Source: Candidatus Altimarinota bacterium
Lineage (GTDB): Bacteria; Patescibacteriota; Gracilibacteria; UBA4473
Direction: 5' to 3'
Assembly: GCA_021736215.1 (NCBI GenBank)
Contig: JAIPGI010000002.1
Location: 62,001 to 126,000, forward strand
Length of the DNA: 64,000 nt
Shown: positions 1 through 64,000 of the stretch, in pieces
How positions within the stretch are numbered: position 1 is the first letter of the stretch
Layout: each line of letters opens with the position of its first letter
The notes under the pieces: model-generated
Told to the model about the DNA's origin: nothing
Database searches by the model: none
What the model saw: the letters and a program-made list of their open reading frames with translations, nothing else
Translations under genes and position numbers: made by a program

Positions 1-2219
1 TTTTCTACGAGTTCATATTCAACTTTTGATTGTTTATTCTCCAGGCTTTTAATGACATCTTTTACTTCAAAACGTTTAAGATTTGTCCCCATGGTTTCAA
101 TTTTTGATTTTTTTGTTTCGGGGATAACCAATTTCCCATTTTCGATAGTTAATTTCCCTTCGGGACGTAGAATTTTTTTAACTTTATCCTGTACCCAATA
201 GAGAGTTTTTCCATCTTCAAGCACCACATATTCGTGAACTTGATTTCCTGGGAAAGTAAGGCGAATAGTAGCTGTTACATCTACTTTTTGAGTAGGATTA
301 CTGTTTTCAACAGTATATTCACTTTTTGATCCAGACAAGGTCTCCACTTTTGTTACTTTTCCTGATGTGAGAAGATCTTTTCCTGAGTTATTAACCAAAT
401 CTAATACCTTTGTAGAATCAAGACTTGTTGGATTTTTTACTTTTACTTGTTCATCATGAAGGGCTAATTTCCCTTTCTCGATGGTCAATTTCCCAGAGGG
501 ACATAGAACTTTTTTGGATTTGTCTTGTATCCAGTAGATATTTTGCTCGTCTTTGGAAACTACGTATTCATAAATTTTATCATCTTGGAAGGTAATAAGG
601 ATAGTAGATGATACATCTATCTTTTGTTGAGGAGAATTTGTTTTTTCAATAGTATATTCAACTGGAGATGGTGCATTGACTGTCGCAATTTGTTTAATTT
701 TTTTAGATTTCAAAAGTTCTGATTGTGAATCTTTTATTAATTTTTCGATGGATTGGGAGTCGAGACTTGTTAGCTTTACTTCCTTCTTTTCTGGAGCTAC
801 TAACTTCCCTTTCTCGATCTTGAGAGTAGATTCAGGTTCATAGCGTTTTTGTGTGTTATTGAACCAGTATAATTTCTTGGCATCTGGAGAAACAGCGTAA
901 TAAAAAGATTTTCCAGAATCCTTGAAAGTTACCTTCAAACTCTTTGGAACTTTGACGGCTTTATTTTCTTTAGCATCGGCGTCTTTGTCCTCAACAATGA
1001 AGGTGTCTTCTCTTCCAGTATTATCTTGGATTTCTACTTTCATGGTGTTGTCATCCATAACAAACGAATCCAACTTGGTGGACATTGTTTCCTCTTTCTT
1101 TTCAGGACCCATAAGGGCACCTTTTTCTACTTTTAGATAAGATTCTGCTTGATAAGAACTGGTTTTTTCATTGTAGAAATACACTTCACCGGATTTGGAA
1201 ATGGTGTAGGAATACTTGGTTCCATTTTCATAAGTAACAGTGATGTACTCAGGAACAGTAATCTTCTCAACAGTTCCATCCGCCTTCCTGAAATCAAATT
1301 CTTTTGGAGGAGTGTTTTTTAAAACTTCGGCTTTGAGGTTGCTTCCTTTTAGATATTTATCAAGTCCAGCGTCGGTACTTGCTTTTTCGGGAAGAACCAA
1401 TTTCCCTTTCTCAATCTTGAGAGTAGATTCTGGTTCATAACGCTTGTCCTTATTGTCGTACCAATAGAGTTTTTTGGCATCTGGGGAAACAGCGTAATAA
1501 AAAGATTTTCCAGAGTCTTTGAAAGTTACCTTCAAACTCTTTGGAACTTTGACGGCTTTATTTTCTTTAGCATCGGCGTCTTTGTCCTCAACAATGAAGG
1601 TGTCTTCTCTTCCAGTATTATCTTGGATTTCTACTTTCATAACGCTGTCATCAACAACGAATGAATCGAGTTCGGTTTCCATAGTATCTACTCCAGATTT
1701 TGTTTCTTCATTTTCTTTTTTTGGAGTTACAAGATTAATAGTTGCGGCGGATGTAAGCGTCTGTAATTTTTTTACCAATCGAGGGAGTGTTTCGAGTCCA
1801 GGGAAACCATCAACTTTAATTTGATCAGCTTTATTCTTTGGGTCAGCATTCCATTCGGCTTGGAAAGCTCGCAAAGACTCTTTTGTAATTGGACCAAAAA
1901 GCGCAGGAGTTCCGATTTTTTCATATCCCAATAATTTGAGTGCACACTGCAAAGCAAAAACATATCGTGCAGAATTATCTGGAATATTTTCTTTCTTACT
2001 CCAATTCATTTGAATTTCTTGTTTACTCAATAATTGAATTATTTCGTCTTTTGAAAGACTTGTTTTTTCCAGCAAATTTCCCAATGAATCTGCTGTTTCA
2101 CTTCGGAGTTGATCTTTTGCCCATTCGGCTTTCCCGCCGATTTTCGACGTATCAAAATCAATATTCCCGTAAAGGAATTGAGAAGTAGTGCCGATGCCGA
2201 AGTGATTTAGATTTTTCAT
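1..2219 (-). CDS. Peptidoglycan-binding-like repeat protein (C-terminus outside window)
   Basis: An open frame runs leftward from the ATG at 2219 to the window edge with no stop, giving at least 739 residues. Residues about 84-145 resemble a peptidoglycan-binding (PGBD-type) helical domain: YVFALQCALKLLGY, then FGPITKESLRAFQAEW. After it come about five modules of roughly 100 residues, each a beta-rich unit with a T(F/Y)..(S/D)...Y.Y.(V/I)S...YW/F pattern ending in L.IEKGKLV. Two modules share 121 identical bases. No signal peptide or membrane segment is seen at the N-terminus. A good promoter lies directly upstream. The function is unknown; binding to cell wall or another glycan is inferred from the one domain only. 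The frame and start are clear, the family call is moderate. Confidence 0.7.
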   Translation of the reverse strand, partial: MKNLNHFGIGTTSQFLYGNIDFDTSKIGGKAEWAKDQLRSETADSLGNLLEKTSLSKDEIIQLLSKQEIQMNWSKKENIPDNSARYVFALQCALKLLGYEKIGTPALFGPITKESLRAFQAEWNADPKNKADQIKVDGFPGLETLPRLVKKLQTLTSAATINLVTPKKENEETKSGVDTMETELDSFVVDDSVMKVEIQDNTGREDTFIVEDKDADAKENKAVKVPKSLKVTFKDSGKSFYYAVSPDAKKLYWYDNKDKRYEPESTLKIEKGKLVLPEKASTDAGLDKYLKGSNLKAEVLKNTPPKEFDFRKADGTVEKITVPEYITVTYENGTKYSYTISKSGEVYFYNEKTSSYQAESYLKVEKGALMGPEKKEETMSTKLDSFVMDDNTMKVEIQDNTGREDTFIVEDKDADAKENKAVKVPKSLKVTFKDSGKSFYYAVSPDAKKLYWFNNTQKRYEPESTLKIEKGKLVAPEKKEVKLTSLDSQSIEKLIKDSQSELLKSKKIKQIATVNAPSPVEYTIEKTNSPQQKIDVSSTILITFQDDKIYEYVVSKDEQNIYWIQDKSKKVLCPSGKLTIEKGKLALHDEQVKVKNPTSLDSTKVLDLVNNSGKDLLTSGKVTKVETLSGSKSEYTVENSNPTQKVDVTATIRLTFPGNQVHEYVVLEDGKTLYWVQDKVKKILRPEGKLTIENGKLVIPETKKSKIETMGTNLKRFEVKDVIKSLENKQSKVEYELVE
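922..1042. repeat. Intragenic direct repeat, copy 1 (partner 1519-1639)
   Basis: These 121 bases are identical to 1519-1639, 597 bases away, inside the same leftward gene. Weaker similarity extends on both sides (about 805-1080 against 1402-1677). Perfect identity at synonymous sites implies recent duplication or gene conversion between modules of the repeat protein. Confidence 0.95.
1519..1639. repeat. Intragenic direct repeat, copy 2 (partner 922-1042)
   Basis: Second copy of the 121-base identical tract. It encodes the same part of a module of the leftward repeat protein and makes this gene prone to module gain or loss by recombination. Confidence 0.95.
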
Positions 2220-2242
2220 TATTTTTTGAAATAAATCGTGTC

Positions 2243-2271
2243 ATTTTATCACAAATGGAATATAAATGCAA
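2243..2271 (-). promoter_or_regulatory. Promoter of the repeat-protein gene
   Basis: Read on the minus strand, TTGCAT (2271-2266) is followed after 17 bases by TAAAAT (2248-2243). The ATG at 2219 lies 23 bases past the -10 box. No Shine-Dalgarno sequence is seen. Confidence 0.6.
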
Positions 2272-2411
2272 ATATATTTTTTATAGAAGTCGGAAAACAT
2301 CTCGGATGAGGAGATAAAGAAATCAGAATGATAATTCAAAAGATTACCACATCATCCACCTAAGGTGGGATTCCTCGCAATGACAGCATTTTTTAAATTT
2401 CCCTAAAAGGC

Positions 2412-2440
2412 TTGACATTTCTCAACCTTTCTCGAAAATA
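2412..2440 (+). promoter_or_regulatory. Possible promoter of the V-type ATPase subunit A gene
   Basis: TTGACA at 2412-2417 is a perfect -35 hexamer. The -10 at 2435-2440 (AAAATA) is weak. The stretch 2272-2411 before it holds only a small stem (CCACCTAAGGTGG) and the dispersed CTCGCAATGAC module. Confidence 0.4.
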
Positions 2441-2466
2441 CCGCCGAAAAATTTCAGTAATCTTTC

Positions 2467-4236
2467 ATGAATCAGAAAGAACCCGTTATCGTCAAGGTCT
2501 CCGGACCGCTTGTTGTCGCCGAAAATATGCACCACTGCAAAATGTATGAAGTGGTTCGTGTAGGAGAAGAAGGTTTGGTCGGAGAAATTATCCGTTTGGA
2601 ACGAGGAAACGCTTTTATTCAGGTATACGAAGAAACCGCTGGGATTGGTCCAGGGGAAATTGTGAAGCCTACCGGAAAAACACTTTCTGTGGAGCTTGGC
2701 CCAGGCTTGCTTGAAACCATTTATGATGGAGTTCAGCGTCCTTTGAAGGTGCTCGAAGAGAAATCAGGACACTTTCTTGCTCGTGGTATTAGTGCAGATG
2801 GTTTAGATCACGCCAAAAAATGGGATTTCGTTCCCACCGTTTCTAAAGGAGATATGGTGAGTGAAGGAGATATTATTGGAACGGTTCAGGAAACTTCTCT
2901 TATTGAGCATAAGATTATGGTGTCTGTGGGTATCAAAAATGCCAAAGTAGAATCTATCGAAAAAGGACAGCATACGGTTTTGGATAAAATCGCAGTGCTT
3001 GTTGATGAGAATGGAACAAAACATGAGTTGACGATGCATCACTATTGGCCAATCCGAAATCCTCGAAAAGTTTTAAAAAAACGAGTACCAGAAGAACCGC
3101 TTCGAAGTGGATGTCGATCTATCGATATGTTCTTTCCTATTACCAAAGGAGGTGCTGGATGTATTCCTGGACCATTTGGATCAGGAAAGACCGTTACGCA
3201 GCAGTCATTGGCAAAATACTGTGATGCTCAAGTGATTGTATATATCGGATGTGGAGAGCGTGGAAATGAGATGACAGAAGTATTGAATGAATTCCCTCAC
3301 TTGACCGATCCAAATAGTGGAGAACCACTCATGCGTCGAACCGTGATGATTGCAAACACTTCCAACATGCCTGTGGCTGCTCGTGAAGCCTCTGTGTACA
3401 CAGGAATTACTATTGCTGAGTATTACCGAGATATGGGATACAATGTTGCCTTGCTGGCAGACTCAACCTCTCGTTGGGCAGAAGCAATGCGTGAAATTTC
3501 AGGACGTCTTGAAGAAATGCCAGGAGAAGAAGGATATCCTGCTTATTTGGGGTCAAAAACAGCAGAGTTCTATGAACGAGCAGGAGCCGTTAATTGTTTG
3601 GGATCGGAAGGTCGTCAGGGATCGCTCACTGTAGTTGGAGCCGTATCGCCTCCAGGAGGGGACTTGTCAGAGCCTGTTTCTCAAAATACTCTTCGTGTGA
3701 CAAAGACTTTCTGGGGATTGGATGCAAAATTAGCTTATCAACGACACTTTCCAGCAATTAACTGGCTCAAAAGTTATTCACTGTACTTACCAAATCTGGA
3801 TAAATACATGAAGGAAAATGTTGCCTCTGACTACTGGGATGTGCGAGGTTTGGGAATGAGTTTGTTGCAACAAGAATCGAAATTGGAAGAAATAGTGAAA
3901 TTGGTTGGACCAGATGCGCTTTCTGTTCGTGAGAAATTGATTCTTTTGGTAGCGAAGTCTATTCGTGAAGACTTCTTGTATCAGGATTCTTTCAATCCAG
4001 AAGACGCATACACGACCAATCAGAAACAATACCACATGTTGAAAACTATTTTAGCTATCTATAATGAAGGTTTGAAATTGGTGGATCGTGAAGATTTTGA
4101 TTTTGCAAAGTTAGAAGCACTTCCAAGTATTCAGAAAATTGCCAAAGTAAAAGAATTGAAAATGGATGAAAGTGGAAAAGCAACCGCTTTTGAACACGTC
4201 CAGTCTGAAATTGCAAAAGAGATTGCTTCGCTCTAA
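2467..4236 (+). CDS. atpA: V/A-type ATPase catalytic subunit A
   Basis: 589 residues, the normal length for the catalytic A subunit of V/A-type rotary ATPases, which couple ATP hydrolysis or synthesis to ion transport at the membrane. The N-terminal beta barrel begins IVKVSGPLVVAENM. The A-subunit-specific Walker A GPFGSGKT is at residues 235-242, followed by YIGCGERGNEM and the LLADSTSRWAEAMRE segment. The family's usual operon partners (I, K, E, C, F, B, D) are absent: the gene on the left points away, and a strong terminator follows only 23 bases after the stop. The ATG follows a possible promoter by about 27 bases with no Shine-Dalgarno sequence. It may work with subunits encoded elsewhere or be an orphan. 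The family call is firm. Confidence 0.95.
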   Translation: MNQKEPVIVKVSGPLVVAENMHHCKMYEVVRVGEEGLVGEIIRLERGNAFIQVYEETAGIGPGEIVKPTGKTLSVELGPGLLETIYDGVQRPLKVLEEKSGHFLARGISADGLDHAKKWDFVPTVSKGDMVSEGDIIGTVQETSLIEHKIMVSVGIKNAKVESIEKGQHTVLDKIAVLVDENGTKHELTMHHYWPIRNPRKVLKKRVPEEPLRSGCRSIDMFFPITKGGAGCIPGPFGSGKTVTQQSLAKYCDAQVIVYIGCGERGNEMTEVLNEFPHLTDPNSGEPLMRRTVMIANTSNMPVAAREASVYTGITIAEYYRDMGYNVALLADSTSRWAEAMREISGRLEEMPGEEGYPAYLGSKTAEFYERAGAVNCLGSEGRQGSLTVVGAVSPPGGDLSEPVSQNTLRVTKTFWGLDAKLAYQRHFPAINWLKSYSLYLPNLDKYMKENVASDYWDVRGLGMSLLQQESKLEEIVKLVGPDALSVREKLILLVAKSIREDFLYQDSFNPEDAYTTNQKQYHMLKTILAIYNEGLKLVDREDFDFAKLEALPSIQKIAKVKELKMDESGKATAFEHVQSEIAKEIASL

Positions 4237-4258
4237 AAGGATTTTTGTATCGAATAAG

Positions 4259-4292
4259 AAAAACCCCTGCTCCTTGTGAGCGGGGGTTTTTT
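4259..4292 (+). terminator. Rho-independent terminator after atpA
   Basis: AAACCCCTGCTC pairs with GAGCGGGGGTTT around a CTTGT loop, then runs into T's. Its position shows that the ATPase subunit A gene is transcribed alone. Confidence 0.9.
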
Positions 4293-4406
4293 GATATGCA
4301 AAAAATATTAAATCCACATAAAAACGCAATTTCGTGCATTGAAGATTATTGATGAAAATATATATCGTCATTCCAGCTTGTCTGGAATCCTGTAAGAAAA
4401 GAAATA

Positions 4407-4751
4407 ATGAGAGATGAAAAGGTGTTTGGCGTTTATATCATGGGAAATAATCGTCCGACGCTCTATGTTGGAGTTACTAACAATCTTATTCGAAGAGTGT
4501 GGGAACACAAAAATGATAGGGGAGGTTTTTTTACCAAGAAATATAAGCTCAATAAATTGCTGTACTATGAATTTACAGAGAATCCATACTAATCAATCAT
4601 TCGTGAAAAACAGATAAAAAATATGACGAGAAAAGAAAAGCTAGAGCTTATCAAAACTAAAAATCCTATTTTTTTTGATATATCAGGAGAAATATTCTCT
4701 CTGTGCGATGCAAATCCTGACGAGCTATTTGGGGATACTCAGTATTTCTAA
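4407..4751 (+). pseudogene. GIY-YIG endonuclease-like gene broken by a stop codon
   Basis: Codons 1-61 encode a GIY-YIG start: [19 protein letters not shown], then the usual R..EHK and LLYYE. An in-frame TAA at 4590-4592 interrupts exactly where the family continues with a (A/S)I.REKQ(I/L)K segment. That continuation is present in the same frame: SIIREKQIKNMTRKEKLELI, down to a stop at 4749-4751. One nonsense change therefore separates it from an intact gene of about 114 codons. Short standalone GIY-YIG proteins are common in candidate-phyla genomes, and their role is unclear. Readthrough or sequencing error are alternatives. Confidence 0.8.
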
Positions 4752-4836
4752 ACTCTAACGATTCCGGACCACGCTCTCGCTCCGCCATTCGGCGGGGTTT
4801 ACAACAAGCCGGAATGACTATACAAAAAAAGAATAA

Positions 4837-4873
4837 GAAAACCCACGTCTGCCTTAGGCAGACGGGGGTTTTT
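4837..4873. terminator. Bidirectional terminator hairpin
   Basis: AAAACCC, CGTCTGCC, loop TTA, GGCAGACG, GGGGTTTT forms a long stem with A's on the left and T's on the right. It can stop transcription arriving from either side, namely the GIY-YIG remnant and the leftward genes beginning at 5787. Confidence 0.8.
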
Positions 4874-5047
4874 GTAGTGTTGCGTTCTTTAGTGAATTTC
4901 TCTGCGCGGGAAATGCGACCACAATATTGTTATAAAAATACAATGATGAGGTTCCTCGTCCTCCTCTTCTCCTGAAATAAGTCTTCCTTCGGGGAAATGT
5001 CCCCACCATTCACTGAGTGGTGCGTGATGCATAGATCCTCCATGTGT

Positions 5048-5377
5048 TTAGTGTTTGATTTTTGCCCAAGGAGCACCCGCTCCTTCAACAATTCTATATT
5101 GTCCCATCCCAATCAAATCTTGTTGAGAGGGGATTATTGATTCCATGAATCCACTTATTTTTAGAACCCTTATTCGGCTTTGTAAGAGATGATATGTAAT
5201 TTGAAAAATCTCTTGGGATTTTTCAGGAAACCGGAGGGCTATTTTATTTGTAAATTCATTTGTTTCATGGGGTTTGTTCTTTCTCAAAAGAGCCGCAATG
5301 TTTCTTCTAAAAAGAATTACATCAAATCGGTCTTTTGACATTTCTGGAATACATCGATCCTTATTTGAACTTTTCAT
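5048..5377 (-). CDS. Small protein of unknown function (109 residues)
   Basis: I do not recognise the family. The protein is basic and probably helical (SKDRFDVILFRRNIAALLRK; ITYHLLQSRIRVLKISGF), with no signal peptide or membrane segment. Its ATG overlaps the last base of the upstream gene's stop (TAATG) and has a GGAG ribosome site, so the two are translated as a pair. The bidirectional hairpin at 4837-4873 lies downstream. Confidence 0.6.
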   Translation of the reverse strand: MKSSNKDRCIPEMSKDRFDVILFRRNIAALLRKNKPHETNEFTNKIALRFPEKSQEIFQITYHLLQSRIRVLKISGFMESIIPSQQDLIGMGQYRIVEGAGAPWAKIKH

Positions 5378-5787
5378 TATATGCTCCTTTTGTTTTGTAG
5401 AAACTTGAAGAGTACGTACAAAATACTTCTTCGTTTTCTCATATTAAGAATTGTTTTGCAGGCTTTTTGGAATTCTTCTTCGAGTTCCTGGATTTTTTCT
5501 TGAGATTTTTGTCTATAAAAAATTTTTATTGTTTGAGCAGAAAACTCTTTGAGTGGCACAGAACGACGATGTTCTTCCCTGAATGCCAATTGTTCTTCTG
5601 GGGAGAGTGATTCAACTATCTCATGAATCAATATATCCATGAGTGGATTTTTCTTATCGGGAATCCATAGTTTTTTTACCTCATAGAGAAAGTGTCTTTC
5701 AAGATTCTCAAAAAATATTTTCCCCGTAAAAACACATCGAGATTGTTTAATTATTTTCCGAGAGAGAGGCTTCATATCTTTTTTCAT
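5377..5787 (-). CDS. Small protein of unknown function (136 residues)
   Basis: Not recognised. I chose the ATG at 5787 (MKKDMKPLSRK), which has AAAAGGG just upstream; an in-frame start 12 codons earlier (5823) is possible. The sequence is charged, and its C-terminal half has a likely coiled coil (QKSQEKIQELEEEFQKACKT). A single Cys-containing segment (QSRCVFTGKIFFENLERHFL) lies near the N-terminus. It is coupled by a one-base overlap to the next gene leftward. Confidence 0.6.
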   Translation of the reverse strand: MKKDMKPLSRKIIKQSRCVFTGKIFFENLERHFLYEVKKLWIPDKKNPLMDILIHEIVESLSPEEQLAFREEHRRSVPLKEFSAQTIKIFYRQKSQEKIQELEEEFQKACKTILNMRKRRSILYVLFKFLQNKRSI

Positions 5788-5860
5788 AATTTTCCCTTTT
5801 TGAATTTTAAAAGAACGCAACACAAAATGTTTCTGTAAACACTGACAACGTCAGGATTAC

Positions 5861-5892
5861 AAAAAAACGTACTCGGGTTTCGCCGGTACGTT
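5861..5892 (-). terminator. Terminator of the TrpR/YerC-like gene
   Basis: On the minus strand AACGTAC-CGG, loop, CCG-(A)-GTACGTT is followed by a run of seven T's (5867-5861). The same region lies between the YerC-like gene and the two-gene unit starting at 5787, so the latter has its own start of transcription. Confidence 0.8.
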
Positions 5893-5917
5893 CTGGTCAT
5901 AAATTCCTTGGTATTTA

Positions 5918-6232
5918 TCAACCACGACACACCGGCGAAGCCAGTTTGTTGTGGTAATGTAGACGACTAAGAATAAGACGATACCCTCCCCAAGCACCAT
6001 TTAGGAATTGAGAAATGCGTGCGATGGTGCGTGAGCTCATACCAGTTTTTTCCTCAATCTTGGTATAGGGGATACTTTGATCAAGCATTCGGGCGACTTG
6101 CCATCGGCGTGCAAATTCCTCGATTTCAGTCTCCGTCAGGAGGTCGCGCAGAAACCTCCGTGCTTCGTCTTCATTTTTTAATGAGAGAATTGCTCGATAA
6201 AGATTTTTGCAAACAGGGGATCTGAGATTCAT
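5918..6232 (-). CDS. TrpR/YerC-YecD-like DNA-binding protein
   Basis: 104 residues with the fold pattern of the Trp-repressor-related YerC/YecD family: an N-terminal helical part (LYRAILSLKNEDEARRFLRDLLTETEIEEFARRWQVARML), then a helix-turn-helix (SIPYTKIEEKTGMSSRTIARISQFL). Family members bind DNA as dimers; TrpR senses tryptophan, but the YerC branch has no settled ligand. The last codons (after about residue 90) run through a small hairpin (ACCACGACA / TGTTGTGGT, 5921-5955), so the true C-terminus may be shorter in relatives. It stands alone between terminators. A second trpS lies 29 kb away; no link is shown. Confidence 0.8.
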   Translation of the reverse strand: MNLRSPVCKNLYRAILSLKNEDEARRFLRDLLTETEIEEFARRWQVARMLDQSIPYTKIEEKTGMSSRTIARISQFLNGAWGGYRLILSRLHYHNKLASPVCRG

Positions 6233-6329
6233 TTTATACTTTACCCTAGTAAAGTACTCAGAAAAAAAATCCTGTCAAACTTTTTTTGAGATTGCCGCGT
6301 ATTCGCTTTTCTCATCCTCGCAATGACAA

Positions 6330-6359
6330 TAAAAAAAGCCCCGCGTTGCAGGGCTTTTG
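6330..6359 (-). terminator. Terminator after the 6375-6994 gene pair
   Basis: On the minus strand CAAAAGCCC, loop, GGGGCTTTTTTT: a GC stem followed by seven T's, 15 bases past the stop at 6375. Confidence 0.85.
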
Positions 6360-6374
6360 AGAATTGGTTCTTGT

Positions 6375-6659
6375 TTAGGAGCACTTCTTGATATCGAGAA
6401 GTGCGATGAAATAATCAATTATTTCTCCCAATGACTCTTGGTTGAGAAGAAAGATAGTAGGGTTCTCGTGTCGAATGGCTTTTGCAATCACTTCTGAGTT
6501 CCACTTTATACTACTTTGAGTTTTTTTTCCTAGAACTTGTCCAACGGCGAGAACCCTTTCCTCAATTCTTTTTGCTATGAATTGGACTAATTTTGACTCT
6601 CGGGAGGAGGTTAGATTTGACGCAATCGTATCAGCGTCTTTTTGCATGAGGTTTTTCAT
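6375..6659 (-). CDS. Small protein of unknown function (94 residues)
   Basis: Not recognised. The start at 6659 (MKNLMQKDADTIASNL) is fixed by AGGAG five bases upstream, which overlaps the stop of the preceding gene; an earlier in-frame ATG at 6674 would lie inside that gene. The protein is helical (SKLVQFIAKRIEERVLAVGQVLG) with no membrane segment. It ends a two-gene unit closed by the terminator at 6330-6359. Confidence 0.65.
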   Translation of the reverse strand: MKNLMQKDADTIASNLTSSRESKLVQFIAKRIEERVLAVGQVLGKKTQSSIKWNSEVIAKAIRHENPTIFLLNQESLGEIIDYFIALLDIKKCS

Positions 6660-6667
6660 ATGTACTC

Positions 6668-6994
6668 CTAGCAAATATTTTGAATGAATGAAAAATTTTT
6701 CAAAATCTCATCTTTCCCTTCAACCGACCACGAAATTCCTTTGGGAGGATCTATTTCCTTGATATCAGTGCCATTCATGGTTATCCAGGCACCATGGAGG
6801 TGGAAAATTTTTACATCAATTTTTATGACCATTTTTTGCAATCGAGAAAGCGATGCAATTTTTACTTTTTTTGTTTTAGGGAAAAGAGTAAAAAGCTCCC
6901 TAAAAAATTCTTCATCAACTGATTTTTTGATCAATTCGAGAAGTTTTGAAATTTGTGTGTCGAAATCGGTTACTACTTTCGTGTGAGATGACAT
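6668..6994 (-). CDS. Small protein of unknown function (108 residues)
   Basis: First gene of a leftward pair. Helical N-terminus (FDTQISKLLELIKKSVDEEF), then a likely beta-rich part (KIDVKIFHLHGAWITMNGTD). No signal or membrane segment and no family recognised. AAGGAAGGTG lies upstream of the ATG. The partner gene begins eight bases past the stop with a ribosome site overlapping that stop, so translation is probably coupled. Confidence 0.65.
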   Translation of the reverse strand: MSSHTKVVTDFDTQISKLLELIKKSVDEEFFRELFTLFPKTKKVKIASLSRLQKMVIKIDVKIFHLHGAWITMNGTDIKEIDPPKGISWSVEGKDEILKNFSFIQNIC

Positions 6995-7331
6995 AAAACA
7001 CCTTCCTTAGTATTTGATTGGTAAAATAATTGTTTTTATTGAAACTTTTATCGGTACCGAAAAGAACAAGAACCAATGCGGTTTCTGAAGTCTCTGAAAT
7101 ATGTCAGGACACCAGAAAAACCAACCAGCTTTCGCCGGTCTGTCCTTGTGTCTAAATCTTTTTTTATCTACACACCAGAACGCACCGGCGAAAGCGCCAG
7201 CCCAAAAAAGAAGAAGAAAAAGAATACGTTCTGTATCATCAGTTATGTATTGTGATCAAATATTCTTAACTGTCAAATTTTGTTTTGAACCCGGGTTTTC
7301 AAAACCTGGGTTCTAGTTTAGAATCCTGCTG
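6995..7331. other. Intergenic region before hisS with two inverted repeats
   Basis: No gene seen. It holds a long-range inverted repeat (AGCTTTCGCCGGT at 7127-7139 against ACCGGCGAAAGC at 7184-7195) and the palindrome at 7287-7313. Related CCGGCGAA words occur around 5880-5940. Confidence 0.6.
7287..7313. repeat. Dispersed CCCGGG palindrome, copy 1 (hisS leader)
   Basis: GAACCCGGGTTTT-C-AAAACCTGGGTTC, a near-perfect palindrome 18 bases before the hisS ATG. It is a short relative of the GAACCCGGG repeat family found at seven other places here. Confidence 0.75.
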
Positions 7332-8663
7332 ATGAGTAAATACAATGTTTCCTGTCCGAGTGGGTTTCCTGAATGGACACCAGCCGAAGAAAGAGTGTAT
7401 CAGCAATGGGTGAGTGTCATTCGTGATGTGTTTGAAAAAAACGGATTCATGCCAATAACGACGCCATTGGTGGAGAGAGAAGAGAATCTCCTTTCTAAAG
7501 GAGGAAATCCCAAAGAAATGTATGTCCTCAAGCGAATTTTGGATGAAGAGGGGGACAATTCACACTCAGGAAATGCTTTGAGATTCGATCACACGGTACC
7601 TTTGGCGCTCTATGTGGCGAGACATTTGAATGATATTGCATTCCCTTTTAAGCGTTATGCGATAGGGCCTGTGCTTCGTGGAGAACGGGCCCAAAAAGGA
7701 CGATTTCGACAATTTGATCAATGTGACATTGATGTAATTGGTTCGGGAGAGCTTTCTCTTGCTAATGATGCGATGGTCGCAGCGGTGATTATTCAGATAT
7801 TTGAAAGGCTTTTGGAGGGGGAAAAGTTTGTGGTGAGAATAAATAATCGAAAAATTTTAACAGGATTTTTTGAACAATTAAAAATTAAGAAAAAAGATAT
7901 AAAAAATGTATTGGCTATCGTTGATGATTTAGAAAAGATTGGTCACGAAAAAGTACAAAAAAATTTATTAGAAATGGGACTTTCTGAGACAGTGTCAAAA
8001 AAGATTTTAGAATTTACAGAAATTTCAGGAACGAACGATGAAATTTTGAAAAAAGCAGAAAAGACCGGGCTTCTTCAAAAGACCGGGCTTAATGAACTCA
8101 AAGAAGTCTTGCAGGCGCTTCGCTTTTTGGGAGTCGATGAAAAGAAATTTAAAGTAGACCTCTCTATCGCTCGAGGCCTCGACTACTACACAGGTACGGT
8201 TTACGAGACGACTTTGGTCGGTTCAGAAGGGTTGGGATCTATCTGCTCAGGAGGTCGGTATGATGATTTGGCAGAGATTTTTACGGGGAAGAAATTACCA
8301 GGAGTGGGAATTTCTATCGGTCTGACGAGGCTCCTTTCCAAACTCTTCGAAGCGAAGTTGGTCAATGTCGATCGCAGTTCTCCGAGTCACTTTCTCGTTA
8401 TTGCTGCCAGTGAGGGAGCCAAAAGTAAGTGTTTGAAAATTGCTTCCCTCATCAGATCATTCGGTTATCCCGTAGAAAATTATCTCGAAGATAAAAAAAT
8501 TGGAAAACAGTTTGAATATGCTGACAAATTGGGAATTCCTTATGCGGTCATTGTTGGGGACGATGAGTTGAGCAAAAAATGTGTTCAATTAAAGAACATG
8601 AAATCAGGAACACAGAAAGAAATTGTTGCCAAAGATCTCGAGAAAGAATTAAAAAAATTATAA
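7332..8663 (+). CDS. hisS: Histidine-tRNA ligase
   Basis: 443 residues, normal for bacterial HisRS, which charges tRNA-His in the cytoplasm. Class II signatures appear in order: motif 2 (FKRYAIGPVLRGERAQKGRF), QFDQCDIDVIG, the histidine-specific LDYYTGTVYE, GSICSGGRYDDL and motif 3 (GVGISIGLTRL), then the anticodon-binding domain to the end. It is a single gene between long spacers. The ATG lacks a Shine-Dalgarno sequence and sits 18 bases past a palindrome, which would form a hairpin if transcription starts upstream of it. A truncated HisRS-like paralogue lies at 36019-37053. Confidence 0.97.
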   Translation: MSKYNVSCPSGFPEWTPAEERVYQQWVSVIRDVFEKNGFMPITTPLVEREENLLSKGGNPKEMYVLKRILDEEGDNSHSGNALRFDHTVPLALYVARHLNDIAFPFKRYAIGPVLRGERAQKGRFRQFDQCDIDVIGSGELSLANDAMVAAVIIQIFERLLEGEKFVVRINNRKILTGFFEQLKIKKKDIKNVLAIVDDLEKIGHEKVQKNLLEMGLSETVSKKILEFTEISGTNDEILKKAEKTGLLQKTGLNELKEVLQALRFLGVDEKKFKVDLSIARGLDYYTGTVYETTLVGSEGLGSICSGGRYDDLAEIFTGKKLPGVGISIGLTRLLSKLFEAKLVNVDRSSPSHFLVIAASEGAKSKCLKIASLIRSFGYPVENYLEDKKIGKQFEYADKLGIPYAVIVGDDELSKKCVQLKNMKSGTQKEIVAKDLEKELKKL

Positions 8664-8972
8664 GAGGTATGTGAAACCCTATCATGGCGACACTTCTGTA
8701 TTGTCGCCGTAAAGAAGGTTAATCATCGCAATCCCGGGTTCAAAGGATTCCCAGAACCCGGGATTACGAAAAATAAGTATGTCTTCCTGAGTGAGTCCGC
8801 CTCGGGCGGACGAATGAAGGATCTTCCTTATAGGTATTTACATGTAATTATTTTGAAGATTCTTCCTCCCGCTTTGGCGGGACTCAGAAAGACATTTGTT
8901 TTGTCATTTTTCCTACACTGTGAGCATTGACTTTTTCCTTTTTCTGACTAATTTCGCGTCCCCCAGTGGGAC
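8664..8972. other. Intergenic region with hairpins
   Basis: No gene seen. A perfect seven-pair hairpin GGCGACA/TGTCGCC (8686-8708) follows hisS but has no T-run, so it is not a standard terminator. The GAACCCGGG palindrome follows at 8730, then small GC stems GTCCGCC/GGCGGAC (8796-8812) and CCCGC/GCGGG (near 8870-8880). Confidence 0.6.
8730..8765. repeat. Dispersed CCCGGG palindrome, copy 2
   Basis: AATCCCGGGTTC, 12-base middle, GAACCCGGGATT: perfect 12-base arms. Same family as 28032, 30465 and 46014. Confidence 0.9.
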
Positions 8973-9001
8973 TTGTTTTTTCTCGAAAAATAAGGTATAA
9001 T
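8973..9001 (+). promoter_or_regulatory. Promoter of RND efflux operon 1
   Basis: TTGTTT (8973-8978), 17-base spacer, TATAAT (8996-9001). The ATG at 9023 is about 15 bases past the expected start of transcription and has no Shine-Dalgarno sequence. Confidence 0.75.
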
Positions 9002-9022
9002 ATATAGAATAAAATTCTTTCC

Positions 9023-10663
9023 ATGGAGTTCTTGAAACCGTATATGACTCGAAAAAATATTATCTGGATCATTGTTATTATCCTTTCGGCACTGGCGTTG
9101 TGGCGATTGCTGTCTCCCAAAACCATTGAAGAAAAAGTTCCCGAAACCAAAGTAAAAACAGTTCAAACTATTACTTTTGGAGAGTGGCGTCCAGACAGTA
9201 GTCGTGAGGTTTTGGCTACACTCTCTTCTACGGGAGATATAAATATTGCGGCTGATGTTTCTGGAACAATCGATAATGTTTTTGTGAGTATTGGAGATGC
9301 TGTTGAGAAGGGACAACTTTTGGCAACATTCCGACAAACCAACGATCTCACCCAAGTAACTTACGAAAATGCTTTGAGTACGTTGGCAGTTGTTCGGGTG
9401 TCTGCTCAAAATACTATTACTTCGTCAGAAATTGCTCTTCAGACGGCTCAGGCACAACTGGAACAAACGGTACAAACACAAGATCAAATCTATCGGCAGG
9501 TTTTTGAATCATTGCGTACACAGGCAAATAATTCTGAAACCACAGCTTCTAATGCCCTGGATTGGGCAGATAGAATATTGGGAGCATCGACTCGATTTCG
9601 ATATCAAAATTACGATGCGGACAGGTCTCAGATTGGATCTACTGATCAGATAACCAAACAAGCAACTAAAAATATGGTAGAAGAATTGGTTCGAGAACAG
9701 CCAAATCTCTCTCAATTGCCTAGTTTCAAACCAACAGACCAAGATGTCATTGTTTATGGAGAAACGCGTTTAAGATTTTTGAAAGAAGTACAGGAGGTTG
9801 TTCGGAACATGGATGGTCTCATACGTCGCACTGATCTTACTGGGGATTTAACCCTTGCTGACAAAAATATTTTTCAGACGGAAGCCGAAACATTTTCTTC
9901 CAAAGTAGATGCGGGGTTTCTTTCGTTGGAAAGTGCTATCCAAACAGCAAAAACACAAAATCAGACCCGCAGACTTGCAATTCTGACTGCAGAAAATGCT
10001 GTACGTAATGCAGAAGCATCATTGTCGCTTGCTCAAGCACAATCAAAATCAAGCGTGTCATCTGCTCAAAACCAACTCAAATCGACACAGGTTTCTAAGA
10101 ATGACTTGGAAGTTCGAGCGCCATTTGCAGGGAAAATCACCGAAAAATTTATTAATAATTTTGATCAAGTGAGAATGGGCGAAAATCTTTTTTCTTTGGT
10201 TTCTGAAACTATTGCCCCCAAGGTTGTTGGATTTGTTACGAAGGATGAACTCGACAGACTTCTTACCAAAGATACTGTCAAAGTACTTCTCTCAAATAAT
10301 CAAACGATTGAAGTGAAACAATCATATTTAAGTTTTAAAACCGACGCGGAAAGTCAAAAAATACAAGTAGAGTTTCAATTAGATACTTTTCCAGAAGGAG
10401 TTTTGGTGGGAAGTTTTGCTAAAATTCTCGTGCCTTCTCAAAACGGAAAAGTAAACCTTGTTCCTATTACCGCGTTATCATTTGAACCAGATGGAGCAGA
10501 GGTTTTGATAAAGGGAGAAAATGACATTGCGAAGCGGGTCAAAGTCCAATATGGGAAAATTGTTGGGGATGCCGTAGAGATTGTCGGAGGCTTAGAAAAA
10601 GGAACGAAAGTGCTTCAATATAGGAATAGAACACACGCTGGAGAAATAATCAATGAACAATGA
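9023..10663 (+). CDS. RND efflux adaptor (membrane fusion protein), system 1
   Basis: 546 residues. One N-terminal membrane anchor (about residues 13-32, IIWIIVIILSALALWRLL), a lipoyl/barrel part (STGDINIAADVSGTIDNVFV, GDAVEKGQLLATF), a long coiled-coil hairpin, the returning lipoyl half (EVRAPFAGKITEKFI) and a C-terminal barrel. The hairpin carries an insert of over 100 residues containing LGASTRFRYQ; the adaptor at 22911 has the matching MGASSQFRYQ. Adaptors of this family link an RND pump to an outer channel, but none is encoded nearby. The substrate cannot be told. It is followed by its pump gene after a short AT-rich spacer. Confidence 0.9.
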   Translation: MEFLKPYMTRKNIIWIIVIILSALALWRLLSPKTIEEKVPETKVKTVQTITFGEWRPDSSREVLATLSSTGDINIAADVSGTIDNVFVSIGDAVEKGQLLATFRQTNDLTQVTYENALSTLAVVRVSAQNTITSSEIALQTAQAQLEQTVQTQDQIYRQVFESLRTQANNSETTASNALDWADRILGASTRFRYQNYDADRSQIGSTDQITKQATKNMVEELVREQPNLSQLPSFKPTDQDVIVYGETRLRFLKEVQEVVRNMDGLIRRTDLTGDLTLADKNIFQTEAETFSSKVDAGFLSLESAIQTAKTQNQTRRLAILTAENAVRNAEASLSLAQAQSKSSVSSAQNQLKSTQVSKNDLEVRAPFAGKITEKFINNFDQVRMGENLFSLVSETIAPKVVGFVTKDELDRLLTKDTVKVLLSNNQTIEVKQSYLSFKTDAESQKIQVEFQLDTFPEGVLVGSFAKILVPSQNGKVNLVPITALSFEPDGAEVLIKGENDIAKRVKVQYGKIVGDAVEIVGGLEKGTKVLQYRNRTHAGEIINEQ

Positions 10664-10714
10664 ACAATGAATAATTAACAAAATTATAAATTCTTTAATT
10701 CTTTGACTCTCTTT

Positions 10715-13700
10715 ATGAACGGAACGAATCTCCTAAACACGAATAAAAACTCTTCGGAAGAAGGGAAATTATCGATGATATGGACACTTTTTTTGGATCG
10801 TTTCAAGGTAACGATCCTCGTCATAATCTTTATTCTTTTTTATGGAATAAATGCTTTTTCAAGTATTCCACGAGAAATTACACCAACCATTGATATTCCT
10901 GCGGCAACAATCATGACTATTTGGCCAGGAGCAAGCCCTGGAGATGTGGAAAAGTTGGTTACTAACAAAATTGAAAAGGAAATCAAAAATCTTGAAAACG
11001 TTGATAAATATACCTCGTTTTCTATGTCTGGGGTTTCGGTTGTAAGTATTGAGTTTGATCTCGATACCAATCAGCCAGAAAATATGCGGAAACTTCGTGA
11101 AAAATTAGACGTTGCTGAAAAAGATCTCCCTGATACGATTATCGACCAGCCAACGTTAACAGAGGTAAGTATTACAGATATCCCGATTGTGTCTTTGACT
11201 CTCTCAGGGGATTTTTCTTGGTCGGAATTAAAACAGTTTGCCGAAGTCCTCGAAACAGAATTTGAATCAGTTGATAAAGTAAAGGATGTATTGGTTAAGG
11301 GAGCTCCAGAGGATCAAGTGCACATCCTGGTGGATCCTATTAAATTACAATCAAAAGGAATAGGGCTCAATGAAGTTATCGACGTTCTTCGGCAGCATCA
11401 CCGAGATATGCCATTGGGACAGATTTCTGTGGCTGGACAAAAGATAGAAGTAACCGTTCGTGCGGAACTTGAAACGGCCGCAGAATTTATGGACATCCCT
11501 ATTTCACAAGTGAATGGAGCCATGATCCGATTGGCTGATTTTGCAGAAATTCGTCGAGAGTTCGATAAATTCGAAGTAGAAACATTTTTTGCTTCAGAAA
11601 CAGGGAGTGAACCAGCAGTACTTATCGACGTGATTAAATCGGGTTCCAAGGGAAATGTTATTTCCATGGTGGGAGAAGTATTGGCACGAGTAGAAAGATT
11701 GAAACTCAATGGAAATATTCCCGAAAACTTAGATGTACGGGTAACCTATAGTCGTGCTGACGAGATTCAAGAAAGCCTCAATACACTTACCAATAGTGGA
11801 TTACAAACTTTGGTACTTATTGCGATTGTAATGTTTTTGGCTTTGGGATGGAGAGAGTCGCTTCTGGCATCAGTTTCAATTCCTCTTTCACTTCTGATTG
11901 CTATTGCAACATTATACTTTATGGGACAGACTTTTAATGGGGTTTCTCTTTTTGCTCTCGTTCTTTCGGTAGGGCTCTTAGTAGATAATGCAATTATTAT
12001 CGTAGAGGGTCTTTCAAGTGGTATCCATGAAGATAAACTTACACCACATGATGCGGCATTAGAAGCTCTCAAAACATTCAGATGGCCTATTATTACGGGA
12101 ACACTGACAACAGTCTTTGCATTCCTGCCTATGATTTTTTATATCAGTGGAATTAGTGGGCAATACATAGCAGTTATTCCTGTTACCGTAATGGCTGGAC
12201 TGGTGGGGGCGCTTTTTGTTTCGCTTTTCTTAATGCCTGCAATTGGAGCAAAGTTTTTCGAATCTATTCCACCAGCGAAACATAGAGAATCTTCCATCTT
12301 ACACCACATTCAAGATTGGTATGCGGTCAATATGAAGAGTATTCTTTCTTCTCGAAAAAAGACGTTTTTGACATTGGGACTCGCTTTTGCGGCTTTTTTC
12401 TTTTCCGTGAGTCTTGTGGTTACGGGGAAAGTTCCCATCGAGGTATTTCCTTCATCTGATCAGACGTTTTTTGCAGCTAAAGCAGAATTCCCCATAGGAA
12501 CAAAACTAGAAGAGACCCATAAACTTATGGCACCTCTTGAAGAAGAGTTGCGGAAGTTTTTTCAGCCACAAAAAAATGGAGAAATATTTTTAAAAAACTT
12601 CGTTTTCACGGTGGGGAAAGCATCTGATTCAGTCTATGATCCCGACCATGGTGTGAATTTGGCAGAAGAAAATATACTCGGAATTACGATCAATCTTACC
12701 GATAAAGAAGATCGAGAAACTCCTTCTTTCAAAATCGTTCCGATTATCTCTGAAGCACTTCGAAAAATTGTTCCTCCTCATGTAGATTTTCGATTTCAAG
12801 AAGAAGCGGGAGGCCCTCCAACCGGATCTCCTGTGGAAATTCGTCTTATGGGGGATGATTTGGTGCATCTCGAAGAAATGGCCGATACACTCAAGGGAAA
12901 GTTGGAAGTACTTGAAGCGACTACAAATGTACGAGATTCTCGACAGGATCCCGTGACACAATTGACGTGGAAATTCGATAGGAATGTTTTGGCACGATTT
13001 GGGTTGACTCCTATCCGTATAATGGAAGCTCTTCGGGCTTCAGTGAATGGAACAACGGTTGTAAAACTGACAGAAGGGGACAAAGAAATTGATGTCAATT
13101 TACGAGTCGATTGGGATGGGACGAGACAATGGAATGATCCACAATCTCTCGATTATCTTGAACGTATTCTTATTAAGTTGCCTTCTGGGAAATTCGTCAC
13201 CTTAGGACAAGTCGCCTATCCAGAGCTCTCTTCGGAACTTTCTCGTATTGAACATCGAAATGGTATGCGTATTATTTACGTTCGGTCAGATTTAGAAAAA
13301 GGAACAACCGCTTCACAACTGGCGCCTCAAATAAAAACCATGATAGATAATTCAGGGAAGCGTCCTGGAGAAGTGGTTGAAGTGGGTGGAGAAAACGAAG
13401 AAGGAAATCGCCTCATTCAAGAAATGTCTCTCGCGATGATGGCGGCGGTCCTTTTGATCTTTTTGGTGTTGGTTTGGCAGTTTAATTCTTTCTCACAACC
13501 AATCACTATCATGCTGATTATTCCGCTCTCTTTGACGGCAGTATTTATTGGTTTTGGGATTATGGGGATTCCGATTAGTTTTCCGACGATGATTGGAATC
13601 GTATCTTTGGCAGGAATTATCGTAAACGATGCAATTGTGCTCATTGATCAAATTAATCATCGATTAGCGCAAGGACTAGATGCTATTTCTTCCTATATTC

Positions 13701-13960
13701 AAGCGGGTCGAGAGCGAATGCAGCCAATATTTTTGACATCGGTCACTACAGTGGTAGGAATGATTCCTTTATCACTTTCGGATCCCGTGTGGGGAGGATT
13801 AGGATTTGCTATTGTCTATGGAATGATGCTTTCAACGGTTTTGACTTTGCTTTTAGTTCCGTGTTTCTTGATAGTTATTCGCAAAGCTCGTTTATGTCTA
13901 GAACGACAATGTCATAAGGGAATTGAGAAGATAGAGCATATGGCTCATCACGAGAAATAA
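10715..13960 (+). CDS. RND efflux pump permease, system 1
   Basis: About 1081 residues, the usual size of AcrB-family proton-driven exporters. It has the N-terminal helix after residue 20, a large extracytoplasmic domain, the TM2-6 block with the TM4 motif SVGLLVDNAIIIVEG (the usual second Asp is Asn, as in many relatives), a second extracytoplasmic domain and a TM8-12 block (GIVSLAGIIVNDAIVLIDQI; TSVTTVVGMIPLSL). I prefer the ATG at 10715; an in-frame TTG lies four codons upstream. The spacer after the adaptor contains tandem AACAATGA words. Inner-membrane location; substrate unknown. Confidence 0.95.
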   Translation: MNGTNLLNTNKNSSEEGKLSMIWTLFLDRFKVTILVIIFILFYGINAFSSIPREITPTIDIPAATIMTIWPGASPGDVEKLVTNKIEKEIKNLENVDKYTSFSMSGVSVVSIEFDLDTNQPENMRKLREKLDVAEKDLPDTIIDQPTLTEVSITDIPIVSLTLSGDFSWSELKQFAEVLETEFESVDKVKDVLVKGAPEDQVHILVDPIKLQSKGIGLNEVIDVLRQHHRDMPLGQISVAGQKIEVTVRAELETAAEFMDIPISQVNGAMIRLADFAEIRREFDKFEVETFFASETGSEPAVLIDVIKSGSKGNVISMVGEVLARVERLKLNGNIPENLDVRVTYSRADEIQESLNTLTNSGLQTLVLIAIVMFLALGWRESLLASVSIPLSLLIAIATLYFMGQTFNGVSLFALVLSVGLLVDNAIIIVEGLSSGIHEDKLTPHDAALEALKTFRWPIITGTLTTVFAFLPMIFYISGISGQYIAVIPVTVMAGLVGALFVSLFLMPAIGAKFFESIPPAKHRESSILHHIQDWYAVNMKSILSSRKKTFLTLGLAFAAFFFSVSLVVTGKVPIEVFPSSDQTFFAAKAEFPIGTKLEETHKLMAPLEEELRKFFQPQKNGEIFLKNFVFTVGKASDSVYDPDHGVNLAEENILGITINLTDKEDRETPSFKIVPIISEALRKIVPPHVDFRFQEEAGGPPTGSPVEIRLMGDDLVHLEEMADTLKGKLEVLEATTNVRDSRQDPVTQLTWKFDRNVLARFGLTPIRIMEALRASVNGTTVVKLTEGDKEIDVNLRVDWDGTRQWNDPQSLDYLERILIKLPSGKFVTLGQVAYPELSSELSRIEHRNGMRIIYVRSDLEKGTTASQLAPQIKTMIDNSGKRPGEVVEVGGENEEGNRLIQEMSLAMMAAVLLIFLVLVWQFNSFSQPITIMLIIPLSLTAVFIGFGIMGIPISFPTMIGIVSLAGIIVNDAIVLIDQINHRLAQGLDAISSYIQAGRERMQPIFLTSVTTVVGMIPLSLSDPVWGGLGFAIVYGMMLSTVLTLLLVPCFLIVIRKARLCLERQCHKGIEKIEHMAHHEK

Positions 13961-14147
13961 ATAGTCTTCCCCCTTCGGAAAAAAAGAGGGAAACAAAGGG
14001 GGATTTTAAATCTCCCTCTCACTCCCTCTTTCATAAAGAGGGAGGATTTTTGTATTGAGACAATTTGTTTTTTCTGTCATTTTTTATGTTTCGCTCGTGG
14101 AAAAAGAATATTCAAAAATTTTAAAATGCGAGACATAGAATTTCCAA

Positions 14148-14170
14148 GGGGCGTATCGGTGATACGCCCC
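14148..14170. repeat. GGGGCGTA palindrome, copy 1
   Basis: GGGGCGTATC-GGT-GATACGCCCC, perfect 10-base arms, followed by TACAG. Relatives at 43671-43691 and near 46180-46202 have GGGCGTACC arms. Confidence 0.85.
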
Positions 14171-14201
14171 TACAGGAATCAGAATAATTCTCTTTTTTGT
14201 C

Positions 14202-14224
14202 ATTCTCTGGCTTGACCAGAGAAT
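14202..14224. repeat. CATTC hairpin family, variant TCTGG/CCAGA
   Basis: ATTCTCTGG-CTTGA-CCAGAGAAT. The outer ATTC/GAAT is shared with hairpins at 4370, 28003, 38014 and 43644, while the inner pairs differ but stay complementary. Confidence 0.8.
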
Positions 14225-14812
14225 CTACGGGTTTCTACGACTTGCGTTGGGGAGGACAACAAAGAAAAGAATCTTCGAAATATTTTTTGATGTATTTTTT
14301 CCTCGCCCTTGACTCGCCTGGGCGTAGCCACTATGGCGAAGCACGGCGGGAGAGGAAGGCAAGGAGAGGGTGTTTTTATTCGAATTTTAAACAAGGAAGA
14401 TACTTCACTCGCCCCGCCTTGGCGGGACTCATTCAGGAAGACATTTTTTTTGAGAGATTGAGGAGACGAGGGTTGTCCTTTTTTGTGCAGACAAAGCTTG
14501 TCCTCGACTTCGATCGGGGAAAGAACGAGAAAAAATAACTCATGTTGAAAATTTTTGTATTCTTCAACAATTCGCTTCACTGAAAATGTCAAAGGTTGAA
14601 AATGGTGGATTGTTATGAATCATTGATACAAATTTCAGTAATGTTTCGTTGTTCCTGTAATTTTTCACACTTCGCTCATTGAGAAAAATAAGTAAAAATT
14701 TTCAAATGTGAGAAGGACGTGGAGAAAGTTTTGCACTAAGAAGTATTGATTTAATATAATTTGTTTTTATTGACAAAACATTTTTTTTAGTTAAAAATTC
14801 AACAAAAAATTT

Positions 14813-15841
14813 ATGTCAGAATTTCCTTCAACCGACGCAGAAAAGACGAAATTGGATGAATTGCCAAATGATATTTTATGGCAACAATACAAGGAAAATC
14901 CACATGATGTTGATATTCGCAATCAGATTGTTCTGAATTATCAAAATCTTGTACATTATATTATCCATAATTCTAAGTTTATAACATTGCCTGTGTTGCA
15001 AGATGGAGATTATTTTGGATTTGGAATTGAGGGATTGATGGAAGCAATTGATCGATTTGATCCGGATTATGGAACCAAATTTGAAACGTATGCTATTCAG
15101 CGTATTCGTGGGAAAATTATTGATGAAATACGAAAGGTTCAAATAAAACCAAGAGTTTTGAACTCAGATGATGAGCAACCTCGTTACTTAAATATATCTT
15201 TAGATGCCCCCTCCGATGGAGAGGACGATCGAATGATTTTGGAATCTATTGTAAATGTTCATTCACCAAATCCTTTGAAGAGTTTGGAAAAAAAAGAACA
15301 GAAAGAAAATTTAATGAAGGCTTTTGAGGAACTAACACGTGAAGAAAGATTGATCTTAGGGCTTTATTATTGGGAGGAGAAATCTTATCAAGAGATCGCA
15401 GATGTTTTAGGGATTACTGTTTCGAGAATATCGCAAAAGCATGATAAATCTTGTCTCCAACTAGGATTGTCCTTACTTAAAGATGGTGTCAGTAAAAAGG
15501 CTTTTAGTTCCACCCTTAGAGAGTCTGAACAAAGAAAAGAAGAAAAATTTATCTACTTAGAGATAAAGAAAATATTTGATTCATTAGTTCCTCGAGAACA
15601 AGTACTTCTGCGTTCTTATTATGGAATTAGTAAATCTTCCTATAAAGAAATATGCCAAAAACTCAAATTGAATAGAAATGAAGCGAAAGAAGCATTAAGA
15701 GTAATACTTGCTCATTTTCGAGAAACTTTTCATCTCAATGGACAAGATCTATATGAAGTTTTTGGGACAAAAGGAGAATTGTATGATGTTATGGAAAAGA
15801 GTCTTAAAAAGGCAGTAAAAGACCAAGTTTCAGTTCAATAA
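14813..15841 (+). CDS. Sigma-70 family factor (FliA/WhiG-like) with a second region-4-like domain
   Basis: 342 residues. Region 2: QNLVHYIIHN, FGIEGLMEAIDRFDPDYGTK, FETYAIQRIRGKIIDEIRK, the form seen in sigma-28/FliA/WhiG factors. Region 4 at about residues 178-215: LTREERLILGLYYWEEKSYQ then EIADVLGITVSRISQ. After it a further ~110 residues hold another region-4-like unit (LVPREQVLLRSYYGISKSSY, then KEICQKLKLNRNEAKE), which ordinary family members lack. It directs RNA polymerase to a promoter subset; the targets are unknown and no flagellar genes are in view. The upstream 60 bases are very AT-rich. Confidence 0.88.
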   Translation: MSEFPSTDAEKTKLDELPNDILWQQYKENPHDVDIRNQIVLNYQNLVHYIIHNSKFITLPVLQDGDYFGFGIEGLMEAIDRFDPDYGTKFETYAIQRIRGKIIDEIRKVQIKPRVLNSDDEQPRYLNISLDAPSDGEDDRMILESIVNVHSPNPLKSLEKKEQKENLMKAFEELTREERLILGLYYWEEKSYQEIADVLGITVSRISQKHDKSCLQLGLSLLKDGVSKKAFSSTLRESEQRKEEKFIYLEIKKIFDSLVPREQVLLRSYYGISKSSYKEICQKLKLNRNEAKEALRVILAHFRETFHLNGQDLYEVFGTKGELYDVMEKSLKKAVKDQVSVQ

Positions 15842-15901
15842 CATAAGTATTTTGAGAACTTGAGGAGATGAGAAAGACATCTTTTTATTTTTTAAAATAT
15901 C

Positions 15902-15928
15902 AGGGAGCACTAGTGTTAACTAGGCTCC
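15902..15928 (-). terminator. Hairpin after the 33-residue peptide gene
   Basis: On the minus strand GGAGC-C-TAGT, loop TAAC, ACTAG-T-GCTCC, followed by a loosely T-rich stretch. A weak terminator or processing hairpin. Confidence 0.45.
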
Positions 15929-15938
15929 GCTGAAAAAG

Positions 15939-16040
15939 TTATCTAAAGTATAGAAAAGCCATAATTAGAATAATAATAACCGCTCCGGAAATTACAGCTC
16001 CACCATGCTTTTCCCACCAGGTTTTGTTTCCGTGTAACAT
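15939..16040 (-). CDS. Single-span membrane peptide (33 residues)
   Basis: The ATG at 16040 has a perfect AGGAGG seven bases upstream, rare in this window. The peptide is MLHGNKTWWEKHGG followed by a hydrophobic helix (AVISGAVIIILIMAFLYF) and a terminal Arg. A short charged head plus one membrane span is typical of small regulatory or stress peptides and of type I toxins. It lies between the sigma-factor gene and the response regulator, on the opposite strand to both. No family recognised. Confidence 0.6.
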   Translation of the reverse strand: MLHGNKTWWEKHGGAVISGAVIIILIMAFLYFR

Positions 16041-16179
16041 AAGACCTCCTATGGTTTTTGTTGATTAATTGAGAAAGAATGTCTTTCTCCTGAAATTCTC
16101 AAATGATATGCGAAAGAGCTTTTATTCCTTATAACTTAATATCGAAATTGTCAAATCATAAGCACCCTGGGGAATTCCA

Positions 16180-16208
16180 ACATTAAATAAGAATTAAATA
16201 TTTAATGT
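16180..16208. promoter_or_regulatory. Inverted repeat upstream of the response-regulator gene
   Basis: ACATTAAAT ... ATTTAATGT, nine-base arms enclosing AAGAATTAAAT. The same ATTAAATATT words recur at 16996-17028 before the next operon, so it may be a shared binding site. Confidence 0.5.
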
Positions 16209-16268
16209 AAAATAATTGTCTTTCTTTCGGAAATATCCTATTTGAGAATTGTACTTTTCTTTTCCTCC

Positions 16269-16937
16269 ATGCGTGTACTAGTTGTTGAAGACGATAAGTT
16301 GATGATGGAATTGCTCGAAAAAGCCCTTTTCCAAGAGGGATTTGTGATTGATCGGGCGAGTGATGGACAAGAGGCTTTACAACGAGCCAAGGAAAATAAA
16401 TATGACGTTATACTGCTCGATATTATGCTTCCCAAGAAAAGCGGATGCTCAGTCATCACATCTCTTCGTACTCTCAAAAATGACACTCCTATTTTAGCTA
16501 TTTCTGCGAATTCTCTTACAGAGATTCGTGTGAATGCACTTAATCTGGGAGCAGATGATTTCTTGGTTAAGGGGTTTTCGTTTGAGGAACTCGTTGCTCG
16601 AATGAAAGGACTTATCCGTCGTCGATCGGGGAATCAAAGCAATATCTTCCGATGTAAAGATATTGTCGTAAATCTGACTGATATGACGGTTCAGTACAAA
16701 GAGAAAAAAATAAAACTTACCAAAAAAGAATTTCAAATACTCTCCCTCCTTATTCGGAATAAAAATACCGTTGTTGCTCGATCTGAATTATTAAATTTGG
16801 TTTGGAATAGTGCGGTCAGTCATCAATTTTCCAATACCGTTGATGTGCACATCCAATCGCTTCGCAAGAAGCTTGGAGAGGGAGGGAAAGCCATAGAAAC
16901 GATTCGTGGATGTGGATATATCATCCGAAGCGCCTAA
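16269..16937 (+). CDS. OmpR-type response regulator
   Basis: 222 residues from the ATG at 16269 (MRVLVVEDDKLMMELLEKAL); an in-frame start nine codons upstream adds an unlikely tail. Receiver domain with E7/D8/D9, phospho-acceptor Asp51 (ILLDIMLP), the switch Ser (LAISAN) and Lys (FLVKGF). The C-terminal winged helix (IKLTKKEFQILSLLIRNKNT; VDVHIQSLRKKLG; IRGCGYIIR) is the OmpR/PhoB type. It precedes the kinase operon at 17113-21291 but is separated by a terminator. The kinase at 18782 is a plausible partner. Confidence 0.93.
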   Translation: MRVLVVEDDKLMMELLEKALFQEGFVIDRASDGQEALQRAKENKYDVILLDIMLPKKSGCSVITSLRTLKNDTPILAISANSLTEIRVNALNLGADDFLVKGFSFEELVARMKGLIRRRSGNQSNIFRCKDIVVNLTDMTVQYKEKKIKLTKKEFQILSLLIRNKNTVVARSELLNLVWNSAVSHQFSNTVDVHIQSLRKKLGEGGKAIETIRGCGYIIRSA

Positions 16938-16967
16938 AAAACATTTCATTTTTTTATTCTCAGAAAA

Positions 16968-16988
16968 ACGCTTCCCGAAGCGTATTTT
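16968..16988 (+). terminator. Terminator of the response-regulator gene
   Basis: ACGCTTC-CC-GAAGCGT followed by ATTTT, 31 bases past the stop. Confidence 0.7.
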
Positions 16989-16995
16989 AATACGT

Positions 16996-17028
16996 ATTCA
17001 TTAAATATTCATTAAATATTTAATTCAT
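16996..17028. promoter_or_regulatory. ATTCATTAAAT direct repeats before the kinase operon
   Basis: Two tandem ATTCATTAAATATT units (11-base period) ending in the mirrored ATTTAATTCAT. This resembles the tandem sites bound by OmpR-type regulators and shares words with 16180-16208. Assignment to the 16269 protein is inference. Confidence 0.45.
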
Positions 17029-17073
17029 CTTCTCCTTCTTTTCGCAGATAATTTTTATAGATTACTTCGAAAT

Positions 17074-17096
17074 TCCCGTCTTTGACGGGGGTTTTT
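17074..17096 (+). terminator. Terminator-like hairpin in the leader of the kinase operon
   Basis: CCCGTC-TTT-GACGGG followed by GGTTTTT, ending 17 bases before the ATG at 17113. It is either a second terminator with the operon promoter beyond it, or an attenuator if transcription starts upstream. Confidence 0.6.
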
Positions 17097-17112
17097 CTTC
17101 TATCCCTTTTTT

Positions 17113-18780
17113 ATGCCTCCTTATTTCCCATCATTACCGCTTAATGATTTACAGATAGACTCGACTGTTTTGGAACAAGAAGATTCGCGATGGAGTCCGA
17201 AGAATAAAAATGTTTATAACCAGTATGATGAAGAAGTTTATTCGATTATGGCCACTCCTCAAAAAAGAGAACACATTCTTCAGCACATACAGGAGGGGGA
17301 AGACGTCCTCATTATCGGATGTGGTCCCACGGCTTACTTGGAGCGAGCTATTCTTCATACGAAAAAAAATGTTCAACTTTTAACCACAGATTATGATTTG
17401 GAGATGATTCTCCAATCCAAAAGAAAAGTTTCGAACGTACGTCTCCATCATCGTCTTTCGGACATGAGAACATTATCAAAAGATTTCTCATCGCAATTTG
17501 ATCGTGTGATATCAACAAATTCTATGGTGCTTCCTCAGCGTGAAGATATTGTAAAAACATATCAAGAGATTGCCAAAGTACTAAAAGGAAAAGGGACTTT
17601 TTTGGCGTTTCTTCCGTCGTTTGATTTTATTTGTGAGGTGTATGAGAAATATCCACGATTACAACCGCTTTTGGATACGTTTATTGATTTTAACGATGCG
17701 CGCTTTCATGACACAACAGGATTCCAATCATTTCATACACAAGAAAATATCTATCGTGAAATCGGTAATGCGGGGATGAAGGTTTCTTATTTGGAAAAAA
17801 TTGGAGTTGAGAGTAACGAGGAATTTTCTCAACTCGTCAAAATATATTCGATTTTGGCTGGAGAACTCACCAAAGAAATTATAAAAAAATTTTGGGAATA
17901 TTTTCTTATATCAGAAAAAAGTACTTCCTCCGCTGAAATCAAAACCACTCTTCTCTCTTCCGAAGTTCAGCTTTATACATCTGAAACAATTTCTCCTGAT
18001 CAAGTAAAAGAAATATCAGACTTTTATCGGTTTATTTTTGATAACATGAATGCACAACACTTTTTGGTTGATGTGGACACGGGAGAATTTAAATCTCCCC
18101 AAGAAGTATTCCCTTCTGAAGTGCAGGATGAATACGGTTGCATCCCTCAATTGATGAGAGACGGAATAAATCAGACAGATATACCGCTCTCTTCATCTGG
18201 AAATCCAATGATGAGGTGGCATGATCCAGAACAAACGTTCAATGTATTTCTGGATCGATACCAAAAAGGAGGATTTACTTTTGTACAAAAAGGCGAAAAT
18301 AATCGTATTACGGGAGCTCTTTCCTTTTTTCAATCTTCACTCAAAGAGATTTTTAAAAAATCATGGGAAGATCCACTTGAGTATTCCTCCTATGCAGGGA
18401 AAAAAACAGAACAATTTAGATTATTTGATGACTTTTATAATCGCACGAAATCGGTATATCCAGAAATAACACTAGAAGACGAAGTTATTTGCTTGGATTT
18501 TATAGCTCTCCATCCACAGTTTCAGAAAGAGAATAAACTCGCATACCTCCTTCGGAGCGCAGTACAAGAACTTTCCACAAAATCACCAGATATCTACCTG
18601 ATTGCCGAATCAAAAGTAGGGGCTCCCTCTCATAAACTTTTCAAGAAAAGATGTGAGTTTAAGCCGATTTCTGGATTCTTGACACAGGGCGCATCAGAAC
18701 AGGAAGGAGATGATGTTTTGGAGATAACAACGGTAGGAGATTTTTGCAAAGGGCTTCAATTTCTCGTCTCAAAGAAATAG
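17113..18780 (+). CDS. SAM methyltransferase fused to an acetyltransferase-like domain
   Basis: 555 residues. The N-terminal half is a class I SAM-dependent methyltransferase: motif I DVLIIGCGPTAYLERAI near residues 64-80, an acidic strand end (LLTTDYD), then FDRVISTNSMVL and the late motif VLKGKGTFLAFLP. The C-terminal half (about residues 300-550) looks GNAT-like: ICLDFIALHPQFQKENKLAY then LLRSAVQEL, with the usual Gly of the acetyl-CoA loop replaced. The stop is one base from the kinase gene, so it is the first gene of a signalling operon. Substrates are unknown. The methyltransferase half is fairly sure, the GNAT half less so. Confidence 0.7.
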   Translation: MPPYFPSLPLNDLQIDSTVLEQEDSRWSPKNKNVYNQYDEEVYSIMATPQKREHILQHIQEGEDVLIIGCGPTAYLERAILHTKKNVQLLTTDYDLEMILQSKRKVSNVRLHHRLSDMRTLSKDFSSQFDRVISTNSMVLPQREDIVKTYQEIAKVLKGKGTFLAFLPSFDFICEVYEKYPRLQPLLDTFIDFNDARFHDTTGFQSFHTQENIYREIGNAGMKVSYLEKIGVESNEEFSQLVKIYSILAGELTKEIIKKFWEYFLISEKSTSSAEIKTTLLSSEVQLYTSETISPDQVKEISDFYRFIFDNMNAQHFLVDVDTGEFKSPQEVFPSEVQDEYGCIPQLMRDGINQTDIPLSSSGNPMMRWHDPEQTFNVFLDRYQKGGFTFVQKGENNRITGALSFFQSSLKEIFKKSWEDPLEYSSYAGKKTEQFRLFDDFYNRTKSVYPEITLEDEVICLDFIALHPQFQKENKLAYLLRSAVQELSTKSPDIYLIAESKVGAPSHKLFKKRCEFKPISGFLTQGASEQEGDDVLEITTVGDFCKGLQFLVSKK

Positions 18781-18781
18781 A

Positions 18782-20935
18782 ATGGATGTACTTTTTTCTA
18801 TGACTTGGATTTCTCAGTGTCTCTATTTAATTGCTACTATTGCCACACTTGTGCTTGGAGGAATTTTGGTGCATAAAAATCTAGTGTCGGAAGCGCGGCG
18901 ATCCCTGCTTCTTTTTTCATTGTGTTTTATATTGTGGCTAGGGTCTTTGTATTTTGGATTTGTTTTTTTGAAACCAGAAACATCACAAATATCGCTTTGG
19001 TTTGTCCGTCTTAGCTATGGATTTGGCACTTTGGTTTTGTTTTGGATTGTTTCTTTTTTCTATCATTTTCCGCGAAGTAACTTTCATATTCCTCTTCTTT
19101 GGCGTGTAATTTTTTGGATGGGGACGGGAGGACTCTTTGTGATAACAATCTTCACCTCACGGATATATCACTCAACAGAAATTATTATTCCCCAACAAGT
19201 TGGCAAGGACATCTTGGGTCCTTGGTATTTTCTATCAGCATCATACTTTTTGTTGAGCTTTGGGATCTCGATGTGGATTGCTCGGATGAAATATCATCAG
19301 CTTCGATCAATAGAAAAAGCCAAGATACGAATTGCTTCGGTTGGGTTGGCGGTATTTTTGACACTCATTCTTTTGACCAATGTTTTATTACCGATGTTTG
19401 GTATTATTATCCTTCAATTGGAATCACCAGTTTTTTCTTTAGCTTTTTTTGTGTCAGCTTTTTATTCCATGATCAAATATCGATTTTTGGATGTAAAATT
19501 TTCACTCTCAAGGGCCTTGAAAAAAATAATAGCATTTTGTGGAGCCGTTTTGGCGGCATATCTCTTTTATCTTGTGTTTCGTATTTTTATATCATCCTCT
19601 TTCTTGATTTATTGGAATCCATTTATTTTGGCATTTGCATTAATCGCGTATTTTTGGATTTCTCGATTTTTTGATTCATCCACCTTTCACCGATTTTTTG
19701 GACTTACTAACTTTGAATATTTTTCTTCCCAAGTGGAGAGAATTAAACAGGAAGATGAATTTTCACACTCACTTCCAGCTCTTCAAAAACACGTATCGAA
19801 TATTTTTTGCAAAAGTCTCGGGATTCGTTTTGCCAAAGTTATTGTTCTCGAAAAAAATTCATCCAGAACCTTTCCCAACCTCGTTCGTTATTTCGAAACC
19901 CATCAGGATATTTTGGTAAAAAAAGAACAAGTTTTACTCGCTTCGGAAGAGATAAAGAATTCCTTATTAAAAGAATTAAAATTGTTGCAGACAGAGGTAT
20001 GTGTTCCCTTATTTCGCCTGCAGACACTCGTTGGATTTTTCATTTTGGGAAAGAAGAGATTTGATGATCTCTATACGGCAAATGAAATCTTGGCATTGTC
20101 TCGGCTTGTGCCATACCTCACCTTGCGTTTGACGGCATTACTGTATAATTCTGAACTTCAAAAAGAAGTTGCTCATAAAACGGAAGAACTCAAAAAGAAA
20201 AATCAGGAATTGGTATCATCTCACAAAAAACTAAAAAAACTTGATCAAATTAAGGATGACTTTCTTTCCATTGCTTCTCATGAGTTGAGGACCCCTATGA
20301 CGGTTATCAAGGGATATTCTGATTTTCTTCTTTCTCAGAGATTCGGTTCACTAAATGATCAACAACAGGATTTTCTCAAAAAAATATTCACTAATGCCGA
20401 AAATCTTATTTTGCTAGTCAGCAAGATGTTGGAAGTAAGTGCGCTCGAGGCTGGAAAAATAAAGTTTGAGAAAAAAACAGTTGCCCTGAAGCCATTTCTT
20501 AAAGACATCGTTGAAGAGTTTTATCTCGTCTGTAAAGCGAAAAACATTTCCCTAAAGTTTCAATGTGAGAAGAGTTTTGATCCGTTTATTATAACCGATC
20601 CAGAGAAAATAAAACAAATTATGACCAATTTATTGGGGAATGCGTACAAATTTACTCCAGAAAAAGGAAGTATTGCCGTGTCACTTCTGAAAATAAACAA
20701 ATATGTAAAAATAGATGTGCGTGATACAGGAATAGGAATCCCTTTGGAGGAACAAAAAAACATATTTAAAAAATTTCAACAGGGAAAAAATTATCTCAGA
20801 CAGGCTTTTTCTGGAACAGGGTTGGGGCTCAATATTACAAAAGGATTTGTTGAACATTTGGGGGGAAGTATTTGGATTGAAAGTGAAAAAGGAAAAGGTA
20901 CTTGTTTTTCTTTTACCCTCCCTTATAAAAAATGA
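18782..20935 (+). CDS. Membrane sensor histidine kinase
   Basis: 717 residues. About eight membrane helices fill residues 1-300 (7TM-type kinase input module), followed by a GAF-like region (about 310-460) and a short coiled coil (HKTEELKKKNQELVSSHKKL). HisKA has the phospho-accepting His500 in SIASHELRTPMTVIKGYS. HATPase has N box NLLGNAYKFTPEKG, G1 VRDTGIGIP and G2 FSGTGLGLNITKG. It starts one base after the methyltransferase stop and overlaps the next gene (ATGA). It probably senses a membrane or intramembrane signal and phosphorylates the receiver at 20932, the regulator at 16269, or both. Confidence 0.95.
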   Translation: MDVLFSMTWISQCLYLIATIATLVLGGILVHKNLVSEARRSLLLFSLCFILWLGSLYFGFVFLKPETSQISLWFVRLSYGFGTLVLFWIVSFFYHFPRSNFHIPLLWRVIFWMGTGGLFVITIFTSRIYHSTEIIIPQQVGKDILGPWYFLSASYFLLSFGISMWIARMKYHQLRSIEKAKIRIASVGLAVFLTLILLTNVLLPMFGIIILQLESPVFSLAFFVSAFYSMIKYRFLDVKFSLSRALKKIIAFCGAVLAAYLFYLVFRIFISSSFLIYWNPFILAFALIAYFWISRFFDSSTFHRFFGLTNFEYFSSQVERIKQEDEFSHSLPALQKHVSNIFCKSLGIRFAKVIVLEKNSSRTFPNLVRYFETHQDILVKKEQVLLASEEIKNSLLKELKLLQTEVCVPLFRLQTLVGFFILGKKRFDDLYTANEILALSRLVPYLTLRLTALLYNSELQKEVAHKTEELKKKNQELVSSHKKLKKLDQIKDDFLSIASHELRTPMTVIKGYSDFLLSQRFGSLNDQQQDFLKKIFTNAENLILLVSKMLEVSALEAGKIKFEKKTVALKPFLKDIVEEFYLVCKAKNISLKFQCEKSFDPFIITDPEKIKQIMTNLLGNAYKFTPEKGSIAVSLLKINKYVKIDVRDTGIGIPLEEQKNIFKKFQQGKNYLRQAFSGTGLGLNITKGFVEHLGGSIWIESEKGKGTCFSFTLPYKK

Positions 20936-21291
20936 AAAAAATTCTTATTGTAGAAGACAATCTTGATTTGCACGAAATGCTTCGAATTGCCTTTACTCTA
21001 GAAGGATTTGAAACACAGTCGGGTTTTTCTGGCACAGAAGCATTGGAATGTTTACAGTCTTTTATCCCAGATATTATTTTTCTCGATATCATGATGCCCC
21101 ACATGGATGGATATCAGTTTCTTCAAGTCATAGCGTCTCGAGGGAAACGTCCATTTCGTATTGTAGCGTACAGCAATCTCGAACGTCCCAAAGACATAAC
21201 AAACGCTCGGAATTTGGGAGTAGATTTATTCTTGAAAAAATCGGATTATGCTCCTATGGAATTAGTTCAACAGATAAAAAAATTACTGTAA
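20932..21291 (+). CDS. Single-domain response regulator (CheY-like)
   Basis: 119 residues: a receiver domain only. E8/D9, phospho-acceptor Asp52 (IIFLDIMMPHMDG), Ser in VAYSN and Lys in FLKKSDY are present; no output domain. ATG overlaps the kinase stop by four bases, so the two are translated together. It may be a phosphate shuttle or act through protein contacts. It ends nine bases inside the convergent gene at 21283. Confidence 0.93.
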   Translation: MKKILIVEDNLDLHEMLRIAFTLEGFETQSGFSGTEALECLQSFIPDIIFLDIMMPHMDGYQFLQVIASRGKRPFRIVAYSNLERPKDITNARNLGVDLFLKKSDYAPMELVQQIKKLL

Positions 21292-21987
21292 TGATCCGCG
21301 GTCTATGTGTTCAGAAGAGGAGATGACATGATATTCAGTTCCTTGTTTGACAATGTTCCAAAAGAGAAATTTGTCTCGTATCCAACCGTCTTCATTTTTT
21401 TTACCAGATTCAGTTTGCCAGAGGGATGAAGAAATTTCTTCTGGGAAAACATCAAATGTAATTGTCACAAAAAATCCTTCTAGAGGAGTGAATTCTTCAA
21501 AACGACTGACTTGCTGTATATGGAAATCTTTGAGTTGTTCATTGGAACAACCACCATTTTTAAATAATTGAATCCATCGAATCCAAAGTTCTTCACCAAT
21601 TTCTTCGGGACTCAAAAATTTTTCAGAAGGATTATCAAAAACAATGTCTTTCCAAGTATCGGGGGGACAATTTTTGCTTTCAAAGTGTTTCCATGGAAAG
21701 GGACAAATGACCGTGCATTTTTCTTTCAAGCACTTGGAAGTGTAGGGGCAATTAGAACGCATGAGATATTGAGGGGGTGTTTGACAGTCTTCATCACGCG
21801 TACAAGATTGGTTTAGTGTTTCGACTTTGGTGAATAATTCGTCTGGTTTAGGGGCGTCAGGATTTCCGTGACGAACCCATTCATCATTCTCTTGAATCCA
21901 TGTGTCTTCAGAGGAAAGTCCTCGTATGATGAGGATGGTTAATCCGAGTACAGCTATTATTCCAAAACCAAACAGTATTTTTTTCAT
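21283..21987 (-). CDS. Membrane-anchored extracytoplasmic protein, Cys-rich, unknown
   Basis: 234 residues. The N-terminal helix (FGFGIIAVLGLTILIIRGL) is a signal anchor. A Cys cluster follows (SCTRDEDC, NCPYTSKCLKEKCTVICPF), suggesting disulfides outside the cell, then a mixed C-terminal domain (FTPLEGFFVTITFDVFPEE). Its 3' end overlaps the convergent receiver gene by nine bases. No family recognised. Confidence 0.7.
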   Translation of the reverse strand: MKKILFGFGIIAVLGLTILIIRGLSSEDTWIQENDEWVRHGNPDAPKPDELFTKVETLNQSCTRDEDCQTPPQYLMRSNCPYTSKCLKEKCTVICPFPWKHFESKNCPPDTWKDIVFDNPSEKFLSPEEIGEELWIRWIQLFKNGGCSNEQLKDFHIQQVSRFEEFTPLEGFFVTITFDVFPEEISSSLWQTESGKKNEDGWIRDKFLFWNIVKQGTEYHVISSSEHIDRGSLQ

Positions 21988-22084
21988 TTATTTATGATAG
22001 AGATATGACTGATTTCTGTGATTGTAACACTTGATGCCCCCCCTTCAAGATGGAAATGATATTTTTTTTCTAGCATTGTCGTGA

Positions 22085-22090
22085 TATAAT
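22085..22090 (+). promoter_or_regulatory. Extended -10 box (TGATATAAT) of the PH-domain gene
   Basis: TATAAT preceded by TGA, an extended -10. The ATG at 22100 lies nine bases further, so the transcript is leaderless or nearly so. Confidence 0.65.
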
Positions 22091-22099
22091 GCTCTACAA

Positions 22100-22585
22100 A
22101 TGGAGGCTCAAGGTTTTAAAATTTACGAACATCCAGTGATTTTCTTGTTTCAGTTTTTATTTTTACTGTTTCTTTCGGATATCTCCTTTATGATTGCTAT
22201 TTGGTTTCTCGATTTATCGGAAACACAAACAGTTTTGAGCGAAAGTAATGCATTGAATATGGAAGAGAAGATTTTTATCTTCATCATGATTGGGCAATTT
22301 CTTTTTTGTTTTTATCTCTTTTTTGGTTGGATACGGAATTTTTATATTTTTGAAAAAAACATATTAATTCATCAATCGGGAATACTTTTTATCAGGCATG
22401 AACGATATATTTTGGAAGAATTAGAAACCGTGACTTTCTCTCAGAGTTTTTGGGGAAGAATTTTTAGTTATGGAAAAGTTCATATCTTCTTTGCAAATCA
22501 AACAATTACGTTTTCCAAAATTCTGAATCCACAAAATTTTGTTGATCTGCTTCAAAAGAGTACGACCAATTCTCGTCTGCGGTAA
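22100..22585 (+). CDS. Membrane protein with a bacterial PH-like domain
   Basis: 161 residues. Two membrane helices (VIFLFQFLFLLFLSDISFMI and FIFIMIGQFLFCFYLFFGW) precede a C-terminal beta-rich segment (ILIHQSGILFIRHERYILEE; FSQSFWGRIFSYGKVHIFF) matching bacterial PH domains of the YdbS/bPH2 type. Role unknown. It has its own promoter and precedes the CsoR-like operon. Confidence 0.65.
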   Translation: MEAQGFKIYEHPVIFLFQFLFLLFLSDISFMIAIWFLDLSETQTVLSESNALNMEEKIFIFIMIGQFLFCFYLFFGWIRNFYIFEKNILIHQSGILFIRHERYILEELETVTFSQSFWGRIFSYGKVHIFFANQTITFSKILNPQNFVDLLQKSTTNSRLR

Positions 22586-22648
22586 AAGTTTCTTTTGGGA
22601 AAAGAATGTAAAAATTTTAAATGTATTTTTTAAAAATATATTTTTTTC

Positions 22649-22677
22649 TTGACAATATACCCATGGGGGTATATAGA
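22649..22677 (+). promoter_or_regulatory. Promoter and CsoR/CstR-type operator of RND operon 2
   Basis: TTGACA (22649-22654), 17-base spacer, TATAGA (22672-22677). Filling the spacer and entering the -10 box is a perfect palindrome, ATATACCC-ATGG-GGGTATAT (22655-22674), the TACCC/GGGTA layout bound by CsoR and CstR repressors. The expected start of transcription coincides with the repressor's ATG at 22684, so the mRNA is probably leaderless. Confidence 0.85.
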
Positions 22678-22683
22678 GATGGC

Positions 22684-22914
22684 ATGGAAAATATAGTAAA
22701 TCGTCTTCAGCGTATTGAAGGGCAGGTGAGAGCTCTTCAAACTATGGTACAGGACGAGAGCGATTGTGAAAAAATAGTCACCCAATTTAAAGCCGCTCAG
22801 TCGGCTCTCGACAGTTGTTTTACTCAACTTATGACTGATAACTTACAACAATGCATAACTTCTCAAGATACGCGGAAACTCAAAAGCATTCTTAAGATTT
22901 TATTAAAACAATGA
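22684..22914 (+). CDS. CsoR/CstR-family repressor (CstR-like ligand residues)
   Basis: 76 residues from the ATG at 22684; an in-frame start at 22621 lies upstream of the promoter and is rejected. The CsoR helical core is plain: IVNRLQRIEGQVRALQTMV, then DCEKIVTQFKAAQSALDSC and DNLQQCI. In copper-sensing CsoR the ligands are Cys-His-Cys with the His four residues before the last Cys. Here Cys28 and Cys57 keep the 29-residue spacing but that His is Asn53, as in persulfide-sensing CstR. A third Cys (45) lies between. It likely represses its own operon through the palindrome in its promoter and overlaps the adaptor gene (ATGA). Confidence 0.88.
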   Translation: MENIVNRLQRIEGQVRALQTMVQDESDCEKIVTQFKAAQSALDSCFTQLMTDNLQQCITSQDTRKLKSILKILLKQ

Positions 22915-24461
22915 AAACATTATCATTTCTCACTCTTTTCGTTTCACTTTTTTTCGTTGGATGTGCATCTGAGACGACTCCTTTTGTAGAAAAAATCGAA
23001 CCTCAAGCGTTCGTTCTTCATCGAGAGAATTTCCAACCAGAATTATCACTCACGGGATCTGTTCAGTCGGAAAAGGAAGTCCCTTTGTCGAGTAAGATTT
23101 CTGGGCATGTGGAGGCATTGCTTGTTGATGTGGGAGATTCCGTTTTAGAGGGGCAGGTGCTTCTTAAATATGTTTTGGGAGATAATGCATCACAAGTTGA
23201 TTTTCAGAATTCCCTTCTTCAATTAGATACCACGAAAATGGTTGCAGAAGATGCGGTTCGATCTGCTCATGTGAATTTGCAAACGATGGAATCGCAACAC
23301 AATCAAAATATAAAACAGACGGATGTTTCTATTCAGAAAATTTTTGAAACACTTCTCACTAAAATTAATAATACAAAAACTCTTTCACAACAAATACTTC
23401 GCTTTTTGGATCAAACGATGGGGGCCTCGTCCCAATTTCGATACCAAGAGGATGGAACAACTGTTGAAATGTTGGGATATGGAAATACGGTTGATAAGCA
23501 AAAATTACTCAACTGGATTGAGAACTTGGCGAGAAAATATCCAGAAAAAAATGTCGATCGTTGGAATATATCTGAACAAGAAATTCTTCTTGAAGCTCGA
23601 TCTCAGATTGATTTCTTGAAGGACCTCAAGGCTTCGACAGAACTTTTTTATCAACTCGCGGTTCATACTCCAACCGTTTCAGATTTTTCTGCTGAAAAAA
23701 GAGATAAAATTGCTTCTCAAGCGGCAGATTATTTACGCTCAATAGATGCTGATATATTCGCACTTCAGACGCAAATGGAATCAAGTATTGTCGAAAAAGA
23801 GACACTTCAGGCGGGACTTTTGAAAACTTATAATGCCATAAAAGATGCAGAGGCCCAACTGCAACTTTCTCAGGCCAGTTCGGAAAATCAGGTATCTTCC
23901 GCTCAAACAAGAGTGAATTTGGCACAAACATTCCAAAAAGAATTAATCCTAAGAGCCCCTTTTCCAGGGGTTATTACCCAGAAATTTGTTGAAGTAGGGG
24001 AACTGGTTTCGCCTGGTAATACGGTCTTGGAGCTTGCGGACATGTCTATTCTCAAGGTCAATACGAGCATTCCTGATACTTTTATTGGAAAGATAAAAAA
24101 AGGAATGAAGGCGGATATTCTTTTGGATGGGATATCGGGAACATATCAAGGAGAAATCAGCAAAATCTACCCATCAGTCGATTCTCAAACAAGAAATTTG
24201 GGAATTGAAATTACGTTTTTAGATCCTTCCGACGACATCAAATTACATATGTTTGCTCGAGTATTATTGCGTTTTGATTCGGAACAAATATTTTTTGTTC
24301 CAAGGGAATATATTTCTTATGCCGCAGATAAATCATTTGTATTCCTCAAAGATGGAACAAAAGTATCTGTAAAAACAGGTACAGAAAAAGATGGATTTGT
24401 TGAAATTTTTTCTGAGGAATTACAGGAAGGATCAGCTCTTCTTTTCCCGTCTTCACTATGA
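22911..24461 (+). CDS. RND efflux adaptor lipoprotein, system 2
   Basis: 516 residues. A lipoprotein signal peptide ends in the lipobox FVGC (Cys at residue 18), so it is lipid-anchored rather than helix-anchored like the adaptor of system 1. Lipoyl halves (SLTGSVQSEKEVPLSSKISG; LILRAPFPGVITQKFVEVG) flank a long helical hairpin with an insert that includes MGASSQFRYQ, paralogous to the 9023 gene. The C-terminal barrel follows. It overlaps both the repressor and the pump gene by four bases, so the three form a coupled operon under the CstR-like operator. Confidence 0.92.
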   Translation: MKTLSFLTLFVSLFFVGCASETTPFVEKIEPQAFVLHRENFQPELSLTGSVQSEKEVPLSSKISGHVEALLVDVGDSVLEGQVLLKYVLGDNASQVDFQNSLLQLDTTKMVAEDAVRSAHVNLQTMESQHNQNIKQTDVSIQKIFETLLTKINNTKTLSQQILRFLDQTMGASSQFRYQEDGTTVEMLGYGNTVDKQKLLNWIENLARKYPEKNVDRWNISEQEILLEARSQIDFLKDLKASTELFYQLAVHTPTVSDFSAEKRDKIASQAADYLRSIDADIFALQTQMESSIVEKETLQAGLLKTYNAIKDAEAQLQLSQASSENQVSSAQTRVNLAQTFQKELILRAPFPGVITQKFVEVGELVSPGNTVLELADMSILKVNTSIPDTFIGKIKKGMKADILLDGISGTYQGEISKIYPSVDSQTRNLGIEITFLDPSDDIKLHMFARVLLRFDSEQIFFVPREYISYAADKSFVFLKDGTKVSVKTGTEKDGFVEIFSEELQEGSALLFPSSL

Positions 24462-27400
24462 AACTTAATTTTGCTGGACGGATTGCCCGTTTTTTTCTCT
24501 TGAATCGTCCTCTCACGATTCTGATTTTATTGACGACCATTGGGGCGGGGATTGTTTCTTATCAAATGACCCACAAACAGTATAACCCAACCATTACCCT
24601 TCCTGCGTTTCAAATTGAAACAAATTATCCTGGAGCGACAGCTGAAGAAGTTGAACGATTTATTACCCAAGAGTTGGAAGAAAAAATTTCTGATATAGAA
24701 GGTGTTGATAAATTGTTCGGACAATCTTTTGAGGGAAAATCTATTCTGCAGGTACAGTTTCTTGTGGGGAAAGACGTTGATAGCGCAAAAATAAAAGTAC
24801 GACAGAAAATCGAAGAAAATTTCGATTTACTAGCTTTTTCGATGGAGCATCCTCTCATAAAAAATATAGACCCAGATAGCGTGCCGATTGTGACAATTGG
24901 ATTTCAGTCGAAGTCCCTTTCTCAAAATCAGGTTCGTCCTCTGGCGTTAGAAATTCTCAATGAACTCCGACGTGTTCAGGATATTGCAAACCTGCAGGTT
25001 CATGGAGGGGAAGCGCATTCACTCAAGGTAATACTCGATCCACTTAGACTTCATGCTCGGAATATTTCTATTGATATGGTTCGACGGGCATTGCAATCTT
25101 CAAATGTACAACAATTCGTCGGAACCACGAAAACAGGAAAAACACTCCATGAAATACAAATTGACGGGATATTTACGAGTGCGCAAGATGCTGAAAAAAT
25201 AGTTATTGTCCCCGGTGTTCAATTACGTGATATTGCGGAGGTAACGGATTCCTTTCAGGAAAAAACATCATTTGTTCAGGTACAAACCCTTTCTTCTGAA
25301 CAGACGCTTACCTTAATAGACACCGTGTTCCTTTCCTTTGCCAAAAGAGAGGGATCAAATTCCATTACTGTTGCCAATGAGGCATTAAATCGTTTGGATC
25401 AAGTCCTCAAGAACTCTCGTTATGGGGAGTTGGAAACTCATATTTTTCGCAATGATGCGACTGTTGCTCAAAACGCCATAGGGAATCTGCTCAAGAATCT
25501 ACTCACGAGCGTACTTATTGTTTCGGCAGTGCTTTTAATTTTTTTGGGATTTCGTTCGGCTTTTGTGGTGGCTATTGCGATTCCGCTCACGATAGCACTC
25601 GTTTTTCTCATTGGCTTACTGTGGGGAGAGTCCATTAATCGTATTACGCTTTTTGCCTTAATTTTATCATTAGGACTCTTGGTGGATAATGCGACGGTTA
25701 TTGTCGAAAATATTCATCGACACTTTCATCAAGGAGGAAAAGATAAAAAAGAAGCCATTATAACAGCCGTCAATGAAGTAGGAATTGGACTTTTTATTTC
25801 CACACTAACATCGGTTATTGTTTTTCTTCCAACTTCGTATATTACAGGAATGATGGGTGAGTATATGCGCCCACTCTCTTTCTTTGTTCCAGTCGCACTG
25901 ATTCTCTCTTTGATGGTGGCTTATGTGTTGACGCCTTTTTTAGCGGACATCTTTCTCACACAACGTGCGGATGTAATATACAAAGAAGGATTTTTTGATC
26001 GAGTTGCCGACAAATATGGAATCCTGTTGGAGAAATTACTCTCGAATAAAAAACTTAAAAAAAGATTTCTAGGAATAATTTTTGGAGCATTTCTTTTGGT
26101 ATTGACCTTTCCTGTTTTGAAACTGGTTCACTTCAAAATGCTTCCATCGGCTGATAAAGAACAATTTTTTGTTCTCATTGATACGCCGGAAGGAACTGAT
26201 ATTACCATGACCAAATTGGTGTCCGATAGAGTTGTGAATCAAATCGTTAAAAATCTGGAAGTTCAATCAGTGCAGAGTTTTGTGGGAGAACCATCGGTTG
26301 TTGACTTCAATGGATTATTTCGTGGAGCTCACTTGCGACAGGGGAGAAATTTAACAACACTGCGCGTCAATCTCAGTAGTCCTGATGAACGGAGTGAGGA
26401 ATCCACCGATATTCTCATCGCTGTTCGGAAACAGGTATCCAGTTTCCAAAAACAGTTTACATCGCCATCAGACGAAGCCTTTGTATTCCAAAATACTACG
26501 CTCAAATTCGTCGAAGATCCCCCCGGACCTCCCGTGAGAGCGACTCTTGAAGCCAAAGTAAAAGGGCCTGATAGAGAAATTCTTGAGCAAGTGGCGAGAG
26601 ACATCGAAAGAATTTTTTCGCAAGAACCAGATGTACAAGATATCGATACGACCCTCGAATATCCTGCTCCTAGAACCGTTCTATCGGTTGATCACGAGAA
26701 GGCATTACAGGCAGGTGTTTCTGCTGTGCAAATTTCAGAAACTCTGCAGGGAGTGTTGAATTCTACGGTCGTCAGTCAATATCATCTTCCCAATCAGTAC
26801 GAAATGGCATTGGTGGAAATGGAATTTCCTCTTTCTCAAAAAGACCAAATTCAGGATTTGGGGGATATTTATCTTCCAAATGCACAGGGAGAAATGGTGC
26901 CATTTTTGTCGGTGGTCAGGTCTCGTCAAAGTCGAAATCAATCGGTCCTTTTGACGGATGATCAAGAGCCAACAGTTTTGGTGAATGCAGAAATGGGAGG
27001 ACGAAGCGTGGTCTATGCTGTTATCGATATGATTCCTCAAATTTTGAAATATCAGTTTCCACAGGGAGGAAAACTTATTGACTGGAATCTTTTTGGATTT
27101 ACTTTCGAAACAGAAACTCACGATCAATATTTCATTCAGTGGGGAGGGGAGTGGGAAATGACCTTGGAAAATTTTCGCGACTTAGGCATTGCCATGGTCG
27201 TGGCTTTTTTCCTGATTTATATCGTTTTGGTGGCTCAATTTCAGTCATTCCTCTTACCACTCCTTGTTATGACGACGATGCCTCTTGGGTTTTTGGGAAT
27301 TTTACCTGGATTTGCCATTTTGGATGCGGGATGGGGAACTTTTTTGACAGCGACGTCGCTCATTGGGTTCATTGCCCTCATGGGAATTGTTGTGAACAAT

Positions 27401-27670
27401 GCCATCATGTATCTCGAATATTTTGATATTCTTCGGGAACAGGGCGTTGAATTTCACCAGTCGTTGATTCAAGCAGGAAAAACACGCCTCAGACCAATTA
27501 TTTTGACTTCAGCAACGACAGTCTTGGGGAACCTCACGATTGCTTCAGATCCTGTGTGGTCGGGGCTCGCATGGTCGATTGTTTTCGGACTTTCCCTGTC
27601 AGCGGTTTTGACACTGGGCGTCTTTCCGCTTCTATATGATTTTTTCCGTCCAGCACATCATATGTCTTAA
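24458..27670 (+). CDS. RND efflux pump permease, system 2
   Basis: 1070 residues of AcrB type. N-terminal helix (PLTILILLTTIGAGIVSYQM), first extracytoplasmic domain (TNYPGATAEEVERFITQELE), TM4 motif LSLGLLVDNATVIVENI, second domain, and closing TM block (FIALMGIVVNNAIMYLEYF; TSATTVLGNL). Asp-Asn replaces Asp-Asp in TM4, as in system 1. The operator and neighbours suggest induction by reactive sulfur, a thiol stressor or a metal; the actual substrate cannot be read from sequence. Confidence 0.95.
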   Translation: MKLNFAGRIARFFLLNRPLTILILLTTIGAGIVSYQMTHKQYNPTITLPAFQIETNYPGATAEEVERFITQELEEKISDIEGVDKLFGQSFEGKSILQVQFLVGKDVDSAKIKVRQKIEENFDLLAFSMEHPLIKNIDPDSVPIVTIGFQSKSLSQNQVRPLALEILNELRRVQDIANLQVHGGEAHSLKVILDPLRLHARNISIDMVRRALQSSNVQQFVGTTKTGKTLHEIQIDGIFTSAQDAEKIVIVPGVQLRDIAEVTDSFQEKTSFVQVQTLSSEQTLTLIDTVFLSFAKREGSNSITVANEALNRLDQVLKNSRYGELETHIFRNDATVAQNAIGNLLKNLLTSVLIVSAVLLIFLGFRSAFVVAIAIPLTIALVFLIGLLWGESINRITLFALILSLGLLVDNATVIVENIHRHFHQGGKDKKEAIITAVNEVGIGLFISTLTSVIVFLPTSYITGMMGEYMRPLSFFVPVALILSLMVAYVLTPFLADIFLTQRADVIYKEGFFDRVADKYGILLEKLLSNKKLKKRFLGIIFGAFLLVLTFPVLKLVHFKMLPSADKEQFFVLIDTPEGTDITMTKLVSDRVVNQIVKNLEVQSVQSFVGEPSVVDFNGLFRGAHLRQGRNLTTLRVNLSSPDERSEESTDILIAVRKQVSSFQKQFTSPSDEAFVFQNTTLKFVEDPPGPPVRATLEAKVKGPDREILEQVARDIERIFSQEPDVQDIDTTLEYPAPRTVLSVDHEKALQAGVSAVQISETLQGVLNSTVVSQYHLPNQYEMALVEMEFPLSQKDQIQDLGDIYLPNAQGEMVPFLSVVRSRQSRNQSVLLTDDQEPTVLVNAEMGGRSVVYAVIDMIPQILKYQFPQGGKLIDWNLFGFTFETETHDQYFIQWGGEWEMTLENFRDLGIAMVVAFFLIYIVLVAQFQSFLLPLLVMTTMPLGFLGILPGFAILDAGWGTFLTATSLIGFIALMGIVVNNAIMYLEYFDILREQGVEFHQSLIQAGKTRLRPIILTSATTVLGNLTIASDPVWSGLAWSIVFGLSLSAVLTLGVFPLLYDFFRPAHHMS

Positions 27671-27681
27671 TTTTTTTCTTT

Positions 27682-27912
27682 ATGAATATTTTTCGTTTAC
27701 CGGTTTCGAAGTGGTACATGGAACGCATTATTTTCCTTTTTGCAGGAAGCGTTATTGCATTAAGCACAGGACTCGCATTTTTCTTTGATGTGCGTTGGCT
27801 CGCTGTTACGGGATTTGTTGGTTTTATGCAGATCATCTTTGCCGTTACTGGGTACTGCCCATTGGCAATAATTTTGGATAAGATGGGCGTGAAGTCCTAT
27901 CGGGAGAAATAA
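27682..27912 (+). CDS. DUF2892 (YgaP-type) small membrane protein
   Basis: 76 residues with two membrane helices (IIFLFAGSVIALSTGLAFFF; WLAVTGFVGFMQIIFAVTG) and the family signature GYCPL..IL...G. The same domain forms the membrane tail of the rhodanese YgaP, and DUF2892 proteins often sit in sulfide or persulfide operons. It starts 12 bases after the pump gene and is the last gene of the repressor-led operon. Its Cys-Pro motif may handle sulfane sulfur; that is inference. Confidence 0.85.
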   Translation: MNIFRLPVSKWYMERIIFLFAGSVIALSTGLAFFFDVRWLAVTGFVGFMQIIFAVTGYCPLAIILDKMGVKSYREK

Positions 27913-28002
27913 ATTATACTTCTTCGAGATCGGTCTCATACAAAATCCCCCTTCATTTCCCCCTTTTTCAAAGGGGGAAAGAAAATACTTCCATTTCTTG
28001 TC

Positions 28003-28023
28003 ATTCTCGATTTAATCGGGAAT
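28003..28023. repeat. CATTC hairpin family, variant TCGAT/ATCGG
   Basis: ATTCTCGAT-TTA-ATCGGGAAT, with one wobble position. It directly precedes the CCCGGG palindrome, the order also seen (reversed) near 43600-43666. Confidence 0.7.
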
Positions 28024-28031
28024 CTATCTAT

Positions 28032-28069
28032 CAATCCCGGGTTCAAGGAATTCTTAGAACCCGGGATTG
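28032..28069. repeat. Dispersed CCCGGG palindrome, copy 3
   Basis: CAATCCCGGGTTC ... GAACCCGGGATTG around AAGGAATTCTTA. It is the exact reverse complement of copy 4 at 30465, including flanking GATAGATAGATTC bases. Confidence 0.95.
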
Positions 28070-28119
28070 TATATACTTATTGCCATTGCGAGTAAAGCGC
28101 GACAATCTCCTCCCTCATT

Positions 28120-28142
28120 ATTGAACACATAATTTGTTCAAT
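28120..28142. repeat. ATTGAACA palindrome, copy 1
   Basis: ATTGAACA-CATAATT-TGTTCAAT at the 3' end of ispH. Relatives at 34208, 45846 and 51600. Confidence 0.85.
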
Positions 28143-29063
28143 CTATAATACTTCCGAAGGCAGAGGGAAGAGTACTTTTTCTTCGCAGACGGGAAGCTCT
28201 TGAACCGAGAGGGCTGGTATTTTTTGCTTGAATTTGACAATAACTTCCTGCACCAAACTCTCGGGAACAGAAGCACCTGAACTGAGTCCCACGCTTTGAA
28301 ACTCGAAATATTCCTTTGGGATATCGGTTGCTTGATCAATGAGAATCGCAGGCAGATTCTGATCGTGTGCGAGATGAACGAGTTTGTTGGAGTTTGAGGA
28401 ATTGCGTGATCCTACAACGATGACTGCTTCGCATTTCTGACAGAGTTCGAGCATGGCTTTTTGTCGGTTGGTGGTGGCATAACAAATATCCCCCGGAGTT
28501 CGCAGGTGGGGGATTTTTTCCTTGAGGGCATCAAGCATGGCTTTGGTATCGTTCACCGAAAGGGTCGTCTGGGTGAGGCACGCGACCAGTTTTCCTTCGT
28601 ACAGAGTTGCGTCGATCTGTTCTATATCGGTGAGGGTTTCGAGAATTTTCATCAGGGCAATTCCTGTTGTACCTTGAGTTTCTTGATGGTTCTTCTGTCC
28701 TATATAGAGGATTTCGTATCCTTTGGAATGGAACATTTCGGCTTCACTGTGAACTTTGCTGACTAAAGGACAGGTGGCATCAATGATACGAAGTTTTTTT
28801 GATTTTGCTTTTTCACGAAACTGAGGAGAGACGCCGTGAGCAGAAAAGATATAAGTCGAATTTTCGGGAACAGCGTCAATATCTTCGGTGAATATCACCC
28901 CCTTTTTTTGTAATTGTTGGACGACAAATTGGTTGTGGACGATTTCGTGATTTACATAAATAGGGGCTCCAAAAAGATCCAAACATTTTTCTGTAATTTC
29001 AATAGCCCTGCGCACGCCAGCGCAGAATCCTCGTGGAAAAGCAACCCAGAGAGTCTTCTTCAT
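28143..29063 (-). CDS. ispH: 4-hydroxy-3-methylbut-2-enyl diphosphate reductase
   Basis: 306 residues, the standard length of IspH/LytB, the last enzyme of the MEP isoprenoid pathway, which makes IPP and DMAPP using an iron-sulfur cluster. The three cluster Cys are present (RGFCAGVRRAI; DATCPLVSKVH; GDICYATTNRQ), as are HGVSP and the TQTTLS and SRNSSNSNKL segments. It is divergent from yjbQ-uppS; uppS consumes the products of this pathway. Confidence 0.96.
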   Translation of the reverse strand: MKKTLWVAFPRGFCAGVRRAIEITEKCLDLFGAPIYVNHEIVHNQFVVQQLQKKGVIFTEDIDAVPENSTYIFSAHGVSPQFREKAKSKKLRIIDATCPLVSKVHSEAEMFHSKGYEILYIGQKNHQETQGTTGIALMKILETLTDIEQIDATLYEGKLVACLTQTTLSVNDTKAMLDALKEKIPHLRTPGDICYATTNRQKAMLELCQKCEAVIVVGSRNSSNSNKLVHLAHDQNLPAILIDQATDIPKEYFEFQSVGLSSGASVPESLVQEVIVKFKQKIPALSVQELPVCEEKVLFPLPSEVL

Positions 29064-29153
29064 AAATGTAATAAAAGCTTACAGGAAGGTGTCGGAACTT
29101 CCAACCTTGATTCACATAAAAAAAAAGCTACTATCGGACGGAACATTTCTCAC

Positions 29154-29609
29154 ATGCAGACGAAAATTTTAACCTTCAAGACAAAAAAGTTCTTTGATGT
29201 GTACAATATCACTTCGGATGTTCAAAAGTTTTTGGACGAAGTGAAGGCAAAGGATGGCTTGGTAAACGTTTTTACGCAACACACGACGGTGGCTATCAAA
29301 ATTAACGAATGGGAAGCGGGGATTCTGAGTGATATGCGAAGAGTTCTTTTTGGGAAAATCGCTGACCCTGCCGAATACTACCAACACAACGACTTGGAAA
29401 AACGTGATCCTGCGACCATTTGTCCCAAGTCCGGAGGCAAGGATTGTCTCAATGGACACTCTCATATCGGGCAGATGATTTTGGGATCGACTTCTGAAAC
29501 CATCCCTGTCAAAGACGGGAAACTTCAGCTGGGGACGTGGCAACAGATTCTCATGTTCGAACTCGATCATGCTCGAGAACGAGAACTCGTATTGAGTTTT
29601 CTCGACTAA
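29154..29609 (+). CDS. yjbQ: YjbQ-family protein (UPF0047)
   Basis: 151 residues from the ATG at 29154; longer in-frame starts run into the ispH promoter region. Family signatures: VFTQHTTVAIKINEWE, YYQHNDLEKRD, NGHSHIGQMILGSTSE, GTWQQILMFELDHARERELV. Members have thiamine-phosphate-synthase-like side activity, but the main role is unsettled. uppS starts five bases after the stop, so they share a transcript. A possible -10 (TACTAT, 29129-29134) lies upstream. Confidence 0.9.
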   Translation: MQTKILTFKTKKFFDVYNITSDVQKFLDEVKAKDGLVNVFTQHTTVAIKINEWEAGILSDMRRVLFGKIADPAEYYQHNDLEKRDPATICPKSGGKDCLNGHSHIGQMILGSTSETIPVKDGKLQLGTWQQILMFELDHARERELVLSFLD

Positions 29610-29614
29610 GCTTT

Positions 29615-30286
29615 ATGGATTACCTTCCTACGCACGTCGCGATTATTTTGGACGGCAACAGGCGTTGGGCTGTGTCGAAGGGGATGATGAAACTGGAAGG
29701 GCATTTACACGGAGCTCAAAATATCAAACCCATTGCTGAATACGCTCAAGAAAAAGGCGTTCAATATCTGACGCTCTACACGCTTTCGACAGAAAATTTA
29801 CAAAATCGAGGATCGTTGGAGCTCAAGAAGCTTTTTTCGTTGTTTCAAAAACTGTCAGATTATTTGGGAATGTTTCGCGAAAAAAATATTCGTGTGAGGT
29901 TTATCGGAAACATCGAAAAGTTACCGGAAAATTTACAAAAAACGTTTGCTCATATCCAAAAAGAGACCGCTTCCAATGAAGGAATGATCTTGGCTTTTGC
30001 GGTGAATTATGGAGGGCGGGATGAGATATTGCGGGCTATTGCCAAGTCGCAGTCTATTTCCATGACCGAGGAATCCTTCAGCGCGCTCCTTGATACGGCG
30101 GGAATGCCAGATGTAGATTTAGTGATTCGTACAGGAGGGCATTTGAGGCTTTCTAATTTCCTTCTCTGGCAGTCCGCATACAGCGAGCTTTATTTTACGT
30201 CGACGATGTGGCCAGCTTTTACTCCTGCAGAATTTCAAAAAGCTCTTGATTGGTTCGCCGAACAGAAACGAAATAAAGGGAAGTGA
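29615..30286 (+). CDS. uppS: Isoprenyl (undecaprenyl) diphosphate synthase
   Basis: 223 residues from the ATG at 29615, somewhat shorter than E. coli UppS (about 250). The family makes the C55 lipid carrier for cell-wall synthesis. Signatures: VAIILDGNRRWA, LTLYTLSTEN, VNYGGRDEI, and SNFLLWQSAYSELYFTSTMW with the metal-binding Glu of SELYF. The usual RTGGEHRIS reads RTGGHLRLS here, so the conserved Glu is His. Together with ispH it forms a small isoprenoid neighbourhood. Confidence 0.94.
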   Translation: MDYLPTHVAIILDGNRRWAVSKGMMKLEGHLHGAQNIKPIAEYAQEKGVQYLTLYTLSTENLQNRGSLELKKLFSLFQKLSDYLGMFREKNIRVRFIGNIEKLPENLQKTFAHIQKETASNEGMILAFAVNYGGRDEILRAIAKSQSISMTEESFSALLDTAGMPDVDLVIRTGGHLRLSNFLLWQSAYSELYFTSTMWPAFTPAEFQKALDWFAEQKRNKGK

Positions 30287-30685
30287 GCTTTCCCCCTTAG
30301 GAAAAGGGGGAAATGAAGGGGGATTTTAAACCCCTCTCCGCAATCCTCTCCCAAAAGGCGAGGAAAATACAAAAACCTCCCTCAGTCCCTCTTTGTAAAG
30401 AGGGAAGAAAAATGAGATTGCTTCTCCCCGCCTTGACGGGGCTCGCAATGACAACAAGTATAAACAATCCCGGGTTCTAAGAATTCCTTGAACCCGGGAT
30501 TGATAGATAGATTCCCCTTGAGGTAAAGGCGAGGAAGTGAAGGAGGATTTTACATGAGACAGGTCTCGAAGTTCGATGAATCACGAAAACATATTCTCAT
30601 CTTTTGGAAAGAGAAAATAGGAAAGAAAAATTTCCCTTTTACGTATTAATGATCGAAAGGACATATTTTTTAACCTCCTTGTACC
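30287..30685. other. Intergenic mosaic of repeat modules
   Basis: No gene seen. It holds mirrored CCCCCTTAGGAAAAGGGGG and CCTCCCTC runs, the GATTGC...CTCGCAATGAC module (about 30417-30451), the CCCGGG palindrome and, near 30640-30680, an AT-rich stretch that may contain the promoter of the next gene. Confidence 0.6.
30465..30502. repeat. Dispersed CCCGGG palindrome, copy 4
   Basis: Exact reverse complement of copy 3 (28032) with matching flanks. Confidence 0.95.
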
Positions 30686-31300
30686 ATGAAAAACGCACTT
30701 TTTACGCTTTCAGCTCTGAGTTTAGTAGCAATTCCGTCACTCGGGTTTTCGAGAATCTATGTCTCCGAGGAGACTGATTCACAGCGAACACAATCGGCTT
30801 CTACCCGTTTGGAACGGTGGAATAGTTTAACAGAAGAAGAAAAAGCAAGTATAAAAAATGGATATAGTGTCCAACCTTCGGCACTTACTCCAGAAGAATT
30901 AGCCGCCAAAGAACAAGAAATGCAACTTAAACGGGAAGCTTTTCAGACGAGAATCAGCTCTACGATTTCCAATCAAAGAGCAAGTCGTGTTACGTATGGT
31001 GTCGGAAAAGATATACAACTTCGTTTCCTCGAAGCAGGAGTACAAATGCCAGCAAACTGGGGCGAAATGACTATGGCAGACCGAGTTGCTTTTGCCGAAG
31101 CAAATGGAATGACTATGGAAAATGCTCCTCAAAACTCTGCCAATCCAGTATCTATTTCCTCAAAAGCTCAACGCGGAGGACGTAGTTTTAGTCGAGGATT
31201 TGCAAAACAGTCATTGATTGGAGAACAACGACAGAAAAGCTCATCAAATAAACTGACTCGTGTGGGAAAATGGGATTTCAAAGGGACCGTTTCTCAATAA
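30686..31300 (+). CDS. Secreted protein of unknown function (204 residues)
   Basis: A typical signal peptide (MKNALFTLSALSLVAIPSLG) is followed by a polar, helix-prone, Gln/Ser/Arg-rich protein (WNSLTEEEKASIKNGYS; LTPEELAAKEQEMQLKREAF; WGEMTMADRVAFAEANG). The repeated xW..(L/M)(T/S)..(E/D)(K/R) pattern also appears near the end of the adaptor at 39527 (LPEGWDKMSTDEKQAAL), a surface-associated motif in this genome. It is closed by a strong terminator. No family recognised. Confidence 0.7.
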   Translation: MKNALFTLSALSLVAIPSLGFSRIYVSEETDSQRTQSASTRLERWNSLTEEEKASIKNGYSVQPSALTPEELAAKEQEMQLKREAFQTRISSTISNQRASRVTYGVGKDIQLRFLEAGVQMPANWGEMTMADRVAFAEANGMTMENAPQNSANPVSISSKAQRGGRSFSRGFAKQSLIGEQRQKSSSNKLTRVGKWDFKGTVSQ

Positions 31301-31313
31301 TTTAAGTATGCCG

Positions 31314-31353
31314 AAAGACCAGTTTTCTTTGTGGGGAGGACTGGTCTTTTTTT
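31314..31353 (+). terminator. Terminator after the 30686 gene
   Basis: AAAGACCAGT, 16-base loop, ACTGGTCTTT with a T-run. Confidence 0.88.
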
Positions 31354-31365
31354 GTGAAATAGTTT

Positions 31366-31371
31366 TATAAT
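31366..31371 (+). promoter_or_regulatory. TATAAT box of the cytochrome b5-like gene
   Basis: Perfect -10 hexamer only nine bases before the ATG at 31381, implying a leaderless mRNA. No clear -35 box: the region upstream is the preceding terminator. Confidence 0.65.
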
Positions 31372-31380
31372 ATTTCTGTC

Positions 31381-31788
31381 ATGAGTAAAAATTTTGCGTC
31401 TCATTTTCGTCTTTTTGTGGCTCTGATTGCTTTAGGATTATTGGTTGTCGGTTCGGGATACATTATCTGGTCTCAGCGACCCATTATGAAAATAGCAAAT
31501 GACACATCAGGAGCTACTGCTTCTTCTGAAATAGCTCCTTTAACATCTGCGGTATCTTATAGTATGGATGATATTGCCATTCACAATACAAAAGACAATT
31601 GTTGGTCATCGGTAAATGGTGAGGTCTATGATCTCACGAGCTTTGTGTACCGTCACCCAGGGGGTGCGGCGAGTATTATAAAAATATGCGGCATGGATGG
31701 GTCGGACCTCTTTAGTCGACAACACGGAAAATCCCGTAAGGCCAGTGCGGCACTTATCTTATTAAAAATCGGTGAACTCAAATCATAA
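31381..31788 (+). CDS. Membrane-anchored cytochrome b5-like heme protein
   Basis: 135 residues. An N-terminal helix (FVALIALGLLVVGSGYIIW) anchors a C-terminal cytochrome b5 domain: the core pattern NCWSSVNGEVYDLTSFVYRH, then HPGGAASI with the first axial His, and the second His in LFSRQHGKS. Such domains carry electrons via b-type heme, here probably on the outer face of the membrane. The DoxX-like gene starts six bases after the stop, so the two are probably an operon. No heme synthesis genes are in view. Confidence 0.88.
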   Translation: MSKNFASHFRLFVALIALGLLVVGSGYIIWSQRPIMKIANDTSGATASSEIAPLTSAVSYSMDDIAIHNTKDNCWSSVNGEVYDLTSFVYRHPGGAASIIKICGMDGSDLFSRQHGKSRKASAALILLKIGELKS

Positions 31789-31793
31789 TATAC

Positions 31794-32177
31794 ATGAAAA
31801 ACTCTTCACTCCCTTGTATCATTCTTCGTTTCACGATGGTCTTGCTCTTCGCATGGTTTGCTGTGCAACAATTGATGGATCCATCTGCTTGGGTTGGGTA
31901 TCTCCCTGAGTGGACGGGGTATCTTCCTATTCCAGGGGAAATGCTCATCATGCTCAATGGATGGACGGAACTGGTGTTAGCGGCGATGATGGTGGTGGGA
32001 TGTTTTACCCGATGGATATCCATTGTCTTGGGACTTCATCTCATAGGAATTGCGTGGACGGCTGGTGGTGCGGTGGGAGTTCGTGATGCAGCATTGGCAC
32101 TGTGTATGTTTGCATTGGCATCAGGACCAGCTGATGATTGGTCATTGGATGGATACGTTGAGCGAAACCAAAAGTAA
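31794..32177 (+). CDS. DoxX-like membrane protein
   Basis: 127 residues with four membrane helices (IILRFTMVLLFAWFAVQQL; LIMLNGWTELVLAAMMVVG; IVLGLHLIGIAWTAGG; AALALCMFALASG), matching the DoxX/DoxD-like family of small quinone- or thiol-associated proteins. It is the partner of the cytochrome b5-like gene. A joint redox role at the membrane is inference. Confidence 0.7.
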   Translation: MKNSSLPCIILRFTMVLLFAWFAVQQLMDPSAWVGYLPEWTGYLPIPGEMLIMLNGWTELVLAAMMVVGCFTRWISIVLGLHLIGIAWTAGGAVGVRDAALALCMFALASGPADDWSLDGYVERNQK

Positions 32178-32225
32178 GTTGCTCCCCCCTTTCAGGAATT
32201 TCATTTTTCAATACCATGGTTGGGA

Positions 32226-34046
32226 ATGCTTTTTTGTAAAAACATCACGAAGTCATTTGGTTATCAAACTTTATTTGAAGAAGCGAGTTTTCAATTGAAT
32301 CTGGGAGAACGTATTGGTATTGTGGGACGCAATGGATCAGGGAAATCAACCTTGTTCAGGTTGATTTTAGGGGAAGAAACGATTGATGATGGAGAAATCT
32401 CCTACCCAGAAAACTATCGGATTGGAGCACTCGACCAACAATTGGTTTTTCGCACGGATTCCATTCTCGCTGAAGTCGCTCAGAGTCTTCCTGTGGAAGC
32501 AGAACACGACTCGTGGAAGGCAGAGAAACTTCTTTCGGGACTTGGATTTTCAACAGATGATTTCGCCCGCCCCCCTCAGCAGTTTTCTGGAGGGTTTCAG
32601 ATCAGGGTCAAGTTGGCGCAACTTTTGCTTTCAGAACCCAATTTACTCCTCCTTGATGAGCCAACCAACTACCTCGACATCATTGCGATTCGTTGGATGG
32701 AACGATTTCTCAAATCTTGGAAAAACGAAATTATTTGTATCTCGCATGATCAATCTTTTCTCGAACGTATTACTACTCATACGCTTGCAGTGCACCGCAA
32801 GAAATTCAAAAAAATAAAAGGTTCTCCTGCCAAATGTTATGCCCAGATTGACAAAGAAGAGGTGCTTCATGAGCGCACGCGTCTCAATCAGCAAAAAGAA
32901 ACCCAGAAACAGGAAAAATTTATCAATGAGTTTCGTTCAGGAGCGCGGTCTGCAGGGCTTGTTCAGTCTCGTATCAAAATGCTCGAAAAAAAGAAACCCA
33001 GTGAGGCACTTCCGCCTATCCCCCCAATCCGTTTTCAGTTTCGGGAATCTTCCTTTACGGGAGCCAAAGTGATTGATGCACACAATCTTTCATTTGGGTA
33101 TGAGAAGGGGACTGATCTCCTTAAAAAAATTAGTTTCGAAGTACTTCTAGGGGACAAAATCGGAATCATCGGAGCCAATGGAAAGGGAAAAACAACGCTC
33201 CTTCACGTACTTAATCAAAATTTAATAGTTCAGAGTGGGACACTCAAAATTCATAAAAATACCCAGATGGGGTATATGGGACAGTCCAATGTTGACAGAC
33301 TGAGTCCAAACAAGACCATTCTCGAAGAATTTCAATCTCTTCCAGACATCAATGAACAAGCCGCTCGTAATGTGGCAGGGAATTTGTTGTTTTCGGGGGA
33401 TCTCTCGCACAAGCCTATTCGAGTGCTTTCGGGAGGGGAAAAGGCTCGTGTGAATTTGGGAAAAGTGCTTCTTACGTCTGTGAATTGTTTACTTCTTGAT
33501 GAGCCGACGAATCACTTGGATTACCAATCTTCAGAGGCATTCATTCAGGCAACGCAGGGATTTGGGGGAGCGATTGTATTTGTTTCGCATAATGAAGAAT
33601 TTCTCAAGGCGGTTGCGCAAAAGTTAATTGTTTTTGATGGAGACGAAGTGTTCTTTTATCTAGACAATTACGAAACTTTTCTCCGTGAACGAGGATTCCA
33701 AAGTGAGCAAGAGGAAAAGCAAAAATCTCTTCAGATCCAAGAAATCAAACACCATTCAGTTTTGCGTGAGAACAAAAAAGAACGAGACAGAATTCTGCGT
33801 CCTCTCAAGCGAAACTTCGAGCGTATCGAGAAACAAATTCTCCAGATAGAAGCGGCGCAAAAAGACAATGTCTCCGAGTTCAAACGAGCTGAAAGGCAGG
33901 GGAATCGACTCCTCATCGAAACCCTCGGTATCAAGTACCAAGCCCTCCAAAAAGAACTTGAAACCCAGTGGGAACAGTGGAACGCCCTTGCCGAGGAAAT
34001 ACAGAAATTGGAAGGAGCTTCTTCGCCCCTTGCGGGAGAGGAGTGA
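32226..34046 (+). CDS. ABC-F family ATPase
   Basis: 606 residues with two ATP-binding domains and no membrane segments, as in ABC-F proteins that act on the ribosome. Domain 1: Walker A GRNGSGKST, signature FSGGFQIRVKLAQLLL, Walker B LLLLDEPTNYLD. Linker: charged helices (HERTRLNQQKETQKQEKF). Domain 2: GANGKGKTTLL, LSGGEKARVNLGKVLL, CLLLDEPTNHLD. A C-terminal coiled coil (about residues 490-600) resembles Uup/YdiF. I chose the ATG at 32226 (MLFCKNITKSFG); an in-frame TTG lies two codons upstream. Confidence 0.94.
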   Translation: MLFCKNITKSFGYQTLFEEASFQLNLGERIGIVGRNGSGKSTLFRLILGEETIDDGEISYPENYRIGALDQQLVFRTDSILAEVAQSLPVEAEHDSWKAEKLLSGLGFSTDDFARPPQQFSGGFQIRVKLAQLLLSEPNLLLLDEPTNYLDIIAIRWMERFLKSWKNEIICISHDQSFLERITTHTLAVHRKKFKKIKGSPAKCYAQIDKEEVLHERTRLNQQKETQKQEKFINEFRSGARSAGLVQSRIKMLEKKKPSEALPPIPPIRFQFRESSFTGAKVIDAHNLSFGYEKGTDLLKKISFEVLLGDKIGIIGANGKGKTTLLHVLNQNLIVQSGTLKIHKNTQMGYMGQSNVDRLSPNKTILEEFQSLPDINEQAARNVAGNLLFSGDLSHKPIRVLSGGEKARVNLGKVLLTSVNCLLLDEPTNHLDYQSSEAFIQATQGFGGAIVFVSHNEEFLKAVAQKLIVFDGDEVFFYLDNYETFLRERGFQSEQEEKQKSLQIQEIKHHSVLRENKKERDRILRPLKRNFERIEKQILQIEAAQKDNVSEFKRAERQGNRLLIETLGIKYQALQKELETQWEQWNALAEEIQKLEGASSPLAGEE

Positions 34047-34108
34047 GGAGAGGGGCGTGTGTTTCACTCCCCTTGAAAAGGGGAGTGTGGAGGGGTTTCC
34101 CCTCTCCC

Positions 34109-34142
34109 AAACCCGGGTTCAAAAAATTCAGAACCCGGGTTT
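34109..34142. repeat. Dispersed CCCGGG palindrome, copy 5
   Basis: AAACCCGGGTTC ... GAACCCGGGTTT around AAAAAATTCA. The 34 bases are identical to copy 6 at 37904. Confidence 0.9.
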
Positions 34143-34207
34143 GAAGAAGCTCTCCCCCTCGTCATTGTGAATCCCGCTAAAGCGGGGTGTGGCAATCTGA
34201 CTTTATT

Positions 34208-34230
34208 ATTGAACAAATAATGTGTTCAAT
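34208..34230. repeat. ATTGAACA palindrome, copy 2
   Basis: ATTGAACA-AATAATG-TGTTCAAT, between the ABC-F gene and tRNA-Gln. Confidence 0.85.
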
Positions 34231-34294
34231 ACAAACGACCAGTTGCATTTTCCTTAAAAATTATTACTCTTCGCACGGTTTTTGACAATTTACT

Positions 34295-34368
34295 GGGGAT
34301 TCGCCAAGTGGTAAGGCAGCGGGTTCTGGTCCCGCCATCGGGGGTTCGAGTCCCTCATCCCCAGCCAG
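34295..34368 (+). tRNA. tRNA-Gln (anticodon CTG)
   Basis: Full cloverleaf: acceptor TGGGGAT/ATCCCCA, D arm GCC..GGC, anticodon stem GCGGG/CCCGC with loop TTCTGGT (CTG at 34327-34329), T arm GGGGGTTCGAGTCCC, and an encoded CCA. The second glutamine tRNA of the window (anticodon TTG) is at 59280-59354. Confidence 0.95.
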
Positions 34369-34410
34369 CGCAAAATAAGACAGGGCTTGCCCCTGTATTT
34401 TTTTGTGCAT

Positions 34411-34549
34411 GACCGAAGGTCGAAGGATTTGAACCCATCAGGGTTCGACACGAAAACTGAGGAGCGTAGCGACGATGATTTGAGTGCTCGAGTAGACGAT
34501 CCCGATTTATCGGGAGAGTCGTTAGGAGAGTATCCCTTCGCCCCAGCCA
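34411..34549 (+). repeat. tRNA-tailed element A
   Basis: About 140 bases beginning with a GAAGGTCGAAGGATTTGAAC segment and ending GAGTATCCC..CGCCCCAGCCA, a copy of a tRNA-Gln 3' end with CCA. Internal words GAGGAGCG.AGCGACGA and GCTCGAGTAGACGA and the stem CCCGAT/ATCGGG are shared with elements B (34593) and C (59100). No anticodon arm is present, so it is not a normal tRNA. Confidence 0.6.
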
Positions 34550-34592
34550 AAAATCGGGCATTGTACTAAAAGGGTATTGTGCTAGGCTTTTT

Positions 34593-34760
34593 TCTGCGAA
34601 GCAGAGGAGGGATTTGAACCCAAGTCCAGGATTCAACGTGAAAACTGAACCCGCGTTGCGAGGGATGATTTGAGCGCTCGAGTAGACGAACGAAGTGAGT
34701 CGTTAAGAGAGAATCTCTTCCTCCTTCGCCGAGGCTTCGGCGGGACAGGCCGCTAAAGCC
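34593..34760 (+). repeat. tRNA-tailed element B (diverged)
   Basis: Tandem relative of element A: GGGATTTGAACCCA, GTGAAAACTGA, GATGATTTGAGCGCTCGAG and GAGTCGTTAAGAGAGAATC follow in the same order. Its tRNA-like tail has decayed (CTCCTTCGCC, then a GAGGCTTCGGC stem). Confidence 0.5.
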
Positions 34761-34841
34761 AAAGAATTTGAATTCAAGACTTTTTGGTTCTTGATAAGTT
34801 CTCAAAAACATAAAGTTTTTTTGATAAGTCTATAACGATAA

Positions 34842-34888
34842 TTGACATATCCTTGTTTTTTGTTAAAAACATTGTGCTTACACTATAG
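34842..34888 (+). promoter_or_regulatory. Possible promoter region of the trpS cassette
   Basis: TTGACA at 34842-34847 with AT-rich DNA after it and TATAGAAT near 34883. The spacing between them is too long for one promoter, so the exact -10 is uncertain. Confidence 0.35.
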
Positions 34889-34970
34889 AATATTTCATTC
34901 TAGCAATTGTTTTTTTACATAACAGCAATAAATATAATTTATAATAATCATTAACAAGAAAGGAGTAGTA

Positions 34971-35996
34971 ATGAAAAAAAAGATTATTTTAACAGGAGAC
35001 AGGCCAACCGGTCCCCTCCATTTAGGACATTATGTTGGGTCACTCGAAGCACGTATTGCGCTTCAAAATGAGTACAATCAGTTTGTAATCATTGCTGATA
35101 CACAGGCGTTAACTGATAATGCTGAAAATCCAGAAAAAGTTCGAAAGAATGTGATGGAAGTTACACTTGATTATTTGGCAGTAGGAATCGATCCAAACAT
35201 TACAACAATTTTTATCCAATCTCTTATTCCTGAGATTGCAGAACTAACAATGTATTATATGAACCTTGTAAGTGTTTCAAGGTTGAAGAGAAATCCAACT
35301 GTGAAACAGGAAATAAAACAACGGAATTTTTCCAATGAAGACAAGGATAATTCCGAAGATTCTATACCACTTGGATTCCTTGCCTACCCCGTTAATCAGG
35401 CAGCAGATATTACGGCATTTCAGGCAGATCTAGTTCCGGTTGGGGAAGATCAAAGACCCATGATTGAGCAAACTCTTGAAATAGTAAGAAAGTTTAATCG
35501 GATTTATGGGAATGTTTTGGTTGAACCCGTTATAAAGGTTCCCGATCGAATAACTCGTCTTCCTGGAATAGATGGTACTGCAAAAATGAGTAAATCTTTG
35601 GGGAATGCAATTTATCTTTCTGATTCACCAGATGTATTAAAAAAGAAAGTTATGGGAATGTTTACCGATCCAAATCATTTAAATGTTAGTGATCCAGGAA
35701 ATGTTGAAGAAAATCCAGTGTTTTCTTTTTTAAGAGCTTTTGATCCCGATCAAGAAGCATTATTACAAATGGAACAAAATTATCAAAGAGGTGGTCTCGG
35801 AGATGTAAAAGTTAAACAACATTTGCTTTATATTTTACAACAAATGCTTGAGCCAATTCGCAAACGTCGAGAATATTTTGCTCAAGATAAAGGTGAAATC
35901 ATGCACATATTGGAAAAAGGCACTGCAAAGGCTCGTGAAGTTTCTGCGAAAACTTTGTCCGATGTTCGCAAAGCTATGTTAATAAATTATTTTTAA
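34971..35996 (+). CDS. trpS: Tryptophan-tRNA ligase
   Basis: 341 residues, typical of bacterial TrpRS. Class I signatures: the HIGH equivalent [10 protein letters not shown], the family segments [10 protein letters not shown] and VGEDQ, and the KMSKS loop [14 protein letters not shown] clear AAAGGAG Shine-Dalgarno lies seven bases before the ATG, unlike most genes here. It leads a three-gene AT-rich cassette with a HisRS-like protein and an MBL-fold protein. Whether it is the only trpS of the cell or a second, accessory copy cannot be told from this window. Confidence 0.95.
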
Positions 35997-36018
35997 TCAA
36001 TTGAAAGGAGATAAAATC

Positions 36019-37053
36019 ATGGACAACAAAAGTGAAAGCATGAAACGATGGCAGCAAATAACAAATGTGCCAACAATGACTCAAGGAGTTCCTGAATATT
36101 TTGGAGAAGATGCTCGTATCTTACGCAAAGTAATCAGATCAATGGAAGACTGCTTAGAAGACATGGGCTTTGATCAACTTATGTCTGGACCCCTTGTTTC
36201 TCATCAAATATTTCTGAATAATTTGGAATATCTTGGTAAAAGATTTATGGATAATCTTGTTTATTCTCAAGTTAATGGAGAAAACGGATCATCAGTTTTA
36301 TTACCAGAAGGTACTATGAAATCTTATGATTTCATTCGCAGATCAGAAATGAAGAAAGCCAAGGTATTTTATTCGGCTTTTTTTACGAGAAATGAGGATC
36401 CAGTCGATGTGAGTAAGGGAAAAACGCGTTGTTTTTGGCAGATTGGATTTGAGATTTTCAATCATCCAATATTTCAATCAAGTATTGAAGCAATAAATGC
36501 TACTTATTCATTACTTATTTCAGCAGGACTTGACGATGCTTATATTAGAATTACGGATAAACGAATCTTAAAAGGACTTATTGAATCGTATTCAGAGAAG
36601 GATCGTGAAATTATAATGTCCATTATCGATAAGGCAGATGATAGCTCTTCGAAATTTAGAGAACTTTATTCCGTTTCTGGGGGGGAAAGTAAAAGTGTCG
36701 TAGAGGATATTACAGAATTACTCGAAATGATTAGTGTCCCGAATCAAGATATTTTGTCAAAACTGAAAGGAGTTGTAAAAAAATCAAAACAATCTCAAGA
36801 AGGGATTGATAATATATCAAGAATTCAGGAAAAATTAGGCAATAATGTTACTATGAAAATAATTCCATTTATGGCAAAAAGTTGGGATGCTTGTGACAAA
36901 CTCATGTTTGACGGAAGATATCCTGGCTATGATTCAGCAATTTGTGGAGGGGGAAATCTGACTTATAACGGATATAGACCAGATTCTCCCAAAAGTGGTG
37001 TAGGTGTGGGGGTAACAAGAGTATTTGACATTATTAAGAGCAAAATGTTCTAA
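36019..37053 (+). CDS. HisRS-like (HisZ-type) class II synthetase paralogue
   Basis: 344 residues from the ATG at 36019, with AAAGGAG eight bases upstream. The HisRS catalytic fold is recognisable: motif 2 FYSAFFTRNEDPVDVSKGKT then CFWQIGFEIF, the Gly-rich loop SAICGGGNL, and motif 3 SGVGVGVTRVFDI. The histidine signature L-D-Y-Y-T is absent and the protein ends right after motif 3, without the anticodon-binding domain. This is the layout of HisZ and other HisRS-derived proteins. No hisG lies nearby, so a HisZ role is doubtful. It may activate an amino acid for something other than translation. Confidence 0.7.
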   Translation: MDNKSESMKRWQQITNVPTMTQGVPEYFGEDARILRKVIRSMEDCLEDMGFDQLMSGPLVSHQIFLNNLEYLGKRFMDNLVYSQVNGENGSSVLLPEGTMKSYDFIRRSEMKKAKVFYSAFFTRNEDPVDVSKGKTRCFWQIGFEIFNHPIFQSSIEAINATYSLLISAGLDDAYIRITDKRILKGLIESYSEKDREIIMSIIDKADDSSSKFRELYSVSGGESKSVVEDITELLEMISVPNQDILSKLKGVVKKSKQSQEGIDNISRIQEKLGNNVTMKIIPFMAKSWDACDKLMFDGRYPGYDSAICGGGNLTYNGYRPDSPKSGVGVGVTRVFDIIKSKMF

Positions 37054-37060
37054 TGGCGTC

Positions 37061-37813
37061 ATGCAAATTATTATACTCCACGATGAACAAAATACGTTCT
37101 CAAATAAACATTCAGGATTCTCACTCTTTGTAAAACACAAACGAGTGAGAATCCTATTTGATTTTTCACATAAGAAAGATATTTTTAAAAATGCAAAAAA
37201 AATTAATTTAGATATCAATAAAGATATTGATTTTTTTGTGGTGAGTCATAGTCATATTGATCATATTGCTAATTTAGAACATTTAAATCTTCAAAAAAGA
37301 AAACCGTTGATATTGCACCCACAAGCACTTTTACCGAAATTTTTTAAAGGAGAAAATATTGGAATTACAAAACCTATACTTGATTCATTAAGTCAGTTTA
37401 AAGTGCTTCCATCCAAGGAACCTTTTTTTATTAATAAAGATATAGTATTTATGGGGGAAATAAAAAGAGGGAATAGTAAACATTTTGGAGAAAATTTTTT
37501 TGGAGACGACTACATACTTGACGATTCCGCTCTTTTGATTAATACAAATAAATATCCAGTACTTGTTACAGGTTGTTCACATAGTGGAATTATTAATATA
37601 ATCAAACAGGCTGATCAAATTTTTGATAGAGAGGTAAAAGTGGTTATTGGCGGATTGCATATTTTTGAAGATGGAAATGATGAAATTTTTGAATTTTTAA
37701 AAGAAAGGGGAATAAAAATAATTTTTGGTCATTGCTATGATGAAAAAAATGGAAAAAAATTAGAAGAAATGAATGCAGTTAAAATGAAAACATTAGATTG
37801 TTTTGAATTTTAG
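37061..37813 (+). CDS. MBL-fold hydrolase (COG1237-like)
   Basis: 250 residues from the ATG at 37061. Metallo-beta-lactamase signature HSHIDHI; then TGCSHSGIINII and VVIGGLHIFED, the set typical of the COG1237 branch (related to methanopterin-pathway MptB-like and similar hydrolases). Two metal ions are expected. It starts seven bases after the HisRS-like gene and is very AT-rich. The substrate is unknown. Confidence 0.8.
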   Translation: MQIIILHDEQNTFSNKHSGFSLFVKHKRVRILFDFSHKKDIFKNAKKINLDINKDIDFFVVSHSHIDHIANLEHLNLQKRKPLILHPQALLPKFFKGENIGITKPILDSLSQFKVLPSKEPFFINKDIVFMGEIKRGNSKHFGENFFGDDYILDDSALLINTNKYPVLVTGCSHSGIINIIKQADQIFDREVKVVIGGLHIFEDGNDEIFEFLKERGIKIIFGHCYDEKNGKKLEEMNAVKMKTLDCFEF

Positions 37814-37903
37814 AACAAAACAATGGTAGTTTTAGATGTTTAACTGTTTCTAACACAAGTTCTAAGTAGGTTAATCTGATACAGCCAAACTTCTGAATTT
37901 CTC

Positions 37904-37937
37904 AAACCCGGGTTCAAAAAATTCAGAACCCGGGTTT
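37904..37937. repeat. Dispersed CCCGGG palindrome, copy 6
   Basis: Identical over 34 bases to copy 5 at 34109; the two flank the trpS cassette. Confidence 0.9.
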
Positions 37938-38100
37938 TGGAGGGAGCTGAATTTTTTAAAGGTGGAATAGCGATTGCCGCACTTCGCTTGCAATGACAAT
38001 AAGGAATTCATGGATTCCCAATCAAGTTGGGAATGACAAGGGAGAAACCCCTCCAGCTCCCCTTTTCAAGGGGAGAGAAACACCCCCCCTCTCCTTCAAT

Positions 38101-38160
38101 TCCTCTCCCACCGTGCTTCGCCATAGCGGCTACGCCCCGGCGAGTGAAGGGCGAGGAAAG
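38101..38160. repeat. CCGTGCTTCGCC element, copy at 38.1 kb
   Basis: CTCTCCCACCGTGCTTCGCC, then ATAGCGGCTACGCCCCGG and GTGAAGGGCGAGGAA. It matches 43485-43541 with very few differences, and an inverted partial copy lies near 14325-14365. Confidence 0.85.
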
Positions 38161-38270
38161 TGATGGAAATTATTACTCAATAATATTTCTATATTTTCGC
38201 CAGTGAATTTGGATTACCTCCCATTGTCAAGGGCATAAAAAGGTTTACATTTTTGCCACATTTTCTTCCC

Positions 38271-38492
38271 ATGAATAAAAAGGTCATCGGCATCGTGTTT
38301 CTTTTGTCTCTCTTGGTTTCTCCAGTTTTTGCGGTTAAACGATTTGAAGGAAATCTGACGAGCAAGGCTAAAAGCATTATAGAGCTTTCTCCGGCAGAGA
38401 AAACACAAAAAACAAAAAGTGCCGTCAAACCACGAGTAAAAAGGAACAGCAAAGCTATTATGGATTTGATCAAGGCTCGCGGTAGACGATAG
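38271..38492 (+). CDS. Small secreted basic protein (73 residues)
   Basis: The ATG at 38271 begins a clean signal peptide (MNKKVIGIVFLLSLLVSPVF ending AVK). The mature part is short and very basic (KTKSAVKPRVKRNSKAIMDL to IKARGRR). It may bind nucleic acid or cell-wall polymers. No family recognised. It is the first of a run of exported proteins ahead of the MacAB-like exporter. Confidence 0.6.
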   Translation: MNKKVIGIVFLLSLLVSPVFAVKRFEGNLTSKAKSIIELSPAEKTQKTKSAVKPRVKRNSKAIMDLIKARGRR

Positions 38493-38560
38493 TCTAGAAA
38501 TGGACGATTGCTTGATTTTCTTTTGTCCAAAAGCTACCGTAGGGACTGTATTTTTTTCGT

Positions 38561-38977
38561 ATGAAAAAATTTATTTTTTCGGGAGCAGTTCTTGTTTTGG
38601 GGATGGGTATTTTGATGGGGTGTGGGGATGGATCCCCAACATCTTTGGAGAACAATGAAAATATTATTCGTGTGGAATATCCTCTTTCTGGACAGGTGGT
38701 GACCAGTCCCCTGACTGTTATGGGAGAGGCGAGAGGGAATTGGTTTTTTGAGGCGAGTTTTCCCGTGAAACTTGAAGATGAAAAAGGTCATGTCTTGGCT
38801 CGGGTTCCTGCGTCGACCAATGAGAATTGGATGACGGAAGATTTTGTATCTTTTGAGGCAAAACTGGAATTTACAGCATCAGAAACAGACACAGGCGCAC
38901 TTATCTTCGAAAAAGATAATCCTTCTGGACTTCCAGAAAACGATGCATCCGTTTCTTTACCAGTAAAATTTCGATAA
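38561..38977 (+). CDS. Gmad2-domain lipoprotein
   Basis: 138 residues. A lipoprotein signal peptide with lipobox LMGC (Cys near residue 21) is followed by a Gmad2-type immunoglobulin-like domain: I.VEYPLSGQVVTSPLTVMG, EARGNWFFEASFPVKLED and NWMTEDFVSFEAKLEF. Gmad2 domains occur in cell-surface proteins of spore formers and are frequent in candidate-phyla bacteria. Lipid-anchored outside the cell; the binding partner is unknown. Confidence 0.85.
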   Translation: MKKFIFSGAVLVLGMGILMGCGDGSPTSLENNENIIRVEYPLSGQVVTSPLTVMGEARGNWFFEASFPVKLEDEKGHVLARVPASTNENWMTEDFVSFEAKLEFTASETDTGALIFEKDNPSGLPENDASVSLPVKFR

Positions 38978-39038
38978 TTTCTCTGAAAGAAAAGTATTTA
39001 TTTTGCGTATAAGCCCTTGACGCGTATCTTTAGAGTAC

Positions 39039-39530
39039 ATGAAGTATATTTTACTGAGCGTATCCGTTGTGTTGTGGGGAGCATTGATGGCAGGATGCCA
39101 GCAGGTTTTACCCAATCGAGAAGAGGAGGGAGGAAAACCGTCTTTTGAAACACTTCTTCGAGATCGGAAACTCGATGTGCGTGGAATTATTACTGAAATT
39201 TCGGCCGATCAAATGGTTGTTGCTCCATGGGAGAGCAATCGTCCGCAGATTTTTGAAGGCAAAAACCGAGAAGAAATACGAACATATATTCAGTCTTTGT
39301 CCGATGAAGAGAAAAAATCACTCCAAAGCGACTTGATGAGTAACATCAAAGAAACCAAAGTATTAAAGTTTGCCACCGATACCAAGATTTTTCTCGGACG
39401 GCCGAGGGGGGATTTCTCTGTTATTGAAAAATCAGAAATACTTCCACATTCGCGAGTTGCGGTTTGGCTAGATAATCAATATCAGCCAGAAATTATTTTT
39501 GTCTCACCTTTTTTTAAACCACAAGAATGA
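39039..39530 (+). CDS. Lipoprotein of unknown function (163 residues)
   Basis: Signal peptide with lipobox LMAGC (Cys near residue 20). The mature part is beta-rich (VRGIITEISADQMVVAPW; VLKFATDTKIFLGRPRGDF; SRVAVWLDNQYQPEIIFV), resembling small OB-like or DUF5666-type exported domains. Its stop overlaps the start of the adaptor gene (ATGA), so it is likely an accessory part of the exporter. Confidence 0.7.
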   Translation: MKYILLSVSVVLWGALMAGCQQVLPNREEEGGKPSFETLLRDRKLDVRGIITEISADQMVVAPWESNRPQIFEGKNREEIRTYIQSLSDEEKKSLQSDLMSNIKETKVLKFATDTKIFLGRPRGDFSVIEKSEILPHSRVAVWLDNQYQPEIIFVSPFFKPQE

Positions 39531-41494
39531 AAGAAAAAGTTTCAGTATTGCATGCGAGCAAAGCATCACTCTGGTATAGACAGTGGTGGGCGATTGCGCT
39601 AGCGGGGATATTCCTTCTTGGAAGTCTTGCTTATTTCTTCAAAGATTCATTGATTTTTCAGGGTCAAGATCCAGTCGTTCGTGAAACCTATACCATCAAA
39701 AAAGGAAACGTCAAAGTTTCCGTTGAAGGAGAGGGAAAAATCATGAATCCCAATATCGTTAATTTGTCTTTTTTGGTGGATGGGACACTGGATACGGTTT
39801 TGGTGAAAGAAGGAGATAAAGTCAAAAAAGGCGACTTGCTCGCCGAACTCGACAAAAGACAACTCGAATTTGATCTCCAAAATGCTCAAGGAGAAGTGCA
39901 GATTACCAATGCCAATATCAGATCCAAGAAAGCAGAAATCACGGATGATTCTATTCGTGTAGCGGAGAATGACATTATCGTTAGTCAACAAAACCTCGAA
40001 ACTGCTCAAAAAGATTTAGAACAATCGTTGAATCAATCACTCGATTTGGGATCGGTGGAAATCGAAACAACATTTCCCGAAATCAGAAAAGCACTAGAAA
40101 GCATCGATAGTATTTTTGGAGTCGATAAAAATTATACACAGTATGAAGCGGTGCAATATTCTTTTAATGATTCGATTAGGCAAAATTCAGTAAAAGAAGG
40201 GTATGACACGTTGAAGCGGGCACAAGCATCTCTGTGGGACGAATACTCACAGAGAAAGCCACTCTCTGACAGTGATGTTCCTCGTTTTTTGCTAAAGCTG
40301 AAAGATTTATCAACCCAAACCCAAGGGGTATTGGAGGACGTTGTGAACCTTTTTGATACGATTGGAGCAGTCGGCCCGGGGACAACTGAGTCTCAGATTA
40401 AAGAAGCTGAAAGTTCCATAAAATCATCACTTTCATCCATCAATAGTGCTGTGAGCACGCTTACGACTACTCGCCAAAAAATAGAAAATGCTTCACTCGC
40501 ACGAGAAAAAGGCCTAATTGATGCTGAAAATTCTGTGAATTCAACACAGATAAAATTGGAAAATACTCAAAAAGATTTTGAAAAACGAGAAATTACCAAA
40601 GATACGAGTCTTTCTATTTTGTATGCTCAACTGGCACAATCTCAAATCAAAGTCGAAAAAGCAAAATATAACCTCGGGCAGACGAGTCTTATTTCTCCTA
40701 TTGATGGAGAAGTGATTGTCGTCAACGGAAATCCAGGGGAAACGGTCAAAGTGCAGTCGACCAGTTCCGAAAACGCATTAATTCGTATTTTGAGCGATGC
40801 AAATTTTACCACGGAGATTTATGTGGAGGAGGTGGATATCGCCAAAATCAAAAAAGGACAAAAAGCCCTTATCACGATGGATGCTATCGAAGGAGTGACC
40901 CTTCAAGGAGAAGTTTCCTATATTGCTAGTATTGCAACAACCGATAGTAATGGTATTACGACGTATTTGGTACGGGTTGATATTGCGAATAATGAAGAAG
41001 TTCCTATCAAAGAAGGTATGTCGACCTATGTTGAATTTTTATTAGAAAATGCTGAGGACGTGTTGGTTATACCAGTTTCCTCTGTTAAAGATAATCGTGT
41101 CCAACTGGAAGATGGACAAACAGTTTCTGTTGAAACAGGGGTGACAGACGGCAAGGATATTGAAATCAAAAATGGGCTTACCGAAGGACAGGTAATATTT
41201 GTAAAACCGCAATTTGAAGGGAACCAATCTTCTTCTCAGCAGGCCAGTGGTGGTTCTGCGAAGGGTGCGGGAGCGGTAACTTCCGAAGAACGAATGCAAC
41301 GAGTGGAAGCACTTCTCAAAGAGCAAGGGAAGCTTCCTGAAGGATGGGACAAAATGAGTACTGACGAAAAACAGGCGGCTCTTCAAAAGCTTCGTGAAGG
41401 AGCAGGTGTGGGAGCGAGTCTTCTTGGGGGAAGTGCTCGTCCTGGAGGTAGTGGAGGCGGCGGGATGCGAGGTGGTGGTGGAGGAATGCATTAA
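39527..41494 (+). CDS. MacA/HlyD-like efflux adaptor
   Basis: 655 residues. N-terminal helix (WWAIALAGIFLLGSLAYFF), lipoyl halves (NLSFLVDGTLDTVLVKEGD; TSLISPIDGEVIVVNGNPGE), a very long coiled-coil hairpin with a central extra helical insert (about residues 180-280), then the barrel and membrane-proximal domains. The C-terminus adds an acidic helical motif (LPEGWDKMSTDEKQAALQKL) and a Gly/Met-rich tail ending HH-free in GGGGGMH. It overlaps the lipoprotein gene by four bases and precedes the ATPase gene by 16. Confidence 0.9.
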   Translation: MKEKVSVLHASKASLWYRQWWAIALAGIFLLGSLAYFFKDSLIFQGQDPVVRETYTIKKGNVKVSVEGEGKIMNPNIVNLSFLVDGTLDTVLVKEGDKVKKGDLLAELDKRQLEFDLQNAQGEVQITNANIRSKKAEITDDSIRVAENDIIVSQQNLETAQKDLEQSLNQSLDLGSVEIETTFPEIRKALESIDSIFGVDKNYTQYEAVQYSFNDSIRQNSVKEGYDTLKRAQASLWDEYSQRKPLSDSDVPRFLLKLKDLSTQTQGVLEDVVNLFDTIGAVGPGTTESQIKEAESSIKSSLSSINSAVSTLTTTRQKIENASLAREKGLIDAENSVNSTQIKLENTQKDFEKREITKDTSLSILYAQLAQSQIKVEKAKYNLGQTSLISPIDGEVIVVNGNPGETVKVQSTSSENALIRILSDANFTTEIYVEEVDIAKIKKGQKALITMDAIEGVTLQGEVSYIASIATTDSNGITTYLVRVDIANNEEVPIKEGMSTYVEFLLENAEDVLVIPVSSVKDNRVQLEDGQTVSVETGVTDGKDIEIKNGLTEGQVIFVKPQFEGNQSSSQQASGGSAKGAGAVTSEERMQRVEALLKEQGKLPEGWDKMSTDEKQAALQKLREGAGVGASLLGGSARPGGSGGGGMRGGGGGMH

Positions 41495-41510
41495 TATTTT
41501 TGGTTGTGTT

Positions 41511-42215
41511 ATGAAAAAAACAGTGCCCGTCATCGAAATGAAAAATATTCATAAATCTTATTATCTTGCTAATGGGGAAGAGGTCCCTGTTTTGCATGGA
41601 GTGGATTTAACAATACAACCCCATGAGTTTGTTGCCATTATGGGGGAGTCTGGAGGGGGAAAATCAACGCTGATGAACATCATCGGATGTCTTCATGCAT
41701 CGACGAGTGGGGAATATTTCCTTGAAGGAGAAGAAATCGGTGTGGCGAAAGACGATTATACACTCGCCTTTATCCGCAATCGGAAAATGGGATTTATTTT
41801 TCAGCAATTCAATCTCCTGTCCAAACTTTCTGCTCTTCGTAATGTCGCTTTGCCAGCGGTATATATGGGACTCAAAAAAGAAGAGCGCGAGGAAAAAGCT
41901 CGTATACTTCTCGAATCGGTGGGACTGGGGGATCGAATGCATCACAAACCAACAGAGCTTTCTGGAGGACAACAACAAAGAGTTTCTATTGCTCGGGCAT
42001 TGATGAACGACCCAGAAATTATATTAGCAGATGAGCCCACTGGGGCACTCGATTCCCAGACGGGAATAGAAGTATTGGAGCTTTTTTCGCGGTTCAAAGA
42101 TCGTGGAAAAACCGTTATCGTCGTAACTCACGATCCCAAAGTCGCTCGATACGCACACAGGATTATATTTATGAAAGACGGAAAAGTTTTGGATCATAAC
42201 TACAGACTCAAATGA
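41511..42215 (+). CDS. MacB/LolD-type ABC transporter ATP-binding protein
   Basis: 234 residues from the ATG at 41511; longer in-frame starts lie inside the adaptor gene. Walker A GESGGGKST, Q loop FIFQQFNLLSKLSALRN, signature LSGGQQQRVSIARALM, Walker B IILADEPTGALD, switch His in VVTHD. The Q-loop region is typical of MacB/LolD/FtsE ATPases. It overlaps the permease gene (ATGA) and energises that exporter. Confidence 0.95.
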   Translation: MKKTVPVIEMKNIHKSYYLANGEEVPVLHGVDLTIQPHEFVAIMGESGGGKSTLMNIIGCLHASTSGEYFLEGEEIGVAKDDYTLAFIRNRKMGFIFQQFNLLSKLSALRNVALPAVYMGLKKEEREEKARILLESVGLGDRMHHKPTELSGGQQQRVSIARALMNDPEIILADEPTGALDSQTGIEVLELFSRFKDRGKTVIVVTHDPKVARYAHRIIFMKDGKVLDHNYRLK

Positions 42216-43405
42216 ATTCAGAACTGTTGTCTATGGCGTTTCATGCACTTATAGCGAATAAAACGAGAAGTGCTTTATCAATGCTCGGAATTATCATTGG
42301 TGTTTCGACGGTTATTGCGGTTGTAGGAATTGGGCTTGGTGCTCAAAAACAAGTCAGTGACCAATTCAAAAATTTGAGTGTGACAACCCTTATGGCGTTT
42401 CCTTCCCGCGGAGGTAATGCGAGTTCCAAGCTTGAACAGGGAGATCTCGACAAAGTGCTTTCGGAAGCCTCGCTCATCGAAAAAGGAACGGCGATGTATC
42501 GAGGGAATGGGGATGTTTCGGCAGAAGGGAATTCAGGAAGTTATACAGTTATGGGAACGCCTGCGAATTTCTTTGATTATTCCAATCTTGATTTCATTGC
42601 AGGAGAACCTTTTTCTCCGTCTCAAGCAGACAATCGAGGGCGAGTTGTCGTCTTGGGCTATGCGGTGGCGGCGGAACTTTTCGGCGAGGGGTTTGACCCA
42701 GCGAGTCTTCTTGGTGAAACTGTTGCTGTGGCAGGGAAGAAAATGGATGTTATCGGTGTTTTGGAGTCCAATGGGCGAAGCGCGGGATTTCTCTCGTATG
42801 ATGATTCTGTTTTTATTCCCTATTCGACTGCTGAAAAGGTAATCCTCGGCGATCGCGGATCAGTAACACTTTTTTTTAATGCATATACGGTTGAGGAATT
42901 AACTTTGGCTCAAGAGGAATTAACTCAATTACTTCGTGCCAATCATCGACTCAAAGCGTCCCAAGAGGATGACTTCAGTGTTCGCGATCCAGGATCCATG
43001 GTTGCTTCTGCTGAGGCCACGGGAGCGGCACTTACCTTTTTGTTAACAGCGGTTTCAGCGATTGTGCTTTTGGTTTCGGGAATTGGAATTATGAATGTGA
43101 TGTTTGTGACGGTAGCAGAACGAACGAAAGAAATTGGAGTTTTGAAAGCTATTGGAGCCAAACAAAAAGACATCTTGACGCAGTTTCTGTTGGAAGCGGT
43201 TATGCTCTCTACGCTTGGAGGACTGATTGGTGTTGTTTTGGGGAATGGCGTTATTCCGTTTTTGAAGGATTATCAGGCTATGTATTCAGTGCAGGCGATA
43301 GTTTTGGGATTTTCTTTTTCGGTATTTGTAGGAATATTTTTTGGGTTTTATCCGGCTTTCAAAGCCTCTCGACTCGATCCTGTGGATGCTTTGCGAAGCG
43401 AATAG
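42212..43405 (+). CDS. MacB/FtsX-like ABC transporter permease
   Basis: 397 residues with four membrane helices: one N-terminal (LGIIIGVSTVIAVVGIGLG), a large MacB periplasmic-core domain, then three C-terminal helices (LTFLLTAVSAIVLLVSGIGI; MLSTLGGLIGVVLGNGVIPF; VLGFSFSVFVGIFFGFYPAF). The MNVMFVTVAERTKEIGVLKA segment and the closing PAFKASRLDPVDALR are classic. With the adaptor and ATPase it makes a MacAB-like exporter of peptides, lipids or drugs. No TolC gene is adjacent. Confidence 0.95.
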   Translation: MNSELLSMAFHALIANKTRSALSMLGIIIGVSTVIAVVGIGLGAQKQVSDQFKNLSVTTLMAFPSRGGNASSKLEQGDLDKVLSEASLIEKGTAMYRGNGDVSAEGNSGSYTVMGTPANFFDYSNLDFIAGEPFSPSQADNRGRVVVLGYAVAAELFGEGFDPASLLGETVAVAGKKMDVIGVLESNGRSAGFLSYDDSVFIPYSTAEKVILGDRGSVTLFFNAYTVEELTLAQEELTQLLRANHRLKASQEDDFSVRDPGSMVASAEATGAALTFLLTAVSAIVLLVSGIGIMNVMFVTVAERTKEIGVLKAIGAKQKDILTQFLLEAVMLSTLGGLIGVVLGNGVIPFLKDYQAMYSVQAIVLGFSFSVFVGIFFGFYPAFKASRLDPVDALRSE

Positions 43406-43484
43406 ATTGAACAAATTATCCACCTTCGTGAGACTACGGTGAGACAGGTGTGTTTAATTGAATTTCTACCCTCTCCTCAATCCT

Positions 43485-43541
43485 CTCCCACCGTGCTTCG
43501 CCATAGCGGCTACGCCCCGGTGAGTGAAGGGCGAGGAAGGA
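43485..43541. repeat. CCGTGCTTCGCC element, copy at 43.5 kb
   Basis: Near-identical to 38101-38160, same orientation; one visible difference is CCGGTGAG for CCGGCGAG. Confidence 0.85.
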
Positions 43542-43594
43542 ATGAGATTGCCACGCCTACCTGAGGCGGACTCGCAATGACAATAAGTATATAC

Positions 43595-43631
43595 GACCCT
43601 AGGTTCTAAGAATTCCTTGAACCCGGGATTG
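43595..43631. repeat. Dispersed CCCGGG palindrome, copy 7 (one arm mutated)
   Basis: Left arm CCCTAGGTTC instead of CCCGGGTTC; right arm GAACCCGGGATTG intact. The middle TAAGAATTCCTT matches copies 4 and 8. Confidence 0.85.
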
Positions 43632-43643
43632 ATAGAGAAAGTC

Positions 43644-43666
43644 ATTCTCGGACTTAATCCGAGAAT
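43644..43666. repeat. CATTC hairpin family, variant TCGGA/TCCGA
   Basis: ATTCTCGGA-CTTAA-TCCGAGAAT, perfect nine-base arms. Confidence 0.8.
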
Positions 43667-43670
43667 CCAA

Positions 43671-43691
43671 GGGCGTACCAGTGGTACGCCC
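43671..43691. repeat. GGGCGTACC palindrome, copy 2
   Basis: GGGCGTACCA-GT-GGTACGCCC followed by CTAC, as at 14148 and near 46180. Confidence 0.85.
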
Positions 43692-43898
43692 CTACGGGGA
43701 AACAGGATGACAACAAAAGAAATTCGTAATTCTTTCAGTTCGAGCGGTGTTTGCACACTATTTTGAATAGTAGGGACGCGCCGTGGCGTGTCATTTACAG
43801 GGGAAAATACGCTTTCCCCTTGAGAGAAATCGAGATAAGAAAGACAAGCCATTTCTAATCCCTCAAATGCCCCTTGTATTTTGATTAAAAGAGGAGTA

Positions 43899-44321
43899 TA
43901 ATGCCACATCAGTTTGGTTTCGATCAGATTGATAAAGTGTTCTGTTCTTTGTCGGTTTCCGTTCATCAATTTCTGACTTGAAGGTTGAAATGTCATCAAG
44001 TCTATCGGAAGAAGAATTCTTCCCCCTTATCACTTCGGGAAATTATTAGATTGCTTTCGTGATATGAAGTATCTAAAGGTATGGCTCTTTTCTTCGGGAA
44101 AGAGAATGGAAGTACCACTCAAAAGAAAACCTTCCCATCTGAGATTGCCTCGAAAAGATGTAAAAACTGTGCGCTCTGGATATGCAATTGAAGGAATTAA
44201 TTTTATCCTTCCAGAAGTGCGAACGAATATTCTATTCGAAATTCATGGATATTTGCGAGTTGGATCGGTTAGTCCAATCACAAAAAAATTTGCTGTCATT
44301 GTTTCTTTACGGAATCAGTGA
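43899..44321 (+). pseudogene. Frameshifted paralogue of the 60872-61309 gene
   Basis: The DNA aligns throughout with the reverse strand of 60872-61340. It begins ATGCCACATCAG (near 43900) and encodes F.FDQI.KVF.SLS, but a one-base deletion around 43950 and another around 44040 break the frame. From 44064 an open frame resumes (MKYLKVWLFSSGKRMEVPL; HLRLPRKDVKTVRSGYAIEG; ILFEIHGYLRVGSVSPITKK). The open 85-codon piece could still be made, but the full gene is broken. The family is unknown to me. A shared terminator follows both copies. Confidence 0.7.
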
Positions 44322-44391
44322 TTGAGGAGATTGAAAACGGAAAATAAACAATAAACTTTATCGAGCACTTTCAAATAAACACAAAAAAATG

Positions 44392-44424
44392 TCCCTCCGA
44401 GTTGTGTCGCGAGGGTGTTTTTTT
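44392..44424 (+). terminator. Terminator after the 43899 pseudogene
   Basis: CCCTC-CGA ... TCG-C-GAGGG then a T-run. The same hairpin, slightly changed, follows the paralogue at 60826-60860. Confidence 0.8.
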
Positions 44425-44491
44425 ATTGAAAGAATTGCTCCCATAGGCCCATAACTGGAAGTGAATACTTTTTGGTGTACACTGTCCACAC

Positions 44492-45841
44492 ATGAAAAAA
44501 AATCACCTTCTCGAGGGATCGGTCATGAAATCAATTATCATGATTTCAGTACCGATTATCTTGGCCAATACGCTTCAAACGGTGTACCAACTCATTGATA
44601 CTTTTTGGGTGGGGCGATTGGGGGAAAAGGCTGTTGCGGCGGTGTCGTTGGGTTTCCCAATTTTGTTTTTCCTGATATCACTGGCGATGGGATTCTCCAT
44701 GGCCGGATCAATCCTCGTGGCTCAATATAATGGAAAGGGGGATAGGGGAAATGTATCACTCATTACGGGACAGACATTTTCTATCGTTTTGATTTTGTCT
44801 TTGGTGGTGAGTGCTATTGGATATGGAAGTTCTCACTTTTTGCTCTCCTATCTGACAGATGATCCGGTGGTATTGGAACAGGCAGTTTCGTATTTGCAGA
44901 TTTCTTTCTTGGCAATCCCAGGGATGTTTTTGTACACGATTTTTCAATCGGCGTTGCGAGGCGTTGGGGAAGTTAAATTCCCCATGTTTTTGGTCTTTGG
45001 AACAGTGATTTTGAACTTCTTTTTGGATCCTATTTTTATGTTTGGATGGAAGTCGATTCCCGCTCTTGGGGTTTCGGGCGTGGCATGGGCAACACTCATT
45101 ACGGAATACCTTTCTGCAGTCATAGGGATGGGGGTATTGCTCGCGGGAGGATATGGAGTAAAACTTCGACTGTCAGCTCTGCGTATTCGCAAAGTATGGT
45201 TCCAAAAAATTGTGAAACTCGGAATTCCCTCATCACTCGAACACTCTTCAAGGTCTTTTGGCATGTTTCTGATGACATTTTTGGTCTCAACTTTTGGAAC
45301 AACCATTGTAGCGGCATACGGTATTGGAACTCGGATTTTGAGTTTTGTGATTATTCCAGCAATTGGATTTTCGATTGCAACTTCAACATTGGTTGGAAAT
45401 AACCTTGGCGCGCGCCAGCATGACCGTGCCGAAAAAATTGTCAAAACAGGTATGGAAGTCGGATTTTTATTCCTCTCAATGGTGGGATTGCTTCTCTTTC
45501 TTTCGGCTCACCAGATTGCTTCGTTTTTTGTTCCTGGAGAATTAGAGCTGGTGGCACATGCTACTTTTTTTATTCGTATTATGGCACTGACTTTTGGCTG
45601 TATTGGAATACAGATGGTTGTTATCGGAACGGTAAAGGCCGCAGGACAAACGACTTCTTCTATGTTTTTGGCAATGTTTCACACGTTTTCGCTTTTTGTT
45701 CTGGCCTATTTGCTCTCAACGATTTTTCACCTCCGAGAATGGGGAATTTGGATCGCGTATCCATCAGCGAATCTTTTGGCACTCGTATTGGCACTTTCTT
45801 TTTATCGCAAAAAAGAATGGCTTAAGAAGAGTTTGGTATAG
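44492..45841 (+). CDS. MATE-family efflux transporter
   Basis: 449 residues and twelve membrane helices in two related halves, as usual for MATE (NorM-type) exporters driven by Na+ or H+. Signatures: IILANTLQTVYQLIDTFWVG, ALRGVGEVKFPMF, LGVSGVAWATLITEYLSAVI and the second-half TLVGNNLGARQHDRAEKIV. It is expressed alone; a TACACT box lies about 15 bases before the ATG. The substrate is unknown, with cationic drugs or metabolites likely. Confidence 0.94.
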   Translation: MKKNHLLEGSVMKSIIMISVPIILANTLQTVYQLIDTFWVGRLGEKAVAAVSLGFPILFFLISLAMGFSMAGSILVAQYNGKGDRGNVSLITGQTFSIVLILSLVVSAIGYGSSHFLLSYLTDDPVVLEQAVSYLQISFLAIPGMFLYTIFQSALRGVGEVKFPMFLVFGTVILNFFLDPIFMFGWKSIPALGVSGVAWATLITEYLSAVIGMGVLLAGGYGVKLRLSALRIRKVWFQKIVKLGIPSSLEHSSRSFGMFLMTFLVSTFGTTIVAAYGIGTRILSFVIIPAIGFSIATSTLVGNNLGARQHDRAEKIVKTGMEVGFLFLSMVGLLLFLSAHQIASFFVPGELELVAHATFFIRIMALTFGCIGIQMVVIGTVKAAGQTTSSMFLAMFHTFSLFVLAYLLSTIFHLREWGIWIAYPSANLLALVLALSFYRKKEWLKKSLV

Positions 45842-45845
45842 ATTT

Positions 45846-45868
45846 ATTGAACACATTATTTATTCAAT
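45846..45868. repeat. ATTGAACA palindrome, copy 3
   Basis: ATTGAACA-CATTATT-TATTCAAT just after the MATE stop; one arm base differs. Confidence 0.8.
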
Positions 45869-46013
45869 TGAGAATTCTCCCTCTCCTTCAGTTCCTTGCT
45901 TACCGGCAGGCAGGCTCTCCCGCTAGGGGCGAGAGTCCCTCTTTGCAAAGAGGGAAAAAGAATAAGATTGCTTCTCCCGCGTACGCGGGATCGCAATTAC
46001 AATGAATATATAT

Positions 46014-46050
46014 AATCCCGGGTTCTAAGAATTCCTTGAACCCGGGATTG
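46014..46050. repeat. Dispersed CCCGGG palindrome, copy 8
   Basis: AATCCCGGGTTC ... GAACCCGGGATTG around TAAGAATTCCTT, flanked by GATAGAGAAA as in copy 7. Confidence 0.9.
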
Positions 46051-46254
46051 ATAGAGAAAAAGAAAAGAAAAAAAGTTCGAACTGAAAAAAAATATCCCTC
46101 AGTCCATCTTTACAAAGAGGGAGGAAAATCTTTTCGCTCGCAATGACTATGCAAACCTTGAGACTGGTCTCGCGGGAAACGGGCGTACCAGTGGTACGCC
46201 CCTACAGAAAAAACCTGTAGGCAGGGAATTGAAGGGGGATTTTGAAATCTCTCC

Positions 46255-47613
46255 TTACACCAACTTCAAAATCTCTTTTTTCAAATTTTTTACGTTTCCA
46301 CCACGGTCGACAACAAGGGGAATATTGTCCATAAGAACTGTGCTGAGTCCTAATTTCCTGGATTCTTTGGCAACGACTGCGATAGCGGCAGCCTTGAGTT
46401 CGGTAGCGACGATATCTCCTTTTTTTATTTTTTTGAGATCTTTTATCAGGAGTGGACGGACAGAAAGATTATTGCTGATACCTGTGATGTGGCAGGCATA
46501 TGTTTTTTCTAAATATTTTTCCAAAAATGGAAGAGCTTTCTCTGGAGCAGTGGTTGTGAGAAAAACGCGTTTTCCTTTGATGGGCGCGAGGGGTTTTGGT
46601 CGCAAAACAGTTGTGGCAATGCGAACATTAGGATTTATTTCTCGAATGCGATGAAGAATACTTTTGAGTTTTCGTTCACTCACGAGGAAGTCCTCACACA
46701 TATTTACGATAATTAAATCGGCGTAGAGAATCCGAAGCGGGGTCAAATATCCTTCCAATATTTCCAAAGGTTGTGTGGCGTCCATCACGAGAATGACTTT
46801 ATCGGTTTTTATTTCCGGGACGGTGGCGCCGCTTCCCTCAATGATTACCGTTTTTACTTCACGGGAAACTTCTGCCATGCGAACGCCTCTGTCGAGAACG
46901 GTAATCATGGCTTTACCACTCATACCTCCTCCACATCGACGACAGCCGAAAGTGATGACTTTTGCGGTGAGGGCATCTTCAAAACAATCTGACGATGCAT
47001 GCATTCCTTGAGCGTCTATGCCAAGCAAATAATCGACGTTGATGTGCAGTTTGTCTCCACGAACAACTAGAGGATTATCTGGTCCACCACGACTTAGAGT
47101 TATAATAGCTGGTTGACGTTTTGCTTCCCTGAGGGTGCGACCGATAAACCCTCCAATAGCGGTTTTCCCAATACGTTTTCCCGTTCCCCATATGGCGAGA
47201 GATTTTTTACTCAGAATTTTTTTAAAGCGAAGTGGATCAAATTGGAAATCTGATCCTTTGTAAATAGCTCCGTGATAAAGAATATAGCTGGCTATTTCAA
47301 ACCTCGTCATGTAGTCCATAATCGGTTCATCAGAAAGATCCAAAACTATTTTTACGGGATGGAAAGTAAGGATTTGGTCGAGTCTTTTGACATCAGGTTT
47401 ATTCGCATGATTGGCGAAATATACAGTGTAGGGGAGCGCTTTTTGAACATCTTGAGGAGTTCCTATTTTTTCAGTTCCCCCAATGAAAATCAGATATTTG
47501 ATTTGGTATCGTTTGGCAATTTGAGCGAGAGATGCTTTGAGATTTGGTAAATAATGCTCTCCATCGACGAGACAGGCGGTAATAGGAAGTGGAAGAGATT
47601 TATTCTGTACCAT
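46255..47613 (-). CDS. cpgS: Cyclic 2,3-diphosphoglycerate synthetase-like protein
   Basis: 452 residues, close to the length of the methanogen enzyme. It begins with the family signature TACLVDGEHYLPNLKASL; the P-loop is SLAIWGTGKRIGKTAIGGF, followed by ITLSRGGPDNPLV, FGCRRCGGGMSGKAMI, VIIEGSGATVPEI and the C-terminal LSVRPLLIKDLKKIKKGD. In methanogens this enzyme closes 2,3-diphosphoglycerate into cyclic 2,3-DPG, a thermoprotectant and phosphate store, using ATP. The gene for the preceding step lies five bases upstream. The pair is very rare in bacteria. Assignment rests on motifs and pairing; activity is inferred. Confidence 0.85.
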   Translation of the reverse strand: MVQNKSLPLPITACLVDGEHYLPNLKASLAQIAKRYQIKYLIFIGGTEKIGTPQDVQKALPYTVYFANHANKPDVKRLDQILTFHPVKIVLDLSDEPIMDYMTRFEIASYILYHGAIYKGSDFQFDPLRFKKILSKKSLAIWGTGKRIGKTAIGGFIGRTLREAKRQPAIITLSRGGPDNPLVVRGDKLHINVDYLLGIDAQGMHASSDCFEDALTAKVITFGCRRCGGGMSGKAMITVLDRGVRMAEVSREVKTVIIEGSGATVPEIKTDKVILVMDATQPLEILEGYLTPLRILYADLIIVNMCEDFLVSERKLKSILHRIREINPNVRIATTVLRPKPLAPIKGKRVFLTTTAPEKALPFLEKYLEKTYACHITGISNNLSVRPLLIKDLKKIKKGDIVATELKAAAIAVVAKESRKLGLSTVLMDNIPLVVDRGGNVKNLKKEILKLV

Positions 47614-47618
47614 TTGTA

Positions 47619-48506
47619 TTATTTCTGGGGGAGAGAGAGTTGATATATCTTTTCGAGAACTTCTTTTTCGGCTTGATTCAAGCTGTAATTTTCAATGATC
47701 GGAACGTCGTTTTTTTGAGCCTGAGCTACCAAGAAATCACGAATAAGTCGGATTTCCTTAAAATATTTCAGGTATTTTGTTTTGGCACGGTTCGCATTCT
47801 GAAGTTGTCGGGTAAAGAAATGTTGTCGGTGTGTTTCTGGTTGGTTGACGTCCAAAAGAACCTGAATAATGGTCGCTTTGGATTTATATTTTTTCAAAAA
47901 ATCCATTTCTCCAGGAATCAGATGAACTCCCTCAATAACGATACTTGTTTCTTCCTTAATGGCTCGTTTAACGATTGCTTCGACTCCATAAATTACTTTT
48001 TTTGATTGGGAAAGGAACCCATAAATTACGCCATCTTCATGTGATTTTACGAGTTTTACGTGATTTCCTGTTTCATAGGTTGAGACATTAAGGAGTGGTT
48101 CGATTTCTGCAGGGAGAAATCGTCTGACCACTTCTCGTACAGAATCGGTACCGAGAATTTGATTGATTTCGAGAAGCCATCCGAGTCGAACTGCTAGGGT
48201 AGAAGTTCCAATTCCCGTTCCTCCTCCGATAAGAATAATCACGGGCTTGGTTCGTTGCATTATTTTTTGCCATTGTTGGTGTCGAGAAACTAAGTCGGGG
48301 TATTTACTTTTTAGGAGCGTCAATACTTTTTTCTTCAGTGTTTTTTCATCCTTTTTATCCTGTCCCATTTCTTCCCAAATATTATGTGTAATTTGATAGG
48401 CTTTATAACGGGGGATTCCTGTGCGTACCAGGGAACGAGCCAGTAAATCACTACTATAGTAGGGTTGCGTGAGATCGGAAACGGAAATAGGAACGTGTTT
48501 TTTCAT
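47619..48506 (-). CDS. 2-phosphoglycerate kinase-like protein with ATP-cone domain
   Basis: 295 residues. Residues 1-90 form an ATP-cone-like domain (LLARSLVRTGIPRYKAYQIT). The kinase part has the unusual P-loop VIILIGGGTGIGTSTLAVRL, the GTSTLA form of archaeal 2-phosphoglycerate kinases, then QILGTDSVREVVRRFLP (IxxTDxVRExxR family signature), and IVIEGVHLIPG. The expected reaction is 2-phosphoglycerate + ATP to 2,3-diphosphoglycerate, the substrate of the synthetase encoded next. It is the first gene of the leftward pair; its start is 101 bases from the divergent exchanger gene. Confidence 0.87.
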   Translation of the reverse strand: MKKHVPISVSDLTQPYYSSDLLARSLVRTGIPRYKAYQITHNIWEEMGQDKKDEKTLKKKVLTLLKSKYPDLVSRHQQWQKIMQRTKPVIILIGGGTGIGTSTLAVRLGWLLEINQILGTDSVREVVRRFLPAEIEPLLNVSTYETGNHVKLVKSHEDGVIYGFLSQSKKVIYGVEAIVKRAIKEETSIVIEGVHLIPGEMDFLKKYKSKATIIQVLLDVNQPETHRQHFFTRQLQNANRAKTKYLKYFKEIRLIRDFLVAQAQKNDVPIIENYSLNQAEKEVLEKIYQLSLPQK

Positions 48507-48607
48507 GAGAAGTAAATCTTTTTATTATATCATATCTATGGGAAAAATCAAAGATTTTGAACACATAAATGGTGTTTTTTTCTTCTTTCACGGTACAATA
48601 AGAAAAA

Positions 48608-49723
48608 ATGATATTTCTTCACATTGGATTGATCATTCTCTGTTTTTATTTGCTCAACAAAGTGTGCGATGAGTATTTTATCAATGCACTCGATAGGATT
48701 TCCAAACGATTCAACATATCTCCTGAAGCGGCAGGGACGACTTTTATGGCGATGGCTTCCAGTTCACCAGAATTTTCAGTGTCGCTGATTGCTGTTTTTC
48801 GTTCGGGGGCACATGAAGCCATAGGTATGGGAACAATCGTCGGATCAGCCCTTTTTAATCTTCTTTTTGTTGTGGGAGCTTCGGCATGGGTAGCGCAACA
48901 AATACATCTGTCATGGCAGACAGTTTTGCGAGATACGGTTTTTTACTGTACGGTCATCGTGCTTCTAATTGTAGCGTTTTGGGATGGGCAGATTGTCCTT
49001 TTTGAAGCCATGACTTTTGTTCTTCTCTATGCGGTTTATGTTTTCCTAGCTATCTATTGGAGACGGATTGTCCCATCGGAGAATTTCTTTTATCACATTG
49101 AAGGAGAAGTGGCCTTGGGATGGAGAAAAATATCAGGGGCGCTCATGGGAGAGGTAGAACGCCCATGGCATCATCCCAAAAGTATTTTTTCTTTTTTAGA
49201 ACATGTGTTGGATAGAATATTTGGAATGCTTTTTATCAACCAAGAAAAGTATCTGTGGGGGTTTATTCTGTCTGTACTTTTTATTGTTTTTTTCAGTTGG
49301 CAAATCGTCGATTCGGCCATCGTACTTGCGGGAATACTAGGGATTCCAGAGGTTGTTATTGCCTTAACGGTACTAGGGATTGGCGCCTCAATACCAGATT
49401 TTTTAACATCGTTTATCGTTGCCAAAGAAGGACGAGGAAATATGGCCATTAATAACGCCATCGGTTCTAATATTTTTGATATTCTTTTTGGATTGGGAAT
49501 GCCTTGGTTGCTCGTTATCTTAATCAAACAGCAGAATGTATTTCTGGTTCGGGAAGGACTCTACCAATCCGTTCAGTGGTTATTTGCATTTATTTTGGTT
49601 TTTTTCGTCGTGAGTGCTGTGGGAAAATGGAAACTCGGACGATGGTCGGGAGCTTTTTTGGTCTTGTGTTATGTTGGATATCTCGCTTACGAAGTGTGCA
49701 AGGCAATAGGAGTGTTGTCCTAA
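48608..49723 (+). CDS. CaCA-family Na+/Ca2+ exchanger
   Basis: 371 residues, about ten to eleven membrane helices. The two alpha repeats are plain: GTTFMAMASSSPEFSVSLIA and LGIGASIPDFLTSFIVAKEG, with ...AIGSNIFDILFGLGMPW after the second. In this family these regions bind Na+ and Ca2+ in opposite-facing repeats. A long central loop (about residues 160-210) is cytoplasmic. It is divergent from the cyclic-diphosphoglycerate pair, and a TACAAT box precedes the ATG closely. Confidence 0.92.
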   Translation: MIFLHIGLIILCFYLLNKVCDEYFINALDRISKRFNISPEAAGTTFMAMASSSPEFSVSLIAVFRSGAHEAIGMGTIVGSALFNLLFVVGASAWVAQQIHLSWQTVLRDTVFYCTVIVLLIVAFWDGQIVLFEAMTFVLLYAVYVFLAIYWRRIVPSENFFYHIEGEVALGWRKISGALMGEVERPWHHPKSIFSFLEHVLDRIFGMLFINQEKYLWGFILSVLFIVFFSWQIVDSAIVLAGILGIPEVVIALTVLGIGASIPDFLTSFIVAKEGRGNMAINNAIGSNIFDILFGLGMPWLLVILIKQQNVFLVREGLYQSVQWLFAFILVFFVVSAVGKWKLGRWSGAFLVLCYVGYLAYEVCKAIGVLS

Positions 49724-49813
49724 AAGAATCAATGGAGGGGAAGTAAAAAACATTTTTCAGATTTCATTTGAAAATATTTTTTTTTGGCATACATTCCATC
49801 CAAAATTATTACG

Positions 49814-51451
49814 ATGGACACTTTCTTGAGATACTTTCGTTCGGATTTTAGACACGATATGTTGGCAGGAATTGTTGTAGGACTAGTGGCATTGCCTTTG
49901 GCAATTGCCTTTGCATTAGCCAGTGGAGCGACACCAGAACAAGGACTCTATACTGCCATCATCGGAGGAGGGATTATGGCAATTTTGGCAGGATCTCAGT
50001 ATCAGGTATCTGGACCCACGGGAGCATTCGTAGTGATTCTGCTTGGAGTGGTAAACAAATTTGGTATGGAAGGGCTCCTTTTGGCAGGGGGTATGGCTGG
50101 AATTATTTTAATACTTATGGGTATTTTTCGGTTTGGAGTAGCAATTCAATACATTCCTTACCCAGTTGTGGTAGGGTTTACCGCTGGAATAGGCTGTCTT
50201 CTTTTTACGGGACAGATAAAAAATGTCCTGGGATTGAGCTTTTCTCATTTATCGACTGATTTTTTTGATACGCTCAATCAAATTTTTTTAGGAATCCAAC
50301 AGGGGATAAATTTTTATTCGTTGGGAATTACCCTTTTTTCACTTCTCGTGTACGGGATATGGAAGAAATGCAATAAGAAAATTCCACCCTCTCCTATCGT
50401 TATCCTCCTCGCTACAGCCGCAAGTCTTATGCTTCCAATGGGATCAATCCCCACGGTTGGAGATATTCCTACGGGATTACCACATTTTCATTTTCTTCAC
50501 TTTTCGTGGGATCAAATAAAAATGATTCTCCCATCAGCGTTTACTATTGCGTTACTCGGAGCGATTGAATCGCTTATGTCCGCGGTAGTTGGTGATGGAA
50601 TGACGGGAACAAAGCACAATTCCAATAAAGAACTCATTGCGCAGGGTATAGGGAATCTGATACTTCCGTTTTTTGGGGGAATCCCCGCAACGGGAGCGAT
50701 TGCTCGTACAGCAACAAATATTCGGAATGGGGCGAGAACCCGTTGGGCAGGAGTTATCCATGCGATGACACTTTTGGCGATTGTGCTTCTTTTTGCTCGA
50801 TATGTTCGATACATCCCGATGGCGTCCCTCGGATTTATTCTTATGGTTGTGGCATACAACATGAGTGAAATCCCACATTTTGTAGACCTTTTTAAGGCTC
50901 CACGAAGAGATGTTCTCGTACTTCTCACAACATTCTTTCTTACAGTATTTGTGGATTTGGTGGTTGCTACGGGGGTGGGAATCGTCTTGGCGGCACTTCT
51001 TTTTATCCGTCGTGTGAGTGAAATCAATATTCACTCATTAGAAGACCATGTTGAGTCTGGAGACAAACAGAGCTTGCTTCTCCATCAGGAGCTTCAGGAT
51101 TTTCCAGAAATTGCACTCTACGACATTAATGGACCGCTCTTTTTTGGGGTGGCAAGTAGTTTGCAGGACAGAATTGAATCTAAAATTAATAAGGTATTAG
51201 TACTCAGACTGAAGCATGTTCACATAATCGATGCAACAGCGATGCACGCTTTGGAGGTCATTATCGACAAAATTCATAAACGGAAAGGCAAGGTTATTCT
51301 TTCATCTGTTTGTCCCAAAGTGTCCCATGCTCTTGAAAAAGTTGGACTTACAAAAAGTCCAAAAGGAGCAGATGCTATTGTCCATACGACACGAGAAGCA
51401 GTAGATTTGGCGAAGAAAATTTTTGGAGAAATAATAAAGAAGGGGAAATAA
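49814..51451 (+). CDS. SulP-family anion transporter with STAS domain
   Basis: 545 residues from the ATG at 49814; an in-frame TTG ten codons upstream is less likely. Transport domain with the SulP opening DMLAGIVVGLVALPLAIAFA, SGPTGAFVVILLG, and LPFFGGIPATGAIARTATNI with the conserved N..G.RT.WAG stretch. The C-terminal STAS domain (residues about 440-540) has IDATAMHALEVIIDKIHKR. Relatives carry sulfate, bicarbonate or other anions. Expressed rightward after the exchanger gene; the substrate is not evident. Confidence 0.93.
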   Translation: MDTFLRYFRSDFRHDMLAGIVVGLVALPLAIAFALASGATPEQGLYTAIIGGGIMAILAGSQYQVSGPTGAFVVILLGVVNKFGMEGLLLAGGMAGIILILMGIFRFGVAIQYIPYPVVVGFTAGIGCLLFTGQIKNVLGLSFSHLSTDFFDTLNQIFLGIQQGINFYSLGITLFSLLVYGIWKKCNKKIPPSPIVILLATAASLMLPMGSIPTVGDIPTGLPHFHFLHFSWDQIKMILPSAFTIALLGAIESLMSAVVGDGMTGTKHNSNKELIAQGIGNLILPFFGGIPATGAIARTATNIRNGARTRWAGVIHAMTLLAIVLLFARYVRYIPMASLGFILMVVAYNMSEIPHFVDLFKAPRRDVLVLLTTFFLTVFVDLVVATGVGIVLAALLFIRRVSEINIHSLEDHVESGDKQSLLLHQELQDFPEIALYDINGPLFFGVASSLQDRIESKINKVLVLRLKHVHIIDATAMHALEVIIDKIHKRKGKVILSSVCPKVSHALEKVGLTKSPKGADAIVHTTREAVDLAKKIFGEIIKKGK

Positions 51452-51599
51452 TCGTTATAAGACTCCTTGAGTTTGAGTTCTGAGCTCAAAATAAATTTCA
51501 AAATACAGGAACAAGTCCTGTGTTTTTAAATATGGCTGGCGACTCGAGAATCCACCCTTATTGGAAAAATGTTACAAATGTTACACAGGGAAATATCAA

Positions 51600-51623
51600 A
51601 TTGGAACACGTTATTTGTTCAAT
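51600..51623. repeat. ATTGAACA palindrome, copy 4 (upstream of cas12a)
   Basis: ATTGGAACA-CGTTATT-TGTTCAAT, 100 bases before the cas12a ATG. The rest of 51452-51722 is AT-rich; TACAAT at 51691-51696 may be the cas12a -10 box, with no clear -35. Confidence 0.7.
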
Positions 51624-51722
51624 AAACAATCAAAAACAATGGTCAAAAAACTTAATCTAAATTTAATGTTTTCAAAGGTATTTTTTTGTATACAATAAAA
51701 GACACCCCTTTTACTTTTTTTC

Positions 51723-54700
51723 ATGTCCGACAATATTTTTTCCAAATTCACAAATCTTTATAGTTTGTCGAAGACGTTGAGGTTTGAGTTGAAGCCGGTG
51801 GGGAAGACTTTGGAAAATATGAAAAAACAATTGGAGTATGACGAAGAACTTCAAACTTTTTTATATGACCAAGAAATTGAAAATGCTTATCAAACGCTGA
51901 AGCCCGTTTTGGATCAAATCCATGAAGAGTTTATTACTCGAAGTTTGGAATCAAAAGAGGCGAGAGAAATTGATTTTTCGGAATTTTTTGAAAAATATAA
52001 AACACAAGAAGACGATAAAGGCGAGAAAACTTTACGAAAAGCTATAGGGGAAACCTATGAGAGAGGGGAATTATTTTTTAAGAATGAATATTCGTCTTTA
52101 AAGTGGCAAAAGGGATCGAAGGAAGCAAAAGGCGCTGTGATCTTGGAATGCCAAGATGTTCTTGAAATACTCAGACAAGACTACACGAGAGATAAAAAGA
52201 TACAAGAAGCGCTTGATGTATTCAAAGGATTTTTTACTTACTTTGGCGGATTTAATCAAAACAGAGCAAATTATTATGAAACCGAAAAAGAAAAAGTGAC
52301 TGCTATTGCAACTCGAATCGTACATGAAAATTTGCCAAAATTTTGCGATAATGTTCTCCTATTTGAGGATCGATCAAGTGAATATTTATCAGCCTACAAA
52401 GTGCTTCAAGAAATGGGGAAAAGTTTGGTAAATAAGGAACAAGAAAAACTTGTTCCTGTTGATAAAAACTGGTTCGATATCCGTTTTTTTAATGCTTGTT
52501 TATCTCAAAAAGGCGTTGAGATTTACAATGACCTGATAGGAAACGCAAACTTTTTAATTAATCTTTACAACCAATCTCATAACAAGACTGAAAATTTTAG
52601 AAAGCTTCTGCCTTTTAAAACCCTGTATAAACAGATTGGTTGCGGAAAGAAAGAAGCATTATTTTTTGAGCTTACTCACAACACAAGGTTGGAAGCTGAA
52701 GAAGCAAGAAAAGAAGGAAAGAATGCTTTTTCGGTGGAAGAGGTTTTGAATTTAGCCGAAAAATCTGGAGAGAAGTATTTTCAGAGTGAAAATAACGATA
52801 GCATCATCAATACAGTGACAGAATTTCTGAAATATATTTCAGAAAAGAAAGATTATGACGGTGTGTACTGGTCAAAAGCCGCCATGAATACGATTTCCAA
52901 TAAATATTTTGCAAATTATCACACGCTCAAAGATCGACTCAAAGAAGCAAAGATTTTTCAAAAACCAAGCAAAGGAAGTGAGGAAGATACAAAAATTCCA
53001 GAGGCGATTGAGCTTTCAGGACTTTTTGCTGTACTCGATGCTACAGAAGATTGGAGAACAACATTTTTTAAGGAGAGTTTGGTAAAAGAATTAGCGACTA
53101 CTGAAGGAAATAAAGAGGAAAATGAAAAAAGATCAAAAAGAAGGAATATTATCGATCATGCCAAGACCCCATCGAAAGCACTGTTAGAAATGGTATTTGA
53201 TGACATCAGAGGAAATGCACAGAAATTTCTTGATTTGACAGACTCGATTTCGAAATTGAAGGATTATAAAAGTAAAGAAGGAAAGGAAACAATCAAACAG
53301 TGGATGGATTACGCATTGGCGGTGAATCAAATGTTGAAGTATTTTTTCGTAAGAGAAAACAAAATTAAAGGCACACCGCTCGATACAGAGATTTCAGAGG
53401 GACTCAAGAATATAGTTTTTGAAGCGAAACTAGAGAATGACACAGAGGTAAATTGGTTCAAATGGTACGATGCTCTACGAAATTATCTCACTAAAAAATC
53501 GAAAGATGATGCGAAGAAGAATAAATTGAAGTTAAATTTTGAAAATAGTACATTAGCAGGAGGTTGGGATGTCAATAAAGAAACGGCAAATGGGTGTGTT
53601 CTTTTAAGAAGTACAGAAGGGAAAATATTTCTATCAGTAATGCATAAAAAACATAATATCCTTTTTCAGAAAGAATGGATTGAGGGCAGAGGGAAAAACA
53701 AAGATGTGCGAAAAAATCCACTTTATGATATCTCGGATGGATGTGAAATTTTTGAAAAAATGGAATATAAACAGATTGCAACACCTACGGGAGTAGGTGG
53801 TTTTGTTAGAAAATGTTTTGGTACGGCACAACAACTCGGATGGGAATGTTACGAAGATTGTTTGAATAGTGATGGAAAGATTATCACAAAAAATGATGAA
53901 GTTAAAAACCTCGAAAGTCTCATTAATTGCTACAAGAATTTTTTTGAAAAATATGAGAAAGATGGCTTTAAATATAAAGATTTTAATTTTGTTTTCCGAG
54001 ACAGTAAAAAATATGAAAAACTCACTGATTTTTTTAGCGAGGTAGAAATTCAAGGATATAAGCTTAGTTTCTCAAAAATAAATAAAGATGTGTTAAATTC
54101 TCTTGTAGAAGAAGGGAAAATCTACCTTTTTGAAATAAAAAACCAAGATTCGAATAGTGGAAAAAAAGATGGGCACAAAAACAATTTACACACCATTTAC
54201 TGGCATGCTCTTTTCCAAGAAATTAAGAACCGCCCAAAGCTTAATGGAGAAGCAGAAATTTTTTATAGAAAAGCAATATCAGAGAAAGATATCAGAAAAA
54301 AAATTCATAAAGGAAAAGAAATTATAGAAAATTATCGTTTTTCAAAGGAAAAATTTGTTTTTCATGTTCCTATCACTCTTAATTTTTGTTTAGATAACAA
54401 AAAAACGAATGATCTTGTAAATTCACTTCTCCCTTCATTATCACATATTCATTTCTTCGGCATCGACCGAGGAGAAAAGCATCTCGCTTACTATTCACTT
54501 GTAAATCAAAAAGGCGAGATTGTAGATCAAGGAACTTTGAATATGCCTTTTCTAGGAAGTATAAAAAAAGAAAAGTATTTTTACGATAAGAAAGAAGATA
54601 AGTGGAAATCAAAAGAGGTAAAATGTTGCAATTATAATGATCTTTTGGATGCAATGAGTTCCAATCGTGATATGGCACGGAAGAACTGGCAAACCATCGG

Positions 54701-55886
54701 CACCATTAAAGAACTCAAAGAGGGATATATTTCTCAAGTAGTCAAAAAGATCTCAGACATTGCCACGAATGAAGATCATCCTGCCTTTATCGTACTGGAA
54801 GACCTAAATACGGGATTCAAGCGAGGACGACAAAAGATCGAAAAGTCAGTTTATCAAAAATTTGAATTGGCTCTTGCGAAGAAGCTGAATTTCCTCGTGA
54901 ACAAAACCGCACAAAATGGGGCAATTGGATCCGTAACAAAAGCAATTCAACTCACTCCTCCTGTGCAGAATTACCAAGACATTGAGAATCGAAAGCAGGT
55001 TGGAGTCATGCTCTACACGCGGGCAAATTACACTTCTCAAACAGATCCTGTGACGGGTTGGCGAAAGACTATTTATCTACAATCTGGACCAGAAGAAACC
55101 ACTTATACTAAAGATGGCAAAGTTAAGAACAAAAGTATAAGAGATCAAATTTTAGAAAAATTCACAGATATTCGTTTTGACGGAAAAGATTATGTTTTTG
55201 AATATAAGACTTATATTGCCGACAAAAATACTGGTGAAGTTTTTGTTGAAAAACAGTGGAAGATGTATTCAGGAATTAACGGGAAAAGTTTAGATCGATT
55301 TAGAGGTAAAAGGGGCGAAGACAAATATGAATGGAAAAACGAACCTCAAAACATTGTGTATATTTTGGAAAAAGTGTTGGCAAAGTTTAATAAAAATAAG
55401 TCTTTGCTGACGCAAATAAAAGAAGGCGTAGAGTTAACAAAGTATGATGAGTATACCGCTTGGGAATCGCTTCGTTTCGCTATTGAACTTATTCAACAAA
55501 TCAGAAATACAGGCAATGAAGGAGATGAACGAAATAATGATTTTATTCTTTCTCCTGTACGAGATGAACAAACAGGAAAACATTTTGACTCTCGGGAATA
55601 CTGGGATAGAGAGCAAAAAGGTGAAAAGGTGAATCTGCCAACATCAGGAGATGCCAATGGGGCTTACAATATCGCACGCAAGGGATTGTTGATGAATGAA
55701 CACATTCGTTCTTGGATTGAAGCGGAGAGACCTAAATACGATAAAAGTACAAATGATTTGAATCTCTTTATTTCTGAGTCAGAATGGGATTTATCTTTGG
55801 TAGATAAAAAAGCATGGAAACAACAACTTCAGAAATTCTCTTCACGAAAAGCATTGGAAGGAGTGAAAGAAAAGCGAAAAAAATAA
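51723..55886 (+). CDS. cas12a: Cas12a (Cpf1), type V-A CRISPR effector nuclease
   Basis: 1387 residues, slightly larger than common Cas12a proteins (about 1230-1350). N-terminus FSKFTNLYSLSKTLRFELKP. The processing region contains FVFHVPITLNF with His881. RuvC residues: Asp915 (FFGIDRGEKHLAYYSL), Glu1026 (FIVLEDLNTGFKRGR) and Asp1310 (TSGDANGAYNIARKG). A Nuc-domain DEQTGKHFDSREYWD lies between RuvC II and III. It should mature its own crRNAs and cut DNA beside a T-rich PAM. The PAM-contact loop (residues 683-699, KQIATPTGVGGFVRKCF) departs from the usual Lys-Met-Leu/Ile-Pro-Lys sequence. The adaptation genes and the array follow on the same strand. Confidence 0.98.
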   Translation: MSDNIFSKFTNLYSLSKTLRFELKPVGKTLENMKKQLEYDEELQTFLYDQEIENAYQTLKPVLDQIHEEFITRSLESKEAREIDFSEFFEKYKTQEDDKGEKTLRKAIGETYERGELFFKNEYSSLKWQKGSKEAKGAVILECQDVLEILRQDYTRDKKIQEALDVFKGFFTYFGGFNQNRANYYETEKEKVTAIATRIVHENLPKFCDNVLLFEDRSSEYLSAYKVLQEMGKSLVNKEQEKLVPVDKNWFDIRFFNACLSQKGVEIYNDLIGNANFLINLYNQSHNKTENFRKLLPFKTLYKQIGCGKKEALFFELTHNTRLEAEEARKEGKNAFSVEEVLNLAEKSGEKYFQSENNDSIINTVTEFLKYISEKKDYDGVYWSKAAMNTISNKYFANYHTLKDRLKEAKIFQKPSKGSEEDTKIPEAIELSGLFAVLDATEDWRTTFFKESLVKELATTEGNKEENEKRSKRRNIIDHAKTPSKALLEMVFDDIRGNAQKFLDLTDSISKLKDYKSKEGKETIKQWMDYALAVNQMLKYFFVRENKIKGTPLDTEISEGLKNIVFEAKLENDTEVNWFKWYDALRNYLTKKSKDDAKKNKLKLNFENSTLAGGWDVNKETANGCVLLRSTEGKIFLSVMHKKHNILFQKEWIEGRGKNKDVRKNPLYDISDGCEIFEKMEYKQIATPTGVGGFVRKCFGTAQQLGWECYEDCLNSDGKIITKNDEVKNLESLINCYKNFFEKYEKDGFKYKDFNFVFRDSKKYEKLTDFFSEVEIQGYKLSFSKINKDVLNSLVEEGKIYLFEIKNQDSNSGKKDGHKNNLHTIYWHALFQEIKNRPKLNGEAEIFYRKAISEKDIRKKIHKGKEIIENYRFSKEKFVFHVPITLNFCLDNKKTNDLVNSLLPSLSHIHFFGIDRGEKHLAYYSLVNQKGEIVDQGTLNMPFLGSIKKEKYFYDKKEDKWKSKEVKCCNYNDLLDAMSSNRDMARKNWQTIGTIKELKEGYISQVVKKISDIATNEDHPAFIVLEDLNTGFKRGRQKIEKSVYQKFELALAKKLNFLVNKTAQNGAIGSVTKAIQLTPPVQNYQDIENRKQVGVMLYTRANYTSQTDPVTGWRKTIYLQSGPEETTYTKDGKVKNKSIRDQILEKFTDIRFDGKDYVFEYKTYIADKNTGEVFVEKQWKMYSGINGKSLDRFRGKRGEDKYEWKNEPQNIVYILEKVLAKFNKNKSLLTQIKEGVELTKYDEYTAWESLRFAIELIQQIRNTGNEGDERNNDFILSPVRDEQTGKHFDSREYWDREQKGEKVNLPTSGDANGAYNIARKGLLMNEHIRSWIEAERPKYDKSTNDLNLFISESEWDLSLVDKKAWKQQLQKFSSRKALEGVKEKRKK

Positions 55887-55922
55887 TACGGAATAAACAT
55901 TAAATCCTGATTAAGTCCCTAG

Positions 55923-55951
55923 TTCTTAAAATGGAAGAAATCTGCTATAAT
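55923..55951 (+). promoter_or_regulatory. Promoter of the cas4-cas1-cas2 genes
   Basis: TATAAT at 55946-55951 preceded by TGC (extended -10), with a weak TTCTTA-like -35 17 bases upstream. It lies in the 82-base gap after cas12a, so the adaptation genes can be transcribed without the effector. The ATG follows 17 bases later. Confidence 0.6.
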
Positions 55952-55968
55952 GTGCAGATTTTTTCACA

Positions 55969-56520
55969 ATGGAATCATACATTTCCATATCAACCATCAA
56001 CGACTTCGTGTTCTGTCCACGATCAATTTACTTTCATCAGTTGTATCAGAAATACAATGAAAACATGTATCACGAAAGACCCCAAAAATCTGGGAAACTT
56101 GCTCATGAGACGATCGATAAACAAATATATTCCACAGAAAAGAAGTGGCTCCAAGGAATCGATGTTTACAGTCAGCAGTACGGAATTTGTGGGAAAATAG
56201 ACCTCTTCAATAGTGACACAGGGGCTCTGGTAGAGAGAAAAAACAAAATCAAACAAATCTACGACGGATATAGATACCAAGTGTATGCGCAAATGTTTTG
56301 TCTTCGAGAAATGGGATATGAAGTGAAAAGTATTTTTCTTCATTCACTTTCTGATAACAAACGCTATGAAATTCCGATTCCAACCCTTTCGGAAGAACAA
56401 GAATTTGCTGAAATAATTCAACAAATGAAAACCTATAAAATCACGGATCCCATCTCCCCAAATCCCAATAAGTGCGCACAGTGCATCTATAGGGAGTTGT
56501 GTGACGCTTATAAACCCTAA
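55969..56520 (+). CDS. cas4: Cas4 nuclease (CRISPR adaptation)
   Basis: 183 residues, RecB-type nuclease that trims prespacers and helps choose those with a correct PAM. Four iron-sulfur Cys: Cys16 (FVFCPRSIYFHQLY) and Cys169, Cys172, Cys178 (KCAQCIYRELCDA). Nuclease residues: the early His in KLAHETID, Asp in GICGKIDLF, and the E-x-K motif LVERKNKIKQ with the downstream YRYQVYAQMF helix. cas1 begins two bases after the stop. Confidence 0.95.
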   Translation: MESYISISTINDFVFCPRSIYFHQLYQKYNENMYHERPQKSGKLAHETIDKQIYSTEKKWLQGIDVYSQQYGICGKIDLFNSDTGALVERKNKIKQIYDGYRYQVYAQMFCLREMGYEVKSIFLHSLSDNKRYEIPIPTLSEEQEFAEIIQQMKTYKITDPISPNPNKCAQCIYRELCDAYKP

Positions 56521-56522
56521 AA

Positions 56523-57476
56523 ATGCTTTCTCTTCCTGATTTTATGGCAAAACAAATTCTTTTCTTGGAATCGCAGGATGCCAAGGAACTTTCATTTCAA
56601 AATGACAATTTAATCTTGAAAAACGAAGGGAAAAAAACGGATCAAATTCCATGTATCAAGGTATTTGCCATTTTTATAGTTGGAGAATTCACACTTACTA
56701 TGGTTCTTATTAGAAAATTATTGAGTTATGGAATTACGATTTTTCTCTTAAAAAAGAATTATCAAACCTATGCTGTTCTGGGAAATGAAACGGAAGGGAA
56801 TGTGCTTTTGAGGCGAAAACAGTACGAAGGGAAAAATTCGTTTGAAATAGCAAAAAAAATCGTTGATGCAAAACTTCAAAACCAAGCAGATATTTTCAGA
56901 AAAACTCGGTTGGAAGCACTGAAAGGAACTAATACCCAAGAACAAATTGGAAAGATCCGCTCCAATATACTCATGGCGAAGGATATTGCTTCTCTCATGG
57001 GGATTGAGGGGAGTGCGGCAAAAATGTTTTTCTCCTCTTATTTTTCTTCTATGAATTGGCATGGACGGAAACCGCGTACCAAATACGACATTCCCAATGT
57101 ACTACTGGATATTGGGTATACATTTCTTTTTCATTTTATTGATGCGCAATTGCGTTTGTATGGATTTGATACATATGTGGGGAATCTCCATCAGGAATTT
57201 TATCAACGGAAATCTCTTGTGTGCGATATGGTTGAACCCTGTCGTTGTATTGTCGATAAAGCCCTTTTGAAGGCATTTAATCTCAAGCAAATCAATGAAA
57301 AAGATTTCAGCATTCATCAAGGACAATATATCCTGAAGTACAAGACCGCCAGTAAATACTCTCGTATTTTCTTGGAAGCGATTATGAGTGAAAAAGAAGG
57401 TATTTTTAAATACATTCAAAGCTTTTATAGAGCCGTAATGAAAGATTCTCTTGAGTTTGAAACATTCCATTTATAA
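56523..57476 (+). CDS. cas1: Cas1 integrase
   Basis: 317 residues. The catalytic metal ligands are in place: Glu162 (LMGIEGSAAKMFF), His223 (GNLHQEFYQR), Asp235 and Glu238 (LVCDMVEPCR). The N-terminal beta domain and the helical C-terminal domain have normal proportions. With Cas2 it inserts new spacers at the leader end of the array. It starts two bases after cas4 and is followed by cas2 after 14 bases. Confidence 0.97.
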   Translation: MLSLPDFMAKQILFLESQDAKELSFQNDNLILKNEGKKTDQIPCIKVFAIFIVGEFTLTMVLIRKLLSYGITIFLLKKNYQTYAVLGNETEGNVLLRRKQYEGKNSFEIAKKIVDAKLQNQADIFRKTRLEALKGTNTQEQIGKIRSNILMAKDIASLMGIEGSAAKMFFSSYFSSMNWHGRKPRTKYDIPNVLLDIGYTFLFHFIDAQLRLYGFDTYVGNLHQEFYQRKSLVCDMVEPCRCIVDKALLKAFNLKQINEKDFSIHQGQYILKYKTASKYSRIFLEAIMSEKEGIFKYIQSFYRAVMKDSLEFETFHL

Positions 57477-57490
57477 GCTTCATTTTCCCA

Positions 57491-57769
57491 ATGCTTCTCG
57501 TTACTTACGATATCACGGATGACAAACTGAGAACAAAGTTCTCGAATTTTCTAAAAAAATTCGGGTATCGTCTCCAGTATTCTGTTTTTGAAATAAAAAA
57601 CAGTGAACGAATCCTCAATTTGGTCATGACTGAAATACAACGAAGATATATGAAACACTTCACTGGAGCAGATAGTGTCATGATCATTCCCATTTCCGAA
57701 TCGGACGAAAAAAAGATAATGAAATTTGGCTATGCAAAAAATACAGACGAAGATATACTCTTTTTGTAA
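57491..57769 (+). CDS. cas2: Cas2 (adaptation complex subunit)
   Basis: 92 residues with the ferredoxin-like opening MLLVTYDITDDKLRTKFSNF (conserved Asp7), the middle YRLQYSVFEIKNSERIL and the C-terminal strand DSVMIIPISE. It forms the bridge between Cas1 dimers. The last gene of the cas run; the array leader begins right after it. Confidence 0.96.
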   Translation: MLLVTYDITDDKLRTKFSNFLKKFGYRLQYSVFEIKNSERILNLVMTEIQRRYMKHFTGADSVMIIPISESDEKKIMKFGYAKNTDEDILFL

Positions 57770-57951
57770 CGAGTTCTTTGCGCTTTCGTGCAAAATCAAA
57801 AGTATAAGTTTGGGTGGTTATATTCAATGATAGCGCATTTCACTTGCAAACCTTGGTCTTTATTTTTTCAAGACCTTCTGGGAAAGCCAAAAAGTCGGAG
57901 TCATGTATTTTTCTCTTTGTATCTTTTTGGCTTCTCTCAGCCATTTCTAGG
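57770..57951 (+). promoter_or_regulatory. CRISPR leader region
   Basis: 182 bases between cas2 and the first repeat. Two hairpins: GGTCTT/AAGACC (about 57855-57876) and a perfect 11-base inverted repeat, AAGCCAAAAAG (57884-57894) and CTTTTTGGCTT (57923-57933). The array reads in the same direction as the cas genes: the degenerate repeat is at the far end, which marks this side as the leader. Confidence 0.7.
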
Positions 57952-58361
57952 GTTGAATATCACCATAAAATTTCTACTTTTGTAGATTATGGATAGGGAT
58001 AGTGCAAAGGCACACGCGTTGAATATCACCATAAAATTTCTACTTTTGTAGATCTAAAAACGGCAACGGAGCAAGTATTGAGGTTGAATATCACCATAAA
58101 ATTTCTACTTTTGTAGATGTACCCATTGCTGGGGCAAGAAAAACGAGTTGAATATCACCATAAAATTTCTACTTTTGTAGATCTGACAAGTGGTCTGTCC
58201 CCCCATGCAAGTTGAATATCACCATAAAATTTCTACTTTTGTAGATATGATAAATCAAACCTCACCAAAGACCTGTTGAATATCACCATAAAATTTCTAC
58301 TTTTGTAGATCATTAGAAAACAGTTCAGCGTAAAAAAAGTTGAATATCACCATAAAATTTC
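57952..58361 (+). CRISPR. Type V-A CRISPR array, six spacers
   Basis: Six identical 36-base repeats start at 57952, 58018, 58083, 58147, 58211 and 58275. They open GTTGAATATCACC and end with the Cas12a crRNA handle, AATT then stem TCTAC, loop TTTT, GTAGA, T. Spacers are 30, 29, 28, 28, 28 and 28 bases. A seventh repeat (58339-58361) keeps only the first 23 bases and lacks the handle, so it cannot yield a mature crRNA. No spacer matches another part of this window by eye. Confidence 0.99.
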
Positions 58362-58365
58362 GCTG

Positions 58366-58384
58366 TTCTTTGGGGCGGAGGGAT
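58366..58384 (-). other. tRNA-Gln 3'-end remnant abutting the array
   Basis: Directly after the truncated last repeat, TTCTTTGG-GGCGGAGGGAT matches the 3' end and downstream flank of tRNA-Gln(TTG) at about 59274-59297 apart from a four-base deletion. The remaining 58385-58584 shows no gene; it includes a CCCCATAGGGGGG stretch. Confidence 0.55.
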
Positions 58385-58584
58385 CGGAATATATGGAGCA
58401 ATGCGGTTCAATCCCCGTAAGGCTCCTTCAAATTCATGTTCGACATCATCTTCCCCATAGGGGGGCGGGAATGAGGTGATTTTTGTTTGTTTTTTGACGA
58501 ATCCGCAAAGAGAAATTCAGGTCTTTTTCCGAAATCATGTAAACTACTTCTGACGAAATATTGTCTTTCTTCTCAATTTGAAAT

Positions 58585-58932
58585 ATGCAATACCTTATAA
58601 AAATAATCATATCTGCTTTAATTATTGTGGGGGTATCTGAATTAGGAAAACGGTTTACCCCTATTGCAGCAATTCTTGCTTCACTCCCCCTTGTTTCTAT
58701 TTTGGCGATGATTTGGCTCTACACGGAAACAAAGGACACACAAAAAATCATTGATTTATCAGTCAATATTTTTTGGGCAGTATTGCCTTCCCTTGTTTTC
58801 TTTATCGTTCTTCCTTTACTTTTGAAAAGTGGTATCAAATTTAGTTTTGCGATGATTCTTTCTGCTTTTGCAATGTTTATTTCATACAGTATCTATATCT
58901 TCGTTTTGGCAAAGTTCGGGGTCAAGATTTGA
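58585..58932 (+). CDS. DUF3147-family membrane protein
   Basis: 115 residues with four membrane helices (IIISALIIVGVSELGKRFTP; AILASLPLVSILAMIWLY; NIFWAVLPSLVFFIVLPLLL; FAMILSAFAMFISYSIYIFV). The opening ...ISELGKR.T..AAILASLP is the DUF3147 pattern. Function unknown. It sits between the CRISPR array and tRNA-Gln(TTG). Confidence 0.8.
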   Translation: MQYLIKIIISALIIVGVSELGKRFTPIAAILASLPLVSILAMIWLYTETKDTQKIIDLSVNIFWAVLPSLVFFIVLPLLLKSGIKFSFAMILSAFAMFISYSIYIFVLAKFGVKI

Positions 58933-59279
58933 CTTTGAAATATTGCTCTTACTCCACCTTCCCCATAGGTGCATCGGAATCCTACCCTTCAAAACTAAGA
59001 ATCAATCTATAAAAGGGTTTCTTGGATTTTAAGTACCCAAAAATCCTACATTACCTACTCCATAGGTATGTGGGTTTAAGGTGTGATTAGATCACGTGTT
59101 GGCTGGGGCGGTAGGATACTCGTCACTTCGTCCGCATAAAGCGGACTTGTTTGAGGGATTTGACATTCTCGTCGCTTCGCTCCTCGGTGCAAATCCTCGA
59201 ACCTTCGGTTCTCACCCCTCTTCTGCTTCGCAGATAAAGAAAAAACCACTACCCCCTTTGGGGGCACTGATTTTTTCTT
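58933..59279. other. Intergenic region with tRNA-tailed element C
   Basis: No gene seen. It holds two (T)CCATAGG words (58970s, 59061) and element C (59100-59234, listed separately), then a CCCCC/GGGGG stem near 59250-59265. Confidence 0.55.
59100..59234 (-). repeat. tRNA-tailed element C
   Basis: Minus-strand relative of elements A and B: GAAGGTTCGAGGATTTG, GAGGAGCGAAGCGACGA, CGAAGTGACGAGTATCC and a tail TACCGCCCCAGCCA identical to a tRNA-Gln acceptor end. It lies just downstream of tRNA-Gln(TTG), as A lies just downstream of tRNA-Gln(CTG). Confidence 0.6.
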
Positions 59280-59354
59280 TGGCTGGGGCGGAGGGATTCG
59301 AACCCCCGAATGCCGGGACCAAAACCCGGTGCCTTACCACTTGGCGACGCCCCA
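59280..59354 (-). tRNA. tRNA-Gln (anticodon TTG)
   Basis: Minus-strand cloverleaf: acceptor TGGGGCG/CGCCCCA, D arm GCC..GGC, anticodon stem CCGGG/CCCGG with loop TTTTGGT (anticodon TTG), T arm GGGGGTTCGAATCCC, encoded CCA. It reads both CAA and, by wobble, some CAG codons. Confidence 0.95.
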
Positions 59355-59552
59355 TCGAGAACGGCGAGATTGTAAGAAGTTAACTATGAAAATCAAGTTT
59401 TCTTTTTGCGGTAGATATATATTTTCAGTCTGGATTCAATGTTCTGAGTTCGTTTTTTAGATTTTTGTTTCCTGTGCTCTGGAAGTGTACTTTTTGCAAT
59501 AAAGGTGATACAGTCCATTCCCTTATCAATTCCTCTCGTAGAGTAGATTCCA

Positions 59553-60800
59553 ATGACGTTCGAAAATCTCAGTCTTATTCCCCCCATCCTTCAGGCAATA
59601 AAATCCAAAGGATATACCACGCCAACTCCCATACAGAGCCAAGCTATCCCAGTAATTCTTCAAGGAAAAGATTTGCTCGGATGTGCCCAAACGGGAACCG
59701 GGAAAACAGCTGCTTTTGCAATTCCTATCCTGCAAATACTCCACGAAGAGAAAAAGACTGGACGTTGGGAAAAAGGCATCAAGGCACTTATTATCACACC
59801 AACGCGAGAATTAGCGATTCAGATCAATGAAAGTTTTGCCGCTTATGGGAAGGGAACGCATCTTCAGCACACGGTTGTTTTTGGAGGAGTGAACCAATAT
59901 GCCCAAGCACATAAACTAAAAGCAGGAGTGGACATCCTTGTTGCAACCCCTGGGAGGCTTCTTGATCTTATGAATCAAGGACTGGTGGGACTTCAAAATT
60001 TAAAAATATTCACGCTTGATGAAGCTGATCGCATGTTGGATATGGGTTTTATCAATGATATCAAAAAAATTATCAATAAGCTCCCCGCAAAAAGACAATC
60101 ATTGTTTTTTTCTGCAACAATGCCTTCAACAATTACAAAATTAGCAGAAGCGCTTCTCACCAATCCGGTGCGAGTGGCTGTCACACCAATTTCTTCTACC
60201 GCGGAAATGGTAACTCAGCAGATGTACCTTGTTGATAAAAAAGACAAAAGATCTCTTTTGGCACACATACTCAAGGATCCCGTTGCTATCCCTTCGGCAT
60301 TAGTTTTTACTCGTACCAAACATGGTGCTGATAAAATAGCTCATTTTATTAATCAATCGGGAATAAGAGCAGAAGCTATTCATGGAAATAAATCTCAGAA
60401 TGCTCGTCAAAGTGCATTGAAAAATTTTAAATCGAAACAAACGAGAATCCTTGTTGCCACAGATATTGCGGCTCGAGGAATCGACATTAATGAACTTTCA
60501 CACGTGATAAATTTTGAAATTCCAAATGAACCAGAAACCTACGTTCATCGTATTGGGCGGACTGGCCGAGCCGATCGAAGTGGAATGGCTCTTTCTTTTT
60601 GCGACAGAGATGAACAAGAATACGTCAAAAATATTCATAAGCTCATCAATAAATCTATCCCCGTAGTACAAGAGCATCCTTATCATGTGAATTTGGCTCC
60701 ATCTACCAAGCCACCAGTCACTTTCAAAAGGCAAGAACAGCGTCGACCTTTCGAGAGAAATCGAAGATCGTGGCAGAGTAGAAGGAGGGGCTTAGGGTAA
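59553..60800 (+). CDS. DEAD-box RNA helicase (RhlE-like)
   Basis: 415 residues. Motifs in order: Q motif (GYTTPTPIQSQAIP), I AQTGTGKTAAF, Ia PTRELAIQ, Ib TPGRLLDL, II LDEADRMLDMGF, III SATMP, IV ALVFTRTK, V ATDIAARGIDI and VI HRIGRTGRADRSG. A short basic tail (about residues 375-415, RRPFERNRRSWQSRRRG) probably binds RNA. The RhlE/DeaD group remodels RNA in ribosome assembly and decay. Single gene downstream of a divergent tRNA. Confidence 0.96.
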   Translation: MTFENLSLIPPILQAIKSKGYTTPTPIQSQAIPVILQGKDLLGCAQTGTGKTAAFAIPILQILHEEKKTGRWEKGIKALIITPTRELAIQINESFAAYGKGTHLQHTVVFGGVNQYAQAHKLKAGVDILVATPGRLLDLMNQGLVGLQNLKIFTLDEADRMLDMGFINDIKKIINKLPAKRQSLFFSATMPSTITKLAEALLTNPVRVAVTPISSTAEMVTQQMYLVDKKDKRSLLAHILKDPVAIPSALVFTRTKHGADKIAHFINQSGIRAEAIHGNKSQNARQSALKNFKSKQTRILVATDIAARGIDINELSHVINFEIPNEPETYVHRIGRTGRADRSGMALSFCDRDEQEYVKNIHKLINKSIPVVQEHPYHVNLAPSTKPPVTFKRQEQRRPFERNRRSWQSRRRGLG

Positions 60801-60825
60801 AAGAGTTTCAAAAAACAAGTTTCCA

Positions 60826-60860
60826 TAAAAAAATACCCTCACGACACAGCTCGGGAGGAC
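60826..60860 (-). terminator. Terminator after the 60872 gene
   Basis: On the minus strand CCTCCCGA ... TCGTGAGGG then TATTTTTTT. Homologous to the terminator at 44392-44424. Confidence 0.75.
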
Positions 60861-60871
60861 ATTTTTTGTGT

Positions 60872-61309
60872 TTATTTGAAAGTGCTCGACAATGTTTTCC
60901 ATCGTTTGCTATCTTCAATTCTCTTCGCCATAGCTTCTGAAAAAGAAACTACAGCAGCCAGTTTTTTTGTGGTTGGACTAACTAACCCAACAAACAAAGG
61001 TCCATGAATTCCAAATAGGACTTTCGTCGGCGCTCCCGGAATGGTGGAATTACACGCATGGATTGCATATCCGAGGCACACACTTTTTACATCTTTTTGA
61101 GGCAATCTTAGATGGGAAGTTTTGAACGGTACTTCCTCTCGCTTTCCCGAAAAAAAGCGCCATACCTTCAGATACTTCATGTCACGAAAGTGATCTGATA
61201 TTTTTCCCAAGGTGACAAGGGGGAAGAATTCTTCTTCCGATAGGCCTGATAGTATTTCAGCCATCAAGTCGAGAATAGATGAGTAACAAGCTGACAAAGA
61301 ACGGAACAC
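60872..61309 (-). CDS. Protein of unknown function, paralogue of 43899-44321 (5' end possibly broken)
   Basis: 145 residues if translation starts at a GTG/internal codon at 61309 (FRSLSACYSSILDLMAEIL). Upstream the homology continues (KQFDFDQIVKV), but the ATG aligned with the paralogue's start is followed directly by TAA, so the native N-terminus seems lost. The middle (DMKYLKVWRFFSGKREEVPF; SHLRLPQKDVKSVCLGYAIH; GIHGPLFVGLVSPTTKKLAA) matches the other copy. No known family or motif seen. The two copies are decaying independently. Confidence 0.5.
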   Translation of the reverse strand: MFRSLSACYSSILDLMAEILSGLSEEEFFPLVTLGKISDHFRDMKYLKVWRFFSGKREEVPFKTSHLRLPQKDVKSVCLGYAIHACNSTIPGAPTKVLFGIHGPLFVGLVSPTTKKLAAVVSFSEAMAKRIEDSKRWKTLSSTFK

Positions 61310-61560
61310 TTTAACAATCTGATCGAAATCAAACTGTTTTTACATTATACTCCATTTCTGAAATAAATGCAAGGGGTATTTAAAAGAATTTTATAAGCGG
61401 TTTGTGTGTTTGGAGTGTTCCTCTATAATTTTCGGCTTATTGAAGCTAAAAATATAAAATAAAATAAAGGAAAAAACATGTTTTTTAGGCATTAATTTTC
61501 GAAAATGAAGGCAGGCAGGAGTGTTTTCTTTTTTAAATAATTCGGATACATTAGTGTCCG

Positions 61561-63213
61561 ATGAAGTTTTTGAAAATCACACTCACCCCTAGTGACACTA
61601 TTGGAAATATTGTTGAGATATTTGGGAAAACAGAAGCCAAAAAGATTATTTTCCTCTGTCCTCGAAATTTTTCGCTTCTGTCTGACATGGCTTTTCTCAA
61701 AAAACTTCGAGAAGAAGCTCTTATCCATCATAAAAAAATAGCGTTTATTTCTCTCCAAAAATTTGCACGAGATGTGCTGAAACGCCAGCAGTTTGAGGTC
61801 TATTCCAAAATAGTGAAGGACTACGAGGAAGGGGAAGAAAAAACAGTAAAAGATTTTGGAGACACTCTAGAAGCAACAAAAAACATTCTCAAAGAAGAAC
61901 CTATCGAAAAGCCAATTGCTAAATCAACGGAAAAACCAAAATTTGAAACCCATAAAATTCAAAATCCAGAAGAGTCAAAACCCATTCAAGGGAAAGTTTT
62001 TTTTGGTTTTTTGGCTGTTATTTTGATTCTTATCGGACTGTGGTTGTGGGTGTCTCCTCAAGTTGTTATAACCCTCAAGCCCAAGGTGTCCGTAGTTCCC
62101 ATTACTCAGAATGTTTTGGTCACATTTCCAGAGACTATTGTAAGGGAGCAAGATAAATTTTTACCACAAATACAAGGAATATTTGTGCAAACGGAAGTTG
62201 CAGGGACGGAAGTTTTTCCGTCTACGGGACGAAAATATGATTTGACGAATGCAAAAGGGAAAGTGACGATTTTTAACGAAACCTCAAAGCCAAAATTCTT
62301 TATTCCATCTCGTCTCTCTACGGCGGATGGGGTGATTTTCCGTTTTACTCAAAATATAACGATTCCTCCGAAAGATGAAAAAGGGGCAGGACGATTAGTT
62401 GTAGATATCGTAGCAGACGAATACGATGAGAATGGGAAACCTATTGGTGAGCGAGGGAATATTGATGCGGGAACAGATCTCATTTTCCCAGCCTTGGGTT
62501 CTGTGGCACAAGAATTGTATTATGCCAAGGCAAATCAAGGGCCACTGGTAGGAGGTTCTACACTCACACATTATTTTATTCAGGAAGGGGATTTTGAAGG
62601 GGTCAAAAATACACTCGTTGAAAGTTTTCGTGTTCGAGGAATAGAGTATCTCGAGAATGAAATTCGGAATCGTTCTGAACGCGAAGGGAAACGATATGTT
62701 CTTCTTGATGATCCAAGACTTTTGAGCCATGAACTTTTGGAGGCAACATTTCCGAATTATGTTGTAGGGCAAGAAACGCAAACCTTTGAAGTTCAGGCCA
62801 AACTAAAGCTTTCTGGAATAGTTTTTGACCAAAAACAAGTTTCAGATTTCTTAGAAGAAAAACTCAAACAAACCCAAGATCACCGAAAAAAACTTATTAA
62901 TATTGATCAAACTTCTGCGAGTTATAGAGTCTTGGAATCTGAGAAATTAGAGGAGGAGAAATGGGTGAAATTATCCGTTGAAATGCAGGGAGTAGAAATG
63001 TTGGATATTGATTCGGGTTCAGATGAAGCCAACGAATGGCAACAAAGTATCAAAAAAGAGATTGCAGGAAAATCTATTTCCGAAGCCAAAAGCATCCTGA
63101 TTAATTTCCCAGAAATTGAATATGTGGGAAACATAAAAATTTCTCCTTTTTGGTCGGAACAAGTTCCTTCAAATTTTAACCAGATTGAATTCAAAATACA
63201 GAGAGCGGAGTAG
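61561..63213 (+). CDS. Baseplate-J-like membrane protein
   Basis: 550 residues. A cytoplasmic part of about 140 residues (KKIIFLCPRNFSLLSDMAFL; charged Glu/Lys linker) precedes a single membrane helix near residues 147-167 (VFFGFLAVILILIGLWLWVS). The outer part has a baseplate-J-like core: FVQTEVAGTEVFPSTGRKY, FIPSRLSTADGVIFRFTQNI, GNIDAGTDLIFPALGSVAQE. Membrane-anchored versions are frequent in candidate-phyla genomes, with no known role and no phage genes beside them. TACATT at 61547-61552 may be the -10 box. Confidence 0.6.
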   Translation: MKFLKITLTPSDTIGNIVEIFGKTEAKKIIFLCPRNFSLLSDMAFLKKLREEALIHHKKIAFISLQKFARDVLKRQQFEVYSKIVKDYEEGEEKTVKDFGDTLEATKNILKEEPIEKPIAKSTEKPKFETHKIQNPEESKPIQGKVFFGFLAVILILIGLWLWVSPQVVITLKPKVSVVPITQNVLVTFPETIVREQDKFLPQIQGIFVQTEVAGTEVFPSTGRKYDLTNAKGKVTIFNETSKPKFFIPSRLSTADGVIFRFTQNITIPPKDEKGAGRLVVDIVADEYDENGKPIGERGNIDAGTDLIFPALGSVAQELYYAKANQGPLVGGSTLTHYFIQEGDFEGVKNTLVESFRVRGIEYLENEIRNRSEREGKRYVLLDDPRLLSHELLEATFPNYVVGQETQTFEVQAKLKLSGIVFDQKQVSDFLEEKLKQTQDHRKKLINIDQTSASYRVLESEKLEEEKWVKLSVEMQGVEMLDIDSGSDEANEWQQSIKKEIAGKSISEAKSILINFPEIEYVGNIKISPFWSEQVPSNFNQIEFKIQRAE

Positions 63214-63239
63214 ATGGCACTTGCGATCCGTAAAGAGAA

Positions 63240-63911
63240 TTATCGTTTTTTCATGGCCTTGACAAAAAGTCTCAATGCCTGCTCTGGATCAACGGCTTTC
63301 GTAATAGCAGTGGCAACGAGAAATCCTTTGGCACCGAGGCGGAGAGAGACTTCTACATCTTCTACAGAATTGATACCAGCCCCTACCAAAAGAGGAATTT
63401 TTCCTGCGAGAAGAACTGACTTCTTAATTGATTCTGGCTTCGATGAAGCAACGGAAGCTTTGGTAGAACCAATGAGTTCAGGAGGTTCAAATGCCAAGAA
63501 ATCGGGATCCAAATCTACAAATTTTTCTACTTCTTCTGGATTTTCAGCACAAACAATTCGTTTCAATGTTGCTTTTTGAGCACAGCAAACAGCATTCTCC
63601 AAGTCCTCCCAAGGAAGTCGGCGTTCAGAGTGATTAAGGAGCGTCCCGATAGCTCCAGCTTTTTTTACACCCTGAGGAAGGATATATCCCGTGCACTTTC
63701 CGTAATCGATGGGATCGACATGTTGTGCAAAAACAGGAATAGATACTTCTTTTGCAATACGAAAAATATCCATAGCTGATACGGCGATACCGATAGAAAC
63801 ACCTGTTTCACGGGCAACTCGTTCGTGTATACGAGCAAGCTCTAAAGCACTGTGTCCAATGGCACTTTCGTAATTTTTAAAATTCGTGATCCAAATTGGG
63901 GTTTCAAGCAT
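63240..63911 (-). CDS. tpiA: Triosephosphate isomerase, archaeal type
   Basis: 223 residues, the short archaeal length (bacterial TIM is about 250). TIM-barrel signatures: substrate Lys in WITNFKNYESA, catalytic His in LLNHSERRL, catalytic Glu in LAFEPPELIGS, then LLVGAGINSVEDV with the phosphate-binding GA(K)GFLVATAI. It interconverts DHAP and glyceraldehyde-3-phosphate in glycolysis. Convergent with the 61561 gene; its start lies 90 bases from the window edge. Confidence 0.92.
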   Translation of the reverse strand: MLETPIWITNFKNYESAIGHSALELARIHERVARETGVSIGIAVSAMDIFRIAKEVSIPVFAQHVDPIDYGKCTGYILPQGVKKAGAIGTLLNHSERRLPWEDLENAVCCAQKATLKRIVCAENPEEVEKFVDLDPDFLAFEPPELIGSTKASVASSKPESIKKSVLLAGKIPLLVGAGINSVEDVEVSLRLGAKGFLVATAITKAVDPEQALRLFVKAMKKR

Positions 63912-64000
63912 GAATTTTTACTATTGTAGTATTTTTTCTACTGTATTTTTTAACCTTCGTCAAAAGATTTTAGATATTTGGTGCTTGTGTGTTCTATGTG

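Follow-up and report, generated by a model that had tools for sequence, protein, structure and literature searches.

What signal is perceived by a CsoR-family repressor that heads an RND exporter operon and lacks the copper-ligand histidine, and what might such a pump clear from the cell? This question is raised by an operon (positions 22649-27912, forward strand) in a 64-kb stretch of DNA, the window, from the genome of a Candidatus Gracilibacteria, a tiny symbiont-type bacterium. An earlier sequence-only reading had assigned the exporter to a persulfide-type, CstR-like repressor and regarded the combination as a new arrangement.

Organization of the operon and its promoter

The operon opens with a TTGACA -35 element (22649..22654) and a TATAGA -10 element (22672..22677) placed 17 nt from it. 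Between them lies the perfect inverted repeat ATATACCC-ATGG-GGGTATAT (22655..22674), with 8-bp arms, which takes up the whole spacer and extends 3 nt into the -10 element. As had been claimed, the repressor's own promoter spacer is thereby occupied by a candidate operator. A strict sigma-70 promoter scan missed this promoter because its rule demands a T at position 6 of the -10 element. The transcription start is predicted to fall at or beside the ATG, from which we infer a leaderless transcript. Within the window the ATATACCC-N4-GGGTATAT site is the sole one at up to 3 mismatches, with 0.09 expected. Genome-wide, the core pattern TACCC-N2-8-GGGTA is not above chance, with 4 sites versus 7 for the reversed control; hence we claim no further regulon targets, and the significance of the repeat rests on its position and conservation.

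Downstream of these elements, on the same strand, are genes for 1) the repressor, of 76 residues (22684..22914); 2) an RND periplasmic adaptor (membrane fusion) lipoprotein of 516 residues (22911..24461); 3) an RND permease of 1070 residues (24458..27670); 4) a YgaP-like transmembrane (DUF2892) protein of 76 residues (27682..27912). Profile matches and coordinates bear out the gene set given earlier, including the overlap of the adaptor and RND genes, and both the repressor/adaptor and the adaptor/RND junctions take the form of an ATGA overlap. A stable hairpin 3' of the operon (27952..27983, forward strand), where a 71-nt stretch folds at -20.4 kcal/mol (z -2.87) in RNA folding, is a possible terminator. 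The neighbourhood of the operon displays no sign of phage or plasmid origin.

The repressor lacks the copper-ligand histidine

The repressor belongs to the CsoR/RcnR (DUF156) family (PF02583, 78.8 bits versus a cut-off of 22.8) and has Cys28, Asn53 and Cys57 exactly as first described. Its two cysteines align with those of Streptococcus pneumoniae CstR (SpCstR), the reactive positions of CstR, and Asn53 occupies the position of the copper-ligand histidine, where SpCstR likewise has asparagine; the solved SpCstR displays the same C...ENLxxC pattern. In Staphylococcus aureus, CstR senses persulfides via Cys31 and Cys60 (PMC9774590). With NXXXC rather than HXXXC, the window repressor does not contain the C-H-C Cu(I) ligand set of CsoR. 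It also possesses a third cysteine, Cys45, which the sequence-only reading did not mention; this residue lies outside the known CstR pair and is present in 6 of the 9 RND-coupled repressors.

A comparison of ligand residues across the class extends this pattern: the copper-ligand histidine is absent from all nine repressors coupled to adaptor and RND genes, in which the position is occupied by N (five times), S, Y, E or Q, and present in 79 of 108 uncoupled ones (class table; Fisher p 2e-5, with the nine coupled cases sharing ancestry and thus not independent). In the repressor tree the His-less versions and SpCstR fall on one side and the copper-type versions and reference CsoRs on the other, a split with weak support (SH-aLRT 83, 80 columns). 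One His-bearing repressor (L147) is nested within the His-less clade, so that the histidine is no perfect marker. FrmR-like formaldehyde sensing is disfavoured, as FrmR has Glu (residue 64) at the second cysteine position (PMC4528141) where the window protein retains Cys57; the latter scores 30 bits on the NCBIfam FrmR model versus a cut-off of 133.

The pump and its partners

The permease matches the AcrB-type (ACR_tran) family over its full length (PF00873, 523.8 bits, residues 10-1063) and is HAE-like, its best PDB relatives being the RND efflux transporter 6vej and MexK. On the CusA/CzcA model TIGR00914 it scores 233 bits versus a cut-off of 701. The RNDs linked to His-less repressors form one clade (SH-aLRT 100), with 233-285 bits on this model. 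Copper-type CsoRs of the same class also occur near RND pumps (L040, L154, L161, L181, L182); the pumps near His-bearing repressors fall in a different clade from that of the window, and two of them used as positive controls (L161 and L040) score 1014 and 986 bits.

These data bear on the proposal that the repressor is a sensor of copper or another metal that has merely lost one ligand, with the pump exporting the metal. Its family and operator class are indeed those of CsoR, two cysteines could bind Cu(I) linearly, and copper-type CsoRs are themselves found near RND pumps. However, those repressors keep C-H-C and both of their pumps that were tested score as CusA/CzcA type, whereas the window pump belongs to the other clade; furthermore, the histidine is replaced in all nine coupled repressors and no heavy-metal P-type ATPase scores over cut-off in the genome. 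We consider metal sensing quite improbable.

The adaptor (TIGR01730, 124.6 bits versus a cut-off of 94.9) bears the lipobox VGCA, and its AlphaFold model (pLDDT 86, pTM 0.49) reveals a long hairpin with an extra helical tip domain. Foldseek retrieves MacA, MexC-type, AcrA and EmrA proteins, with large rmsd values because of the long hairpin; these matches cover adaptor folds only, leaving the tip domain unexplained. RND pumps normally require an outer membrane. The cells of the nine related genomes seem to lack one, and in the window genome (93% complete) neither a match to the TolC-family channel (PF02321) nor an Omp85 protein was detected. The terminal gene product is a member of the YgaP-like transmembrane family (PF11127, 30.9 bits versus a cut-off of 25.3), and its Cys59, in a GxCP motif, is shared by all of 10 homologues drawn from several phyla.

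Recurrence of the operon and context of sister repressors

Within the class, the coupling of repressor, adaptor and RND genes is shared by at least nine genomes: the window genome and eight others (G002, G010, G016, G017, G020, G046, G640, G646). The notion that this gene order is peculiar to one genome is thus rejected. TTGACA followed by an inverted repeat lies upstream of the repressor in all nine RND-coupled loci (the window, L042, L032, L036, L041, L061, L146, L231 and L232); among 18000 shuffled upstream sequences, 13 show such an arrangement. Five of the nine genomes have a DUF2892 gene at one end or the other of the operon, and no such gene lies beside the RND gene in G010, G016, G017 and G046.

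This patchy occurrence would suit an ordinary drug-efflux operon, in which the type of repressor would be functionally meaningless and DUF2892 a bystander, as would the related RNDs of recoded Gracilibacteria (31-36% identity), which adjoin TetR-like or ArsR-like genes (labels assigned by reading the sequences). Yet the promoter architecture has been kept in nine genomes, and DUF2892 accompanies the operon in five of these and is recurrent with RND pumps in other phyla, which makes such an operon a very improbable explanation.

Sister His-less repressors have as neighbours genes for 1) thioredoxin, a rhodanese-DUF2892 protein and an MBL-fold protein, from which one repressor gene (L052) is divergently transcribed; 2) DUF4395 and thioredoxin reductase; or 3) SLAC1. 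The window operon itself, comprising repressor, adaptor, RND and DUF2892 genes, includes no sulfurtransferase, SQR or persulfide-processing gene. No rhodanese and no SQR-like flavoprotein were found in the genome, its sole Pyr_redox_2 protein being a thioredoxin reductase.

CstR-type switches can also be triggered by other thiol oxidants. The same cysteine pair might sense a different thiol-reactive stress, such as hypochlorous acid, quinones, aldehydes or disulfide stress, with the pump serving broadly to export the electrophile itself or a conjugate of it. The HAE-like nature of the pump and the third cysteine are compatible with this, and the CstR regulon of S. aureus features in papers on thiol-specific oxidant stress (HOSCN, AGXX). 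Against it stand the rhodanese, MBL-fold and thioredoxin genes adjoining sister repressors, the association of DUF2892 and RND with SQR-like or rhodanese genes in other phyla and, for the formaldehyde variant, the Cys57/Glu difference from FrmR. We view this alternative as unlikely.

A proposed mechanism of regulated export

The gene order, the operator position, the missing histidine, the conservation across relatives, the sorting of His-less repressors with pumps of a non-metal clade and the sulfur/thiol context of sister repressors are observed. The ligand residues, the proximity to SpCstR in a weakly supported tree, the sister contexts and the division of copper-type from His-less repressors by the type of RND pump nearby all favour the CstR-like part of the sequence-only reading. 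We propose that the locus is probably an autoregulated thiol-stress export operon, in which a CstR-type thiol/persulfide switch derepresses the exporter. Under this proposal, a repressor tetramer would bind the inverted repeat within the promoter and block RNA polymerase. A build-up of reactive sulfur species, perhaps low-molecular-weight persulfides or polysulfides, would lead to a di-, tri- or tetrasulfide bridge between Cys28 and the Cys57 of the neighbouring subunit, and the bridged repressor would release the DNA. All four genes of the operon would then be co-transcribed. The RND-adaptor pair, probably operating without a TolC channel, may rid the cell of the sulfur compound, or of toxic products derived from it, with the DUF2892 membrane protein possibly assisting in their removal.

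In a more elaborate and decidedly tentative version, this monoderm-like symbiont, in which no sulfide-oxidising enzymes were detected, would handle reactive sulfur by export alone: a CstR-type switch whose third cysteine is also reactive would induce a TolC-less two-part RND pump, with a remodelled tip domain on its adaptor, and a DUF2892 protein that hands over the sulfur species.

Together these observations connect, within the candidate phyla radiation, a CstR-type thiol switch with a clade of RND pumps and suggest that reactive sulfur may be handled by export and not by oxidation alone. They also offer a handle on the role of the widespread DUF2892 protein and on RND pumps with HlyD-type adaptors in Patescibacteria lacking a detectable TolC. 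The contrast within one class between C-H-C repressors with metal RNDs and His-less repressors with HAE-like RNDs renders the ligand prediction testable.

Relationship to known systems

The closest regulatory parallels are the CstR operons of S. aureus (cst) and Enterococcus faecalis (cst-like), which share a CsoR-family repressor with two reactive cysteines and no copper-ligand histidine. Those CstRs are known to control sulfurtransferases, SQR, persulfide dioxygenase/reductase or sulfite export, whereas the targets in the window are the RND, adaptor and DUF2892 genes; the additional Cys45 of the window repressor and five of its RND-coupled relatives is a further difference. The CsoR-linked CusA/CzcA-type loci L040 and L161, also of this class, likewise place a CsoR-family gene near an RND pump but differ in their C-H-C copper ligands, heavy-metal RND family and intervening genes.

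In Azospira suillum PS, H2S exposure induces an SQR-RND operon (Dsui_3440-3443) and a DUF2892 gene (Dsui_0042); deletion of the former leaves the H2S oxidation rate unchanged and deletion of the latter causes only a minor onset defect (PMC5358917). RND pump and DUF2892 genes are thus common to both systems, but in Azospira the SQR lies inside the RND operon and no CsoR-family repressor has been described. Proteobacterial and cyanobacterial plasmids (Paracoccus, Pseudanabaena, Methylocella, Azospirillum, Asticcacaulis) carry units in which DUF2892 adjoins the permease of an RND pump and its adaptor, accompanied by SQR-like and/or rhodanese genes; nearby lies a repressor whose family has persulfide sensors among its members. 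These units differ in having an ArsR/SmtB-family rather than a CsoR-family repressor, diderm hosts and sulfide-oxidation or sulfur-transfer enzymes in the same cluster.

MMPL proteins are members of the RND superfamily. Actinobacterial plasmid clusters combine a His-less, two-cysteine CsoR-like repressor and DUF2892 (with DUF302, TauE, MBL or SQR-like genes) with such a transporter; unlike the window operon, they have MMPL instead of an HAE-like RND, no HlyD-type adaptor and no translational coupling of repressor and transporter. No description of a CstR-controlled RND pump was found in the literature searched, and to this extent the claim of novelty stands; the recurrence in at least nine genomes and the ArsR-linked and actinobacterial plasmid parallels narrow it. 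The window operon adds a new form to a recurring theme, the association of DUF2892 with an RND-superfamily pump.

Anatomy and recurrence of the coupled unit

The window genome (1.01 Mb, 17 contigs, 93% complete), which among named organisms is closest to Candidatus Gracilibacteria, encodes a single CsoR-family protein, the repressor heading the operon at 22649-27912 (+ strand). Its promoter comprises a -35 TTGACA (22649-22654), a perfect 8-bp inverted repeat (22655-22674) and a -10 TATAGA (22672-22677), with the repressor ATG at 22684; as transcription would be expected to start on or beside this ATG, the message is probably leaderless. ATGA overlaps join the repressor gene to the RND adaptor gene (22911-24461) and the latter to the RND permease gene (24458-27670), whose stop lies 11 nt before the start of the DUF2892 gene (27682-27912). 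The promoter, repeat and gene order proposed in a sequence-only reading are borne out by these coordinates and by Pfam and NCBIfam profiles, which back the family identity of each operon part; beyond the residues it named, the repressor has a third cysteine, Cys45. A bacterial PH-domain gene (PF03703; 22100-22585) lies immediately upstream of the repressor, and the G010 repressor (locus L036) is likewise directly preceded by a homologue. The window also contains a dispersed palindrome, CAATCCCGGGTTC...GAACCCGGGATTG, with 14 matches against 1.5 expected (copies include 8729-8766, 28032-28069, 30465-30502, 43613-43631 and 46013-46050); one copy is situated just after the operon (fold z -4.7).

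A PF02583 profile search of 145 related genomes gave matches in 94, and the neighbourhoods of essentially all matches were retrieved and their linked genes scored. Direct CsoR-adaptor-RND coupling was recovered in five genomes of one family (G000, the window genome, G002, G010, G016 and G017), in G046 and in G020, where DUF2892 is placed between repressor and adaptor; a search with the RND query added G640 and G646, both ordered CsoR-DUF2892-adaptor-RND. The gene order, which might have been peculiar to the window genome, thus recurs in nine genomes of four families, with DUF2892 accompanying the pump in five (G000, G002, G020, G640 and G646) at either operon end. The wider RND clade includes members without CsoR, in G051 (family f15) and G251, indicating that this repressor type does not govern the pump in every case. 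The G251 locus (L227) comes from a different class of the phylum and encodes an adaptor and an RND protein 53% identical to the window pump, with no CsoR seen just upstream; this occurrence suggests transfer of the pump between classes.

Ligand residues, operator and pump type

Alignment of ligand residues within the class, a check the earlier reading had called for across the CsoR family, showed that none of the nine coupled repressors keeps the copper-ligand histidine, its place being taken by N in five and by S, Y, E and Q in one each, whereas 79 of 108 uncoupled members retain it (Fisher p 2e-5, a value that overstates independence given the common ancestry of the coupled cases). Cys45 is present in six of the nine (the window protein and those of loci L032, L036, L041, L042 and L232, the last from G646) but in none of the 20 uncoupled His-less repressors having both cysteines. 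In the repressor tree, S. pneumoniae CstR falls with the His-less proteins and the reference CsoRs with the C-H-C proteins, at modest support. A repressor within the His-less clade (L147/L106), adjoining a SLAC1-like gene, has the histidine, and the residue therefore changed back or forth there. Separately, L051 (G090) carries two divergent CsoR-family genes (6983-7294 and 8066-8335, ~0.8 kb apart) that resemble nickel/cobalt RcnR types in their C-H-H ligand pattern (HXXXH).

TTGACA followed by a 5-8 bp inverted repeat occurs in 9/9 coupled loci versus 13/18000 Markov-shuffled upstream regions, and similar sites precede several pump-less His-less repressors. Copper CsoRs use the same kind of inverted repeat, which therefore does not identify the inducer. 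G/C-tract pseudo-palindromes have been described previously (PMC10318464).

Copper-type CsoRs occur near RND pumps in five loci, with intervening genes or a long gap, and these pumps form a different clade from the His-less-linked ones. Two tested copper-type-linked pumps pass the CusA/CzcA cut-off of 701 (1014 and 986), versus 233-285 for four His-less-linked pumps; repressor type and pump type thus go together. In several window-clade pumps Asn or Ser replaces the second Asp of the TM4 VDD motif and Asn occupies the TM10 Lys position, both of which we take to match positions of AcrB; given these substitutions their proton relay may differ. A second RND pump in the window (10703-13960; adaptor-like ORF 9023-10663) is distant from the first, its nearest relative being in the sister genome G001.

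Missing partners and genomic context

Searches of the 93% complete window genome recovered no TolC-family protein, Omp85, rhodanese or over-cut-off heavy-metal P-type ATPase, and its sole Pyr_redox_2 protein is thioredoxin reductase. The RND pump and HlyD-type adaptor are thus present though TolC and Omp85 are undetected, an imbalance seen class-wide: among the 145 relatives, RND exceeds the cut-off in 104 and OEP in five. The pump would presumably operate without TolC. RND genes were previously noted in Gracilibacteria (PMC11452946), and an outer membrane has been proposed to be absent in Patescibacteria (PMC12102498). The adaptor model has a hairpin of ~80 residues per helix, with residues 171-260 forming an extra helical cap at its tip, although domain placement is uncertain as the model was built on seven sequences (pTM 0.49); a simple pattern search found no RLS-type TolC motif.

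Pump-less His-less repressors neighbour genes for thioredoxin, an MBL-fold protein and a fusion of rhodanese with a YgaP-like TM segment (a weak match, below cut-off) in L052; DUF4395 and thioredoxin reductase in L037 and L043, with which L039 groups on its DUF4395 gene only; SLAC1 in L105 and, from sequence similarity, L101; and an SBF-family transporter in L104, where a rhodanese gene lies a further 2 kb away. The reading we prefer is a CstR-type switch, responsive to persulfide or polysulfide, that would derepress the export unit, with the inducer, the bridge chemistry of the window repressor, the pump cargo and the DUF2892 function as putative elements.

Comparison with known systems

Outside the phylum, tblastn on plasmids revealed clusters in Paracoccus, Pseudanabaena, Methylocella, Azospirillum and Asticcacaulis that combine DUF2892 and RND adaptor/permease with ArsR repressors and with SQR-like flavoproteins, rhodanese or both. 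In Salinivibrio, DUF2892 occurs with ArsR, RND and a flavoprotein; in Rhizobium, DUF2892-RND stands without other partners. Further top RND matches (Flammeovirga, Polaromonas, Roseibium and Sphingopyxis) showed no such link. Plasmids of Rhodococcus and M. avium encode a two-Cys CsoR-family protein lacking the His, grouped with DUF2892 and with DUF302/TauE/MBL or SQR-like genes and adjoining MMPL. A cysteine within a GxCP motif is invariant among the stand-alone DUF2892 proteins of these phyla. Azospira suillum responds to H2S by inducing an operon that contains SQR and RND genes, as well as a DUF2892 gene outside that operon, and their deletion little affects H2S oxidation (PMC5358917). The open-licence literature searched yielded no description of a CstR-controlled RND pump. 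The window operon lacks classical CstR operon content, and its repressor has the CstR residues; the unit is real and conserved, and its repressor is best described as working like CstR.

Follow-up and report, generated by a model that had tools for sequence, protein, structure and literature searches.

Two adjacent leftward genes lie near the middle of the right half of the window, the whole 64,000-nucleotide stretch of DNA that was analysed, with a gene for cyclic 2,3-diphosphoglycerate synthetase (cDPGS) located downstream of one for 2-phosphoglycerate kinase (2PGK), five bases apart. This arrangement had been described in a sequence-only reading of the same DNA, and the coordinates proved exactly as that reading gave them; the motifs it quoted, namely the GTSTLA P-loop, TDSVREVVRR, CLVDGEHYLP and GTGKRIGKTAIGG, were likewise all present. 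The features on which the argument turns are the following.

47619..48506, minus strand: 2PGK gene, 295 aa (NCBIfam NF003259, E=4.2e-74; alignment; AlphaFold model with a P-loop kinase fold)
47614..47618, minus strand: intergenic gap of 5 bases (sequence; same gene order in four related genomes)
46255..47613, minus strand: full-length cDPGS gene, 452 aa (phmmer to PDB 8ORK, E=2.7e-113; ligand residues; AlphaFold model)
48524..48551, minus strand: possible sigma-70-like promoter, TTGATT-16-TATAAT, upstream of the 2PGK gene (weak; 10 of 12 consensus positions match)
L157:1489-2208, plus strand, on contig 13 of the window's genome: cofactor-dependent phosphoglycerate mutase (dPGM)

Both genes look intact, and the 5-base gap would be consistent with a single transcript for 2PGK and cDPGS; sigma-70-like sites occur in the region at the count expected by chance. 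Upstream of the pair lies a divergent Na+/Ca2+ exchanger gene, followed by a SulP permease gene and a Cas12a-Cas4-Cas1 locus, and downstream lies a MATE transporter gene, none of these window neighbours having an obvious tie to phosphoglycerate. The CRISPR locus is of type V and occupies positions 51723-57476 (Cas12a of 1387 aa, TIGR04330, with Cas4 and Cas1). Elsewhere, the window encodes a V/A-type ATP synthase catalytic subunit (2467-4236, plus strand; PF00006, PF16886, PF22919), a 344-aa histidyl-tRNA-synthetase-like protein that ends 8 bases before a metallo-beta-lactamase-like protein (36019-37813, plus strand) and that may be a paralogue with another role, and a 550-aa open reading frame for which no Pfam match was found (61561-63213, plus strand). 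On contig 13 of the same genome, the isoleucyl- and valyl-tRNA synthetases (L159:801-4499 and L158:824-3919, both minus strand) are both interrupted by a histidine-phosphatase domain, PF00300 (E=9.8e-31 and 2.1e-36, respectively), inserted at a different point in each; family relatives show PF00300 or TIGR01258 matches inside frames of about 700-1570 aa, which are probably the same fusions.

The 452-aa product of the downstream gene is, by homology and predicted fold, a full-length cDPGS for which catalysis is predicted. It aligns over residues 13-448 of 452 with the crystallised enzyme of Methanothermus fervidus (PDB 8ORK/8ORU; phmmer, E=2.7e-113), to which it is 43% identical end to end, and also matches 9SXB (E=5.1e-108), a third solved cDPGS structure that is 95% identical to a Thermococci sequence. 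The N-terminal domain of cDPGS, of 127 residues, has been reported as unlike other known structures (PMC10690619), and this distinctive domain is covered by the full-length match. The same study lists the residues of the M. fervidus enzyme that touch ADP, Mg2+ or 2,3-diphosphoglycerate (2,3-DPG), or that shield charge (PMC10690619); all 11 ligand residues that could be mapped are identical to those of 8ORK (E48, K49, K146, R147, K150, T151, D209, E307, T355, E405 and K407). Position 335, given as P335 in PMC10690619, is Phe in the deposited chain and Leu in the window, and was not mappable. The AlphaFold model of the window protein (mean pLDDT 89) superimposes on ligand-bound 8ORU with a TM of 0.89, the next-best enzyme being LpxK (TM 0.41). 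Sequence match, ligand residues and predicted fold thus agree on the identity that had been proposed for this gene.

The kinase is a divergent member of its family, and its activity on 2-phosphoglycerate is predicted. It matches NF003259 over residues 13-289 (E=4.2e-74), and this match bears out its naming as 2PGK, albeit at 249.7 bits, below the curated (equivalog) whole-protein cut-off of 343 bits; an actinobacterial 2PGK copy, at 319.3 bits, likewise falls under that cut-off. A search for sequence relatives of the window 2PGK in the PDB found none. The AlphaFold model matches the P-loop nucleotide-kinase fold, and alignment with archaeal and actinobacterial 2PGKs shows that the TDxxREVxR and EGxHxxPG motifs of the P-loop kinase core are kept. 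In the Walker A motif (P-loop), Lys is replaced by Thr (GIGTST); the same replacement (GVGTSS) is found in the 2PGKs of cDPGS-bearing Methanobacteriales genomes, whereas the Lys is present in those of Thermococci, Thermoplasmata and actinobacteria. The sequence-only reading had also assigned an ATP-cone to this protein. However, even with a threshold of E=5 Pfam detects no such domain in the protein (in the one actinobacterial 2PGK scanned it is recognised at 9.1e-7), the beta-hairpin motif is replaced in the alignment, and the N-terminus of the model consists of a disordered stretch at residues 1-17, the region of the beta-hairpin, followed by four helices. By alignment and model, the ATP-cone is degenerate and not supported as a working domain, and altered regulation of the kinase would be expected.

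The pair itself recurs in related bacteria. Full matches to both proteins occur in the same three of 60 relatives (the window's genome, G010 and G012), the two other 2PGK matches among the 60 being kinases of about 200 aa with 25-27% identity, and two Peregrinibacteria, from 18 genomes of their order, carry the operon in the same order. The 2PGK and cDPGS genes are adjacent, and identically ordered, in five of five candidate-phyla genomes, with the 5-base gap of the window and gaps of 9-21 bases or an ATGA overlap in the four others. The candidate-phyla loci read share no flanking gene, and nothing close to the pair could be recognised as degrading, transporting or regulating cDPG; conservation is limited to the 2PGK and cDPGS genes themselves. 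In comparison with the closest relative, which belongs to another genus and has 79% protein identity, the cDPGS gene differs at 56% of its third and 10% of its second codon positions (50% and 11% in the 2PGK gene), which indicates purifying selection on both. A 380-genome sample of the window's phylum, which did not include the four other known carriers and may miss rare ones, yielded only partial cDPGS matches of 68-131 positions besides the window. No viral contig encoding a relative of the pair was found. The two of these partial matches that were read, L086 and L087, are not cDPGS: they encode CobW/HypB-like P-loop proteins of 440 aa, from other candidate-phyla bacteria, whose weak profile match covers only part of the P-loop domain, L086 being CobW/HypB in Pfam. 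The L086 gene (L086:901-3179, plus strand) lies 5 bases before a carbamate-kinase-like gene, as read from sequence, and its weak matches to the cDPGS profile could lead to its being mistaken for cDPGS.

The pathway had been taken in the sequence-only reading to be otherwise archaeal, and a wider survey does not sustain this. The best 80 loci from a scan of named genomes came mostly from Methanobacteriales and also from Thermococci, Thermoplasmata, one Altiarchaeales genome and one actinobacterial metagenome-assembled genome; from these loci, and with strict peptide patterns, the pair had seemed rare in bacteria, a view that a profile search of 297 genomes overturned. The cDPGS gene is present in four of five genomes of the actinobacterial assembly's family, and a cDPGS-family match at E <= 0.001 was obtained in 167 of 297 genomes sampled from its phylum (here termed actinobacterial after one member, 'Actinomycetes bacterium'), most of these matches being full length with E below 1e-100. 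In 17 of the 21 actinobacterial loci inspected, a 2PGK gene is adjacent to or overlaps that of cDPGS, with cDPGS first. Given the 167 matches and the 17 linked kinases, the pathway cannot be described as archaeal apart from a lone bacterial case, and it seems that its bacterial use has been overlooked rather than being unique to the window's cell. The ligand residues are kept in 18 further aligned proteins, with one exception, at E305. One actinobacterial locus (L059:449-8970, plus strand) holds a cofactor-independent phosphoglycerate mutase, cDPGS, 2PGK and a transaldolase-like gene, and between the mutase and cDPGS a glycosyltransferase, a glycogen-debranching-like enzyme and a phosphodiesterase can be read from the sequence; this neighbourhood is possibly a cluster for sugar storage and cDPG.

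In a tree of cDPGS sequences, those of the candidate phyla group as a single clade (support 100/100) that is sister to the Altiarchaeales protein (100/98), within a group whose other sequences are all archaeal (88/86). A clade uniting candidate-phyla and actinobacterial cDPGS is rejected by the AU test (p=3.5e-4, about 0.0004, with one long-branched actinobacterial row left aside; p=1.1e-5 for the same constraint with fewer rows). The position beside Altiarchaeales and the rejection of a single bacterial clade suggest transfer from archaea, and we infer that an archaeon was probably the source of the synthetase in the Gracilibacteria/Peregrinibacteria lineage. Within the class to which the Altiarchaeales genome belongs, only two of 29 genomes have a full-length cDPGS, so that the donor is uncertain. 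For 2PGK, the candidate-phyla proteins again form one clade, on a very long branch, which groups weakly with archaea in a first tree (68/79) and with actinobacteria in a second (90/82), and AU tests reject neither a grouping with Methanobacteriales (p=0.34) nor one with archaea (p=0.51).

These observations allow a model of what the pair may do. The pair would constitute a two-step operon in which 2PGK converts 2-phosphoglycerate and ATP to 2,3-diphosphoglycerate, and cDPGS uses a second ATP to convert this to cyclic 2,3-diphosphoglycerate (cDPG), with release of phosphate; the product would serve as a high-energy reserve of phosphate and carbon, or as a polyanionic solute acting as counter-anion, and not as a heat protectant. 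Both enzymes are encoded adjacently in one genome that also possesses enolase and dPGM for the supply of 2-phosphoglycerate, and with enolase present the genome should be able to handle this metabolite. Heat-loving methanogens form cDPG, a protective phosphate compound, with the same two enzymes. The presence of a phosphoglycerate mutase gene near the homologous actinobacterial pair is counted as further support, and storage of phosphate and energy has been put forward as a function of cDPG (PMC10690619). We consider it quite probable that the locus is such a cDPG operon, with a product that stores phosphate or energy or acts as a polyanion and with a synthetase of archaeal origin. The earlier proposal that such cells make cDPG is well backed: the sequences, the residues of the active site, the predicted fold, the operon arrangement and the joint occurrence of the genes all favour it, and the cells most likely would make it as a phosphate or energy store or counter-anion. 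The role of thermoprotectant, which was part of the same proposal, fares less well. A growth temperature of about 43 C can be estimated from the composition of 32 window open reading frames, a rough figure, as the formula was made for whole proteomes, and the names of two related bins point to fen and groundwater samples; heat protection would thus not be a natural role for cDPG in this mesophilic-looking bacterium with a small genome, and is unlikely.

Other explanations of the pair can be envisaged. The enzymes may have drifted, acting on a related phosphorylated three-carbon acid or producing trace amounts of 2,3-DPG or cDPG as a regulatory signal, and the sub-threshold score, long branch and degenerate ATP-cone of the kinase are all features with which a changed substrate could be reconciled. 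However, every mapped contact of cDPGS with 2,3-DPG and ADP is unchanged, the partner kinase is linked to it in all five genomes, and the P-loop Thr is common to the 2PGKs of cDPGS-bearing Methanobacteriales, such that drift is unlikely. It could also be supposed that 2PGK primes dPGM with its 2,3-diphosphoglycerate cofactor while cDPGS drains or stores the excess, since dPGM is clearly encoded in the window's genome, whose 93%-complete assembly yielded no mutase of the cofactor-independent type. However, in each of the four remaining genomes with the pair the mutase is cofactor-independent and no dPGM scores above cut-off, while G004 and G007, two relatives, have dPGM without the pair; mutase type and pair presence are not associated, and cofactor supply was rejected as a general explanation and is highly improbable. 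Mutase type varies within the family, the genus-mate G001 having the cofactor-independent enzyme.

A further scenario would have archaea-associated cells run the pair in reverse, harvesting cDPG from a host to yield ATP, phosphate and 2-phosphoglycerate or other three-carbon skeletons. We know of no cDPG importer, and none was identified here. The synthetase has archaeal affinity, and candidate-phyla bacteria parasitic on methanogens have been reported (PMC10936435); however, at the concentrations found in cells the synthetase reaction has been described as exergonic in the forward direction (PMC10690619), and reversal is highly improbable. As the cDPGS has its closest outside relative among archaea, the contig might be suspected of archaeal contamination or mis-assembly. 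However, the pair lies within 64 kb that also hold Cas12a, Cas4, Cas1, SulP and MATE genes, its GC content is ordinary (0.41 versus 0.39), the same operon occurs in four other bins, in one of which (L007) it stands beside ftsA/ftsZ-like and pilB-like genes, as read from sequence, and the top archaeal copy from the scan reaches just 51% identity. Contamination is very unlikely given the bacterial genes around the pair, and it was rejected on bacterial context, GC content and recurrence in other bins.

Hyperthermophilic methanogens have been stated to be the only organisms with cDPG (PMC10690619), although thermophilic ammonia-oxidising archaea are reported to carry cDPGS genes (PMC5797428; PMC7554672). 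Within the open-access literature searched, no report of bacterial cDPG, or of cDPG in candidate phyla, Actinobacteria or Altiarchaea, was found. As far as checked, the novelty lies in which hosts carry the pair, in the reversal of the gene order and in the degeneration of the regulatory domain, the enzymes themselves being of known kinds. If the model holds, synthetase-kinase operons in candidate phyla and many actinobacteria would make cDPG a far wider solute, and the question would move from heat protection to phosphate or energy storage. The locus extends, in a way open to testing, a pathway that has been described as archaeal, though the finding is tempered by how widely actinobacterial genomes carry it; established assays exist with which to test both proteins directly.

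The locus can be set beside the closest known systems. With the M. fervidus cDPGS, the window protein shares full-length homology, including the N-terminal domain, the eleven ligand residues and the predicted fold; it differs in its bacterial host and in Leu at position 335, found in five of five candidate-phyla proteins where the M. fervidus chain has Phe. Here cDPGS directly follows 2PGK, whereas most of the methanogen loci examined showed no 2PGK next to cDPGS. The archaeal 2PGKs of NF003259 align with the window protein over nearly its whole length and, in Methanobacteriales, share its P-loop Thr; unlike them, the window kinase scores below the family cut-off and has an N-terminal ATP-cone region that Pfam does not recognise. 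The actinobacterial pairs (L059, L122-L124 and L165-L185) resemble the window's in having the two enzymes adjacent or overlapping (17/21) and conserved ligand residues, but differ in that cDPGS comes first, the P-loop Lys is kept, the ATP-cone is recognisable (in the one copy scanned) and their cDPGS forms a separate clade.
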